DNA of 46,926 bases from Deltaproteobacteria bacterium (GTDB taxonomy: Bacteria > Desulfobacterota > WTBG01 > JAGOGO01): positions 1 through 46,926 of the forward strand of contig JAGOGO010000007.1 in the NCBI GenBank assembly GCA_017996625.1, given 5' to 3'. The position numbers were made by a program, and so were the translations under genes. This document shows, one piece after another, positions 1-46,926 of this stretch; position 1 is the first letter of the stretch, and every line of letters begins with the position of its first letter. Below the pieces are notes generated by a model that had not been told where the DNA came from, did not search any database, and worked only from the letters and a program-made list of their open reading frames with translations.

Positions 1-1566
1 AAGAGTCTCTTGATGCCAGTTAGAGAAGATGTAAAAAATCTGGTTGTACTTATCAATGATCCTCATGATATTCAGAAAAAAGATGCTATTGAGCAATGGG
101 TGAAGTTCAATTGGACTAAAGCGAAAGAAATCGCATATCGCGTTTCTCTGCCCGATGATATCAATCGCTTTATTGACTCTGCGACTTCCAGCAACAAAGT
201 GGATGTGATCAGTGGCGCTGGAGCGGTCAGCAAGCCGAAAGGGAAATCCGCTTCCGAGATGAAGATCCAGGATATTCTGGGTGGACTGGAAGACCTTGAG
301 AATGTCGATCTGGATCTGCCAGCGGAAGTTGATGATGAAATGGCGGAAACCGACAGCAAGATCGTTCAGCTCGCCAACAAAGTCATCATCGATGCCTATA
401 ATCAGGGGATTTCCGATATTCACATCGAACCGTATCTGGGGAAAAAAGATACGGAGATTCGCTTCCGGAAAGACGGGGGTTGTTTTAAGTACCTCGAAAT
501 TCCTCCTAGTCATACCAGTGCTCTTATCTCCCGCTATAAGATCATGGCCCGGCTTAAGATCGAGGAGAAGCGACTTCCTCAAGACGGCAAGATTAAGCTG
601 CGCTATCAGGGACGCGACATCGAGCTTCGGGTGGCCACAGTTCCTACCGCCGGAGGCAATGAAGACATCGTCATGCGGATTCTGACCGCCGGAGAGCCGC
701 TTCCACTTGAGAAAATGCAATTTTTGGAACGCAATATTCAGGTGCTCAAGAAGATTGCTGAACGGCCGTATGGGTTGATTCTTTGTGTAGGCCCAACGGG
801 GTCAGGGAAGACTACAACACTTCACTCTATACTCGGATACATCAACACCGAAGATCGGAAGATATGGACTGCTGAAGACCCGGTAGAAATTTCACAGTAC
901 CGATTGCGCCAGGTGCAGATCAACCCCAATATCAAGACCCAAGATGGCCATCGTTACACGTTTGCCACTGCCATGCGTGCTTTTCTGCGGGCTGATCCGG
1001 ATGTCATCATGGTGGGTGAAATGCGTGATCTGGAAACAGCGTCGATCGGTATTGAGGCCTCGCTCACGGGCCATCTTGTGTTTAGTACCCTACACACCAA
1101 CAGCGCTCCGGAAACAATCACCCGGCTTATCGACATCGGACTCGACCCCTTTAACTTTGCTGACGCACTACTGGGCATCCTGGCGCAGCGATTGGTAAGG
1201 ACCATCTGCCCTCGCTGTAAGCAGCCGTATCATCCTGATAAGGAAGAGTTTGATAAGCTGGTGCAGGAATACGGACCAGAGTCTTTTGACAAGCTTGGAA
1301 TCGGCTATGATGATGCTTTCATGCTCCATCGTGGAGCCGGGTGTGAGGCATGTAACAAGACCGGCCTGAGCGGACGGATCGCGGTTCACGAGCTGCTCGA
1401 AGGTACCGATAGCATCAAGGAGTTGATGGTTCACAAGGCCCCGGTAGAAGAGATACGGAAAAAAGCCATTCAAGAGGGAATGACCACCCTGCTCCAGGAT
1501 GGCATTCTAAAGGTGCTGAAAGGCTTCACTACCCTGGAGCAGGTACGGCGGGTATGTATGCGGTAG
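1..1566 (+). CDS. GspE/PilB-family secretion or pilus assembly ATPase, probably 5'-partial
   Basis: Hexameric cytoplasmic ATPase that powers type IV pilus extension or type II secretion. Counting from the TTG at base 10, the N2 domain has SDIHIEP (about residue 136). The ATPase core shows Walker A GPTGSGKTTTL (about 261-271), Walker B VIMVGEMRD (about 333-341), the arginine-rich segment between them, and a tetracysteine zinc site (CPRC about 400, then CEAC about 445) typical of PilB/GspE. The reading frame stays open to base 1. No ribosome site precedes the ATG at 13, and the region before SDIHIEP is short for the family, so the true start probably lies upstream of the window. The first 115 residues do not show a clear MshEN domain. 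The neighbours do not say whether it serves pili or secretion. Confidence 0.9.
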   Translation, partial: KSLLMPVREDVKNLVVLINDPHDIQKKDAIEQWVKFNWTKAKEIAYRVSLPDDINRFIDSATSSNKVDVISGAGAVSKPKGKSASEMKIQDILGGLEDLENVDLDLPAEVDDEMAETDSKIVQLANKVIIDAYNQGISDIHIEPYLGKKDTEIRFRKDGGCFKYLEIPPSHTSALISRYKIMARLKIEEKRLPQDGKIKLRYQGRDIELRVATVPTAGGNEDIVMRILTAGEPLPLEKMQFLERNIQVLKKIAERPYGLILCVGPTGSGKTTTLHSILGYINTEDRKIWTAEDPVEISQYRLRQVQINPNIKTQDGHRYTFATAMRAFLRADPDVIMVGEMRDLETASIGIEASLTGHLVFSTLHTNSAPETITRLIDIGLDPFNFADALLGILAQRLVRTICPRCKQPYHPDKEEFDKLVQEYGPESFDKLGIGYDDAFMLHRGAGCEACNKTGLSGRIAVHELLEGTDSIKELMVHKAPVEEIRKKAIQEGMTTLLQDGILKVLKGFTTLEQVRRVCMR

Positions 1567-1637
1567 TATTGCAGCGAGCAGCTGCCTGGGAGCGTCGTCT
1601 ACTTGTGATAACCAAGAAACTTCGGGCAGTAGCCCTA

Positions 1638-2144
1638 TCAGTAGGGTGTACCCCGCTGGGGCGTTGTTTTCCTCCGGCCCTCCTTTTCTTCTTTCTCCTT
1701 CTCGCGTTGGCTTTTCGCTGCATTTTCCACTTTCTTTCGATAATTGGGATCATCCCAGGCTAGGGTGATGAGAGAATTGCCGTTCTCTTCCACCTTGATT
1801 TCGAATTCAAACGTATGTGTTGTCGTCAGAGCATTATCTGCAACGGCTGTTTCTTTGTTGAAGATTTTCACCGTGTGTCGTCCCGGCTTCACCAGGATCT
1901 CTCGCTGGTTTTTAAGAAAGCCGGCGTCCTCTTCGTCAATCTCCACGTAGAATCCCGGGTTGTATATGTCATTGACAATAGCGATCGTGCCGGCGTCGGG
2001 ATCTTCCGGAGGCACATACAGCTTGGTCCCACCGCAGCCTCCCAGCAGGACAAGAATACTCACCATGAATACTAGTAGCTCTATTGTGCCAAAAGGAAAG
2101 CGCTCACTTGAAACTTTCGCAGAAGGGTGAATGGTAGTGATCAT
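1638..2144 (-). CDS. Small predicted lipoprotein of unknown function
   Basis: A 168-residue protein with a hydrophobic N-terminal segment ending in a lipobox (LLGGC, Cys37), so it is expected to be lipid-modified and held on the periplasmic face of a membrane. The mature part has a beta-rich look, with PGRHTVKIFN resembling PEGA-like or carboxypeptidase-like surface domains (residues about 55-130). It ends in a very charged tail rich in Lys and Glu (about 135-160). An internal ATG at residue 27 would leave too short a signal peptide, so the longer start is preferred. It is convergent with the secretion ATPase and no operon partner is obvious. Function not recognised. Confidence 0.6.
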   Translation of the reverse strand: MITTIHPSAKVSSERFPFGTIELLVFMVSILVLLGGCGGTKLYVPPEDPDAGTIAIVNDIYNPGFYVEIDEEDAGFLKNQREILVKPGRHTVKIFNKETAVADNALTTTHTFEFEIKVEENGNSLITLAWDDPNYRKKVENAAKSQREKEKEEKEGRRKTTPQRGTPY

Positions 2145-2215
2145 ACTTCTTTCCTAATTCCCTCAGGATGTGAATCGATATTCTTCATGCGCGAATCATC
2201 CGTGGCCGTCCACGC

Positions 2216-2650
2216 TTACTTAAGCAGCCAAACTCCCATAATGACGCAGACCGTTCCCAAGAGCTTACCGAGCGTAACGTCTTCTTTGAGAACCATACAG
2301 CTCAGAAGAACAGTGACAAGGGGATAGGTCGCTGACAAAGGCACTACATGGCTTGCGTTCCCGGATTTGATTGCCGTGAGATATGCCCAGGTACCCAACA
2401 GTCCGGCCAGAATGCCACTGGCAGCAAAGAACAGAACAGTGACTGGCCGCGTTTCGCTGAGCAGCTGCCACTTTCCCGTTCCGACAATCAGCACAATCAA
2501 ACCTACGAAAACTGCAAGGCTCCGTATGGAAAGGGCAACAAAGGGATCAACATCGCTGCCGGCACGAATAAAGCCAAGCTTTTCCACTACCGGAGTAACT
2601 CCCCAAAAGATCACTGCCATGAGGGTGAAGCCGAGTACCTGATAGGTCAT
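2216..2650 (-). CDS. Single-domain EamA/DMT-family permease
   Basis: A 144-residue membrane protein made of one EamA repeat with about five hydrophobic helices. It opens with MTYQVLGFTLMAVIFWGVTP and ends with a GxxxGVWLLK-type last helix. Proteins of the drug/metabolite transporter superfamily usually have two such repeats; stand-alone versions are known and are thought to work as dimers. The start at 2650 is chosen because AAGGAG lies seven bases upstream. A longer frame reaching 2749 has no signal for initiation. Substrate cannot be told from the sequence. It is the last gene before a stretch of about 370 bases holding a MITE-like repeat. Confidence 0.8.
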   Translation of the reverse strand: MTYQVLGFTLMAVIFWGVTPVVEKLGFIRAGSDVDPFVALSIRSLAVFVGLIVLIVGTGKWQLLSETRPVTVLFFAASGILAGLLGTWAYLTAIKSGNASHVVPLSATYPLVTVLLSCMVLKEDVTLGKLLGTVCVIMGVWLLK

Positions 2651-2780
2651 TATGCTCCTTTTTATCTGATTCATCGTGTGCAGACGGGCTTTGAGAGCAC
2701 GAGGACGATGAAGACTCTTCAGCTGTTCCGCCTCCGTGCTCAAGCTCAAACGTTATATCATGTTCCGTTTATCGTTCAAG

Positions 2781-2950
2781 CAAAACTTGATGGCATCGTA
2801 AAAAGTCCATCTGCTGTGTTGCGCTGCATGCTTCGTCATTGCAGCGTACTGCTCTGTACGCTTCATTCCTCAGCATTTGCACGCCTTGCATATGGAGCTT
2901 TTTACTTCGCCATCTCTTAGACGACTTTTTACGAGTCCATCAAAACTTGA
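2781..2950. mobile_element. MITE-like non-coding element with inverted termini and 10-bp direct repeats
   Basis: The 10-base word CAAAACTTGA occurs exactly at 2781-2790 and again at 2941-2950. Between the copies lie inverted termini: bases 2787-2807 match the reverse complement of 2923-2943 at 19 of 21 positions, sharing TCGTAAAAAGTC. A third, diverged copy of the same terminus lies inverted at 2893-2914. The 150-base interior has no open frame. This is the structure expected of a miniature inverted-repeat element with a target duplication, though the direct repeat and the termini partly overlap. Confidence 0.6.
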
Positions 2951-2967
2951 TCCCGCGAAGCGCGGGA
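2951..2967. repeat. Short GC hairpin, TCCCGCG-aag-CGCGGGA
   Basis: A perfect 7-bp stem with a 3-base loop followed by a T-rich stretch (TTTTGG). It is one of at least seven related CCCGC/GCGGG hairpins scattered through non-coding parts of the window. On the plus strand it could also serve as a weak terminator. Confidence 0.55.
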
Positions 2968-3016
2968 TTTTGGCTATTTCAACTGCTCAAGCGGTTGAAA
3001 CGGCTGAAACGGTTCC

Positions 3017-3781
3017 TTACTCTGCCACCATGAATGTACTGGTATATCCCGCCGAGTACAGCTGTTCCTGCACCCTCATGGTTTCTTTCAGGGAGTTGTA
3101 GATTCCTACGCGAACCCGATAGAGCGGTGTACTGCCCTGAACCGAAGACACAACATACACCTTTTGGTGGTAGCACGAGGATAGTTTCTCCTTCAAATTT
3201 AGAGCGTTTTGCTTGCTTCCGAACGCTCCTACCTGAATAGCAAAATTGTTTGCCCAGGGAATGCGGATTTCTTTTCCGTTGACTGCGTACGTACGGTCGA
3301 TTCCAACGACTTCAATTTTCACCGGAGCAGTGCCCGGTCCGATCATGGCAATCTCCTGTGCTCCCTTATATGACAGATCAATGATACGATTGCCCTTGAA
3401 AGGCCCGCGATCGTTGATTCGCACCATGGTTTTTTTTTCATTGGAGAGGTTCGTCACCCGGACCAGAGAGCCGAAAGGAAGAACGCGGTGAGCAGCTGTA
3501 GCAGCGTACATGTCATATTTTTCTCCGCTCGACGTGGTCCGACCATGAAATCCAGGGCCGTACCAGGAGGCGACTCCTCGTTCGGCATAGCCTTCTGCGG
3601 AGATCAGCGGATAATAGGTTATTCCATCAACCGTGTAGGGAATTCCCCGGTTTGCATGCGGTGGTACGGGCGAAGGTACTGGTTGTTTCGAGCACCCGGT
3701 CAGCCCTGCGATGGCAGCAAGAAGAAAAAGAGCAGCCAGGCACAAAAGAACAGCTCGGGTAGTGAAGGATTGTCTACGCAT
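3017..3781 (-). CDS. rlpA: RlpA-family septal ring lytic transglycosylase lipoprotein with SPOR domain
   Basis: Outer-membrane lipoprotein that cleaves naked glycan strands during cell separation. The 254 residues comprise a signal peptide with lipobox LTGC (Cys30), a linker, the double-psi beta-barrel RlpA domain (about 65-160, with ASWYGPGFHGRTTSSGE and VRINDRGPF motifs), and a C-terminal SPOR domain (about 178-254, starting FAIQVGAF) that binds denuded peptidoglycan. Length and domain order are normal for the family. The start overlaps the end of the upstream HD-domain gene by eight bases, so the two are probably translationally coupled. Confidence 0.93.
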   Translation of the reverse strand: MRRQSFTTRAVLLCLAALFLLAAIAGLTGCSKQPVPSPVPPHANRGIPYTVDGITYYPLISAEGYAERGVASWYGPGFHGRTTSSGEKYDMYAATAAHRVLPFGSLVRVTNLSNEKKTMVRINDRGPFKGNRIIDLSYKGAQEIAMIGPGTAPVKIEVVGIDRTYAVNGKEIRIPWANNFAIQVGAFGSKQNALNLKEKLSSCYHQKVYVVSSVQGSTPLYRVRVGIYNSLKETMRVQEQLYSAGYTSTFMVAE

Positions 3782-4328
3782 TCACAATATCAGAAAGTGC
3801 TTCAGGTTCAAAATCCACGCGCGAAAAGATCTTGGCTTCAATACGCTGACTTTGTGTTTCCAGTGTTTTCAGTTTGCGGCATGCTTCTGTACTCGTTCCG
3901 TAGCGTACCATGAGATCGTCGAAACGGTAGACCAAACTTACTATTCTGTCGTGCAGAACGCGTTTGTCGGCGTAATGAACGACCTCTTCAGCGCTTACCA
4001 CGTTCTGCGCAAATATGGCGGGGGGCATGAGCACGTGAGATCCCACGATCTCTCCGATACGTGGAAACCCCAGGCCCTGTAAAAGCATCTGGCCGGTGCA
4101 TGCATGATTCTCCCGCGTCTTGATGCTCCTCGTTTTGGTAATATCATGCAGGAGTGCTCCTGCTTTGACTTCAGCGAGATTCAGGTATTCTCCGGCCCGA
4201 ATAAGTGCCTCAGCAATGCAGCTGGCTGCCCGCTCTACCACGAGACTGTGGCGCACGATATTTCTCCACATTCCGTATTCTTCCATCAGAGCGAGACAAA
4301 CTTCCCGCGAAGGTATCGAGCTTCTCAT
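3774..4328 (-). CDS. HD-domain phosphohydrolase-like protein
   Basis: A 184-residue cytoplasmic protein with the metal-binding HD signature: H27 in VRHSLVVERAA and H61-D62 in GALLHDITK, followed by conserved His and Asp residues (SHVLMP about 97, HYADKRVLHD about 117-126). HD proteins of this size hydrolyse nucleotides or other phosphoesters; the substrate here is unknown. It lies just downstream of rpsI but on the far side of a strong terminator that ends about 25 bases before its ATG, so expression may depend on read-through or a promoter I cannot see. It overlaps rlpA by eight bases. Ribosome site is weak (GGTGA). Confidence 0.85.
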   Translation of the reverse strand: MRSSIPSREVCLALMEEYGMWRNIVRHSLVVERAASCIAEALIRAGEYLNLAEVKAGALLHDITKTRSIKTRENHACTGQMLLQGLGFPRIGEIVGSHVLMPPAIFAQNVVSAEEVVHYADKRVLHDRIVSLVYRFDDLMVRYGTSTEACRKLKTLETQSQRIEAKIFSRVDFEPEALSDIVNA

Positions 4329-4352
4329 GTCACCATTCTACCATTTTTTCGT

Positions 4353-4382
4353 AAAAAAAAGGAAGGCCCATCGACCTTCCTT
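4353..4382 (-). terminator. Rho-independent terminator after rpsI
   Basis: On the minus strand AAGGAAGG and CCTTCCTT form a perfect 8-bp stem with an 8-base loop, followed directly by a run of eight T (A-run at 4353-4360). It is the clearest intrinsic terminator in the window and closes the rplM-rpsI transcript. Confidence 0.9.
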
Positions 4383-4417
4383 CCGTTCAATTCCAATATC
4401 TAGTGAATCGCAAAGAG

Positions 4418-4810
4418 CTACCGTTTGGAGAACTGGAACCGTTTCCGTGCCTTCTTTTGACCGTATTTCTTCCGCTCGACTTCGCGAGAGTCGCGAGTAA
4501 GAAATCCCGCTCTTTTCAGGAGGCTTCGAAGATTCTGGTCGACTTCAAGAAGAGCTTTGGAAAGGCCATGCTTTACTGCTCCGGCTTGGCCAGCGATGCC
4601 ACCGCCATGCACATTAACCATGACATCGAGCTTTCCAACCATCTCGGTAAGTTCAAGGGGCTGGTTAATGATCATTTGGAGGGTTTCCCGGGGAAAGTAC
4701 TCTTCAAGCGAACGCTTATTAACTACAAAACGACCGTCACCCTGCTTCATCCAGACGCGGGCAATGGCGTTCTTTCTTCTTCCGGTAGCGTAGAAATAAT
4801 CATTCTCCAC
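4418..4810 (-). CDS. rpsI: 30S ribosomal protein S9
   Basis: A 130-residue small-subunit protein with the S9 signature: [14 protein letters not shown] near the N-terminus, [20 protein letters not shown] (about 68-87), and the basic C-terminal tail [12 protein letters not shown] that reaches the P-site tRNA. Length is exactly as expected. It follows rplM by 16 bases in the near-universal rplM-rpsI order. Confidence 0.98.
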
Positions 4811-4826
4811 TAGTCATGCTCCATCG

Positions 4827-5255
4827 TTAAAGTTCAATTTTTTCCGGCTGCTGGGCTTGGTGAGGATGCTGCGCGTCCGGATAGACGACCAGCTTCTTCA
4901 ACATTTTCCTCCCCAGACGGTTTTTGGGCAGCATTCCTCGTACTGCCGTACGAATTACTTCCTCAGGTTTTTCCTGCAGAAGATTTCGAACGCCTTCTGT
5001 CTTTAAGCCGCCCGGATAGCCGCTGTAATGATGATACACTTTATCAGCAAGCTTTCTTCCTGTAAGCTTAATTTTCTTTGCATTTACTATAATTACATAG
5101 TCGCCAGTATCCACATGTGGAGTATAAACCGGTTTGGTCTTTCCGGAAAGGATAGATGCTACCTGACTGGCCAACCGTCCTAAAACCTTGTTGTCTGCAT
5201 CGACTAGATACCAGTGTTTTTCGACATTCATTTTATTCGCTTGATACGTTAACAT
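4827..5255 (-). CDS. rplM: 50S ribosomal protein L13
   Basis: A 142-residue large-subunit protein. It begins MLTYQANK and carries [17 protein letters not shown], the [12 protein letters not shown] segment, [12 protein letters not shown], and the [19 protein letters not shown] block, all typical of L13. The ATG at 5255 has GAGGT about nine bases upstream and matches the usual start. It is the first gene of a two-gene transcript with rpsI, driven by a strong promoter at 5290-5318. Confidence 0.98.
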
Positions 5256-5289
5256 GCTCGATTACCTCGTCTTGAAGTGTAACTTGGTA

Positions 5290-5318
5290 AATATGATAAA
5301 AATCATTTTTTTTGTCAA
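5290..5318 (-). promoter_or_regulatory. Sigma-70-type promoter of rplM-rpsI
   Basis: On the minus strand TTGACA (5313-5318) and CATATT (5290-5295) are separated by exactly 17 bases in an AT-rich spacer. Predicted start of transcription is about 28 bases upstream of the rplM ATG. Confidence 0.75.
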
Positions 5319-5332
5319 GCGAAATTTGTTGC

Positions 5333-5361
5333 TTGAACGCACAAAAAAACGGTAAAATAAT
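5333..5361 (+). promoter_or_regulatory. Possible promoter for plsY
   Basis: TTGAAC (5333-5338) and AATAAT (5356-5361) with a 17-base spacer, facing plsY and lying back-to-back with the rplM promoter. It would give an untranslated leader of about 160 bases. A moderate match only. Confidence 0.4.
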
Positions 5362-5526
5362 ACTTTCCTGAAGGAATCATATGCGTTTTCTATAGTGCTG
5401 AAAGCCTCAGGGGTCAGATTCTACCGGGGAAACTCCTGCTTCACAACGACGGCAAGAGTCTCTGATACTGATGCAGCGGCATTCAAAAATACTCCATCGC
5501 ACCTCCCGCGATCATACGAGTCCATC

Positions 5527-6135
5527 ATGAATGACTTCATTATACCTGCAATACTCATCATTGCCGCGTACCTGGTGGGGGCTATTCCGTTCGGCTTGAT
5601 ATTCGGGAAATATTTCGCAGGCACTGACGTTCGTCAGCATGGTAGCCGCAATATCGGTGCGACGAATGTCTATCGCAGCGCGGGGAAAAAATTGGGGAGC
5701 CTCACGCTCGTAGCTGACATCCTGAAAGGGTTTATTACGGTTGCCGTTGTTTATCAGGTTACCGGCTCCCACACCTGGACCGCACTAGCGGCGGTGGCAG
5801 CATTTTTTGGCCATCTGTATCCGGTATACCTCAGGTTTTCGGGAGGCAAGGGTGTTGCTACCGCTGTGGGAGTTTACTTAGTGCTTGCCCCTTCGGTGTT
5901 GCTTGTGGGCGTCATCACATTTGTCCTGGTTCTGGCTATCTCCCGATATGTGTCACTAAGCTCAATGAGTGCTGCTCTGGTTATGCCCCTGGCTATGGCC
6001 TTTTGGCCCCATCCTTGGCCCCGGGTGTATCTGGTTGCTGCTGTAGTTATTGCAGTGATGATTGGGTATCGCCATGGCGATAACATCCGGCGGCTTTGCG
6101 CTGGCACGGAATCCAGAATCGGAGCCAAGAAATAG
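5527..6135 (+). CDS. plsY: Acyl-phosphate:glycerol-3-phosphate acyltransferase PlsY
   Basis: Inner-membrane enzyme that makes lysophosphatidic acid from acyl-phosphate and glycerol-3-phosphate, the first step of phospholipid synthesis. The 202-residue protein has about five membrane helices and the three PlsY motifs: GSRNIGATNVYR (motif 1), FGHLYPVYLRFSGGKGVAT (motif 2) and GYRHGDNIRRL (motif 3). The ATG at 5527 gives the standard N-terminus MNDFIIPAILIIAAYLVGAIP. The frame extends 44 codons upstream, but that part is not PlsY-like. No good ribosome site is visible. Confidence 0.95.
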   Translation: MNDFIIPAILIIAAYLVGAIPFGLIFGKYFAGTDVRQHGSRNIGATNVYRSAGKKLGSLTLVADILKGFITVAVVYQVTGSHTWTALAAVAAFFGHLYPVYLRFSGGKGVATAVGVYLVLAPSVLLVGVITFVLVLAISRYVSLSSMSAALVMPLAMAFWPHPWPRVYLVAAVVIAVMIGYRHGDNIRRLCAGTESRIGAKK

Positions 6136-6143
6136 CAAAAGGA

Positions 6144-6193
6144 GTTCAAGGTTCAAGTATACGTCTTATAGGACGTATACTTGAACCTTGAAC
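6144..6193. terminator. Perfect 22-bp inverted repeat between convergent genes
   Basis: Bases 6144-6165 are the exact reverse complement of 6172-6193, with a 6-base loop (TTATAG). It sits between the 3' ends of plsY and the NYN-domain gene, so it can act as a two-way terminator. There is no T-tract, and the arms are unusually long for a terminator. The arm itself contains GGTTCAAG preceded by GTTCAA, a near-tandem word. Confidence 0.6.
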
Positions 6194-6213
6194 TTTGAAC
6201 CCCTCTCCCGCCG

Positions 6214-6738
6214 TCACAGCTTCTTAAGCACCTGATTGTGTCGCCGCTGAGCCTTAGGCAATCGGCGTGCTGGTCCTTTCTTTCCGGTTTTTTTCCCTGT
6301 ATGGTTATCAACTTCGGCATCAGTATCTTCTTTCAGGGTCTGATAAGCAGCCAGTTCCAGCCGTCCCTCAAACTCCTGGGAGCTGACTACTTCACTGCCT
6401 TCCTGTATACAGGCATATCCCAGATCCCGATCAGAGGTAACCACAACAGCCTGATCCTGGTACTGCGATGCCAGTCTTCGGATTACCACATCGGCTTTTT
6501 CTCCGCGTCGAGAGAACTGGACGGTAATCCCCGCCACTCTGTCTCGTCCTTCAGACGTCTCCCCGTGTATCCAGCCGTCAAACACCACGGTAATGTGATA
6601 TCTCTTTATTCTTTGGTAGGAAGCCAGCTTGCGGAGTAATTCGCCTCTGCCCTTCTCCAGGCTCTCCCGATCATGTTCGCGCAGCGCTGCAGACTGGCGA
6701 ATCAGGTTGTATCCGTCAATGATGAGCTGGAGGGCCAT
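6214..6738 (-). CDS. NYN-domain (YacP-like) putative RNase
   Basis: A 174-residue protein with the PIN-like NYN fold of the YacP/Rae1 group. It has LIIDGYNLIRQ at the N-terminus (first acidic site), ITVVFDG (about 49-55), the EKADVVIRRLA block (about 80-90) and VVTSDRDLGYAC (about 98-109), which supply the acidic metal-binding residues of this nuclease family. Related proteins cut mRNA on the ribosome in Bacillus; the role here is inferred. The C-terminal 35 residues are a basic, disordered tail. It overlaps the end of lgt by 23 bases, so it is the last gene of a lspA-lgt-NYN transcript. Confidence 0.88.
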   Translation of the reverse strand: MALQLIIDGYNLIRQSAALREHDRESLEKGRGELLRKLASYQRIKRYHITVVFDGWIHGETSEGRDRVAGITVQFSRRGEKADVVIRRLASQYQDQAVVVTSDRDLGYACIQEGSEVVSSQEFEGRLELAAYQTLKEDTDAEVDNHTGKKTGKKGPARRLPKAQRRHNQVLKKL

Positions 6739-7513
6739 ACTTTACCGCTTTCAGATGTTGATTGTGCTTCAGTATTCGATATGAGACGAGTGCAGTAAGA
6801 AGAATAAGGATGCTGATAAGCTGGGTGAGTGAAAGTGGCAGATTCCGGAGAAACAAGCGATGGTCAGCTCGCAGAAATTCTATAAAGAAACGAAACAAGG
6901 AATGGAGAATAAGATAGAGACAGGCCAGCTGGCCGGCGAAGCGAGTATGAGGACGGACCAGAATGAGTACAATAAAGACGATCATCAAGAATGAAGCCGT
7001 ATAGAGCTGCGTTGGATGAAGCGAAATGCCGGTGGGAGCAAGGCTGTTGGGATCATGGAAGGTAACCGCCCAAGGCACATCAGTAGGAGAGCCATGACAG
7101 CAACCGGCAAAAAAACATCCTACTCGTCCCACTGCCTGCCCGATGGCGATAGAAGGAGCACAGACGTCGAAAAGTCCCCAGAACGATAAGCCTGTCTTTC
7201 TGATCAGCATCCAGCCTACTGGTAGACCGAAGAGAAGCGCGCCGTGAAAGGAAAGGCCGCCTTCCCAGATTTTCACTACGTTCAGCGGATGATCACGGTA
7301 AAGAGAAATATTCTGAATGACATACAGCAGCCGGGAGCCGATGATACCGGCCAGTACCACATAAAAGACAATGTCCATAATAACCTGGGGGTCGTACCCA
7401 GCTTTCCGGGCTTGCCGAAAAGCCAGCGCCACACCTAAGAGCAGTCCCGTGGCCACCAGCAAGCCATAGGTATAGAGTGTTATCGGTCCCATCTTAAAGA
7501 GTACAGGATGCAT
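6716..7513 (-). CDS. lgt: Phosphatidylglycerol:prolipoprotein diacylglyceryl transferase
   Basis: Inner-membrane enzyme that attaches diacylglycerol to the lipobox cysteine, the first step of lipoprotein maturation. The 265-residue protein has seven predicted helices. It shows the N-terminal MGPITLYTYGLLVATG segment, GGLSFHGALLFG (about 85-96), and the Lgt signature in its cysteine-rich form GRVGCFFAGCCHG (about 129-141). The C-terminus contains the FFIEFLRAD motif. It follows lspA by seven bases, placing the first two lipoprotein-processing enzymes in one transcript. Several lipoproteins in this window (RlpA, LptE, the small one at 1.6 kb) would be substrates. Confidence 0.95.
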   Translation of the reverse strand: MHPVLFKMGPITLYTYGLLVATGLLLGVALAFRQARKAGYDPQVIMDIVFYVVLAGIIGSRLLYVIQNISLYRDHPLNVVKIWEGGLSFHGALLFGLPVGWMLIRKTGLSFWGLFDVCAPSIAIGQAVGRVGCFFAGCCHGSPTDVPWAVTFHDPNSLAPTGISLHPTQLYTASFLMIVFIVLILVRPHTRFAGQLACLYLILHSLFRFFIEFLRADHRLFLRNLPLSLTQLISILILLTALVSYRILKHNQHLKAVKYGPPAHH

Positions 7514-7519
7514 CGTGTC

Positions 7520-7984
7520 TTACCACTTGCCGAATATGATACAGAGTGCCAAAAGTAGTGAACCTACAGTTATGGCTGAATCAGCGACATTGAAGGCCGG
7601 CCAGTGATACGAATAGTAATGCACGTCAATAAAATCGATAACACTGCCGAGTCTGATCCGGTCGATAAGATTTCCCAACGCTCCGCCGAGAATGAGCGAT
7701 AGTCCCGCGGCTGCTGCTTGTTGCTTGGGATTGAGACGGAAGTAAAGAAATCCGATTACGACGACTGAAACAATTGTCAAAACGATAAACAGATCCATCG
7801 ATAACCAGGACAGACTGCCAAAAGCGCCTGCCGTGTTGCGCACATGTCGTATATGGATAAAATTCTCGATGATTGTGATCGAGTCGATCAGCGAGAGTCT
7901 GGTGGCGATCCAGAACTTCGTTATCTGATCAAGGATGAGTATCGGGACAACTCCAGCAATAAGGATGAGAATTTTTCTTTTCAT
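7520..7984 (-). CDS. lspA: Lipoprotein signal peptidase (signal peptidase II)
   Basis: Inner-membrane aspartyl protease that removes the signal peptide from diacylated prolipoproteins. It has four membrane helices, the VRNTAGAFG motif and the catalytic aspartates in GNLIDRIRLGSVIDFID and PAFNVADSAI. The ATG at 7984 gives 154 residues beginning MKRKILILIAG; an in-frame TTG four codons upstream is possible, and neither has a strong ribosome site. First gene of the lspA-lgt-NYN group. Confidence 0.95.
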   Translation of the reverse strand: MKRKILILIAGVVPILILDQITKFWIATRLSLIDSITIIENFIHIRHVRNTAGAFGSLSWLSMDLFIVLTIVSVVVIGFLYFRLNPKQQAAAAGLSLILGGALGNLIDRIRLGSVIDFIDVHYYSYHWPAFNVADSAITVGSLLLALCIIFGKW

Positions 7985-7996
7985 GTCATTGAGCAA

Positions 7997-8548
7997 AAAG
8001 GAATAAGGTCACCGGCATACCTTCGCCCCTGAACGTTTACTGCCGAGGTCTTAGCATGTACTTGTCTGGGTACGAAAATTAATTAATATATCACGTCGCA
8101 CTGATTTCAGGAACAGTTTGTCCCGAATAGCGGAAGATTTTTTCAGTGGGGTTTGACGGCCAAACCGGAACCACTCAGGGAGCCGGAGAGCTTTCGAATT
8201 GCGGTTCCTGCGGGAGAGGACTTGCGTATCGTCAATTGGAAACGCTCAAAGTTCTTTTTCGGAGGCTTAATGCAGGCACGATTGCTTATCCAAAAAAGTT
8301 ACTGGCTGCTGAGAGACAATCAAAGTATTTGACAAAAACTTTGCTTAAGAATATGAATAGCAATACAAAAAACCGGTATCAACACTGCCAGCCGTGAATC
8401 CAGGTTGCCCCCTGGTTAGTTTTTTTAGGGCTGAGTCTCGCTACTTTCCGCTCGCACGAGGGTGCTGTAGCGTTTTTATTCACTTGAGTTTTGTGCCTGA
8501 CCGCGGAGCGGATGAAGCAGGTGCTTGTTCCGGTATGATGTAGATAAG
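7997..8548. other. Non-coding divergent region between lspA and leuC
   Basis: About 550 bases without a convincing gene. An open frame at 8146-8397 (GTG start, 83 codons) has no ribosome site or recognisable motif and I do not call it. A T-run at 8419-8426 follows a weak CCAGG/CCTGG hairpin (8400-8415). I see no leader peptide rich in Leu codons and no T-box. Confidence 0.5.
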
Positions 8549-8564
8549 CTCATTATGTAATGAG
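8549..8564. promoter_or_regulatory. Perfect palindrome just upstream of leuC
   Basis: CTCATTA-tg-TAATGAG, a perfect 7+7 inverted repeat ending 18 bases before the leuC ATG and three bases before its GGGAG ribosome site. It could be an operator, or a small hairpin that controls access of the ribosome. Confidence 0.45.
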
Positions 8565-8582
8565 ACGGGAGTACAATCAGCA

Positions 8583-9842
8583 ATGGGAATGACCATAACC
8601 GAGAAAATCCTGGCTCAGCATGCGGGGCAGGAAGCCGTAGAGCCGGGTGAAATTATCAGTGCCAAGATTGATATTGCTCTGGCAAATGACGTTACTGCGC
8701 CGATCGCGATCAGCGAATTCCGCAAATATGGCGGCAAGCGGGTGTTCGACAATACAAAAATCGCTCTGGTCCCCGATCATTTTACACCGAATAAAGATAT
8801 CCAATCAGCCGAGCATTGCAAGATCCTGCGTGAATTTGCTCGCGAACAGGGGCTGGTAAACTACTTCGAACAGGGCGAAGTAGGCGTTGAGCACGCTCTG
8901 CTGCCGGAAAAGGGCGTTGTTCTGCCTGGTGACGTTATTATCGGAGCCGATAGTCACACATGCACTTACGGAGCGTTAGGTGCTTTTGCCACTGGCGTGG
9001 GGAGCACCGATATTGCCTGTGCCATGATGACCGGTAAAGCCTGGTTCCGCGTTCCGGAAACGATCAAGTTTATCTATAAAGGTGTGCTGCCTCGTTGGAT
9101 AGACGGCAAGGATCTTATTCTCCACACTATTGGAGACATCGGTGTGGAAGGTGCCCACTATATGGCCATGGAATTTACCGGTGAGGCCATCAACCAACTC
9201 ACGATGGCCGGCAGGTTCACTATGGCAAATATGGCGATCGAAGCTGGCGCGAAAAACGGCATCTTCATCCCCGATGAAAAGACCAGGGAATACGTCGAAG
9301 AACGAAAATCCAGAGGATATGCCTTCTTCACCAGCGATGCCGACGCAGCATATGCGGATGTGAAGGAGTATGATGTCTCCCAGCTCGAACCGCAGGTAGC
9401 TCTTCCGCATTTGCCATCCAACGCCCGCAGCGTAAATTCTATCGGTGACATTTCCATCGATCAGGTAGTGATCGGCTCGTGCACCAACGGACGTATTGAA
9501 GACTTGCGCGTTGCTGCCGAAGTTCTTCAGGGCCGCACGGTCGCTCCGTATGTCCGGTTGATTATTCTCCCGGCCACTCCTGCTATCTATCAGCAGGCGC
9601 TCAACGAAGGTCTCATTCAGATCTTCCTGGACAGCAAAGCAGTTGTTGGGCCTCCTACCTGCGGTCCCTGCCTCGGCGGCCATATGGGGGTGCTGGCGAA
9701 AGGCGAGCGTGCCGTAGCAACGACCAACCGAAATTTTGTTGGCCGTATGGGTGATTCCCAGAGCGAAGTGTATCTTGCCGGACCGGCAGTGGCTGCCGCA
9801 TCAGCCGTACTGGGGAAAATCGCTGGGCCTCAGTCGCTCTGA
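8583..9842 (+). CDS. leuC: 3-isopropylmalate dehydratase large subunit (LeuC, homoaconitase-like type)
   Basis: Large subunit of isopropylmalate isomerase, an aconitase-family enzyme of leucine synthesis. The 419 residues match the short, two-subunit HacA/LeuC2 type rather than the roughly 470-residue enterobacterial form. The three [4Fe-4S] cysteines are visible at C300 (SCTNGR), C360 and C363 ([10 protein letters not shown]). [20 protein letters not shown] (about 119-138) is the family signature. It leads a tight leuC-leuD-leuB operon with a 24-base gap to leuD. A second ATG two codons in is an alternative start. This subclass also includes homoaconitases, so specificity rests mainly on the leuB neighbour. 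Confidence 0.93.
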
Positions 9843-9866
9843 TTTGGATACAAAGGAGAATGACCA

Positions 9867-10364
9867 ATGAAATTTCACGGAAGAGCATGGAAGTTTGGAT
9901 TGAATATCGATACCGATGCTATCATTCCGGGTCGATATCTTAATTCATCAGATCCGGCAGAACTGGCAAAACACTGTATGGAAGATGCCGATCCCCAGTT
10001 TGTTCAGAAGATGAAGGCCGGCGACATAATTGTGGCTGATCGAAACTTCGGCTGTGGATCTTCTCGCGAGCACGCGCCGATAGCTATTAAGACAGCTGGG
10101 ATCTCCTGTGTTATCGCAAAGAGTTTTGCCCGTATCTTCTATCGCAATGCTTTTAATATGGGATTACCGATTTTCGAGTCCGAAGAAGCAGTTGACAACA
10201 TTCGTGAAGGCGATGATGTGGAGGTCAATGCCGACACCGGAGAAATCATCAATCACACCCGCAACCAGGTCTTTCACGCGAAGCCAATTCCGCCTTTTAT
10301 GCAGGAGTTGATTGCCTGTGGGGGCCTGATGAACTATGCCCAAAAGAAATTATTGCAGAGGTGA
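9867..10364 (+). CDS. leuD: 3-isopropylmalate dehydratase small subunit
   Basis: The 165-residue swivelling subunit that completes isopropylmalate isomerase. It shows [12 protein letters not shown]-type sequence ([13 protein letters not shown]), [20 protein letters not shown] (about 51-70) and [19 protein letters not shown]. The substrate-recognition loop after the conserved Arg-Tyr-Leu reads YLNS; in studied archaeal relatives the residues here (YLRT against YLV-type) separate homoaconitase from isopropylmalate isomerase, so this loop fits neither exactly. Ribosome site AAGGAG precedes the ATG. leuB starts seven bases after its end. Confidence 0.93.
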
Positions 10365-10370
10365 ACCATA

Positions 10371-11456
10371 ATGAGCAAAGCATACACGATCGCGGTTGTT
10401 CCCGGTGACGGAACCGGCCCGGAGGTTGTGGCTGAGGGTATCAAGGCTCTCAAGGCTGTCGCTGAAATTGAAAGTTTTTCTATGGACTTTGTGCACTTTG
10501 ATTTCGGCGGAGACCGTTATCTTCGTACCGGAGAAATTCTCCCGAATTCAGCGTTCGATGAGCTTCGTTCCACGGACGCCATCTTCCTGGGAGCTATCGG
10601 TCATCCTCAGGTGAAGCCGGGAATCTTAGAAAAGGGCATTTTGCTTACGCTCCGTTTTGGACTGGATCAGTATATTAATCTGCGACCGGTAAAGCTGTAC
10701 GCCGGAGTCGAAACGCCGCTGAAAGACAAGGGACCGGAGGATATCGATTTCGTAGTGATCAGGGAAAACACTGAGGGACTCTATACCGGCAGCGGCGGCT
10801 TCCTCAAGAAAGGAACCCCGGACGAGGTTGCGGTTCAGGAATCTATTAATACCCGCAAAGGGGTGGAGCGCTGCCTCCGGTATGCTTTTGAGTATACGCG
10901 CAAACGAAACCGGGAAAAGAAGCTCACTCTATGCGGAAAGACCAATGTGCTTACGTACGCCTTTGACTTGTGGGAGCGGACCTTTTACGAATTGGCGAAG
11001 TCGTATCCGGATATCACCACAGACTATGCGCACGTGGATGCCACCTGTATGTGGATGGTGAAAAACCCGGAGTGGTTTGATGTTATCGTCACAGATAATA
11101 TGTTCGGCGACATCATTACTGATTTGGGTGCAATGATCCAAGGAGGCATGGGCATCGCCGCCGGTGGCAACATTAATCCGGAAGGGGTTTCCATGTTTGA
11201 GCCTATAGGAGGCTCAGCACCCAAGTACACCGGACAGGGTGTGATCAATCCTCTAGCCGCGATCGGTGCTGCGCAAATGTTGCTGGAGGTGCTTGGCCAG
11301 GAACGAGCAGCATCGCTGATCGAATACGGTGTTATGACTGTTATCAAGAATGATCTGAATAGCCTCTCGGCTGGCAAAATGGGATATTCGACATCGCAGG
11401 TTGGCGACCTGGTGGTCAAGCACATTCGAGAGGTCGCACAAGCGAAAGCGCTGTGA
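10371..11456 (+). CDS. leuB: 3-isopropylmalate dehydrogenase (isocitrate/isopropylmalate dehydrogenase family)
   Basis: NAD-dependent beta-decarboxylating dehydrogenase that oxidises 3-isopropylmalate to 2-ketoisocaproate. The 361-residue protein shows VVPGDGTGPEV (6-18), RENTEGLYTG (about 130-139), and the metal/substrate block DNMFGDIITDLGAMIQGG (about 241-258). The nucleotide loop GGSAPKYTGQGVINPLA follows (about 282-298). The sequence type is the one shared by LeuB, tartrate and homoisocitrate dehydrogenases of anaerobes; position directly after leuCD makes LeuB the best call. Its TGA overlaps the GTG of rsmD (GTGA). Confidence 0.9.
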   Translation: MSKAYTIAVVPGDGTGPEVVAEGIKALKAVAEIESFSMDFVHFDFGGDRYLRTGEILPNSAFDELRSTDAIFLGAIGHPQVKPGILEKGILLTLRFGLDQYINLRPVKLYAGVETPLKDKGPEDIDFVVIRENTEGLYTGSGGFLKKGTPDEVAVQESINTRKGVERCLRYAFEYTRKRNREKKLTLCGKTNVLTYAFDLWERTFYELAKSYPDITTDYAHVDATCMWMVKNPEWFDVIVTDNMFGDIITDLGAMIQGGMGIAAGGNINPEGVSMFEPIGGSAPKYTGQGVINPLAAIGAAQMLLEVLGQERAASLIEYGVMTVIKNDLNSLSAGKMGYSTSQVGDLVVKHIREVAQAKAL

Positions 11457-12007
11457 GAGTCATCGGCGGAAGCCTGAAAGGCCGGCGCTTGGCGGCAGTC
11501 AGAAGCAGCCGAGTGCGGCCGACGACCGATAAGGTGCGGGAAGCGATTTTTGCGATTATGACGTCCTGCCTCAATGGCGGGACGGTGCTCGATCTGTTTG
11601 CCGGCACCGGAAGCCTCGGCATAGAGGCAGTGAGCAGGGGAATGGATCGAGTGGTTTTCATCGAAAACGATTCGCAGGCCCTGCTCATTCTTAAGAAGAA
11701 TATCCACCAGTGTGACCTTGATGAACAGGCGGAAATTATCAGCCTGCCGGTAAGCCGCGGTCTGCGTCTGCTGGTCCAGCGCAGGGAATCGTTTCATCTG
11801 ATCTTTCTTGATCCTCCCTATGGGGAGCATAGTGCGGGAGAAACGCTCACCGAGATCGGCGAAACGAAGCTCGTTGCTCCGGATGGGTTTGTTATTGCGG
11901 AACATTCCCATAAGGAGACGGTTGCCGAGTATTACGGAAGTCTGGTCCTCGACGACCAGCGTCGGTATGGACAAACGAGGATATCATTTTTTAGTAACAA
12001 GTCATGA
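11453..12007 (+). CDS. rsmD: 16S rRNA (guanine-N2-)-methyltransferase RsmD
   Basis: Methylates G966 (E. coli numbering) of 16S rRNA with S-adenosylmethionine. The 184-residue Rossmann protein begins MRVIGGSLKGRRL with a GTG codon and contains RPTTDKVREAIF. The AdoMet loop is DLFAGTGSLGIEA (about 45-57) and the catalytic motif is LDPPYG (about 121-126), all standard for RsmD. It overlaps leuB by four bases (GTGA) and precedes coaD, the common rsmD-coaD pairing. Confidence 0.95.
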   Translation: MRVIGGSLKGRRLAAVRSSRVRPTTDKVREAIFAIMTSCLNGGTVLDLFAGTGSLGIEAVSRGMDRVVFIENDSQALLILKKNIHQCDLDEQAEIISLPVSRGLRLLVQRRESFHLIFLDPPYGEHSAGETLTEIGETKLVAPDGFVIAEHSHKETVAEYYGSLVLDDQRRYGQTRISFFSNKS

Positions 12008-12093
12008 CAGCCTCATAAAAGGTAAAACCCGTACGGCGAAGAAACCCTGCCTCTGTCGGGATTAACAATGCCGTCAATCATGAGAGGAACCAC

Positions 12094-12588
12094 ATGGAGC
12101 GCGTTGCTGTCTACCCAGGATCATTTGATCCCCTGACTAACGGTCACCTTGACCTGATCCGCCGAGGTTTGAATGTAGTTGACCGTCTTATTGTGGCGGT
12201 TGCTCATAACGTTGCCAAGCAGCACATTTTTTCAGTGGAAGAACGGGTCGATATGATCAAGATGGCAGTAGGGGATAATCCACGGGTAACTGTAGATAGC
12301 TTTAATGGTCTGCTGGTAGATTATCTTGACAAACAGAATACTCACATTCTGTTGCGTGGCCTTCGTGCGGTGCTCGATTTCGAGTATGAGTTCCAGATGG
12401 CTCTCATGAATCGGCGAATGGATCGCAAAGTGGAGACGATTTTCATGATGACCGGGTACAAGTGGTTCTATGTCAGTTCCCGGATTGTGCGCGATGTTAT
12501 CATGGCTGGAGGAACTGTCGAAGGTCTCGTACCGGATTATGTTCACCAGAAGCTTTTGAAAAAATTCGGAAAGAAAGGCATCAAGTAG
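12094..12588 (+). CDS. coaD: Phosphopantetheine adenylyltransferase
   Basis: Adenylates 4'-phosphopantetheine in the fourth step of coenzyme A synthesis. The 164-residue nucleotidyltransferase shows YPGSFDPLTNGHLDLIRR (7-24), containing the TxGH nucleotide-binding motif. LRGLRAVLDFEYEFQMALMN (about 88-107) and YVSSRIVRDVIMAGG (about 128-142) complete the signature. Ribosome site GAGAGGAA precedes the ATG. It is probably co-transcribed with rsmD across an 86-base gap. CoA supply also serves the acetyl-CoA synthetase downstream, but no shared promoter is evident. Confidence 0.96.
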   Translation: MERVAVYPGSFDPLTNGHLDLIRRGLNVVDRLIVAVAHNVAKQHIFSVEERVDMIKMAVGDNPRVTVDSFNGLLVDYLDKQNTHILLRGLRAVLDFEYEFQMALMNRRMDRKVETIFMMTGYKWFYVSSRIVRDVIMAGGTVEGLVPDYVHQKLLKKFGKKGIK

Positions 12589-12752
12589 CACCGGTATCTC
12601 TGGATACCTACCGATATACAGCGATCCGAGCTTCCTCGACTAATCTGCATGCCGGCCAGCGAACTATAAAAGAATCGCACAGCATCTCTGCTGAATTCTT
12701 TCCGGACTGTAAAAAAAACTGTCACCTGCAAGGCTGGTGTTCCGGTAGGTTT

Positions 12753-12769
12753 TATTGCCACAGGCAATA
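12753..12769. promoter_or_regulatory. Inverted repeat upstream of the acs promoter
   Basis: TATTGCC-aca-GGCAATA, a perfect 7-bp inverted repeat lying 43 bases upstream of the sigma-54 -24 element. It is a candidate activator site. It is somewhat closer than usual for an enhancer-binding protein, so this is tentative. Confidence 0.4.
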
Positions 12770-12812
12770 GTTCTCTATCCGATTTAATCATGCAGCACTG
12801 CTCTTTTTACTG

Positions 12813-12828
12813 TGGCATATTCTTTGCT
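12813..12828 (+). promoter_or_regulatory. Sigma-54 (-24/-12) promoter upstream of acs
   Basis: TGGCAT (12813-12818), five bases, then TTGCT (12824-12828). The invariant GG and GC are 12 bases apart, matching the consensus TGGCAC-N5-TTGCW at nearly every position. It lies about 180 bases upstream of the acs ATG. A second candidate of the sigma-70 type (TTGAAA 12909-12914, TAGATA 12932-12937, 17-base spacer) lies closer, so acs may have two promoters. Confidence 0.65.
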
Positions 12829-13006
12829 AAGAATAGCACGAAGGATTCTGCTTTTTTTTATCCTTCCCGTTTCTTGCTTAGAGACTTAGCCCTTTTTAAT
12901 TAATTTTCTTGAAAAAATTATTTTTATAGGTTAGATAATGCCAACAATCATTCCATTTTAAAAACCTTTCGATACTTAAAACAGGTTGCAAAGGAGGTAC
13001 GCACTT

Positions 13007-14968
13007 ATGGCAGAGGAAAAAACCATTGTTTCCATGATGGCAGAAGATCGAATATTCGAGCCGTCAGCAGAATTCAAGCAGAAGGCCCGGGTTAAAAGTA
13101 TGGATGAGTACAACAGCATGTACAAGGAATCCATTGAAAATCCGGAAAAATTCTGGTCAAAAGAAGCGGAGGAGATTCTCTGGGATAAGAAATGGGATAA
13201 GTTTTCCGATCACGATTTTGCAAATGCTAAGATTAATTTCTTTATCGGTGGCAAACTCAACGCCTCCAAGAATTGCCTCGACAAGCACCTGGCCACCCGC
13301 AAAGACAAAGTAGCCCTCATATGGGAAGGTGAGCCGGTAGGCGAAAGCAGGAAATACACCTATGCTGAGCTGCATCGTGAAGTATGCAAGCTTGCTAATG
13401 TTCTCAAGAAAATGGGTGTCAAGAAGGGTGACCGGGTTACCATTTATTTGCCCATGATACCTGAATTGGCCATGTCTCTGCTCGCCTGCGCCCGCATCGG
13501 TGCCATTCACAGCGTCGTGTTCGGCGGCTTCAGTGCTGACTCGCTGCGCGATCGAATTCTCGACTGCAAGAGCACCTTCCTTATTACCAACAATTATGGT
13601 TATCGGAGCGGCAAGCTTCTGAACTCCAAGGATGTCGCTGACCAGGCATTGACGCAGTGCCCGGACGTCAAGAAGGTCCTGGTCGTAGCCCGGGCTGACA
13701 AAGAGACCAAGATGGAGGCTGGAAGAGACTTCTGGTGGCATGAAGAGATGAAAGACGCTAGCCCGGACTGCCCGGCGGAATCCATGGATGCGGAAGATCC
13801 TTTGTTCATTCTTTACACCAGCGGCAGCACCGGAAAACCCAAAGGCGTGCTGCATACCACCGGTGGATATCTCGCCTTCGTTCACTCCAACATGAAGTAC
13901 GTCTTCGACATCAGGGATGAGGATATACACTGGTGTACTGCCGATATCGGCTGGGTCACCGGTCACAGCTTCATCGTCTACGGGCCTCTGTCCACCGGCG
14001 CCACCTCTCTCATGTTCGAAGGCGTTCCTACCTGGCCGCAGGTGGATCGCTTCTGGGAAATCGTAGAAAAGTATAAAGTGAGCGTGTTCTACACTGCTCC
14101 TACCGTGTTGCGCTCGCTCATGAAAGAAGGTGAGGAATGGATCAACAAGCACGATCTGAGCAGCCTGCGCCTTCTTGGCTCCGTCGGCGAGCCCATCAAT
14201 CCGGAAGCCTGGATGTGGTATTACACCGTCATCGGCAAGAATCGCTGCCCCATTGTTGACACGTATTGGCAGACCGAGACCGGCGGACACCTGGTCACCC
14301 CGATTCCGGGCGCGTTTCCACTCAAGCCCGGTTCCGCCACCAAACCGTTCTTCGGCGTGGATGCAGTGATTCTGCGTGAAGACCGGAGCGAGGCAAGTAC
14401 CAATGAAGGCGGCTATCTGGTAATCCGGCAGCCGTGGCCGGGCATGATGCGCACCGTGTATGGCGATCCGCAGCGGTTCTTCGATACGTACTTTACTCAG
14501 TTCCCCGGATACTACTGCTCGGGCGATGGTGCCCGCCGCGATGATGACGGATACCTTTGGCTCATGGGCCGGCTGGATGACGTTGTCAACGTATCCGGTC
14601 ATCGAATGGGAACAGCTGAAATCGAGAGTGCCCTTGTTTCTCACCCGGCGATTGCAGAAGCTGCAGTGGTCGGATTCCCGCACGACGTCAAAGGCGAGGC
14701 TCTCTATGCGTTCGTGACCGTGAATTCAGGTATTGAAAAGACTGATGACCTGAAAAAGCAGCTTGTTGCCCACGTCCGCAAGGAGATCGGCCCCATTGCC
14801 GCACCGGATAAGATCCACTTTGCCGATGCGCTGCCGAAGACCAGAAGCGGCAAGATCATGCGCCGTATTCTCAAGAAAATCGCTTCCGGTGATATTTCCA
14901 ACATCGGCGACACCACTACTCTTGCTGACCCCAGCGTAGTAGACATCCTCGTTAAAGAGCGTGTATAA
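13007..14968 (+). CDS. acs: Acetyl-CoA synthetase (acetate--CoA ligase, AMP-forming)
   Basis: Activates acetate to acetyl-CoA through acetyl-adenylate. The 653-residue protein has the family length and order: an N-terminal ACAS domain, then the AMP-binding core with [12 protein letters not shown] (about 270-281), [24 protein letters not shown], and [14 protein letters not shown]. The C-terminal domain has [13 protein letters not shown] and RSGKIMRR, with the catalytic and acetylatable Lys at about 616. The ATG at 13007 is chosen because AAAGGAGGT lies nine bases upstream; a TTG seven codons earlier has none. It is followed by a terminator and a porin gene. Regulation is probably by sigma-54 and by Lys acetylation, as known for the family. 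Propionate is a possible alternative substrate. Confidence 0.95.
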
Positions 14969-14983
14969 ATACTTCCTTGTGTA

Positions 14984-15011
14984 CGGAAGGAGCCCTCTCG
15001 GGCTCCTTCCG
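14984..15011 (+). terminator. Hairpin terminator after acs
   Basis: A perfect 12-bp stem (CGGAAGGAGCCC paired with GGGCTCCTTCCG) with a TCTC loop, 15 bases after the acs stop. The T-tract is poor, so it may work with Rho or only in part. Confidence 0.7.
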
Positions 15012-15094
15012 AATCTCTTGGATGTTCATATAGTAATACCTGTAGAAGTGGAAGCAGAATCGATACTGGATATTGACAATCGGAGGATTATCTT

Positions 15095-16447
15095 ATGAGA
15101 AGTTGGATACTTGTAACGGCATGTGTTGTTATCGCGCTGATCACCAGCGCCCTGCCGGTAAATGCTCAACCCACGACCGACGAGCTGCAGAAGCGAATTG
15201 AGATGCTTGAACAGCAGCTGCAGGACCTGAAACAAATCATGCAGCAGCAGCAGCAAACGCAGCAAGCTGATCAAGCACGCGTGAAGAAAGTCGAAGAAAG
15301 AGTGGGGGTGGTGGAGCAGGTTAAAGAAAAAGCTCCTACCGTTCTCAGTTCGTTTCAGTTCAAACCATACGGCTATGTAAAGCTCGATGCTTCCTGGGAT
15401 GACAGCCGGACCAATTACGGCAATTTTATTCTGTACGTCCCGAATGAATCAGCACACAACAATGAAAATGATTTCAATATGACGGCCCGGCAAACCCGCA
15501 TCGGCATGGATATACTTGCTCCTCAGTATGGCAATTGGGTATCCAAGGGGCGCATTGAGTTCGATTTTTACGGTGATGGTACGCAGCGGCATGAAAACAA
15601 GGCTGAAGTCATGATGCGTCATGCTTTTATCGACCTCACCAATGGTAAATACAACATCATCGCCGGTCAGACCTCCGACCTGATTTCCCCGCTCGTTCCG
15701 AATAACCTCAACTACACTGTTGGGTGGGCAGCCGGTAACATCGGCTATCGCAGGCCACAACTGCGGGGAACCTACACCACGCCTTTGAACGATGCCAATA
15801 AGCTCATTGCTGCCTTGGCCATTGCCCGGACTGCGGGAACAATAAATGAAGACCTGGATCTCGATCTGGAAAATGACGGTGAAGATACTGGCTGGCCGAC
15901 CCTGCAGGGCCGCATTGCTCTGTCTACCAAAGCCTTTACCGAGACGGAAAGCGTCTTCGGCATTTCCGGTCACTATGGCGAAGAGGAAGTGGATTTTGAC
16001 CTGATCGCATCCGATGAGGACGATCAGGAACATATGCGCAGCTGGTCGCTCAATTTAGATTTCTTGATTCCTATCTCCAAGTGCCTTGGCTTGAGCGGTG
16101 AAGCGTTTATCGGTGACAACCTGGATGATTATTTCGGCGGTATTGTTCAGGGTGTCAATGCGATCGAAGGCGACGAGGTCATGAGCCGCGGCGGCTGGGC
16201 TCAGGTAAGTTATCAACCTTACCAGCAGTGGAAAACCAACTTCGGATTCGGCATCGATGATCCTGATAACGGTGATATCAACGCTGGTGGCCGAACTTTT
16301 AACAAATACTACTATGCCAATGTGCTATACAACCTCATTCCACCGGTTACCCTCGGTCTCGAGTATTCCTACTGGAATACGGGCATTAAGGACCAAAGCA
16401 ATGGAACCGACAACCGGATTCAGACCTCGATCATTTACGCCTGGTAA
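15095..16447 (+). CDS. DcaP-like outer-membrane porin
   Basis: A 450-residue exported protein. The signal peptide (MRSWILVTACVVIALITSA, cleavage after about residue 24) is followed by a short coiled coil very rich in Gln and Glu (about 28-80), which in DcaP porins forms a periplasmic trimer stalk. The rest alternates beta-strand patterns starting at FKPYGYVKLDASWD and ends in an aromatic residue (IIYAW), the signal for outer-membrane assembly. GGAGG precedes the ATG. Members of this family pass small anionic and aromatic acids. Lying between acs and an OFA transporter, it probably admits carboxylates to the periplasm; the substrate is inference. Confidence 0.85.
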   Translation: MRSWILVTACVVIALITSALPVNAQPTTDELQKRIEMLEQQLQDLKQIMQQQQQTQQADQARVKKVEERVGVVEQVKEKAPTVLSSFQFKPYGYVKLDASWDDSRTNYGNFILYVPNESAHNNENDFNMTARQTRIGMDILAPQYGNWVSKGRIEFDFYGDGTQRHENKAEVMMRHAFIDLTNGKYNIIAGQTSDLISPLVPNNLNYTVGWAAGNIGYRRPQLRGTYTTPLNDANKLIAALAIARTAGTINEDLDLDLENDGEDTGWPTLQGRIALSTKAFTETESVFGISGHYGEEEVDFDLIASDEDDQEHMRSWSLNLDFLIPISKCLGLSGEAFIGDNLDDYFGGIVQGVNAIEGDEVMSRGGWAQVSYQPYQQWKTNFGFGIDDPDNGDINAGGRTFNKYYYANVLYNLIPPVTLGLEYSYWNTGIKDQSNGTDNRIQTSIIYAW

Positions 16448-16503
16448 GATCTGAGCTGAACGACGAAGCCGGTTTATGCATACGAGACAAACAAGAAAAT
16501 AAG

Positions 16504-16566
16504 CGCACAGTAATGCCTGTGCGAAGATACCGACAGGAGGGGTCATTTAAAATGACCCCTCCTGTC
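16504..16566. terminator. Two tandem hairpins after the porin gene
   Basis: The first hairpin is CGCACAG-taatgc-CTGTGCG (16504-16523). The second is a 17-bp inverted repeat with arms at 16532-16548 and 16550-16566, separated by one base. They lie 57 bases downstream of the porin stop. The second is long enough to terminate strongly or to block 3' exonucleases. The rest of the gap to the next gene (16567-16775) shows nothing I can name. Confidence 0.65.
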
Positions 16567-16775
16567 AACACATGTCTAAATAGCACTTGGGAGCCCCTGT
16601 CCCGCACGGTTGCTTAAAAAACCAAAATACTTGAGTTCTGGTGACGGGTCCACCGGACAGTTGGCAGGAGCGGATAACGCTATCAATCATACTGAGTGAG
16701 CTCCGTGACCTGGTAACCAAGGCGGAGCAGTGCTTCGTTTTGGTCTTTTTTTACCTAGAAGAAGGAGGAATGGTT

Positions 16776-18011
16776 ATGGTCAGAGAGGAAAAACTGTTTG
16801 GCATGCCAGCGGAACAGGGACGGTGGGTCTTTGTTCTTCTGGGGCTGGTTTCCAATATTTGTCTGGGCAGCGTATACGCCTGGAGTGTATTTAAGAAACC
16901 AGTCGAGGAGTTGTTTCACATCGGAGCCACTCAGAGCGCGTTGCCGTTTACTGTATTTCTGGCATTCTTCGCCCTGTTGATGCCGTTTGCCGGCAAACTG
17001 ATCGAGAAATACGGACCGCGAACGGTTGCCATTGCTGGAGGTATCATTGTCGGCTTGGGCTGGATTTTGTCGAAGTATGCTTCGGACATAACCTTCATGA
17101 CCGTAACGTATGGAGCCATTGCCGGCGCCGGCGTGGGCATCGTTTATGGAGCGCCGATAGCTGTTTCGACACGATGGTTCCCCGACAAGAAAGGTCTCGC
17201 CGTAGGGCTCACCTTGCTCGGGTTCGGCATGTCGGCCCTCATCACTGCTCCACTGGCCCAGAAACTGATTGCAACTCGCGGTGTCCTGCCGACATTCGGT
17301 ATCTTCGGCGTTGCGTTTTTGATCATTACGGTTGCCTTGGCTTTGCCGCTGCGATTTCCTGCCGCAGGATGGAAGCCAGCAGGATGGAATCCGCCCGCTG
17401 CAGCGGCGGGAGCGACATCGGGCTACAACGTTGGAGAAATGCTGAAGACCCCGACGTTCTACGGACTTTGGATATGCTATATTATCGGCGCCCTGGCCGG
17501 ACTGATGGCTATCGGCATCTCCAAGCCATGCGGTCAGGAGGTCGTACAGTGCAGTGCCACTGCTGCCGGATACCTCGTGGGTGTATTTGCAATTTTCAAC
17601 GGCGTGGGCCGCCCCTTCTTCGGCTGGCTTACCGACAAGATCACTCCCCGTGGTTCGGCAATTGTATCCTTCGTCATCATTATTATTGCATCCTATTTGA
17701 TGATCAAGGCTGGACCAGGATGTACCGGAATGTATGCGGTAGCGTTTTGCGGGTTCTGGCTTTGCCTCGGCGGCTGGCTGGCTATCGCTCCCACAGCGAC
17801 TGCCACGTACTTCGGTACTCAGTTCTATTCTCAGATTTACGGCGTTGTGTTTACTGCGTATGGCCTGGGTGCCATTATCGGCAATCTGGCTTGCGGCCGC
17901 ATCCGTGATCTCACGGGAAGCTATACGTATTCTTTCTATCTTACCGGGGTCCTGGCGATTCTGGGCATCCTGATTGCTCTGGCATTGCTGAAACCACCAA
18001 AGCGCGGGTAA
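16776..18011 (+). CDS. OFA-family MFS carboxylate transporter (first copy)
   Basis: A 411-residue inner-membrane carrier with 12 predicted helices. It has the oxalate/formate antiporter-family start (WVFVLLGLVSNICLGSVYAW followed by SVFKKPVEE), the loop 2-3 motif GPRTVAIAGG, and STRWFPDKKGLAVGLTLLGFG, the loop typical of OFA proteins. The family moves monocarboxylates such as formate, oxalate, lactate or pyruvate by antiport or with protons. The second of two ATG codons (16776) has GGAGG at the right distance; the first (16770) is too close. Downstream of the porin and acs, acetate or a related acid is the likely cargo, by inference. Confidence 0.88.
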   Translation: MVREEKLFGMPAEQGRWVFVLLGLVSNICLGSVYAWSVFKKPVEELFHIGATQSALPFTVFLAFFALLMPFAGKLIEKYGPRTVAIAGGIIVGLGWILSKYASDITFMTVTYGAIAGAGVGIVYGAPIAVSTRWFPDKKGLAVGLTLLGFGMSALITAPLAQKLIATRGVLPTFGIFGVAFLIITVALALPLRFPAAGWKPAGWNPPAAAAGATSGYNVGEMLKTPTFYGLWICYIIGALAGLMAIGISKPCGQEVVQCSATAAGYLVGVFAIFNGVGRPFFGWLTDKITPRGSAIVSFVIIIIASYLMIKAGPGCTGMYAVAFCGFWLCLGGWLAIAPTATATYFGTQFYSQIYGVVFTAYGLGAIIGNLACGRIRDLTGSYTYSFYLTGVLAILGILIALALLKPPKRG

Positions 18012-18047
18012 GAAGCTTCCTCCTGAAAAGTTCACGTGCTAATGTAT

Positions 18048-18073
18048 CCGGGGAGTCTCCGAAAGCTCCCCGG
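18048..18073 (+). terminator. Hairpin after the first OFA transporter
   Basis: CCGGGGAG paired with CTCCCCGG (8 bp, 10-base loop), 36 bases after the stop codon and 34 before the next ATG. No T-tract follows, so it may attenuate rather than end transcription into the carbonic anhydrase-like gene. Confidence 0.5.
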
Positions 18074-18106
18074 GCTTGACTATATACCAATATAAGGATG
18101 AACCAT

Positions 18107-18511
18107 ATGGGGCACACATGTTCCGCGGCGCTGGTAAAGTGCATGGATTTCCGTCTCACCAATGATGTACATGAGTGGATGCAGAAAAAGAATCTGGTCA
18201 ATGACTGCGACATTATCTCGGTAGCTGGAGCTGCTAAGGATATCGTGGAGAACCCCCAGGGCTATGTCGCCTCGCTCGTCAAACTGTCTGTGCAGCTCCA
18301 TCAGACAAAGAAGATCATTCTTATGCATCACCTGGACTGCGGCGCATATGGAGGAAGCTCGGCTTTCAGGAGTCAGGCGGAAGAGATAGACAAGCACCGA
18401 TCGGAAATGCAGAAAGCCCATAATATTATTGCTGAGCAGTGCCCCGGCATTCAGATTGAGATGTACCTCGGTGCTCCCGTGGGCGAGCGCTGGGAGATCG
18501 AAACGATCTGA
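18107..18511 (+). CDS. Small beta-class carbonic anhydrase-like protein
   Basis: A 134-residue protein holding the zinc-site pattern of beta carbonic anhydrases: CMDFR (Cys12, Asp14, Arg16 from this start) and HHLDCGAYGG (His75, Cys78). Such enzymes interconvert CO2 and bicarbonate. It is much shorter than the usual 190-220 residues and also shorter than the small archaeal Cab type, fitting the putative Pro_CA_2-like group. The second ATG (18107) is preferred because AAGG lies about nine bases upstream; the first (18098) abuts that site. Placed between two OFA transporters, it may feed bicarbonate or handle CO2 from carboxylate metabolism. Activity is unproven. Confidence 0.75.
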   Translation: MGHTCSAALVKCMDFRLTNDVHEWMQKKNLVNDCDIISVAGAAKDIVENPQGYVASLVKLSVQLHQTKKIILMHHLDCGAYGGSSAFRSQAEEIDKHRSEMQKAHNIIAEQCPGIQIEMYLGAPVGERWEIETI

Positions 18512-18535
18512 TGGTAAGAGAGTAGAACGGATTCC

Positions 18536-18568
18536 GGCCCATGAGCTCTGTTCCTGAACTCATGGGCC
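18536..18568 (+). terminator. Hairpin after the carbonic anhydrase-like gene
   Basis: GGCCCATGAG paired with CTCATGGGCC, a perfect 10-bp stem with a 13-base loop, 24 bases past the stop. There is no clear T-tract. Confidence 0.6.
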
Positions 18569-18654
18569 TAGCGTAATCATAGCATCGTTCTCATTACCTC
18601 ACCGGCACTATCGTCCGGCGTTTGTCTCTTGAAGGGGTAGGACCAGCAACAGAC

Positions 18655-18672
18655 ACGCATATGGTTATGCGT
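18655..18672. promoter_or_regulatory. Inverted repeat before the second OFA gene
   Basis: ACGCATA-tggt-TATGCGT, a perfect 7-bp inverted repeat ending 23 bases before the ATG at 18696. It may be an operator or part of a leader hairpin. No promoter boxes of good quality were seen beside it. Confidence 0.4.
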
Positions 18673-18695
18673 TTACTTTCGTCGACCTAACGAAT

Positions 18696-19988
18696 ATGAC
18701 AGAACCAGTTAAGAATAAAGGCTGGGCTGTAACATGTGCCGGTATCGGTATTAATCTGGCTTTGGGTATCCTTTACACCTGGAGTCTTTTTAAAGCATCC
18801 ATTGCCCAGTCGATCGAATCGGGAGAATACGGTGGATTTGACTGGGATCCGATCAGCCTCAATGATCCATACGCAGTGTGCTGTCTGGCCTTTGCCTTTG
18901 CCACTATACTTTCGAGTAAGTGCCAGGATAGGTTCGGCCCGCGGGTTACAGCCTTTCTGGGCGGTATTCTGGTAAGCGTGGGGTTTCTCTGTATCTCGCA
19001 GACGGTTGAGTACATTGTGTGGGTGCTCGGCTTTGGAGTGCTTACCGGCATTGGCATCGGACTTGGATATGCGGCAGCAGCATATCCGGCCCTCAAGTGG
19101 TTTCCGCCGTCAAAGATGGGGTTAATTGCCGGGCTGATTGTATCAGGCTTTGGATTGGCTTCGTTCTTTCTGGCTCCTTTGTCCAAGTATCTCATCACGG
19201 TGTGGGGGCTGCAAAGCGCCATGCTTTTTTTCGGCATTGCACTTTTTATCGTGGTGACCACGCTGGCTGCGCAGCTCGAACACCCTCCCTATGGATACAT
19301 TCCTCAGAAGCTTATCACCTATGAGTCGACTGCTACTGAGAATGCTCAGGAAGTACAGCGGACTATCAAGGCGATCCGCACGGAACGAGATTTTACTCCT
19401 GGTGAAGTCCTGCGGACCCGGGCATTTTATCTTCTGTGGATTATTTATTTCATCGGTGCGGGCACCGGTTTAATGGTGATCAGCGGCATCGCCGGTATGG
19501 CTCAAAAGAGCATGGGAACCGCAGCATTTTGGACAGTGTCCTCACTGGCAGTGGGTAATGCAGCGGGCCGTATCGTTGCCAGTGTCTATTCCGAACGGAT
19601 CGGACGGCGCTTGACCTTGCTGGTTATGCTGCTCGGCCAGGGAGCGCTTATGTTCCTTGCAATCCCGTTTACCGGATCGGAGCATACAGCGGCCGTGGTG
19701 ATGCTCGTTCTGACCGCATCGATCGGATTCGCCTACAGCACCAACCTCTATCTCTTTCCTGCTTTCACCAAGGACCTTTATGGACTCAAGAACTTCGGCA
19801 TCAACTACGGTCTGGTGTTTACCGCCTGGGGTGTAGGCGGCTCGATCTTGAGCCGGGTGTCTCAGATGCTCTACGTCCGCAGTGGCAGTTACGCTTCGTC
19901 TTTCCTTGTCGCCGGAATTCTTCTCATCATTGGTAGCCTGCTTACCTTCCGCATGCGGCAAATGAAGCGGCCTGAGAATGCAGTGTAA
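18696..19988 (+). CDS. OFA-family MFS carboxylate transporter (second copy)
   Basis: A 430-residue 12-helix carrier of the same family as the one at 16.8 kb but clearly diverged. It has WAVTCAGIGINLALGILYTW at the start, DRFGPRVTAFLGG as the loop 2-3 motif, and YPALKWFPPSKMGLIAGLIV as the OFA loop. A 45-residue central loop (about 205-250) is longer than in the first copy and charged. The ATG at 18696 gives the natural N-terminus MTEPVKNKGW, but the ribosome site is weak. Two OFA paralogues around one carbonic anhydrase-like gene suggest transport of different acids or opposite directions; this is inference. Confidence 0.87.
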   Translation: MTEPVKNKGWAVTCAGIGINLALGILYTWSLFKASIAQSIESGEYGGFDWDPISLNDPYAVCCLAFAFATILSSKCQDRFGPRVTAFLGGILVSVGFLCISQTVEYIVWVLGFGVLTGIGIGLGYAAAAYPALKWFPPSKMGLIAGLIVSGFGLASFFLAPLSKYLITVWGLQSAMLFFGIALFIVVTTLAAQLEHPPYGYIPQKLITYESTATENAQEVQRTIKAIRTERDFTPGEVLRTRAFYLLWIIYFIGAGTGLMVISGIAGMAQKSMGTAAFWTVSSLAVGNAAGRIVASVYSERIGRRLTLLVMLLGQGALMFLAIPFTGSEHTAAVVMLVLTASIGFAYSTNLYLFPAFTKDLYGLKNFGINYGLVFTAWGVGGSILSRVSQMLYVRSGSYASSFLVAGILLIIGSLLTFRMRQMKRPENAV

Positions 19989-20077
19989 GCTCCCTCCGCG
20001 TTATCCGCCTTCCTCAGTATTCCGAACTCTGCCCGCTTGGGTATCTCCCGGTCCCTCGACCCTTCCTTCTATACGGG

Positions 20078-20106
20078 TTGCATTATCGTTTCTTGGGTTA
20101 TATAAT
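20078..20106 (+). promoter_or_regulatory. Sigma-70-type promoter of the histidine kinase operon
   Basis: TTGCAT (20078-20083), 17 bases, then a perfect TATAAT (20101-20106). The predicted transcript starts about 80 bases upstream of the kinase ATG. Confidence 0.7.
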
Positions 20107-20192
20107 TAAATTTTTTAGGAAAAAAGCAATAATGCTGAGATGCGGCAACTATTTTTGCCTGAATTTCCAGCGCAGGTTTCGACAGAGTCATC

Positions 20193-22586
20193 ATGAAACG
20201 TTTTGCAGACTGGTCCATCCAAAATAAGCTTCTTTCTATTATCGCCTTGCTTGTCATTGTGCCGTTGATTACCCTTTCGTATGTTGTCACCGATGAGTTC
20301 AGTTCGGCTTTGAAGAGAAGCGCTGAAGCTGATCTGGGGCATGTAGTGGATACCCTCCATGCTCTCTTCGAAACCAATGTGGTGGCTGAAGGTAACAGGT
20401 ATGTAATCCCTCCCGGGCAGCTGACTAAGATCAAATTCGTTATTCAGGATATTGTTATCGGCGAGACCGGATACGCCTTTGTTATCGACAGCAAGGGAAA
20501 CGCTATCATTCATCCCACAAAAGAAGGAGAAAATATTGCTCACTGGCAGGATTATGAGGGGAATCGTTTCATCGAGGAAATGATTGACGAGGCAGTAGCA
20601 ATTGGCGGCGATGTCACGGGTGAAATGCGGTATCCCTGGATCAATGTCGAGCTTAACGAGACGAGTCCTCGGGTCAAGATCACAAAATTTCGCTATGTTC
20701 CTCAGCTGGATTGGATTATTGCTGCCGGCAGCTATGAAGAGGAAATTTTTCGTGCAGTGTACCTGGGGCAGAAAACTGTAGTGTTCGTGACAATTGTCAG
20801 CCTCGCGGTGGTGTTGGTATTGATGGTTTTTCTGGCACGCCTGCTTACTCGTCCGCTGCTTGAACTAACACATGTTTCGTCGCGCATGGCTGAGGGGGAG
20901 TTTTCACTGAGAGTCAACATTACCCAGCACGATGAAATCGGCCAGTTGGCAAAATCATTCAACCGCATGGGTGCTCAGATCCAGGAATATACACGGAATC
21001 TGGAGCGGGAAGTTGCGCGCCGCACCAAGGAGCTGCTTGAATCGAAGGAGAGGTATCAGGAAATATCCACGCTTCTCACGAATATTCTCGAAAGTTCTAC
21101 AGAGTATGCCATTATTGCCACCGATCTGGAGGGAAGAATCCTGGAATTCAATACCGGTGCACGAAAGCTCTTCGGCTGGAACAAGGATGAAATCATGGGC
21201 CATAATTTGGCCCTCACTTATGAGAATCAAGACCAGTTCCTCGCTTCCTGGGATGAGTATAAGAAGCTCAAGGCCGGTGACGCTCTGGAAAAAGAAATGC
21301 TGCGCCGGAAGAAGAGTGGAGAGGTTTATCTCAGTCGGTCGGTTACCACAGCGGTACGTGATGCGCAAGGTACCGTGATCGGCTATCTTGAAGTCTCCCG
21401 GGATACGACCGAACGGAAGCGTCTGGAACGCGAGCTGATTGAGACTAAAGACTACCTGGAAAATATTCTCGAAAGCTCGGTTGACGGCATTATCACTACT
21501 GATAAAAAAGGTTTCATAACCTACCTTAATCGGGGTATGGAGGATATTCTTAAGGGCAGGAAGGAAGATTTCATCGGTATCCACGTTTCCCAGGTTTACC
21601 TTGACGGAATTGCCGAGGCTCGCAAGATCATGAGCATTCTTCGCCGGGATCAGAAAATGAGCAACTACGAGCTGACCTTGGTCTCCAGCAACGGCCGGGA
21701 AATTCCCATTTATACCTCCGCTGCTCTGCTCAAAAATTTTCAGGGAGAAATCATCGGTACGGTGGGTATTTTTAAGGATGTCTCGGAAAAGAAAAGGCTG
21801 GAGGAAGAGCTGCAGAAGGCACAGACATCCTTACTGCAGGCGGCCAAAATGCGCGAGCTCGGTGATTTGGTTTCGGGCGTGGCCCACGAAATCAACAATC
21901 CTCTGATGGCGTCAGAAACCATTCTCTATCGGATCAAGCAGAACATGAAGGCTAATCCCGAGCATGCGAACTGTCCCAATGGCAAGCTGATCGACCTGAT
22001 CGAACGATGCAACACGCGAATTGCCACCATCGTGAATCATCTGCGGGAATTTTCCCGGGAAACGGAAACCCGGTTCGAGCCGCTTGACGTTACCGTGCCC
22101 ATCGCTAATGCCCTGCTTATTACCGAGCAGCAGCTGCTCAATCATAACATCAAGCTTACCAGAGACCTGAGCATCGGATTGCCTAAGGTAATGGGCAGTG
22201 CTTCTCAGCTCGAGCAAGTATTCCTCAACATCATCAGCAACGCCCGTGACGCTCTGGATACCCAGTTTTCCGATAAGGAACTCATCATTCGTTCGTTCGC
22301 CCGCACCAAAGATGAAGAGCCCGGAGAAGTGGTGATTTCCTTTACCGATAGCGGTCCCGGTATTTCTCCGGAAAACAAGTACAAGATTTTTGATCCTTTC
22401 TTTTCTACGAAACAAGTGGGAAGCGGCACCGGCCTTGGTCTTTCGATCTGTTATGGTATTGTGGAAAAGCATGGCGGACGAATTGAAGTAGACAGTGTGG
22501 TCGGTGCGGGAGCCACGTTTCGGGTCATTCTTCCCGCATTACCCAGCAACCAGCAATCAGATGAGGAACACGCTCATGGTGAATAA
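20193..22586 (+). CDS. Membrane sensor histidine kinase, Cache-HAMP-PAS-PAS-HisKA-HATPase
   Basis: A 797-residue two-component sensor. The order is TM helix (about 10-32), extracytoplasmic Cache domain (about 33-190; GETGYAFVIDSKGNAIIHP is its signature), second TM helix (about 194-217), HAMP (to about 262), coiled coil, and two PAS domains (about 295-410 and 420-540). The catalytic part has the H-box GVAHEINNPL with the phosphorylated His at about 565, the N-box NIISNARDAL (about 679), and ATP-lid motifs DSGPGI (about 719) and GTGLGLSI (about 745). Cache domains often bind small carboxylates or amino acids, which fits the nearby transport genes; the ligand is unknown. Its 3' end overlaps the receiver gene by 11 bases. 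Confidence 0.95.
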   Translation: MKRFADWSIQNKLLSIIALLVIVPLITLSYVVTDEFSSALKRSAEADLGHVVDTLHALFETNVVAEGNRYVIPPGQLTKIKFVIQDIVIGETGYAFVIDSKGNAIIHPTKEGENIAHWQDYEGNRFIEEMIDEAVAIGGDVTGEMRYPWINVELNETSPRVKITKFRYVPQLDWIIAAGSYEEEIFRAVYLGQKTVVFVTIVSLAVVLVLMVFLARLLTRPLLELTHVSSRMAEGEFSLRVNITQHDEIGQLAKSFNRMGAQIQEYTRNLEREVARRTKELLESKERYQEISTLLTNILESSTEYAIIATDLEGRILEFNTGARKLFGWNKDEIMGHNLALTYENQDQFLASWDEYKKLKAGDALEKEMLRRKKSGEVYLSRSVTTAVRDAQGTVIGYLEVSRDTTERKRLERELIETKDYLENILESSVDGIITTDKKGFITYLNRGMEDILKGRKEDFIGIHVSQVYLDGIAEARKIMSILRRDQKMSNYELTLVSSNGREIPIYTSAALLKNFQGEIIGTVGIFKDVSEKKRLEEELQKAQTSLLQAAKMRELGDLVSGVAHEINNPLMASETILYRIKQNMKANPEHANCPNGKLIDLIERCNTRIATIVNHLREFSRETETRFEPLDVTVPIANALLITEQQLLNHNIKLTRDLSIGLPKVMGSASQLEQVFLNIISNARDALDTQFSDKELIIRSFARTKDEEPGEVVISFTDSGPGISPENKYKIFDPFFSTKQVGSGTGLGLSICYGIVEKHGGRIEVDSVVGAGATFRVILPALPSNQQSDEEHAHGE

Positions 22587-22941
22587 GATACTCGTGGTTG
22601 ATGATGATGAGCTTGTAGTGGTGGCATTGGAAGAATTGCTTGCGCCGGCAGGCTACGAGGTGACTACCGCCTGCAGCGGCAACGATGCGCTTCAGCGACT
22701 GAATGAGAAGAGGTTCGATTTGATTATTCTCGACATCATTATGCCGGGTATGAACGGATTTGACCTCTGTGCAAAAATCAGACAACTTGAGCAGTACCGG
22801 ACGATACCGATTATCATGTTGACTGCGAAAAGCAGTGCTGAAGATAAGAAAAAAGGCATCGATGTAGGGGCCAACCTGTTTCTGCCCAAACCGATAGCTC
22901 CTCAGCGTCTCCTCGATCTGGTCAAGAGCGCTTTGCAATAA
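22576..22941 (+). CDS. Stand-alone response regulator receiver (CheY-like)
   Basis: A 121-residue single receiver domain: acidic pocket VVDDDE (7-12), phospho-acceptor Asp in LIILDIIMPGMNG (about 52), the Thr of MLTAKSS and the conserved Lys in LPKPI (about 105). There is no DNA-binding or other output domain, so it must act through protein contacts or pass the phosphate on. The ATG at 22576 has GAGGA ten bases upstream and overlaps the kinase stop, so the two are translationally coupled. Confidence 0.95.
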   Translation: MVNKILVVDDDELVVVALEELLAPAGYEVTTACSGNDALQRLNEKRFDLIILDIIMPGMNGFDLCAKIRQLEQYRTIPIIMLTAKSSAEDKKKGIDVGANLFLPKPIAPQRLLDLVKSALQ

Positions 22942-22966
22942 ACCCTCTACAGAATAGGCAACGAGC

Positions 22967-24028
22967 ATGCAGAAGATCTTTGTCAGTTCAACCGGAGCGG
23001 GTTCAGGGCACAGCCTGGCAGTGTGGAGCCTCATGGAAGTGTTTCGTTCCCGCGGGATTCGCACCGGGTTCTTTAAGCCCTTTGTCACGCGGCCGGTTTC
23101 GCATGGCGGCACGGTTGTCGACCATGACGCGTTATTGATCAAGGAATACTATCAGCTTCCGGAACCGCCGGAAGTCCTGTCGCCGATTATTCCGGAAGAG
23201 GTTCCTGGTGATGAAGTAGCGCGGGAGGAACAGCTCGAAAAGATCGATGACTGCTTTCAGCAGGCAAAAGATGATAATGAAGTCCTCGTTATCATGGGTT
23301 CTGACCAGATTTTCTACGAAGCTGATTCGCCGTACATTGCAGATACCAGTATGGTCGTCAAACTTGATGCCTCGGTGGTGCTGACCGCCTGCTACCAAAG
23401 CGAGAGCATGACGATCTATTCCGTGCTGGCTATTGAATCGCTGCTCAAGAACCGCCTTAAGATGATCATCATCAATCAGATTCCTCCGGAACAATTGGAC
23501 ACGGTGCAGCGAAGGCTGGGACCGCTGTTCAGCAAACGAGGGCTGCCGCCGGTGTTCTTCCTTCCTCAGGACCGTATCCTCTCCTCGGTCACCGTTCGTC
23601 AGCTTATCGAGGTAGTGGGCGGAAGTGTTCTGGCAGGGGAGGACCGACTTGAGAATCTGGTGGAGACAACGTCCATAAGCTCAACCCACCTCAAAGGATC
23701 ATTGAACATCTTTCGTCGAATTTATAACAAGATCATCCTCCTGGGAATTGAGAAAGAGGCGCTTTCCGGCCCGAGTGCTTCACCTACAGTGACCGGGATC
23801 ATTCTTACCGGCGGACGTACCCCGGCGCCGCTGGTGTGTAACACCTGCGAGGACCTGAAGGTTCCGCTGATCCTATCTCCGCTAGATACCTTTATTACCA
23901 TGGAACGCATTCAGCATCAGAAGATGCATGTGACGCACCAGGACGATTACAAGCTGCAACGCTTTCTTCAGCTTCTCGGCGGTGAAAAGGCTCGAGAATC
24001 GATTGTTGCCAACTTTACGAACCTCTAA
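22967..24028 (+). CDS. BioD-like P-loop plus DRTGG-domain protein with a degenerate Walker A
   Basis: A 353-residue cytoplasmic protein. The N-terminal half (1-215) is like the BioD/AAA_26 domain at the front of long phosphotransacetylases; the C-terminal part begins IPQDRILSSVTVRQL-like (FFLPQDRILSSVTVRQLIEV, about 197-216) and contains IILTGGRTP, typical of DRTGG domains. There is no phosphotransacetylase catalytic domain. The P-loop reads STGAGSGHS: the invariant Lys is replaced by His15, so normal nucleotide hydrolysis is doubtful. DRTGG domains are thought to be regulatory. Position 25 bases after the receiver suggests a role in the same signalling path, perhaps sensing acetyl-phosphate or CoA status; that is inference. 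Confidence 0.75.
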   Translation: MQKIFVSSTGAGSGHSLAVWSLMEVFRSRGIRTGFFKPFVTRPVSHGGTVVDHDALLIKEYYQLPEPPEVLSPIIPEEVPGDEVAREEQLEKIDDCFQQAKDDNEVLVIMGSDQIFYEADSPYIADTSMVVKLDASVVLTACYQSESMTIYSVLAIESLLKNRLKMIIINQIPPEQLDTVQRRLGPLFSKRGLPPVFFLPQDRILSSVTVRQLIEVVGGSVLAGEDRLENLVETTSISSTHLKGSLNIFRRIYNKIILLGIEKEALSGPSASPTVTGIILTGGRTPAPLVCNTCEDLKVPLILSPLDTFITMERIQHQKMHVTHQDDYKLQRFLQLLGGEKARESIVANFTNL

Positions 24029-24855
24029 TGTGGTTTGATACGCCTATGTCGTGGATATTCAAGATCAACCATCTCTCAGATGTGGCTAAGGAAGGACTCT
24101 ATCGCATTCTGATTCCTCCGACACTGTTTCACAAGTTTCGCATCAATCCTATTCTCTTCATGAATACCAATCAGCAGCGGCTGGCCCGCTTCTATTGCCC
24201 ACCGAAGGATAATGCCACCCTGATCGAAGTCAAACACGAGGTCTCAAGCAAGGATAATATTTTCTTCATTCAGGTATCGGATACACGGGACCGGACTCAG
24301 ATCAACCTGGATTTTCTGGTCATCAACGACCCTGCCAGCGAACGTTTCAATACCGATGTGGATTCCATGGGAAGAGATACTCTCTTCGGCAGGGCATTGC
24401 GCAACGTGCCGGAGGAAATCCGGGCCATGCAGGCAGGTCTGGCGCCGGGTCAGGTGCGCGCCGGGCTTCGGCTCACCGCAGAATCGCTCTGGTGTCTTGA
24501 ACATTTTTGCAGGATTCTGGGAATCAAGTCGATTGTGCTGGAAGGGCTGTTTTACCATAATGCCATTATCTGGGAGCGGCTTGGCTTTTCTTACTTCGAG
24601 GGGTTCAAGCGGATGAAACGCATTAATGAGCTGTTTCAACCCGGTCAGATTCTCTGTGAGAAGCTCAATGGCTCGACACCCTTTCGACAAATCGGCTTTC
24701 ATCGCACCATCCGGGGACGAAGCTGGGCGATTCACGACGGCATTCTTCATGATGTGGACGATGACATTCTCGAAGGGGCCTGGATATCGCCGAAGATGTA
24801 TAAGATGATTGAGAACCCCAGGATGATACAAACCTTCCCGGAGGGGAAATACTGA
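24028..24855 (+). CDS. Unknown protein, possible GNAT-like fold in C-terminal half
   Basis: A 275-residue soluble protein whose ATG shares one base with the stop of the DRTGG gene (TAATG), so it is translated as part of the same unit. I do not recognise the family with certainty. The segment VLEGLFYHNAIIWERLGFSY (about 172-191) resembles the last acetyl-CoA-contacting motif of GNAT acyltransferases, and the preceding LTAESLWCLEHFCRILGIKS could be the helix before it. An alternative start at residue 7 is possible. The four genes from kinase to here look like one operon of sensor, receiver, DRTGG protein and possible acyltransferase. A link to acetylation of Acs is attractive but unsupported. 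Confidence 0.6.
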   Translation: MWFDTPMSWIFKINHLSDVAKEGLYRILIPPTLFHKFRINPILFMNTNQQRLARFYCPPKDNATLIEVKHEVSSKDNIFFIQVSDTRDRTQINLDFLVINDPASERFNTDVDSMGRDTLFGRALRNVPEEIRAMQAGLAPGQVRAGLRLTAESLWCLEHFCRILGIKSIVLEGLFYHNAIIWERLGFSYFEGFKRMKRINELFQPGQILCEKLNGSTPFRQIGFHRTIRGRSWAIHDGILHDVDDDILEGAWISPKMYKMIENPRMIQTFPEGKY

Positions 24856-25073
24856 TAGACCTACCAGGTGCGGAATGTTTGCCGGCCGCATCATCTATCT
24901 GCTACAGTGAATGTTGTCGCCCGGAAGGAGCACAGCGGATTCCAGGATAGTCTGAATTCTAGGTCATTGAGAGAATCAGATTGTCGGCTGGGGTGAGGAA
25001 TGAAACTCAGCATCAGCGCATCAATCACCTGAGCTCGGCGCCCCTTCAAGAGAATGAGACTCGAAAGAGGATG

Positions 25074-25096
25074 CCCCCTCTTGGCAAAAGAGGGGG
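25074..25096. repeat. Hairpin CCCCCTCTT/AAGAGGGGG
   Basis: A perfect 9-bp inverted repeat with a 5-base loop. The flanking GTTAAAGGGAG resembles a common dispersed palindrome of environmental Gram-negatives. Confidence 0.55.
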
Positions 25097-25132
25097 TTAA
25101 AGGGAGTCCGGTAATTACTGGTTGAACCACCC

Positions 25133-25151
25133 GTCCCGCCGAAGGCGGGAC
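25133..25151. repeat. CCCGCC hairpin repeat
   Basis: GTCCCGCC-gaa-GGCGGGAC, perfect 8-bp stem. Its core TCCCGCC-GAA-GGCGGGA is repeated exactly at 45618-45634, and near-identical copies occur at 28789 and 36211. Confidence 0.65.
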
Positions 25152-25183
25152 TCGAGACACAGAGGGCACGGCGAAAGGATGGT

Positions 25184-25217
25184 TTTTCTCTGATCGGGAG
25201 ATGCCGATCAGAGAAAA
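25184..25217. repeat. 14-bp inverted repeat
   Basis: TTTTCTCTGATCGG (25184-25197) is the exact reverse complement of 25204-25217, loop GAGATG. No gene end is close enough for it to be an ordinary terminator. Confidence 0.6.
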
Positions 25218-25305
25218 GCATTCTCAAGGGCTACCCTCATGGGCTCTCACCATGGCTTAATAGACTGCAGCATCGCAGAGCCTTTGAACCTGTGCGAAAC
25301 ACTTC

Positions 25306-25342
25306 CTTTGCTCAATCCCGCTCCAAGCGGGATTGAGCAAAG
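25306..25342. repeat. 17-bp inverted repeat
   Basis: CTTTGCTCAATCCCGCT (25306-25322) is the exact reverse complement of 25326-25342 with only CCA between. A related GTTGAGCAAAGCGAAAC occurs at 25399-25415. Confidence 0.6.
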
Positions 25343-25715
25343 AAGAAACCCCTCTCTGTGTTCTGTGCCTCCGTGGTGAACTTCGCTATGTAGCATGAGT
25401 TGAGCAAAGCGAAACCCGAGATATGGTACGAGACGTGAACTCCCGTAAACCCCTCTTTGGAGACTGGCGTAGGGGCATGTCTTGCGCCTGCCCAGAGAAC
25501 TCCTACCCAAGATACCAACATAGGAAGTCATCGCAGACGCACAGGTGTCACCCTGAACTAAGTAGTGCCATCTTGAATTGATACTGTCATCCTGAACTAA
25601 CACCAGTCATCCCGAATTCATTCCGGGATCTATTTCTGTGCTAGTCGAAGCCGATAGGTCCTGAAACGAGTTCAGCACAGGTCTCAGGATCTTCTGCTCC
25701 CTCCTTTTGTAAAAA

Positions 25716-25760
25716 GTGGGGAATTACCGTGGCCCCACGGGTGGAGAATTACCGTGGTCC
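25716..25760. repeat. Two direct repeats of a 20-base word, period 25
   Basis: GTGGGGAATTACCGTGGCCC at 25716-25735 and GTGGAGAATTACCGTGGTCC at 25741-25760, identical at 18 of 20 positions. The spacer is CACGG. They lie about 110 bases upstream of the toxin-antitoxin promoter. Confidence 0.6.
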
Positions 25761-25813
25761 TTGACACTGAGCGAATGGGGACCTGGTTGGTCAGGGATAA
25801 ATACAATAATGCA

Positions 25814-25825
25814 ATGAGCGTCCCC
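25814..25825. repeat. Left copy of an inverted word flanking the toxin-antitoxin pair
   Basis: ATGAGCGTCCCC. The exact reverse complement occurs at 26550-26561, just after the toxin gene, so the two copies bracket the module. Confidence 0.5.
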
Positions 25826-25869
25826 TTTTGTTACCCGATGCTCCAACGAAGACTTACCCTTTTTGTTGC

Positions 25870-25898
25870 TTGACAGTATGAACAGAAATACATATTAT
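25870..25898 (+). promoter_or_regulatory. Sigma-70-type promoter of the toxin-antitoxin operon
   Basis: TTGACA (25870-25875), 17 bases, then TATTAT (25893-25898). Predicted start near 25905, which leaves too little leader for the ATG at 25913 and supports the start at 25949. Confidence 0.75.
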
Positions 25899-25918
25899 TG
25901 GAAGTATTAATAATGTGT
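25890..25918. promoter_or_regulatory. Possible autoregulatory operator over the -10 box
   Basis: ACATATTATT (25890-25899) and AATAATGTGT (25909-25918) form an imperfect inverted repeat (8 of 10) that covers the -10 element and start site, where ribbon-helix-helix antitoxins usually bind to repress their own operon. Confidence 0.4.
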
Positions 25919-25948
25919 ATTTATTTTATGGCAAGATCGGGGTATAAA

Positions 25949-26182
25949 ATGAGAACCAAACGGAAGGTTACCTTGACAATCGATGAGGATCTTTATGCCG
26001 CGATAGAGAAGGCGTCAACAGATGCTCGCCTTGCCAAGAGTCAACTGGCAGAGGAAGCTCTCAGGCTTTGGCTGCAAAAAGAGACAGAATCTCTTATGGC
26101 CAAAGGATACGAGGAAATGGCAGAAGAGGAACACGCCGCGGCTAATCTCGCTTTTGAGGCCCAGCGGGAGGTGCTGAAATGA
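25949..26182 (+). CDS. Ribbon-helix-helix antitoxin (MazE-type partner)
   Basis: A 77-residue protein beginning MRTKRKVTLTIDEDLYAAIE, a classic ribbon-helix-helix strand and first helix, followed by LAKSQLAEEALRLWLQK as the second helix. The C-terminal acidic and Ala-rich tail (about 50-77) is the part that normally wraps and blocks the toxin. Upstream in-frame starts at 25913 and 25928 would add up to 12 residues, but the predicted transcript start makes them unlikely. It overlaps the toxin gene by four bases (ATGA), the usual coupling in such modules. Confidence 0.85.
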   Translation: MRTKRKVTLTIDEDLYAAIEKASTDARLAKSQLAEEALRLWLQKETESLMAKGYEEMAEEEHAAANLAFEAQREVLK

Positions 26183-26520
26183 CCAAGTTTCCCAAGCGAG
26201 GCGAGGTGTGGCTGGTTAACTGGAATCCAGGCCGCGGAAGTGAGCAAGTTGGCAAACGTCCTGCCTTGATTATCCAGAACGACATTGGCAATGAGAAATC
26301 GTCCACGACAATTGTCGCGGCAATCTCGAGTACTGTCCGAATCTATCCGATGAACGTGGCCATCAAACCTCCCGAAGGTGGGCTTATTACTCCCTCGATT
26401 ATAAAGACAAGTCAAATTCTGACCGTTGCTAAGGAAAGATTGGAAAAACGCTTGGGCATGCTCAGTGAAGTCAGTATGAAAGCGGTTGATCGAGCAATCA
26501 AGTTGAGTTTGGCTTTGTGA
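26179..26520 (+). CDS. MazF/PemK-family mRNA interferase toxin
   Basis: A 113-residue endoribonuclease of the CcdB/PemK fold that cleaves mRNA at short sequence motifs. It has KRGEVWLVNWNPGRGSEQVG with the active-site Arg loop, then GKRPALIIQND, TTIVAAISS, and TPSIIKTSQILTVAKERLEK with the second catalytic region. All key parts appear intact. It is held in check by the antitoxin encoded just upstream. The cut site cannot be read from the sequence. The module lies beside a repeat-rich region and is bracketed by an inverted 12-base word, suggesting past mobility. Confidence 0.92.
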   Translation: MTKFPKRGEVWLVNWNPGRGSEQVGKRPALIIQNDIGNEKSSTTIVAAISSTVRIYPMNVAIKPPEGGLITPSIIKTSQILTVAKERLEKRLGMLSEVSMKAVDRAIKLSLAL

Positions 26521-26549
26521 GAAGAAGCGCATTTTAAGGGAAGCGGAAG

Positions 26550-26561
26550 GGGGACGCTCAT
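26550..26561. repeat. Right copy of the inverted word flanking the toxin-antitoxin pair
   Basis: GGGGACGCTCAT, the exact reverse complement of 25814-25825. It begins 30 bases after the toxin stop. Confidence 0.5.
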
Positions 26562-26627
26562 GGAGTTACTGCCTTTTTGAGGAAGAAAAGCGGACAAACG
26601 AGTAACTGACGTTTATTACGCCAGCGC

Positions 26628-28205
26628 CTAGTCTTTCTTGCCTCGCTTTTTCTCATAAAGCTCCCGGAGAAAGCCAAGTTCCGGACAGCGAAGAACAAAC
26701 GCCAGAATGCCGAACACCAGAGCGCCTCCACCGATGGCAGTACTCAGATAGAGAATCTTTGCCAGGGTGGCGCCTGAGCTCAGCCAGTCGATACGGCTGC
26801 TCACCAGCCAGCAAAAGATCCCCATCACCAATGAAGCTGTCAGCACTCTTCCGGCTGACTCAAAGGCTTTTCTCATGCCCAGAGGGCCGAGTTTCTTTCT
26901 CAGCAGAATAAGAAGAAAAACAAGATTCATCATCGAGGACAGAGAAAGTGCCAAGGCAAGTCCTCCATGTCTCAGGGGCCACATCAACATGAGGCTGAAG
27001 AGAACGTTGGCAAGCATACTCACCGCGCCGATTTTCACCGGTGTTTGGGTGTCATGCAGAGCGTAGAAGACCGGTACGGTGACCCGAACCCCGGCAATTG
27101 CCCAGAGACCAACTGCGTAAAACAGAAGTGCCCATGCAGTTTGCTGCGTAGCCTCCGGGGTGAATGAGCCACGTTGAAAAAGAATGTGGGTAATGGGCAC
27201 CCGCAGCACGATCAATCCTATCATCGCCGGGATGATGACGAACATGGCCAGCCGAAAGGCAAAAATATAGGTTTTCTTAAGAGTGTCGTGTTCCTGGGAT
27301 GCTGCAAGCCGGGAAAGAGACGGCAGGACTACGGAGCCAATGGAAAAGACGAAAATGCCGAGAGGAAACTCGAGGATTCGGCTGGCATAGTTGAGGTAGG
27401 AAACACTCGCCTGGGAAAGGAACGAAGCCAAAAAATTATTGATAAGAAGGCCGATTTGATAGATAGCGGAGCCAAAAACCGCAGGGAGCATAAGCCTTCC
27501 GACCTGGAGAAGTCCTGGATTGCGAAAGTCCGGCTTCCAGCGCAGGTGAACTCCTTTTTGTTCAAGAAAAGGAATCTGAAAACCGAGCTGAATGACGCCG
27601 CCCACCATGACTCCAATGGCCAGAGCCAGGATCGGGGGATCGACATAGTAATAGAACAGCACTACGCCAAGAATTTCGCAGACGCTGAGAAAAGCCGGAG
27701 CAATGGCCGGAGCAAAGAAGTGTCTCAGGGAATTGAGAATTCCCATGCACAAGGCCATGAGGCTTATGAAGAAGATATAGGGAAACATGACCCGGGTGAG
27801 CAGAACCGTGAGCTCTATTTTCCCGGGGACGTCAGAAAATCCGGGCCCTGGCACCATAAGCGGCACAAGTACCGGTGCACAGGCGACTCCGATTGATGAA
27901 AGTGCAACCAAAACGATGCTGAGAGCGGTGAATGCGCTGTTGGCAAGCCTTAGTGCTTCCTCACGGCCTTTTTGAATGAGGGTCTGAGAAAACACCGGTA
28001 TGAATGAAACCGTGAGTGACCCTTCGCCGAGAAGCCGGCGAAACGTATTGGGGAGCTGGAAAGCAACAAAAAACGCATCAGTCGCTAAACCTGCTCCATA
28101 GAAGTATGCAATGACGACCTCGCGGATAAACCCGAGAATCCGGCTGAAAAGCGTGGCAAGGCCCACGACGCTAAAGGCTTTGGTGATCTTCGCCTTTTCT
28201 GACAT
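26628..28205 (-). CDS. murJ: Lipid II flippase MurJ
   Basis: Inner-membrane flippase of the MOP superfamily that moves lipid II to the periplasm for peptidoglycan synthesis. The 525-residue protein has 14 predicted helices and the typical start (TKAFSVVGLATLFSRILGFI then REVVIAYFYGAG, with the essential arginine region). RRLLGEGSLTVSFIPVF and the PAFYALHDTQTPVKIG-type loop (VFYALHDTQTPVKIG, about 385-399) are also present. Ribosome site GGAGAGGA precedes the ATG. It is divergent from rpsT, as often seen in this group of bacteria. Confidence 0.96.
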   Translation of the reverse strand: MSEKAKITKAFSVVGLATLFSRILGFIREVVIAYFYGAGLATDAFFVAFQLPNTFRRLLGEGSLTVSFIPVFSQTLIQKGREEALRLANSAFTALSIVLVALSSIGVACAPVLVPLMVPGPGFSDVPGKIELTVLLTRVMFPYIFFISLMALCMGILNSLRHFFAPAIAPAFLSVCEILGVVLFYYYVDPPILALAIGVMVGGVIQLGFQIPFLEQKGVHLRWKPDFRNPGLLQVGRLMLPAVFGSAIYQIGLLINNFLASFLSQASVSYLNYASRILEFPLGIFVFSIGSVVLPSLSRLAASQEHDTLKKTYIFAFRLAMFVIIPAMIGLIVLRVPITHILFQRGSFTPEATQQTAWALLFYAVGLWAIAGVRVTVPVFYALHDTQTPVKIGAVSMLANVLFSLMLMWPLRHGGLALALSLSSMMNLVFLLILLRKKLGPLGMRKAFESAGRVLTASLVMGIFCWLVSSRIDWLSSGATLAKILYLSTAIGGGALVFGILAFVLRCPELGFLRELYEKKRGKKD

Positions 28206-28252
28206 TCCTCTCCTGGCACCCGATGGTCTGAAAAAAGAAAAAGATTTTACTC

Positions 28253-28282
28253 TTGACAGAGAGTCTTCTTGTTTGGTAAATA
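28253..28282 (+). promoter_or_regulatory. Sigma-70-type promoter of rpsT
   Basis: TTGACA (28253-28258) and TAAATA (28277-28282) with an 18-base spacer. The start of transcription would lie near 28290, leaving a leader of about 115 bases. Confidence 0.65.
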
Positions 28283-28289
28283 AGATTAT

Positions 28290-28405
28290 TTGCGTTTAGT
28301 TGGCGAATCCGTAGGAAGCCAAGGATCATACGGCAAAGGAATAACCCGCTCCGGGCGGGTTGATGATGCCGCTAACCATTAGCGTTATACAACGGAACCA
28401 TACGT
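28290..28405 (+). promoter_or_regulatory. Structured 5' leader of rpsT
   Basis: Contains a perfect 7-bp hairpin (AACCCGC 28343-28349 with GCGGGTT 28355-28361) and a second small one (CGCTA/TAGCG near 28370-28384). CCGTA (about 28309) can also pair with TACGG (about 28330). Ribosome site is weak (CGGAA). S20 represses its own translation in E. coli, and a folded leader would fit such control, but no match to that leader is claimed. Confidence 0.4.
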
Positions 28406-28675
28406 ATGGCTACACATCAATCAGCATTAAAGAGAAATAGACAGAACGAAGTACGAAGAATTCGTAACCGCAGCATGAAGAGTCATCTGCGGAGTAGAAT
28501 CAAACGGGTGCTGGCCGCCTTGGATGAAAAGAATTTTGATCAGGCCAGCGCGACCCTTCGCGATGCTATTCCGGTTATCGACCAGGCAGCAGCAAAAGGC
28601 ATAATCCACCCCCGCAATGCTTCGCGGAAGATTTCCCGCCTCACCTGCAGTGTCAATGCCTTGAAAAAAGGATAG
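28406..28675 (+). CDS. rpsT: 30S ribosomal protein S20
   Basis: An 89-residue basic helical protein binding the 5' domain of 16S rRNA. It has the S20 pattern: ATHQSALKRNRQNEVRRIRN at the start, MKSHLRSRIKRVLAAL, and KGIIHPRNASRKISRLTCSV near the end. Length is normal. It is a single-gene transcript with its own promoter, leader and terminator, convergent with holA. Confidence 0.97.
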   Translation: MATHQSALKRNRQNEVRRIRNRSMKSHLRSRIKRVLAALDEKNFDQASATLRDAIPVIDQAAAKGIIHPRNASRKISRLTCSVNALKKG

Positions 28676-28720
28676 CAGCATCCGCTTTTTCCGATACTGG
28701 TCCAGAATCAGAGTCTTCGT

Positions 28721-28764
28721 GCCGGTAGATATCGTGCGTGTGCATGATGTCTGCCGGTTCTTTT
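28721..28764 (+). terminator. Rho-independent terminator of rpsT
   Basis: Bases 28722-28737 and 28742-28757 pair over 16 positions (13 Watson-Crick, 3 G-U in RNA) around a GTGT loop, followed by TTCTTTTA. It lies 46 bases after the rpsT stop. Confidence 0.75.
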
Positions 28765-28788
28765 ATATGATGGTTTCAATTGCTTGAA

Positions 28789-28805
28789 TCCCGCCGCAGG
28801 CGGGA
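28789..28805. repeat. CCCGCC hairpin repeat
   Basis: TCCCGCC-gca-GGCGGGA, perfect 7-bp stem, between the convergent rpsT and holA. Another member of the dispersed family. It may help end the leuS-lptE-holA transcript. The nearby GGCTGAAACGGTT also follows the copy at 2951. Confidence 0.65.
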
Positions 28806-28823
28806 CTGGAACGGCTGAAACGG

Positions 28824-29822
28824 TTATTTCTCCTGGCACAGATCAAAAACCAGCTGCTCCAGAATCACCGCCCCCGAGATCTGTTGAAGTTTTAGTGAAC
28901 GATCGGTTTCCCAGAAGCGCTGAAAAAAGCCTCTCACCCGTGCCCGGGAAAACGTTTTCGTTTGGGGAAGGATCTTGCTCCATACGAATGATTTAATGCT
29001 CAGTGAGCGGCAGATTTCATCGGCAGACATCCCTTGCTCAAGCAGGATCTGGGCTTTGAGAATGGAGCGAAAATGACGTGCGATCATAGTCAGAATGAAC
29101 AGCGGCGCTTCTCCGCTTTCGAGCAGCCGGTGGAGAATAACCAATGCGCGATCGCGTCTGCCCATACCAAGATGATCAGTGAGCTCAAAGATCGAATCCG
29201 CTCGCAGACGGGAAATCGTTTCTTCCACATCCATTCGGCTAATGGCGGGACGTTCCCCGGCATAGAGAGCAAGCTTCTCCACTGCCTGAGACAGCTCCTG
29301 AAGATTGTTGCCGATTAGCTCCTGGAGGAGAGCAGAGGCATCACTACCAATGGATTTCCCCTCTTCCCTGGCCAAGTATTGAATCCAGGCCGGGGTATCG
29401 GCACCTCTCGGATTGATGGAGAGAGCGAGAATAACTCCATGCTCCTGAAATGCCCGGCTGACATCAGCAGGGAACGGGCAGTTTTTTCCCGTAAATACAA
29501 GAACAGTCCTGGAGTTTGGCTTGATGCAATACGGAAGCAACGTTTTAAAACGGGCTTTGGGTATTCGATCGGCTTCTCTCACCAGCACAAATTTTCGCGG
29601 GCCAAGAAACGGAAGGGTTCGGGCGCTGTCGATTACGGCTGCGAGAGATGTCGACGCACCATAGTGAACTTCGTAATTGACTTCATCCCGGGAAGTAAAT
29701 CCACACTGGCGCTCCAGAATCTGAACCGCCAGATCCTGCAGGTAGCCATCTTCTCCCGTGAAACAGTAAAGCGGGGACAGAGAATTCGCCTGAAAGCGAG
29801 CAAAGAATTCGGCTGGCTTCAT
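28824..29822 (-). CDS. holA: DNA polymerase III delta subunit
   Basis: The clamp-loader subunit that opens the beta sliding clamp. The 332-residue protein matches HolA: LYCFTGEDGYLQDLAVQIL at the start (the degenerate P-loop region of domain I), TLPFLGPRKFVLVREAD (about 69-85), and a central DVEETISRLRADSIFELTDH segment (about 198-217). The C-terminal collar has the LFILTMIARHFRSILKAQ pattern. It is the last gene of a leuS-lptE-holA transcript and starts three bases after the lptE stop. Confidence 0.93.
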   Translation of the reverse strand: MKPAEFFARFQANSLSPLYCFTGEDGYLQDLAVQILERQCGFTSRDEVNYEVHYGASTSLAAVIDSARTLPFLGPRKFVLVREADRIPKARFKTLLPYCIKPNSRTVLVFTGKNCPFPADVSRAFQEHGVILALSINPRGADTPAWIQYLAREEGKSIGSDASALLQELIGNNLQELSQAVEKLALYAGERPAISRMDVEETISRLRADSIFELTDHLGMGRRDRALVILHRLLESGEAPLFILTMIARHFRSILKAQILLEQGMSADEICRSLSIKSFVWSKILPQTKTFSRARVRGFFQRFWETDRSLKLQQISGAVILEQLVFDLCQEK

Positions 29823-29825
29823 AGA

Positions 29826-30362
29826 TCAGTAGCCCTGAACCATTTCTTCATACATGCGTTCGGCGAGCTCAGCGGCGATCCGCTTGATAGCCTCCTGCTT
29901 GTTGGTATCAGTAAAGGTGATAATCGGTTCGACCGTGTATTCTTCGTCATGAACCAGCCGGGGATTGCGCCAGAGAACTTCTCCGGTGCGGTTGTTCTGT
30001 AAGGTTATTTCCAGGGTGAGGTATGCCCGGTATTGGCGGGCCCGGTCATCTGAAGAGTAGGCGATGCTGGAGAGCTGAAAATCTCGAACGACCCCGATGA
30101 GCGTTGCATCCCCACTATCCGGAACGATAGAGAATTGCTGATTCCTGATGAATTCATTCATAACCGCATTGGTTACCGGCGCTTCGATATTGGATTCAAA
30201 GGTTTCATTCTTGAAGAGGGGAATCGCAATGGTTCGAATCTCACCGGGCAGCTGATTGTATTCGGATGCATATCGGTATCCCTGGCAGCCGAGAGCGGCC
30301 AAGAGAGCGAGGAGACAGAGTATTCGAACGGGTAGCTTGGATAGGAGCATAGCAGTACTCAT
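29826..30362 (-). CDS. lptE: LPS assembly lipoprotein LptE
   Basis: Outer-membrane lipoprotein that plugs the LptD barrel for export of lipopolysaccharide. The 178-residue protein has a signal peptide with lipobox LAALGC (Cys26). The mature part has the LptE/RlpB pattern: [40 protein letters not shown], and an alternating-strand region ending in YEEMVQGY. It overlaps the end of leuS by four bases (ATGA). Its presence implies an LPS-bearing outer membrane. Confidence 0.92.
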
Positions 30363-32941
30363 CCTAGTACGAAATTAACCAATTTTCGCGGAACGTAGAC
30401 CACCTTCTTGATCTCTTTGCCGTCAGTCCATTGCTGAATGTGCTCATCCTGCTCAGCAAGTTTCTTGATCTCTCCTTCCGGCATACCTACCGGAACCGTT
30501 ATCTTGCTTCGTAATTTTCCATTTACCTGGATTACGATCACCATTTCTTCTTCGGTAGCGATAGCAGCATCGTACTGAGGCCAGGAAGCGTTCATGATGC
30601 TTGTATCGTATCCGAGACTCTGCCAGAGCTCCTCACACATATGAGGCGTGATCGGCGAAAGTAGAACGATAACGCTTTCGATCGCCTCACGCAGAACTGC
30701 TGCCTGCTGCGGTCCGGTTATGGCTTGGACATCAAAAAGATAAATCGAATTGACGAGCTCCATGACAGCGCTTATCGCCGTGTTGAAATGAAATCGCTCC
30801 TCGATGTCCTCAGACACTTTACGAATAGTCTGGTGAGTCTTTCGTCGGAGGTTCTTCAGAGCTTCGGGAAAGCTTTCGCTGTCGAAAGTCTCGCCCCAGG
30901 CTGTCTGAAGCAGCTCTTTATTGGATGATACCATGCGCCAGACCCGGGCCAGAAATCGGAACGATCCCTGAACTCCTTCCTCGCTCCAGTCGAGGTCTTT
31001 TTCCGGTGGTGCAGCAAAGAGGCAGAAGAGACGGATGGTGTCGGCACCGTACTGCGCGATCAGCTCGTCCGGGTCGACAACATTTTTTTTCGACTTAGAC
31101 ATTTTTTCTTTCCGGCCTACTTCTGCCTGAGCACCGCAGATGAGACAGGCACCGTCCTTTTCTTCTTTCGGATAGAGCCAGCCATGGACCGGGCAGCGGA
31201 CGGTTTCTTTGCGTACCATGCCTTGAGTGAGCAGGTTGATGAACGGTTCATCCTGGCTGAGCATTTTCAGATCCCGCAGCGCCTTGGTGTAGAAGCGCGC
31301 ATAGAGAAGGTGCAGAATGGCGTGCTCAATGCCGCCGATGTATTGGTCAACGGGCATCCAGTAATCGACTCTTCTTCGGTCCAAGGGACCCTTGTCGTAT
31401 TCAGGACATGCATAGCGGGCAAAGTACCAGGACGATTCGACAAACGTATCCATGGTATCAGTCTCCCGGCGGGCCGGTCCTGAGCACTGAGGACAGGTAG
31501 TACGGTAGAAGCCCTCGCTGGTCAGAAGGGGTGACTGCCCGCTCTCTGGCATTTCCACGTCCAGTGGCAGAACCACCGGTAGCTCCTGTTCGGGTACCGG
31601 CACGATGCCGCATGTATCACAGTAAACCACCGGAATGGGTGTACCCCAGTACCGCTGGCGGGAAATTCCCCAGTCACGAAGACGGTAGCTTACCGTTTTT
31701 TTCCCTTTGCCGATTGCTTCAAGGTGGTCAGTTATCCTGGCCATTGCTTCGCGGTTCGGCATGCCGTTAAAAGGACCGGAGTTGGTCAGGATGCCATCAT
31801 CTATATAGGCAGCGGTCATACGAGCCGGATCAAGTTCAACATCCGGGGGCTGGATGACAACCACCAGGGGCAGGCCATACTTTTGAGCGAACTCAAAATC
31901 CCGCTGATCATGAGTGGGGACAGCCATGACAGCACCGGTGCCATAACCCATTAACACGAAGTTGGCGACATAGATTGGCATGCGACGGTTTGTGACCGGA
32001 TTAATGCAATAAGCTCCGGTAAAAACGCCGGCTTTTTCAGCGTCCTCAGCGGTGCGCTGAAGGATGTTCTGTTTCTGGATGCTTTCTACGAACTGCAGCA
32101 CCGCTTCTTCCTGTTCCGTACCTCGGGAAAGCTCGATAGCCAGTGGATGTTCGGGAGCAAGACTCATGAACGTAGCCCCGTAAAGAGTATCGGGTCTGGT
32201 GGTGAACACGGTTATCGCATCGTTTCGATTCTCCAAGGAAAACGTGATTTCCGTGCCTTCACTCCTGCCGATCCAATTCTTCTGCATGGTCAGAACCCGT
32301 TCCGGCCATCCAGGAAGCTGGTCACAGTATCGGAGCAGCTCGTCGGCATAGTCGGTGATGCGAAAGAACCACTGCACCAGGTCCTTTTGGGTGACCTCGC
32401 CGCCGCAGCGCCAGCAAAGCCCGGCTTCAACCTGTTCATTGGCCAACACGGTTTGGCAGCTTTCACACCAGTTGACCCAGGAACGCTTCTGATAAGCGAG
32501 TCCCCGTTCGTACATTTTCAGGAATACCAGTTGCTCCCATCGGTAGTACGAGACATCGCAGGTGGCAATCTCACGATTCCAGTCATAGCTGTACCCCATC
32601 CGCTTCAGCTGTTTGCGCATGTAATCGATGTTGTCGTATGTCCAGCGAGAAGGATGGGTTTTGTTCGCGATGGCAGCGTTTTCCGCCGGCAGGCCGAAAG
32701 CATCCCAGCCGATAGGATGCAGGACATTATAGCCTTTCATGCGCTTGTAGCGTGCCACAACGTCACCGATTGAATAATTGCGGACATGGCCAACATGAAT
32801 CCGGCCGCTGGGATAGGGAAACATTTCCAGCAAGTAGTACTTCGGCTGATCTGGTGCTTCTACGGCCCGAAAAAGGTTCTTTTTCTCCCAGAAGCGTTGC
32901 CACTTCTCCTCGATTTCATGAGGATGATATTCGTCTAACAT
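30359..32941 (-). CDS. leuS: Leucyl-tRNA synthetase
   Basis: Class I synthetase charging tRNA-Leu. The 860-residue protein is full length. It contains the HIGH motif as [20 protein letters not shown] (about 42-61) and the editing domain CP1 with [20 protein letters not shown] (about 247-266). Further on are the [15 protein letters not shown] block, the KMSKS motif [13 protein letters not shown], a Zn-knuckle-like insertion before it, and the anticodon-binding and C-terminal domains ending [15 protein letters not shown]. It leads the leuS-lptE-holA transcript. I found no T-box or Leu-rich leader upstream. Confidence 0.98.
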
Positions 32942-33101
32942 CGTTGATTCCTGGTTGCTGGGTTATGATGGCATCACGGCCGAGAAGAAGCTAACGCCTC
33001 CAAAACCAACTGACGCACATCTTTTTTGAGTCAGAGCGTCTGGTGCAGCCTCAGTCCGCTCGCGCATGTATCAGGCTCTTGTGCACGGAGGTAAAGGAGT
33101 A

Positions 33102-33130
33102 AATATTGTCGAAAACAGGTTAAAAGTCAA
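33102..33130 (-). promoter_or_regulatory. Possible sigma-70-type promoter of leuS-lptE-holA
   Basis: On the minus strand TTGACT (33125-33130) and AATATT (33102-33107), 17-base spacer. The leader would be about 150 bases. Confidence 0.5.
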
Positions 33131-33202
33131 GGAGTATTCGGTTTCAGGGTGGCCTGAAGAACGATAGGCATGGCAGGCCTCGTCGTCGTCAGTATGATGG
33201 AG

Positions 33203-33541
33203 TCATAAGAGCTTTTCTCGGGCTATGAGGCGCTGCTGTTCTTTCATTATACGTGCTATCGGAATCGGTGTTACCACAATTAGGATACCGAGCTCGTCGT
33301 TGCTCTCCCAGATGATTTTTCCCTCAAAATCGACTGATTCACCATCGAAGAAGGTAATCTTTCCCCTGATCCATTCGGCGAAGCGCACTTGTTTTGGATT
33401 CGAGATCCGGATGCCCCGTTCAGAAAGGTCAAGAATTGAAAAAGTATTTTTACCGATTCTAACTGTAGGATGATCGTCAGGCGGATATTCCAAACGAAAA
33501 TACTTTCTCGCTTGCGGTCCGCCCCCTTGTCTTTGCTCCAT
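33203..33541 (-). CDS. PilZ-domain protein
   Basis: A 112-residue single-domain protein. RKYFRLEYP gives the RxxxR-like arm and ILDLSERGIRI gives the DxSxxG motif, together the c-di-GMP-binding signature of PilZ domains; strands VDFEGKIIWESNDELGILI follow. The RxxxR arm is slightly off the consensus (RKYFR), still with two arginines. The ATG at 33541 is preferred because GAGGG lies about six bases upstream; a GTG at 33571 has none. Output and partner are unknown, but PilB-type ATPases are common PilZ-linked targets. Confidence 0.85.
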   Translation of the reverse strand: MEQRQGGGPQARKYFRLEYPPDDHPTVRIGKNTFSILDLSERGIRISNPKQVRFAEWIRGKITFFDGESVDFEGKIIWESNDELGILIVVTPIPIARIMKEQQRLIAREKLL

Positions 33542-33797
33542 CAATACCCTCGTGTCGTCATTCGGCGGCACTCTTTGCCGTTACAAAACGGGCCTAACTG
33601 CTATTCAGCCGCCAGCATATGCTGCTGCCAGCGGCCAAAGTACCTACCCATCCATATGACTCTGCTTTCATCTTTTATCAAAGATAATGGACACGCGCAA
33701 GGATTTCTCGCTGTGAAGGTCGTTCTTGCTTCTTGCCTGATACCAAACGAGCATCGGGCACGAGCAGGCAAAGAGAAAAGCAATTATACAGTAGTGT

Positions 33798-35420
33798 TCA
33801 CACGGTAACGGTTTTTCCCTGTTGGGTAATGATGTACTCCAGGTGCTGCCAAAGTTCAGAGAAGAGAGACGCGTCGAAAGCAGGCAGCGGCTTCAATCCT
33901 TCTTTGGTTGCGGCATGCAGTTTTCCCTCGGCGAGCAGCCGGGCAAGAATCTCTGCCCCCAAGGCGAAACGCCGACTGTGCTGCCGGCAGGCTTCAAGGG
34001 CGTCGAAAATTGGCAGCTCCTGACCGTGCACAGAAACTGCCTTGATGAAGTTAATGATTCGGCTTGTGACAAAGAGGGTGTATACTGCGTTTCTCGGAGC
34101 GTTTGGCTGATTCACGCCAAGTCCACAGAGTCGGGCCCGGATCATATCCTGCTCAGACGGATCGGGAAAAGCCTCTGCTGCTGCGGTCCGAGGACAGAGA
34201 TAAAAGGGTGAAGCTCCGATGAGAACAGGCAGCCGACTATGAAACACCAGCGTCTGAATCATGGAGGAAATGCTTTCCTGCGGGAGTCCCAAAATCTGGT
34301 ACGAGACGATATCAAAACCGAGTGCGTGTGCCTCCTGCACCACGTTCCGGTATCGCTCAAGGTCAAAGGGTCTTCGGCAGCTGTGGTGAACTTCCGGGTC
34401 CGTACTTACCAGTGAAAGATTCAAGTGCTTGAACCCTGCCTGCTTCATGAGAGTCATGAGCTCGGCATCGAGATGGTGGTAGAGAATGCCGTTCATTGCG
34501 AGAAGCTCAATACTCCGAGCCGGAAACCGGCGAATGATTTGGCGGCAGAGCAGGATCAGCGCTTCTCGGTCGCCGGCAAGGTTGTCGTCTTCAAAATCGA
34601 AAACGCGGTATCCTTGACCATAACGGTGCGTTATCTCATCCGTAATGCTTGCCGTTGAGCGCCGTCGATAGTGGTACCCGAACGTAGTGTGCACGGAACA
34701 AAAGGAACACTGAAACGGACAGCCGCGGGAGGTAAGAATGGTACAGAGCGGCCGGCCTTCATACGTATAGGTTTCGGGAGAAAAGTCGGACAAATCAGGT
34801 ATGGGCAGTTCCTCTAGTGAATACGGCTCAGCGAGTGGATTCAGCATGATCGTTTCGGCCTGTTTGTATGCGAGGTTTGGTACCTGGGCCAGCGGTGTTC
34901 CCCGGGCGTATGCCTGGAGAAATTCAACCAGAGCCCGCTCTCCTTCACCGCGAATGACGTAGTCAATCGCATGGTGCTGAAGCATATGCTCAGCCATGGC
35001 TGAAGCATGAGATCCTCCCACCAGAATGGGAGCTGCGGTCCGCTTTCGGATTGCCTCTGCACACTGCACAACTTCCCGGCAGTAAGGGGTGAACAGGGAA
35101 GAAATGCCTACCAGATCAGGCGATTCGGCAGCCACTGTGTCTGCGATGGTTTCGAAGCTGGCCCCAAAGTGATAGTACTGATGAAAGGTTGAAAAGGGAC
35201 TCTGGTCGGGGTACCGGTAGAACTTCTTGAGATAGCTCAGTGCACGTGGTATCGGAATAGTACGCCGGCCCCATCCCTGATGAAAGTCCCTGATTACGAC
35301 ATCGATCTGCGGCAGGTGCTTCTTCACTGCTGCCTTGAGGCAGGCGAGCCCTAACGGCTGAAGTCGTACCGTCGTGTCATAGAAATCCTGAACTGGAGAT
35401 TGCAGCAGGACAAGCTTCAT
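33798..35420 (-). CDS. B12-binding-domain radical SAM protein
   Basis: A 540-residue enzyme with an N-terminal cobalamin-binding Rossmann region (about 1-180; DLVGISSLFTPYCREVV and PILVGGSHASAMAEHML) and a radical SAM core with the [4Fe-4S] motif CPFQCSFC (about 232-239) in ILTSRGCPFQCSFC. GQGYRVFDFEDDNLAGD is the typical beta-2/3 region. Usually such proteins methylate or rearrange unreactive carbons; the substrate is unknown. The cobalamin site lacks a clear DxHxxG motif (it reads VVIRDFHQGWG), so B12 may be held base-off or not at all. The start MKLVLLQSP at 35420 looks natural; 35435 is an alternative. Divergent from the small exported protein at 35.6 kb. Confidence 0.88.
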   Translation of the reverse strand: MKLVLLQSPVQDFYDTTVRLQPLGLACLKAAVKKHLPQIDVVIRDFHQGWGRRTIPIPRALSYLKKFYRYPDQSPFSTFHQYYHFGASFETIADTVAAESPDLVGISSLFTPYCREVVQCAEAIRKRTAAPILVGGSHASAMAEHMLQHHAIDYVIRGEGERALVEFLQAYARGTPLAQVPNLAYKQAETIMLNPLAEPYSLEELPIPDLSDFSPETYTYEGRPLCTILTSRGCPFQCSFCSVHTTFGYHYRRRSTASITDEITHRYGQGYRVFDFEDDNLAGDREALILLCRQIIRRFPARSIELLAMNGILYHHLDAELMTLMKQAGFKHLNLSLVSTDPEVHHSCRRPFDLERYRNVVQEAHALGFDIVSYQILGLPQESISSMIQTLVFHSRLPVLIGASPFYLCPRTAAAEAFPDPSEQDMIRARLCGLGVNQPNAPRNAVYTLFVTSRIINFIKAVSVHGQELPIFDALEACRQHSRRFALGAEILARLLAEGKLHAATKEGLKPLPAFDASLFSELWQHLEYIITQQGKTVTV

Positions 35421-35498
35421 CGGTGCAGCCCGCATCGAAACTGTGAAATGGTCAGCTGAAACAGCATCAGCAGGTGCTTGACGAAAAACGTTTACTTT

Positions 35499-35537
35499 CC
35501 TGATCGGATCAGGATAATGGTAAAAACATTTTTACCA
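35499..35537. promoter_or_regulatory. Two perfect palindromes in a divergent promoter region
   Basis: CCTGATC-G-GATCAGG (35499-35513) and TGGTAAAAA-ca-TTTTTACCA (35518-35537) lie four bases apart between the radical SAM gene and the small exported protein. Their placement suggests operator sites; a TTGACG at 35479 could be a -35 box. Confidence 0.45.
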
Positions 35538-35635
35538 CCATCCTTGCCAAGAATGAAGTAACCAGGCGCTGTTTTCTTCCGACTAATGGAAGTGACGAGA
35601 ACGTAACCAGTAGTAGTACTTAGGAGAATCAAAAT

Positions 35636-35995
35636 ATGAGAAGAACGATTGGCGTGGTAGTCATGATCGCTTTGTTTTTGCTTGCACCCAGCAGTGCCCG
35701 GGCGGGTACGTTTGATACTGCCGGTTTGGGCGTAGCGTCGGTGCTCTGCAGCGTTGTCTACTCACCGGTCAAGGTGATTTATGCTGCTGCCGGTCTGGTA
35801 ACCGGGAGCCTGGCGTACCTGGTTACGATCGGCGATACCGAGACGGTCAACAACATCTGGGTTCCCACGATGCGTGGCACCTACATCATAACCCCGGATA
35901 TTCTCACCGGCGAAGAGGACGTCCACTTTATCGGCCATTTCGAGGATCAGGATTTCCAGCAACAGCAGGAGCAGCAGCAACAGCCGGTATCGTAA
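35636..35995 (+). CDS. Small exported protein of unknown function
   Basis: A 119-residue protein with a clear signal peptide (MRRTIGVVVMIALFLLAPSS, cleavage after ARA at 23). A second hydrophobic region follows (about 32-66, with SPVKVIYAAAGLVTGSLAYL). The conserved-looking DTETVNNIWVPTMRGTYIIT, PDILTGEEDVHFIGH and a Gln-rich tail complete it. AGGAG precedes the ATG. The second hydrophobic segment suggests it stays in the inner membrane or outer envelope. Family not recognised, though the GTYIITPDILTGEE block looks like a conserved domain rather than chance sequence. Confidence 0.75.
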   Translation: MRRTIGVVVMIALFLLAPSSARAGTFDTAGLGVASVLCSVVYSPVKVIYAAAGLVTGSLAYLVTIGDTETVNNIWVPTMRGTYIITPDILTGEEDVHFIGHFEDQDFQQQQEQQQQPVS

Positions 35996-36176
35996 GGGGC
36001 GGTTTTCAGAGACGGATGAAAAAATCTGACTTTGTATCCCAAAATGGTCTAGATCACTGTCGTGATGTTAAAGGTTGCTGGAAAAAGGGTATAGCTTACG
36101 ATCAGACACAACTCCTGTAAGGCTTGAAAGGCTGCTTCCACGAAAGCTGAGGGTGTGAGTCGCCAATACCGTCATT

Positions 36177-36226
36177 CCCGCGAAGGCGGGCTGCGCGTCA
36201 GTTCAATATCCCCCGCCGAAGGCGGG
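36177..36226. repeat. Two CCCGC hairpin repeats in tandem
   Basis: CCCGC-gaag-GCGGG (36177-36190) and CCCGCC-gaa-GGCGGG (36212-36226), set in GTCATTCCCGCGAAGGCGGG and CGAAGGCGGGAATCCAG. The text matches, inverted, the copy at 42502-42521. The two copies therefore lie on either side of the R-M/HEPN region in opposite orientation. Confidence 0.65.
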
Positions 36227-36276
36227 AATCCAGTATTTTTGGTAACGCATAAAGCCCAGCGTAGTGATTAGATGGC

Positions 36277-38925
36277 TCAATTCACGTTATTGTCTCGCGC
36301 CACCACCGCTCTAATCGCTCCCCAATCCATTCCCCTGGGCATAACGAAGAGACACGCTCCTCCGCTCTTCAGCGCCCATAATTCGCCCAGCCGCCGCTTC
36401 TCCTTAGAGTCGTCGTTGCTCCAGCGGTCTGCTCCCTTGTACTCGACTACCAGGTAGCGGCCGTCTTTGAGCTTGCAGACAAAATCAGGGTAGAATTTGT
36501 CGGTAGAGGTTTGAAGCCAAAAAGAGAAATTCGGTTGGCGATCAAGATTGCGAACCCAGTATTCTGTCTCTTCCATGTGGTCGATGAACCGAGCGCAGAG
36601 AAATTCCTCGCCTTTGTCGGCGAAATCGCCTACCTTCGAATAGTAATGTCTTCTGAAGCTCTCCGAAGCTGCGCAAGGGAATCTCATGGGATACTGGTCG
36701 CGTGCGAACGAGAAGCACCGCTCCGGTGAGACTATTATCTTAGACCCATCATCCTCAAAGAGCAGCTTCTGATGGATTTGTTGACGTGCTTGCTGACGAT
36801 AGTTTTTGATCTTTTGTTCGGCTATTTTGCGCAGGTCGAACTTCCTGCGCAGGAGTTGACCCAGCGTCATGCCGCGATTGTCGAGCAGGTCACCCACCAT
36901 TGCGGTGAGGAAAATCTCTTTTTGCTCGGATGCAATTTCGATGAAACGAAGATTTGTATCCAGCCATGAAATGAGCGCAGCCTCGGTCCAATTGCCTATT
37001 TCCTCGATAAGCTGCAGCTGGCGATTGAGATCGTGAATGAACCTGCTTCTGATTTTTCCGTCAGCCGCGATATCGATTTCACCAAATTCCCCTTCTTCCC
37101 TGGACAAGAGAGCAAATTCTTCCGGTGTCAACCGGGGATCAAAGGCGGTCAAATCCCAGCCTTCTCCGAGGAGATGATCCTCTTCGAACAGCTCCAGTTG
37201 ATTGCCTCGCTTGATGCACAGCAGGGGAATATAAAACATTTTTCCCCGCTCCGCAGGGCTCTTGTAGAGCTCAGTCAGGTCATCCCGATACTGGCGTATT
37301 GCCGTGATCCAGGTGGAACGAGCAGAATCAGAAATAAAGCACCGGCTGATTTCCTCTTGCTCTTCAGGTTGCAGATATGCTTTTACCGTGACCGTTTTGT
37401 TGGCTTCATCGATGATGATCTTTTCCTTGATACCTGGTGAGAGTCTGTATGGATCAGGCACTTCCTGTAAGGGAATGGTCGTGTGCAGCGTCTGCTCCCT
37501 TGTGAAGTGGAGCAGTAATTGGCTGGGTGCAACCGGGGTAATAAAATCCCGCGCCTCTTGTTTATTAAAGCCATTTTCAACTAAAGCATCTTCGAGACTC
37601 TGCGCAGCCAGCACAAAGTTCGGAGATGCAACAAAAGCATAAGCACGGCCCAGATCCTCAACAGCATACTTGCGGCAATACGGAAGTCGCAAGACCCTGC
37701 CGAGGATTTGCTCCACTGCTCCGCTTGAGCGCTGCTCAGCAAGAGAACACAAGACATACGCGAAAGGACAGTCCCATCCTTCACGAAGAGCCTGGACGGT
37801 GATGATGTAGCGGATTTCACAGGTCTTGAATGCCAGATCAATTCCTTCCAGACCTCTGTCCTCACCAGTAGCGCGGGCGATCTGATTCTCGGGAATGTGA
37901 TGGTCTTCAAGGAGGCTTTTCTCAATGACTTCTACCGTCAATGTTTCCCTGTCCTTACGGCGCGGCTGAGCCTGGAGGAGCATGATCGGGCGAATATAGT
38001 CGCCGCCTCTTCGATGGGCGAGCAATGCCTTGCTCTCCAAGTCGTTGCGTCGGGCAATGGCGTCGCCAAGCAGAGCCTGCCAGTCGGTTCGCGTCTCCAG
38101 CAGAATTGGCAACTTGATCATATCCTCTGCTTTCAATTCGGCTGCGGAGGTACTGTGAAGGACATTGCTCGGGTTTCTGCTGCTATCGGGAGTAGCGGTG
38201 AATTCGATAATGGCTGACGGACGGAAGCGGGCGAGGGTATCGAAGGAAAGCTCGGTGCGGGCATTGTGTGCCTCGTCCACGATTACCAAAGGACGATGAA
38301 TTCGCATCACGTTTTCCAGTGAGCATGGTACAACGCCGTTTTCATCTCGATACAGTATTTCGCGAATTTCTTGCGGTATATTCGTGAAATGGTGCTGAAG
38401 CGCCCCGGCGGTGTCATACACTTTTCGGCCCTCTTTATCTTCAACCCGGAACGCCTGCAAGGTGGCGACGATGATAACAGTAGCGCCGAGCATAGTGCCG
38501 TGATGTAAACTGAGAGCCTCGGTTATGTCCATTACCTCCACTGTGCCCACCGTGCTCTCTAAGGCCTGCCGGTAAAAGTGATCACGATCACGAAGCGCCT
38601 TCAGCGTCTGCTCTCGAATTGCATTAGAAGGCACCAGCCAGAGCACCAGAGATTGGTCCTGCTTCAGGTACTCTTTGTTGGCAACTGCTACTGCATGACA
38701 TGCAAGCAGGGTTTTCCCGCCGCCGGTGGGAAGCCGCAGACACACATAGGGAATATCTGCCAAGGCGGATGGTTCTTTGATGGGTCGGTAGGAAAGGCCT
38801 TGTCCCCCAAGCTCCTCAGAGACTTTGTAGAAGGCAAGCGATGCATCCTTCAGCTCATCACATGCGGACAGATACCGCTGCAGCGATTCCAGCGCTTTTT
38901 CCTGGTAGGTTTTCAACTGGAGCAT
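36277..38925 (-). CDS. Type III restriction endonuclease subunit Res
   Basis: The ATP-dependent restriction subunit of a Type III system. The 882-residue protein has a superfamily 2 helicase core: Walker A LPTGGGKTLLA (65-75), DEAH in IVDEAHNART (about 217), TATPDSS, and the C-terminal helicase motif EQILGRVLRLPYC. The far C-terminus has a PD-(D/E)xK nuclease site, FYPDFV (Asp814) and VVEYKG (Glu828, Lys830). It complexes with Mod and cuts DNA after meeting head-to-head sites. Its ATG shares one base with the mod stop (TGATG). No frameshift is seen. Confidence 0.95.
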   Translation of the reverse strand: MLQLKTYQEKALESLQRYLSACDELKDASLAFYKVSEELGGQGLSYRPIKEPSALADIPYVCLRLPTGGGKTLLACHAVAVANKEYLKQDQSLVLWLVPSNAIREQTLKALRDRDHFYRQALESTVGTVEVMDITEALSLHHGTMLGATVIIVATLQAFRVEDKEGRKVYDTAGALQHHFTNIPQEIREILYRDENGVVPCSLENVMRIHRPLVIVDEAHNARTELSFDTLARFRPSAIIEFTATPDSSRNPSNVLHSTSAAELKAEDMIKLPILLETRTDWQALLGDAIARRNDLESKALLAHRRGGDYIRPIMLLQAQPRRKDRETLTVEVIEKSLLEDHHIPENQIARATGEDRGLEGIDLAFKTCEIRYIITVQALREGWDCPFAYVLCSLAEQRSSGAVEQILGRVLRLPYCRKYAVEDLGRAYAFVASPNFVLAAQSLEDALVENGFNKQEARDFITPVAPSQLLLHFTREQTLHTTIPLQEVPDPYRLSPGIKEKIIIDEANKTVTVKAYLQPEEQEEISRCFISDSARSTWITAIRQYRDDLTELYKSPAERGKMFYIPLLCIKRGNQLELFEEDHLLGEGWDLTAFDPRLTPEEFALLSREEGEFGEIDIAADGKIRSRFIHDLNRQLQLIEEIGNWTEAALISWLDTNLRFIEIASEQKEIFLTAMVGDLLDNRGMTLGQLLRRKFDLRKIAEQKIKNYRQQARQQIHQKLLFEDDGSKIIVSPERCFSFARDQYPMRFPCAASESFRRHYYSKVGDFADKGEEFLCARFIDHMEETEYWVRNLDRQPNFSFWLQTSTDKFYPDFVCKLKDGRYLVVEYKGADRWSNDDSKEKRRLGELWALKSGGACLFVMPRGMDWGAIRAVVARDNNVN

Positions 38926-40538
38926 CAGCGCACTCGTATCTCATAGGGGATTTGTCGAAAAATGATATTCTCCTTCTTCAACCGTTCGGGGCTGAGCCGG
39001 CAGGCAGTTCCATAAATCACCTTCCGGCCGTCATGCTGCGGCAGATCAGCCAAGACTGCTTGCGTCAGCACATTGCCGCCTTGGGGGTGTTTGTCTTTAA
39101 GAATGCCATTATAAAGCAGGTAGACTGCAGTATCTCTGAGGATACCGATCAAAGGGCTGGTTCCCGGCGATTCCTGTGTAATCGGTTGTCCGGTCTCAGT
39201 GAAGAATACATGCCGGCTAAGATCGGCAAAGCTCACACCACTATTGATTCTTCCGTGTTCATCGAAGCACGGTGCACCCAAGGTGCAATAGCGGAAGCCG
39301 CTGCCGAGGCCCTCGACCAATGTTCCATCAGACTTTGTGTAGCCGTTGCACACCCGCCGCAAGCGTTCCGCAGTTACGGTTTTGCAGATGGCAGCGTCCA
39401 TCTCCACAAGAATGAATCGCCGGTTCCCGCCGTCTTCTTTGTTCATTTGCATGACTGCATGGCCCGTAGTGCCGGAGCCGGAGAATGAATCGAGAATGAG
39501 AGAGTCTTTACCAGATGCTATTTCCAGTATGCGCTTGATAAGGCGAGTCGGTTTGGGTGTGATAAAGACTGACTGAGAATCATCGAAGTCGCATATGGCT
39601 ACCAGCTCTTTCTTTGCTTCCTGCGTATGTCCAACTTCTTGGTAGGTCCAAAGTGTTTGAGGCACAACCCCTTGCTTGACCTCTGACAAGAATCTTTTGA
39701 CTGCTGGAATGTTACTCCCGTTTTCACCCCACCAAATACGATTATCAGCATCTAGCTCCTTGAACTTCTCCTCTGAATAAATCCAATATCGCCCCCTTGG
39801 CGGACCGGATATTGTTCGTCCGGCTGGGGTCTGAAGTGAATAAGTTCCTTTGCTATAAAAATTCCTAGCAGACATCCCATCCATTCGCCATGGTCCTCTA
39901 GGATCATTGTCGAGATTCTTGTAAGCCTTGTCTTGCTTCTCACTTCGAGCTACCAAATTGGGTTTCCATCGAGTGGCATTTCTCGCATAAACAACAATGA
40001 AGTCATGGTCCTCAGAAAAGTGCCGTGCCGAGTTTTTTGGTGAGTACACCTTCTGCCAAATAACGGTTGTGATAAAGTTTTTCTCCCCAAAGATTTCGTC
40101 CATCACCGCCCGCAGATTATGCTTCTCATTATCGTCAATGCTGATGAATATCGCTCCATCTTCCCGCAGCATCTGCCGCAGCAAGGATAAGCGTGGGTAC
40201 ATCATGCAAAGCCAGCGATCATGACGGTCGAGGGTCTCACCCTCTCCGCCAACAACCTTTCCCAACCACTTTCGTATCTCCGGGCTGTTTACGTTATCGT
40301 TGTAAACCCAATTTTCGTTACCCGTGTTGTACGGCGGATCGATGTAGATGCACTTCACCTGCCCGGCATAGTAAGGGAGAAGAGCCTTGAGTGCGGTGAG
40401 ATTGTCGCCCTCGACCAGCAAGTTGCCAGCTCCTGTCTCGCCAACAGAAAAGTCAGCTTCCTCTCTCAAGAGGTGAAACGACACCTCATGATGATGATTG
40501 ATAACAGCCTTCTTTCCGATCCAATCTAATGTAGGCAC
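38925..40538 (-). CDS. Type III DNA methyltransferase subunit Mod (adenine-N6)
   Basis: The sequence-recognising methyltransferase of the Type III system. The 537-residue protein shows catalytic motif IV as DPPYNTGNE (Asp67) ahead of the AdoMet motif FSGSGTTGHAV (about 349), the beta-class order expected of Mod. The target-recognition region lies between (about 150-300). LLVEGDNLTALKALLPYY near the start is typical. The start is GTG with AGGA eight bases upstream. It is the first gene of the mod-res operon and divergent from the HEPN cassette. I saw no simple-sequence tract suggesting phase variation. The recognition site cannot be predicted. Confidence 0.95.
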   Translation of the reverse strand: MPTLDWIGKKAVINHHHEVSFHLLREEADFSVGETGAGNLLVEGDNLTALKALLPYYAGQVKCIYIDPPYNTGNENWVYNDNVNSPEIRKWLGKVVGGEGETLDRHDRWLCMMYPRLSLLRQMLREDGAIFISIDDNEKHNLRAVMDEIFGEKNFITTVIWQKVYSPKNSARHFSEDHDFIVVYARNATRWKPNLVARSEKQDKAYKNLDNDPRGPWRMDGMSARNFYSKGTYSLQTPAGRTISGPPRGRYWIYSEEKFKELDADNRIWWGENGSNIPAVKRFLSEVKQGVVPQTLWTYQEVGHTQEAKKELVAICDFDDSQSVFITPKPTRLIKRILEIASGKDSLILDSFSGSGTTGHAVMQMNKEDGGNRRFILVEMDAAICKTVTAERLRRVCNGYTKSDGTLVEGLGSGFRYCTLGAPCFDEHGRINSGVSFADLSRHVFFTETGQPITQESPGTSPLIGILRDTAVYLLYNGILKDKHPQGGNVLTQAVLADLPQHDGRKVIYGTACRLSPERLKKENIIFRQIPYEIRVR

Positions 40539-40725
40539 AGTGGCATCCTAAGAGGCTAAAATGATGTCATAATCAGAGAAGCAACCCATGGAATAGCCAT
40601 ATCATGATCGGTACAAAGTTTAAAGGAGAAATTTGTTCAGGCTAGAACAAACGACAGTTGCGGCCCGAGAGCTGGTACGAGAACAGCTACAGAAGAGGAG
40701 CAATTTGATGTTTTGGGAAATTCTC

Positions 40726-40755
40726 TTGACAGAAATGCAAACAATTTCATATTAT
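40726..40755 (+). promoter_or_regulatory. Sigma-70-type promoter of the three-gene HEPN cassette
   Basis: TTGACA (40726-40731) and TATTAT (40750-40755), 18-base spacer. Start near 40762, about 30 bases before the first ATG. It shows that the cassette has its own expression, facing away from mod-res. Confidence 0.65.
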
Positions 40756-40792
40756 TTTCTGTATTACTCCTATCCGACCTCCGGGAAAAGCA

Positions 40793-41443
40793 ATGAACCT
40801 AACTTTATCCAATTTCTCTATAGTTGTCCTCGCACAAGCTCATAATCCAACAGTATTGAATCCCGACTTCCTAAAGAACAATCATATCGTTAACGAGGAA
40901 TGGACACCAAAGATCGTCATTTGCACACCTCCAGTGGCCCAGGTGGTCTATGAGGAAGGAATATCCATTATTGCAGAGTTTGAAAGGCTTCAGTTCATAG
41001 ACACTGTATTGGAGAGAATACCTGAAAACTCTCCCGTACCGAATATTGCTACCAAATACATCCAAACGCTTCCACACGTAAGATATATAGCCGCTGGCAT
41101 TAATTTTGACGGCCACTGCCTTTTTTCGGATAGCAAGTCGGCAAGTGCATTTATTTCAGAGAAGTTTATCAAGGCTGGACCTTGGTTGACCACAGACCAG
41201 AATGCAGATATTAGCATCACATTTGCTTATCCCTATAATAACAAGAAAAAAAGTATATCCTTGAGACCTGGCGAGATAAGCCAATCAAATGGTGAGCGGT
41301 TGCCCGGGATTCTCGTAAATGCCAACTACCATTTTGGCATTGCGGAAAGCGAGTTGAACCTGCTCGAATCTTTTGTTGCGAGCTGGCATGATCCCTATAG
41401 GGATTTTGAGCACTTCACTATGGAAGTGTTCGGTGAGGAGTAA
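40793..41443 (+). CDS. Unknown protein, first gene of the HEPN cassette
   Basis: A 216-residue soluble protein of no family I can name. Its start MNLTLSNFSIVVLAQAHNPT, then VLNPDFLKNN, TPPVAQVVYEEGISIIAEFE and a Gly-rich ITFAYPYNN stretch suggest a mixed alpha/beta fold. The C-terminal region has NANYHFGIAESELNLLESF. A GGGAAA ribosome site and the promoter at 40726 support this ATG. The gene ends two bases before the ATG of the next. The region looks more AT-rich than its surroundings (many AAA, ATA and TTT codons), suggesting transfer. It could be a sensor or scaffold for the HEPN protein; this is inference only. Confidence 0.75.
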   Translation: MNLTLSNFSIVVLAQAHNPTVLNPDFLKNNHIVNEEWTPKIVICTPPVAQVVYEEGISIIAEFERLQFIDTVLERIPENSPVPNIATKYIQTLPHVRYIAAGINFDGHCLFSDSKSASAFISEKFIKAGPWLTTDQNADISITFAYPYNNKKKSISLRPGEISQSNGERLPGILVNANYHFGIAESELNLLESFVASWHDPYRDFEHFTMEVFGEE

Positions 41444-41444
41444 T

Positions 41445-42011
41445 ATGCAGACCTTACCAAAAGATATAAGTGGCTATGTATTAGGGGCGGTATACGATGC
41501 TTGGCGTGATATAAGCACTAACGAAGATATGAGCGAGAATACTCCTCAGGGATTAACACTCCATTCCGTCCATATAATAGCTTCGCCAACTACAGCCTAT
41601 GCCAATCAAGGTCGTCTTGAAGCGATTGCAGGTCAATGGGAAATCACCGCAGATGGTGTCCTCACCAAACCCAAGTATAATAACCGATCGACGACGCCCA
41701 AAAAAGCCTTCCATTCGCCACAACTGAACAAAGACGTTGTTGAATATGCCATCCAGAACAGTATCCCCATAGCGGACATTGGTATGTATTATGATCTTCT
41801 CTATAGAAATCTGAGCGGGACGCAAGAGGTAGAGGTGTCCCTTGTTTCCGACTATGAAATAGAGAACTACTGCCTGATTGGATTTGCAGTTAAAGCGAAG
41901 AGCTCAATTGAAGATTTGCTCGAAAACGAAGAGAAGTTTAAGAAGGTAGCCCGCAAGCTGGTTTCAAGAGAATCAAGAGCCCACTTTGTTCTCACCCTTG
42001 AAGTCGTCTGA
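41445..42011 (+). CDS. Unknown protein, second gene of the HEPN cassette
   Basis: A 188-residue soluble protein, family not recognised. It begins MQTLPKDISGYVLGAVYDAW with GGTGAGGAG as ribosome site inside the end of the previous gene. Visible segments are HSVHIIASPTTAYANQGRLE, a basic loop (KPKYNNRSTTPKKAFHS, about 75-91) that could touch nucleic acid, VEVSLVSDYEIENYCLIGFA, and a charged helix DLLENEEKFKKVARKLVSRE near the end. The one-base gap from the previous gene and the one-base overlap with the next (TGATG) make this a translationally coupled unit. Role unknown. Confidence 0.75.
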   Translation: MQTLPKDISGYVLGAVYDAWRDISTNEDMSENTPQGLTLHSVHIIASPTTAYANQGRLEAIAGQWEITADGVLTKPKYNNRSTTPKKAFHSPQLNKDVVEYAIQNSIPIADIGMYYDLLYRNLSGTQEVEVSLVSDYEIENYCLIGFAVKAKSSIEDLLENEEKFKKVARKLVSRESRAHFVLTLEVV

Positions 42012-42421
42012 TGGAAGCAAAAGAATTCTTAGACGTTGCACAAAGACTATGTGCGTCTCATCACGAGGCTGATCGACGTACCTCTGTGAGCAGAGCATAT
42101 TATGCCGTCTTCAATCATATCAAGCCAGTCCTCGAGTCATTTGGTGTAACCTTTTCTTCTGAAGCACACGACCATACAAAAATCTATAAGTATCTTAATA
42201 ACGCTGGCCTTGAAGACGCGGAAAGTGTTGCTCACGATTTAACTAGTCTTAGAAAAATTAGAGGTAGAGCAGACTACGACATGAAGTATTCGGGCTTTGA
42301 GCGAAACAATTGTTTGCTCTGGTACCAGAAGGCTAAGCGTTGCATTAATGATTTTGATCGAGTAGATAAAAAAGCTCTCAGAAAAAACATCGGTGAATAC
42401 CGATCCAAAATAAATGAATAA
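42011..42421 (+). CDS. HEPN-domain protein, third gene of the cassette
   Basis: A 136-residue helical protein with the HEPN pattern: EFLDVAQRLCASHHEADRRT, then SVSRAYYAVFNHIKPVL (25-41), and LRKIRGRADYDM (80-91). HEPN domains are often RNases or RNA-binding partners in toxin-antitoxin, abortive infection and CRISPR-linked systems. The catalytic Rx4-6H motif of RNase members is not evident (the segment reads RGRADYD without His), so it may be a binding or inactive form. It belongs to the SRAYYA/ADY subgroup that is frequent near mobile and defence genes. Stop and start overlap with the previous gene by one base. Confidence 0.85.
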   Translation: MEAKEFLDVAQRLCASHHEADRRTSVSRAYYAVFNHIKPVLESFGVTFSSEAHDHTKIYKYLNNAGLEDAESVAHDLTSLRKIRGRADYDMKYSGFERNNCLLWYQKAKRCINDFDRVDKKALRKNIGEYRSKINE

Positions 42422-42501
42422 ATATCAGCAGCGGCTGTGTAACAAGTTGCCTTTCAACGGAAAGCGGGCCCTTGTGTTTCTTGTATCGCTGAAATACCTA
42501 G

Positions 42502-42521
42502 ATTCCCGCCTTCGCGGGAAT
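42502..42521. repeat. ATTCCCGC hairpin repeat
   Basis: ATTCCCGC-cttc-GCGGGAAT, a perfect 8-bp stem, followed by GACGGT. It is the inverted counterpart of the tandem copies at 36177-36226 and has the ATTCCC-N8-GGGAAT layout of the dRS3-type repeats known from Neisseria. The rest of 42422-42652 shows no gene. Confidence 0.65.
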
Positions 42522-42652
42522 GACGGTAGCCTCGTTGTTGCCGAATTTTTGCTTCTTCAGCAATGACTGATCATCCTTGTTCCTCGGTCTTTTTTCATAT
42601 CCATTAGCACAGTCTCGCTTATAGAACAGACTACTCAGCACTGTGAGGCAGT

Positions 42653-44224
42653 TTACCCGAGCAGCAGCTGATTGTCCTGAGACCGCGATTCTCCGGTGCT
42701 GATCACGTAAATTGCCGGTGCGCTTACGACCGGGCACTTGGCTTCGCAGATGCCGCAGCCGGTGCACTGAGTCAGGTCCACATACGGTTGCTTCAGAAGC
42801 ACTGTATTCCCGGCCCGGTCATCCACTATTGCCGATTTAAGCCAGATGGCCTTTTTCGGCACCGGACACACCTCCTCACACACCAGGCACGGCATGGCAA
42901 AGCTGTGAGGCAGACAACGACTGCGATCTATCACCGCCATTCCTATCTTGACACCTTGCTTGTGCTCCCGTGACAGGTTTTGAATCGCGCCGGTGGGACA
43001 AACCTGACCACAGAGGGTGCAGTTATATTCACAGTACCCCAGAGTTGGAATGAGCACCGGCGACCAGATGCCTTCAAGCCCAGCTTCCAGTATCGTGGGT
43101 TGCAGGCCATTGGTGATACAGACCTTCATACATTCCCCGCACCGGATACACTTTTTTAGAAACATCCTCTCATCGAGAGCTCCGGGCGGTCTGATCAGGC
43201 GGGCATTGCGTGAGTGCACTTCGGATAAAGAACCGACTTTAAGAAACGGCACTGCAAAAATACCTGCAGCCAGCGATGCGATCACCTTCCGTTTGCCCAG
43301 GTCCAGCGGTCCTTTCTCCTTTGTACTGCTGAAACCAAAACGTACTGCATGGTTCGGGCACACATCGTCGCAGTCCAAGCAATAAAGGCAGTCCGCCACT
43401 CCCCACGTGTTTCCGGTTTCTATAGCACCACCCTGACACATGTCAGCGCACCGTGTGCAATCGTGGCATCCTTCACTGACAGATCTCCTGAGCACAGAAA
43501 ACCGGGAGCACAACCCTAAGAGAGCTCCCAGAGGGCAGAGGTATTTACACCAAAAACGTTTCTCAACGAAATTGAGCAGAAGGATGCCCAGGAAGAGCAG
43601 CCCAATGAGCATTCCCTGATTGAAAGAGGTCTGCTGGAACGAGAGGACCGAGTCCTGCAGACGTGCATAGATAAACTCCGTGGCACTGGTTATCAGGGGC
43701 GGATGAAGTGCGTAGATGGTATCGAAGAAAGATCGTATGACGTAATTGAAGGCAGGATAGATGCTGACCGAAAGAGAACGGACCAGCAGGGCAAGGGGAT
43801 CGAACCAGCCGGTAATCTGCATGGTGAAAAGGGACGTAGTGAGCAAAAAAAGCAATAGATAATACTTGAACGTGCGAAGCCGGGCAGGCACAGGTCCGCG
43901 TTTACGGTTCTTCAGGGTGCTGACGATAGTGTGGAGCGTACCAAGGGGACAGACCCAACCGCAAAAGACGCGGCCCAGCACTGCGGTAATACCAATGAGT
44001 ATGAGCGACAGCAGCAGGCCGGTCTCAAGACTGCGGGAAGAGAGAAAGCTTGAAATTGCGATGAGAGGATCAAAGTCCAAGAATATTTTTGCGGGATATC
44101 CCAGGGTGTCTTCCCCTTGCGATTCGGTTTGAAGGAAGAGGAAGAGAAAAATAAGTAAGAAGAGTGCCTGAGAAGTTCTTCGAACACTGCTGAGAGAACG
44201 TGGTAACAATCGGGGCAGTTTCAA
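42653..44224 (-). CDS. NapH/CcoG-like membrane polyferredoxin (4Fe-4S)
   Basis: A 523-residue inner-membrane electron carrier. Several membrane helices (first about 17-33; others to about 220) carry two CxxxCP motifs at the cytoplasmic face, CGWVCPLGTLH and CKYLCPLGALLG, as in NapH/NosR-type proteins. The soluble part has six further cysteine clusters, including CHDCTRCADMCQ, CLYCLDCDDVCPNHA, CIRCGECMKVC, CTLCGQVCPTGA, CLVCEEVCPVP and CTGCGICEAKCPV. It overlaps the upstream DUF362 gene by four bases. The pair recurs in anaerobes and probably moves electrons between quinone and soluble carriers; the partner enzyme is not in the window. Confidence 0.88.
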   Translation of the reverse strand: MKLPRLLPRSLSSVRRTSQALFLLIFLFLFLQTESQGEDTLGYPAKIFLDFDPLIAISSFLSSRSLETGLLLSLILIGITAVLGRVFCGWVCPLGTLHTIVSTLKNRKRGPVPARLRTFKYYLLLFLLTTSLFTMQITGWFDPLALLVRSLSVSIYPAFNYVIRSFFDTIYALHPPLITSATEFIYARLQDSVLSFQQTSFNQGMLIGLLFLGILLLNFVEKRFWCKYLCPLGALLGLCSRFSVLRRSVSEGCHDCTRCADMCQGGAIETGNTWGVADCLYCLDCDDVCPNHAVRFGFSSTKEKGPLDLGKRKVIASLAAGIFAVPFLKVGSLSEVHSRNARLIRPPGALDERMFLKKCIRCGECMKVCITNGLQPTILEAGLEGIWSPVLIPTLGYCEYNCTLCGQVCPTGAIQNLSREHKQGVKIGMAVIDRSRCLPHSFAMPCLVCEEVCPVPKKAIWLKSAIVDDRAGNTVLLKQPYVDLTQCTGCGICEAKCPVVSAPAIYVISTGESRSQDNQLLLG

Positions 44225-45135
44225 ACGGAGCCTTTCCCTTGTATATGCTGTATGCTCAACTGCTTTAGATCAATAACACCCATCCCATGCTGCCGGGCCA
44301 GGCGGAGGTATCCGAAGTCCTCTGGCTTTAAACCAAAAAGCGTTGTTCCAAAAGCGTCGACAGCTACCTGGTTGACTCCTGCCACAATAGTATCCAGCTT
44401 CCGGACATCCTGAAGGTTTCCGCCTTGCGGTCCATGATCGGTCAGAATGCGGACTGCATCAAGGAGGGTGAGCGTCGGCTTGATAACGAGAGCGAAATCG
44501 ACCAGACACTTATCCATACTGAGATGAATCCGGCCCCGCCATCCGCCGATCACCCCCATCCAGTTCTTCATGGCCATGCTGAGCCGGGCGCTGCCGTGAT
44601 GCTTGGCTATAGGGACATTGATGATTTTATCGGCTTCCAGGATATCTCGATAAAATGACCATTCTTTAAGAGCCAGCCCGTCTATTGTGACGTCTTTGAA
44701 TTTTCGTTCATCTATGAATGTTACTTCTGCTCCGACTGCCCGGGCGGCCTCCTCGATTCCACTTTGCCTGTAGCAACGCCGAGGATCGTCGACAGAACGA
44801 TCAAAAATCTTGACCTGTTTGGCCCCGGCATCATAGCAAAGCTCAACAAGAGCGGCGACAACCTCCGGGTTGGTCGTGGCGGCCTGTTCCGGTTTGCGGT
44901 CCCAGCCGATATTGGGTTTGATAACGACTATATCGCCGCGTGAAACGAATCGTCCCATGCCGCCAAGACCCTGAATGGCAGAATGCGTTATGTCTTTTTG
45001 CGATGGTCCGTGGGCGACCACCAGGTCGGGAATCCCGGTATCCAGGTCCGATGCCGCAATGTCTGAAAAGCCGCGGGGGACAGTCATGCCGATACCAGCG
45101 GCAATAACGCATTTTATGAAATCACGACGGTCCAT
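44221..45135 (-). CDS. DUF362-domain protein with Tat signal
   Basis: A 304-residue protein starting MDRRDFIKCVIAAGIGMTVP, a twin-arginine signal, so it is exported folded, probably with a cofactor. The DUF362 domain follows (about 35-290): KPNIGWDRKPEQAATTNPEV, KIFDRSVDDPRRCY, and VPIAKHHGSARLSMAMKNWM, the family's most conserved block. No iron-sulfur cysteine pattern is visible in it, so the clusters are supplied by the neighbour. DUF362 proteins have no settled function. It is first in a two-gene operon with the polyferredoxin. Confidence 0.88.
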   Translation of the reverse strand: MDRRDFIKCVIAAGIGMTVPRGFSDIAASDLDTGIPDLVVAHGPSQKDITHSAIQGLGGMGRFVSRGDIVVIKPNIGWDRKPEQAATTNPEVVAALVELCYDAGAKQVKIFDRSVDDPRRCYRQSGIEEAARAVGAEVTFIDERKFKDVTIDGLALKEWSFYRDILEADKIINVPIAKHHGSARLSMAMKNWMGVIGGWRGRIHLSMDKCLVDFALVIKPTLTLLDAVRILTDHGPQGGNLQDVRKLDTIVAGVNQVAVDAFGTTLFGLKPEDFGYLRLARQHGMGVIDLKQLSIQHIQGKGSV

Positions 45136-45433
45136 TGTGTTTCTCCGGAATTGTGTTGCTGTGTTGTCTGTTCACTATTGACTAAATGTGAGCAAGGATA
45201 GGATACCGGAGACGGAAGTGCAAGGGCGAAGCAAGAGAAATCTAGAGGGAGCGGAGATCAGGGAACGGGGATCAGAGGGACTGTTCACGAGAGGCGCTTT
45301 ACACTGAGTCGCGCTTTGCTGAGGCGCCGCCTTCGGCTGAGGCAGAAGGCTGGTTACTTGAGTTCATTGAGCTCGTGTCTTTTTCGGGGATGGTGGGTGG
45401 AACTCACTCGGCTTCAGGCGAAGTAAGGATGGT

Positions 45434-45455
45434 GATGCCCGGCTGGGCGGGCATC
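45434..45455. repeat. 8-bp hairpin GATGCCCG/CGGGCATC
   Basis: A perfect stem with loop GCTGGG in the gene-poor stretch upstream of the DUF362 gene. Not near a gene end, so a terminator role is unlikely. Confidence 0.5.
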
Positions 45456-45617
45456 CATGCCGTGAGGATGTGGACTGCTGCGCCATAGTATCATTTCGAA
45501 GGAGTGCAGCGTGTCACTGGAGGAGAGGCACGACTGGGAAATCTCACCACAGGGGAGATTTCTCCCTTCGGTGGACATGACAGTGAGGAATGAGATGTCT
45601 CGTTGCGCTCGACATGA

Positions 45618-45634
45618 TCCCGCCGAAGGCGGGA
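45618..45634. repeat. CCCGCC hairpin repeat
   Basis: TCCCGCC-gaa-GGCGGGA, identical over its whole length to the core of the copy at 25133, which lies 20 kb away. Confidence 0.65.
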
Positions 45635-45925
45635 CTGGCACGGTCCTCTCAGTCACTGCCAGATTGACAAAGAAACCGACTTCACGTCGATATGGTTCAA
45701 AACCCCTCGACGTACTGTCGCGGGTACATCAGTTGTCGTCAATAACTCTCTGTTCCTTGAGCCCGGGAGATCTCTGAACGTGGGAACGAACATGAATGGT
45801 CCGGAAATGCAAGCAATGGAAGCGACTGTCCGGATGGAGTCTGAAGCCGCACACAGTCTTGAACGTGGCTGCATTAGAAATATCAATACCCCTGCGTGCG
45901 AAGTCGATTCACAGCACGCATGCCG

Positions 45926-45954
45926 GGAGGTGGTTTCCCCCCTGCACCACCTCC
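45926..45954. repeat. 9-bp hairpin GGAGGTGGT/ACCACCTCC
   Basis: A perfect stem with an 11-base C-rich loop. It has a terminator-like shape without a T-tract. Confidence 0.5.
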
Positions 45955-46374
45955 GCTTGATGCGTATAATCTCCTCAGCTTTTTGGCACTATATCAGAAA
46001 ATCCCTGATTGTCAATAATTGCTCCGAAGCGGTCAGGTGGTATATATATATGTCATGATAGCAGGATGTTCAAAGGCAATAGTCGGGACTACGTACGAAA
46101 AAATACGCATACTGATCATCTTGGAAGATCCGGAGCCAGGGCTTTTTTCGGATTCTACCTCAATCCGAACCCGAATAAGGCAGCACAGCTTGCAGATATT
46201 TCTTGCCTCCATCATAATGCAAGAGGAAAAAGAAAGCTGTTTTCGCAAGATGATTTGATTTACTATAAGCGGGTGCATTAGTATTGTTTTTTTCTGTCAA
46301 GAGGGGCTGCGGCCTGGAGGAACTCATCGCCTTCTGCTCGTGACTTCAGGACTGGTAAGAAAGGAACTCTGCGC

Positions 46375-46926
46375 ATTAACAACACGGCTGAAAATAATCT
46401 TCAAACGACTCGGATCCCCGACGTATCCATCATTATCGTGAACTGGAATACCCGGGCTCTGCTTCTGGCCTGCCTTGAATCGGTTTTTTCCATTCAGGGC
46501 GAGCATGGATTACAGGTGATCGTTGTCGATAACGGTTCACATGATGGAAGTGTGGCTGCGATCCGGCACGCGTTTCCCGCTGTCACCGTAATCGAGAATG
46601 GAAGAAACCTGGGTTTTGCCCGAGCAGTCAACCGGGGGTTGAGCGTTGCGGCCGGCCCATTCATACTCCTGCTCAATAGTGATGCCCGCATAACCTGGCA
46701 GTCGCTGATTACCTATCGCGCATTCTTTGACGCTCATCCCAAAGTCGGAGTGGTAGGGGGAAACTACTTGAACGAGGATGGCTCCCGTCAGAATTCGTTC
46801 GATAATTTTCCGACATTGACTACTGAACTATTGAACAAGAGCCTGCTGCGGCTGCTGTTTCCCAAAAAGTACCCCAGCAAGAGGAAGCAGTATACCGAGC
46901 CGCTGGAAGTCGAATCAGTGATCGGG
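46375..46926 (+). CDS. Family 2 glycosyltransferase, 3'-partial, no standard start codon
   Basis: The first 184 codons of a WbbL-like GT-A glycosyltransferase, cut by the window end. It reads VSIIIVNWNTRALLLACLES, VIVVDNGSHDGSV, ENGRNLGFARAVNRGL, and LLLNSDAR, the DxD-type metal site. Such enzymes add rhamnose or other sugars to surface polysaccharides. The frame is open from 46282, but no ATG, GTG or TTG occurs before the conserved start. The best-placed codon is ATT at 46375, with AAGGA nine bases upstream, giving a 16-residue lead-in (NNTAENNLQTTRIPD then VSII). An ATT start is rare but known (infC). An assembly error or an upstream frameshift is the alternative. Confidence 0.85.
   Translation, partial: MNNTAENNLQTTRIPDVSIIIVNWNTRALLLACLESVFSIQGEHGLQVIVVDNGSHDGSVAAIRHAFPAVTVIENGRNLGFARAVNRGLSVAAGPFILLLNSDARITWQSLITYRAFFDAHPKVGVVGGNYLNEDGSRQNSFDNFPTLTTELLNKSLLRLLFPKKYPSKRKQYTEPLEVESVIG

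Follow-up and report, generated by a model that had tools for sequence, protein, structure and literature searches.

A HEPN-containing three-gene cassette that may work like a TAC toxin-antitoxin module, with a hub other than SecB

Background

The TAC systems are toxin-antitoxin (TA) systems under the control of a chaperone, and include HigBA1-SecB(TA) of M. tuberculosis (PMC5105189, PMC6377645) and CmdTAC of E. coli, which has a phage trigger (PMC11618068). The ChAD extensions of TAC antitoxins vary, are missing from antitoxins that work without a chaperone, and can be moved from one toxin family to another (PMC5105189). In HEPN-MNT (HepT-MntA) systems, a HEPN toxin gene has a small partner gene directly adjacent to it. 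The NetFlax survey was restricted to conserved two-gene systems, and both HEPN-MNT and HicBA escaped it (PMC10440598).

The cassette described here, from a Deltaproteobacteria bacterium, resembles TAC in having three genes, in one chaperone or hub family that would serve several unrelated TA families, and in a candidate antitoxin whose extension is poorly conserved and, with one exception of 190 aa, missing from chaperone-free relatives. It differs from TAC in that the extension is N-terminal and about 80-120 residues long, as compared to the short C-terminal ChAD, in that the hub gene is first and the toxin gene last, and in the candidate toxins, which include HEPN, PIN, HNH, MazF and unnamed families. 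By Pfam and fold searches the hub is not a SecB protein, and we therefore class the cassette as working like TAC and not as TAC. With HEPN-MNT it shares the HEPN gene and its small neighbor, but the HEPN protein is of the SRAYYA/ADY type without an Rx4-6H motif and a hub gene is additionally present; an assignment to HEPN-MNT was rejected, as gene 2 has no nucleotidyltransferase match. As in NetFlax, one constant component is combined with many toxins; the constant part is here a third protein, whereas in the NetFlax networks it is the antitoxin domain.

We suggest, with a probability of roughly 0.6, that the cassette is a tripartite TA module working like TAC, in which the hub is not SecB and the antitoxin is extended at its N-terminus.

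Gene organization of the cassette

The window, i.e. the whole stretch of DNA analyzed (46,926 nt), is one entire contig (JAGOGO010000007.1) of a draft genome in 261 contigs (GCA_017996625.1), in which gene 2 is found in one copy. An earlier note, made from the sequence alone, described three coupled genes under their own promoter, more AT-rich than their neighbors, with two genes of no known family followed by a HEPN gene without an Rx4-6H motif. This description agrees with our results. The open reading frames confirm a 1-nt gap between genes 1 and 2 and a 1-nt overlap between genes 2 and 3, which share an A between stop and start codon (Table 1). The GC content of the cassette is 0.41-0.46, compared to about 0.50-0.55 in both flanks. 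A near-consensus promoter candidate ends about 37 nt 5' of the start codon of gene 1 (g1), in a region where promoter-like sites occur at chance level (4 found, 4.1 expected). Searches of Pfam, NCBIfam, PADLOC and PHROGs with g1 and gene 2 gave no credible match. The weak library matches InhA, MPN555, Cas8a, GrpE and SpoIIID are far below curated cut-offs or unsupported, and were discarded as noise.

Directly 3' of gene 3, at 42495-42528, the sequence (ATTCCCGC...GCGGGAAT) forms an inverted repeat, which may act as a terminator or represent a dispersed palindromic element. The window also encodes a PemK/MazF toxin (26179-26520, plus strand; PF02452, E 3e-31), located apart from the cassette.

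Table 1. Position of the cassette genes and neighboring features in the window
Feature	Position	Strand	Length (aa)	Basis and remarks
Type III restriction subunit (Res)	36277..38925	-		PADLOC REase_III, E 1e-150; neighbor, outside cassette
Type III DNA methyltransferase (Mod)	38925..40538	-		PADLOC MTase_III, E 3e-220; neighbor, divergent from g1
Candidate sigma-70-like promoter, TTGACA-N18-TATTAT	40726..40755	+		Consensus matches only (11/12)
Gene 1 (g1), candidate hub, new family	40793..41443	+	216	Family alignment, AlphaFold model; stop TAA 41441-41443
Gene 2	41445..42011	+	188	ATG 41445; stop TGA 42009-42011
Extension at the gene 2 N-terminus (residues 1-90), predicted to be disordered	41445..41714	+		AlphaFold pLDDT
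C-terminal domain of gene 2 (residues 91-188), folded, candidate HEPN-specific antitoxin	41715..42008	+		Alignment, AlphaFold
Gene 3, HEPN (SRAYYA/ADY type), candidate toxin	42011..42421	+	136	PF05168, E 1e-7; ATG 42011

The g1 family

The g1 family is characterized by the motif HNP[TS]-x-LNPDFL in its alignment. AlphaFold gave a confident model of g1 (pLDDT 91.9, pTM 0.87) with the predicted element order beta-alpha-beta4-alpha / beta-alpha-beta3-alpha-alpha. The best match in PDB is the AdoMetDC prozyme fold (E 3e-5, TM 0.39), and folds of the viral early-transcription-factor type were also matched (E about 1e-5, TM about 0.3); both are too weak for naming. The best fold match overall is BFVD entry A0A515MGR4 (E 6e-11, TM 0.66), a viral protein that is 202 aa long and carries no name. 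There is no SecB among the 50 best fold matches in PDB, and a search of 22 g1 members against Pfam and NCBIfam gave no match to SecB.

One alternative is that the hub is an operon regulator, binding both operator DNA and the N-terminus of gene 2, which would make the cassette a tripartite TA operon with a separate repressor. Such operons are known, examples being omega-epsilon-zeta and paaR-paaA-parE. The hub gene is in first position, gene 2 has no recognizable DNA-binding domain, so that another member may regulate, and the elements predicted for g1 follow an order similar to that of the TBP-type repeat, which is beta-alpha-beta4-alpha; the fold matches in the viral library include early-transcription-factor proteins. 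However, the 50 best PDB matches hold neither TBP nor any other well-matching DNA-binding protein, and a scan of the region upstream of g1 for inverted or direct repeats, as expected of an operator, found none. The hubs are mostly acidic (g1 has a pI of about 5, and g1 members range from 4.7 to 7.6), which disfavors DNA binding without excluding it. Solitary g1 homologues in cyanobacteria also speak against a regulator, and we regard this role as quite unlikely.

We searched for g1 in a phylum sample, in plasmids and in the contigs of GTDB species. The family is present in 5 of 395 genomes of the phylum sample, and the GTDB contigs gave 23 loci. Relatives come from about nine bacterial phyla and include Planctomycetota, Nitrospirota, Nitrospinota, Myxococcota-type Deltaproteobacteria, Omnitrophota, Hydrogenedentes, Ignavibacteriota, Pseudomonadota and Cyanobacteriota. 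A search of phage records found no g1. Viral contigs gave no relative of gene 3, and none of g1 in a scan with a single pattern, which does not imply its absence.

A three-gene cassette is lacking around g1 in L021, L034, L036 and most of the cyanobacterial plasmid copies, and the loci L019 and L039 are truncated by contig ends. In L021 (6766-12696) g1 is followed by a gene encoding a Uma2 endonuclease and then by a type I restriction-modification operon, in which one embedded gene may, judged by eye, encode a HEPN-like protein. In the cyanobacterial plasmids L008, L010 and L013-L016 the g1 homologues are found near, and some directly before, genes for giant CARDB/Ig-domain or other proteins. 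No TA genes are located beside them, and it is conceivable that they act as chaperones for the giant proteins. Several of these homologues are solitary, indicating that the g1 family is not exclusively a part of TA modules.

The vicinity of giant CARDB/Ig-domain proteins could also be taken to suggest that the cassette is an ordinary unit of metabolism or of the envelope, with no tie to toxins or defense. The patchy distribution of g1 in the phylum sample, the AT-rich insertion, the toxin families encoded at third position and the lack of a constant pathway partner across the cassettes all disfavor this, and we consider it highly improbable.

Exchange of the third gene

In 21 independent loci, the window included, g1 is the first gene of a coupled three-gene cassette when read downstream. 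The third genes fall into several classes, some of them assigned by eye. HEPN is encoded in seven of the cassettes (the window, L017, L018, L020, L022, L026 and L028), PIN in two (L025, Pfam E 5e-8, above the cut-off; L029, E 4e-4, slightly under it) and HNH in two (L035 by Pfam; L037 by eye, with a broken reading frame). Three cassettes have a third gene of a 'SQSCDL' type of approximately 210 aa (L023, L024 and L027), six have 'YRA/HHIARY' types (L009, L031, L033, L038, L062 and L063) and one, L030, has another type.

Six further genomes, belonging to Planctomycetota, Nitrospirota, Hydrogenedentes and Myxococcota, have the same succession of tightly coupled genes: g1, a gene 2 whose C-terminal domain is related, and HEPN. 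This repetition places the trio beyond chance. Its conservation in distant genomes, for which the earlier note had proposed a check, supports the reading of that note. The composition of the trio is not fixed, as g1 is mostly paired with partners other than HEPN. Homologues occurring mainly apart from HEPN genes, which the earlier note had held to count against its reading, are thus seen for gene 1 and not for gene 2. In the g1 tree, the HEPN label takes 3 changes, at least 2 of which are required by well-supported branches; the window is placed in a supported HEPN clade (95/95) together with L017, L018, L020 and L022. Judged from sequence, g1 looks like a constant hub heading antitoxin-toxin pairs, with the toxin exchanged between genomes.

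Further hub families

TIGR04255 was chosen for comparison since its sequence pattern appeared to resemble that of g1. It is an uncharacterized, sporadically distributed family of NCBIfam, and a literature search for TIGR04255 found no mention of it. We found it in 23 of 297 genomes of the phylum sample, nearly always as the first gene of a three-gene cassette. The third genes of these cassettes encode PemK (E 2e-13), PIN (E 9e-12) and DUF7689 (E 1e-40) according to Pfam, as well as HicA-like (E 3e-4) and HEPN (E 4e-3) proteins, both below the Pfam cut-off. Profiles of the TIGR04255-linked genes match their g1-linked counterparts, with E-values from 4e-25 to 2e-3 for gene 2 and from 2e-23 to 2e-3 for the third gene (Z 1000).

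Both hub families thus occupy the first position and precede members of the same gene 2 and gene 3 families, one of the pairings being HEPN next to the 'DPE' domain described below. Their own similarity is weak: the TIGR04255.1 model gave no match to g1 members at the NCBIfam cut-off, nor any in genome G000, and hhalign gave a local E of 0.011 in one comparison, with 139 colinear columns and a probability of 3.8%.

In L102 and L104 (reverse strand) the same gene-2/HEPN pair is preceded by a third hub family. These hubs are 236 and 234 aa long, have the stretch LPxDAPxEIPRI in common and show no detectable similarity to g1 or TIGR04255.

The HEPN protein and its partner

Instead of Rx4-6H, the motif of the HepT-type HEPN ribonucleases, gene 3 has the C-terminal motif R84-x3-D88-Y89. 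Residues R23, R28, Y30, Y31, H55, R84, D88 and Y89 are invariant in 17 relatives from cassettes or pairs. The position of the HEPN gene is occupied by PIN, MazF/PemK, HicA-like and HNH genes in sister cassettes, which makes the HEPN protein the likely toxin, with gene 2 as its likely antitoxin. Over the whole class of cassettes a broad feature of type II TA systems is seen, a toxin from a known family encoded next to a small protein, with PIN and PemK (both above the Pfam cut-off), HNH and HEPN in third position. The earlier note suggested, from the missing Rx4-6H motif, that the toxin may be a member other than HEPN; the sister cassettes point to HEPN as the most likely toxin, and for gene 1 the role of a shared hub is a better reading than that of a toxin.

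Gene 2 is predicted to be built from two parts. In the AlphaFold model, residues 1-90 have a pLDDT of about 28-43 per block and are predicted to be disordered, whereas residues 91-188 (pLDDT about 74-83) form an alpha-alpha-beta-beta-alpha-beta domain. The C-terminal domain carries a D-x-E motif ('DPE'), with an invariant D and a near-invariant E, and is common to HEPN-linked gene 2 under both g1 and TIGR04255 hubs. A fold search with this domain gave no solved structure in PDB at E<1e-3, and searches with gene 2 as a single sequence gave almost no matches.

An exchange boundary within gene 2 is visible under the TIGR04255 hub, though not under g1. The hubs of L072, which has a third gene of QDCD type, and L074, which has PemK, are 84% identical, and residues 1-82 of gene 2 are 57% identical; past residue 82, gene 2 and the whole of gene 3 are unrelated. 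The DNA similarity between the two loci starts about 90 bases before the hub and ends within gene 2. L112 repeats the version of L072, and L113 and L114 repeat that of L074. In these TIGR04255 cassettes the N-terminus of gene 2 goes with the hub, and its C-terminal part is exchanged together with the toxin. The joint inheritance of hub and N-terminus lends indirect support to a hub that would bind the extension and be needed for neutralization. Gene 2 is accordingly modeled as a chimera of a disordered N-terminus and a folded, toxin-matched C-terminal domain, with residues 1-90 as a candidate hub-binding segment.

Additional gene-2/HEPN pairs were located with a profile of the C-terminal domain. 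Gene 2 is 170-279 aa long in pairs with a hub (n=13), and 102, 112, 119, 157 and up to 190 aa in pairs for which the profiles of g1, TIGR04255 and the third family recognized no hub, L064 included (n=5). The difference (Mann-Whitney, two-sided p 0.014) comes from few and related sequences, some with uncertain starts. The N-terminal extension is mostly absent where no hub is recognized, the exception being L107/L108, where the length of gene 2 may reach 190 aa. In L103 the match to the 'DPE' domain lies inside one open reading frame of about 580 aa, by eye ADP-ribosylglycohydrolase-like, with a HEPN gene following it.

Genomic neighborhood

Several cassettes adjoin restriction-modification or other defense genes, a tally made without a matched background. 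The cassette in the window adjoins a divergent type III restriction-modification system (Table 1). Type I restriction-modification genes are located beside the g1 cassettes in L009 and L038. The g1 cassette in L030 lies between DUF499 and DUF1156-methylase genes, a DUF499/DUF1156-methylase/PLD system by PADLOC, and the TIGR04255-PemK cassettes of L113 and L114 adjoin DUF1156-methylase genes (by eye). A DruE-like helicase is encoded next to the cassette in L018, and a type IIG/DrmMI-like methylase next to that in L023.

These neighbors would also fit an abortive-infection complex that is not a TA system, in which the hub senses phage and gene 2 is an adaptor that switches on an otherwise inactive gene 3 effector; a HEPN protein without Rx4-6H may indeed require activation. 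In such a complex, however, the effector position would not be expected to hold MazF/PemK, PIN and HicA-like proteins, which are free toxins held by antitoxins, and the hub-less gene-2/HEPN pairs fit antitoxin and toxin better than an adaptor without sensor. We find this explanation unlikely. The proposal of the earlier note of an undescribed defense or TA unit is partly supported by the distant conservation, the restriction-modification neighbors and a literature search in which no published description of the module was found, but not in the sense of one fixed unit.

Proposed mechanism and implications

For the TAC-like reading we propose the following. The HEPN protein would act as a toxin, probably targeting RNA, and be held by the C-terminal domain of gene 2. 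The disordered N-terminal part of gene 2, approximately 90 residues, would bind gene 1, which, like the SecB-like chaperone of TAC, would keep the antitoxin folded or shielded from proteolysis. If something such as a phage protein diverts the hub, as is the case in CmdTAC, loss of the antitoxin would set the HEPN protein free. This chaperone-like role in holding the antitoxin is what we infer from sequence comparison, as we do the toxicity, the binding of hub to the gene 2 N-terminus, the phage trigger and the RNA target.

A more general reading, to which we give even odds, is that of a class of three-component TA systems with one shared pool of antitoxin-toxin pairs, served by hubs of no fewer than three mutually dissimilar families (those of g1, TIGR04255 and L102/L104). 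New toxins would be gained by recombination within the antitoxin gene, so that the N-terminus of the chimeric antitoxin follows the hub and the C-terminus the toxin, and the hub would be a non-SecB chaperone that may sense infection.

The module is apparently widespread and undescribed. As the pairs stand behind a hub and not in a two-gene operon, searches for two-gene systems such as NetFlax could miss them. The model predicts that neutralization of the toxin requires the hub, and that a swapped N-terminus would carry hub dependence along. If true, it would assign a class of function to TIGR04255 and to the unnamed g1 family, extend the few TA systems under chaperone control by one whose hub is not SecB, and account for the capture of unrelated toxins under a single control protein.
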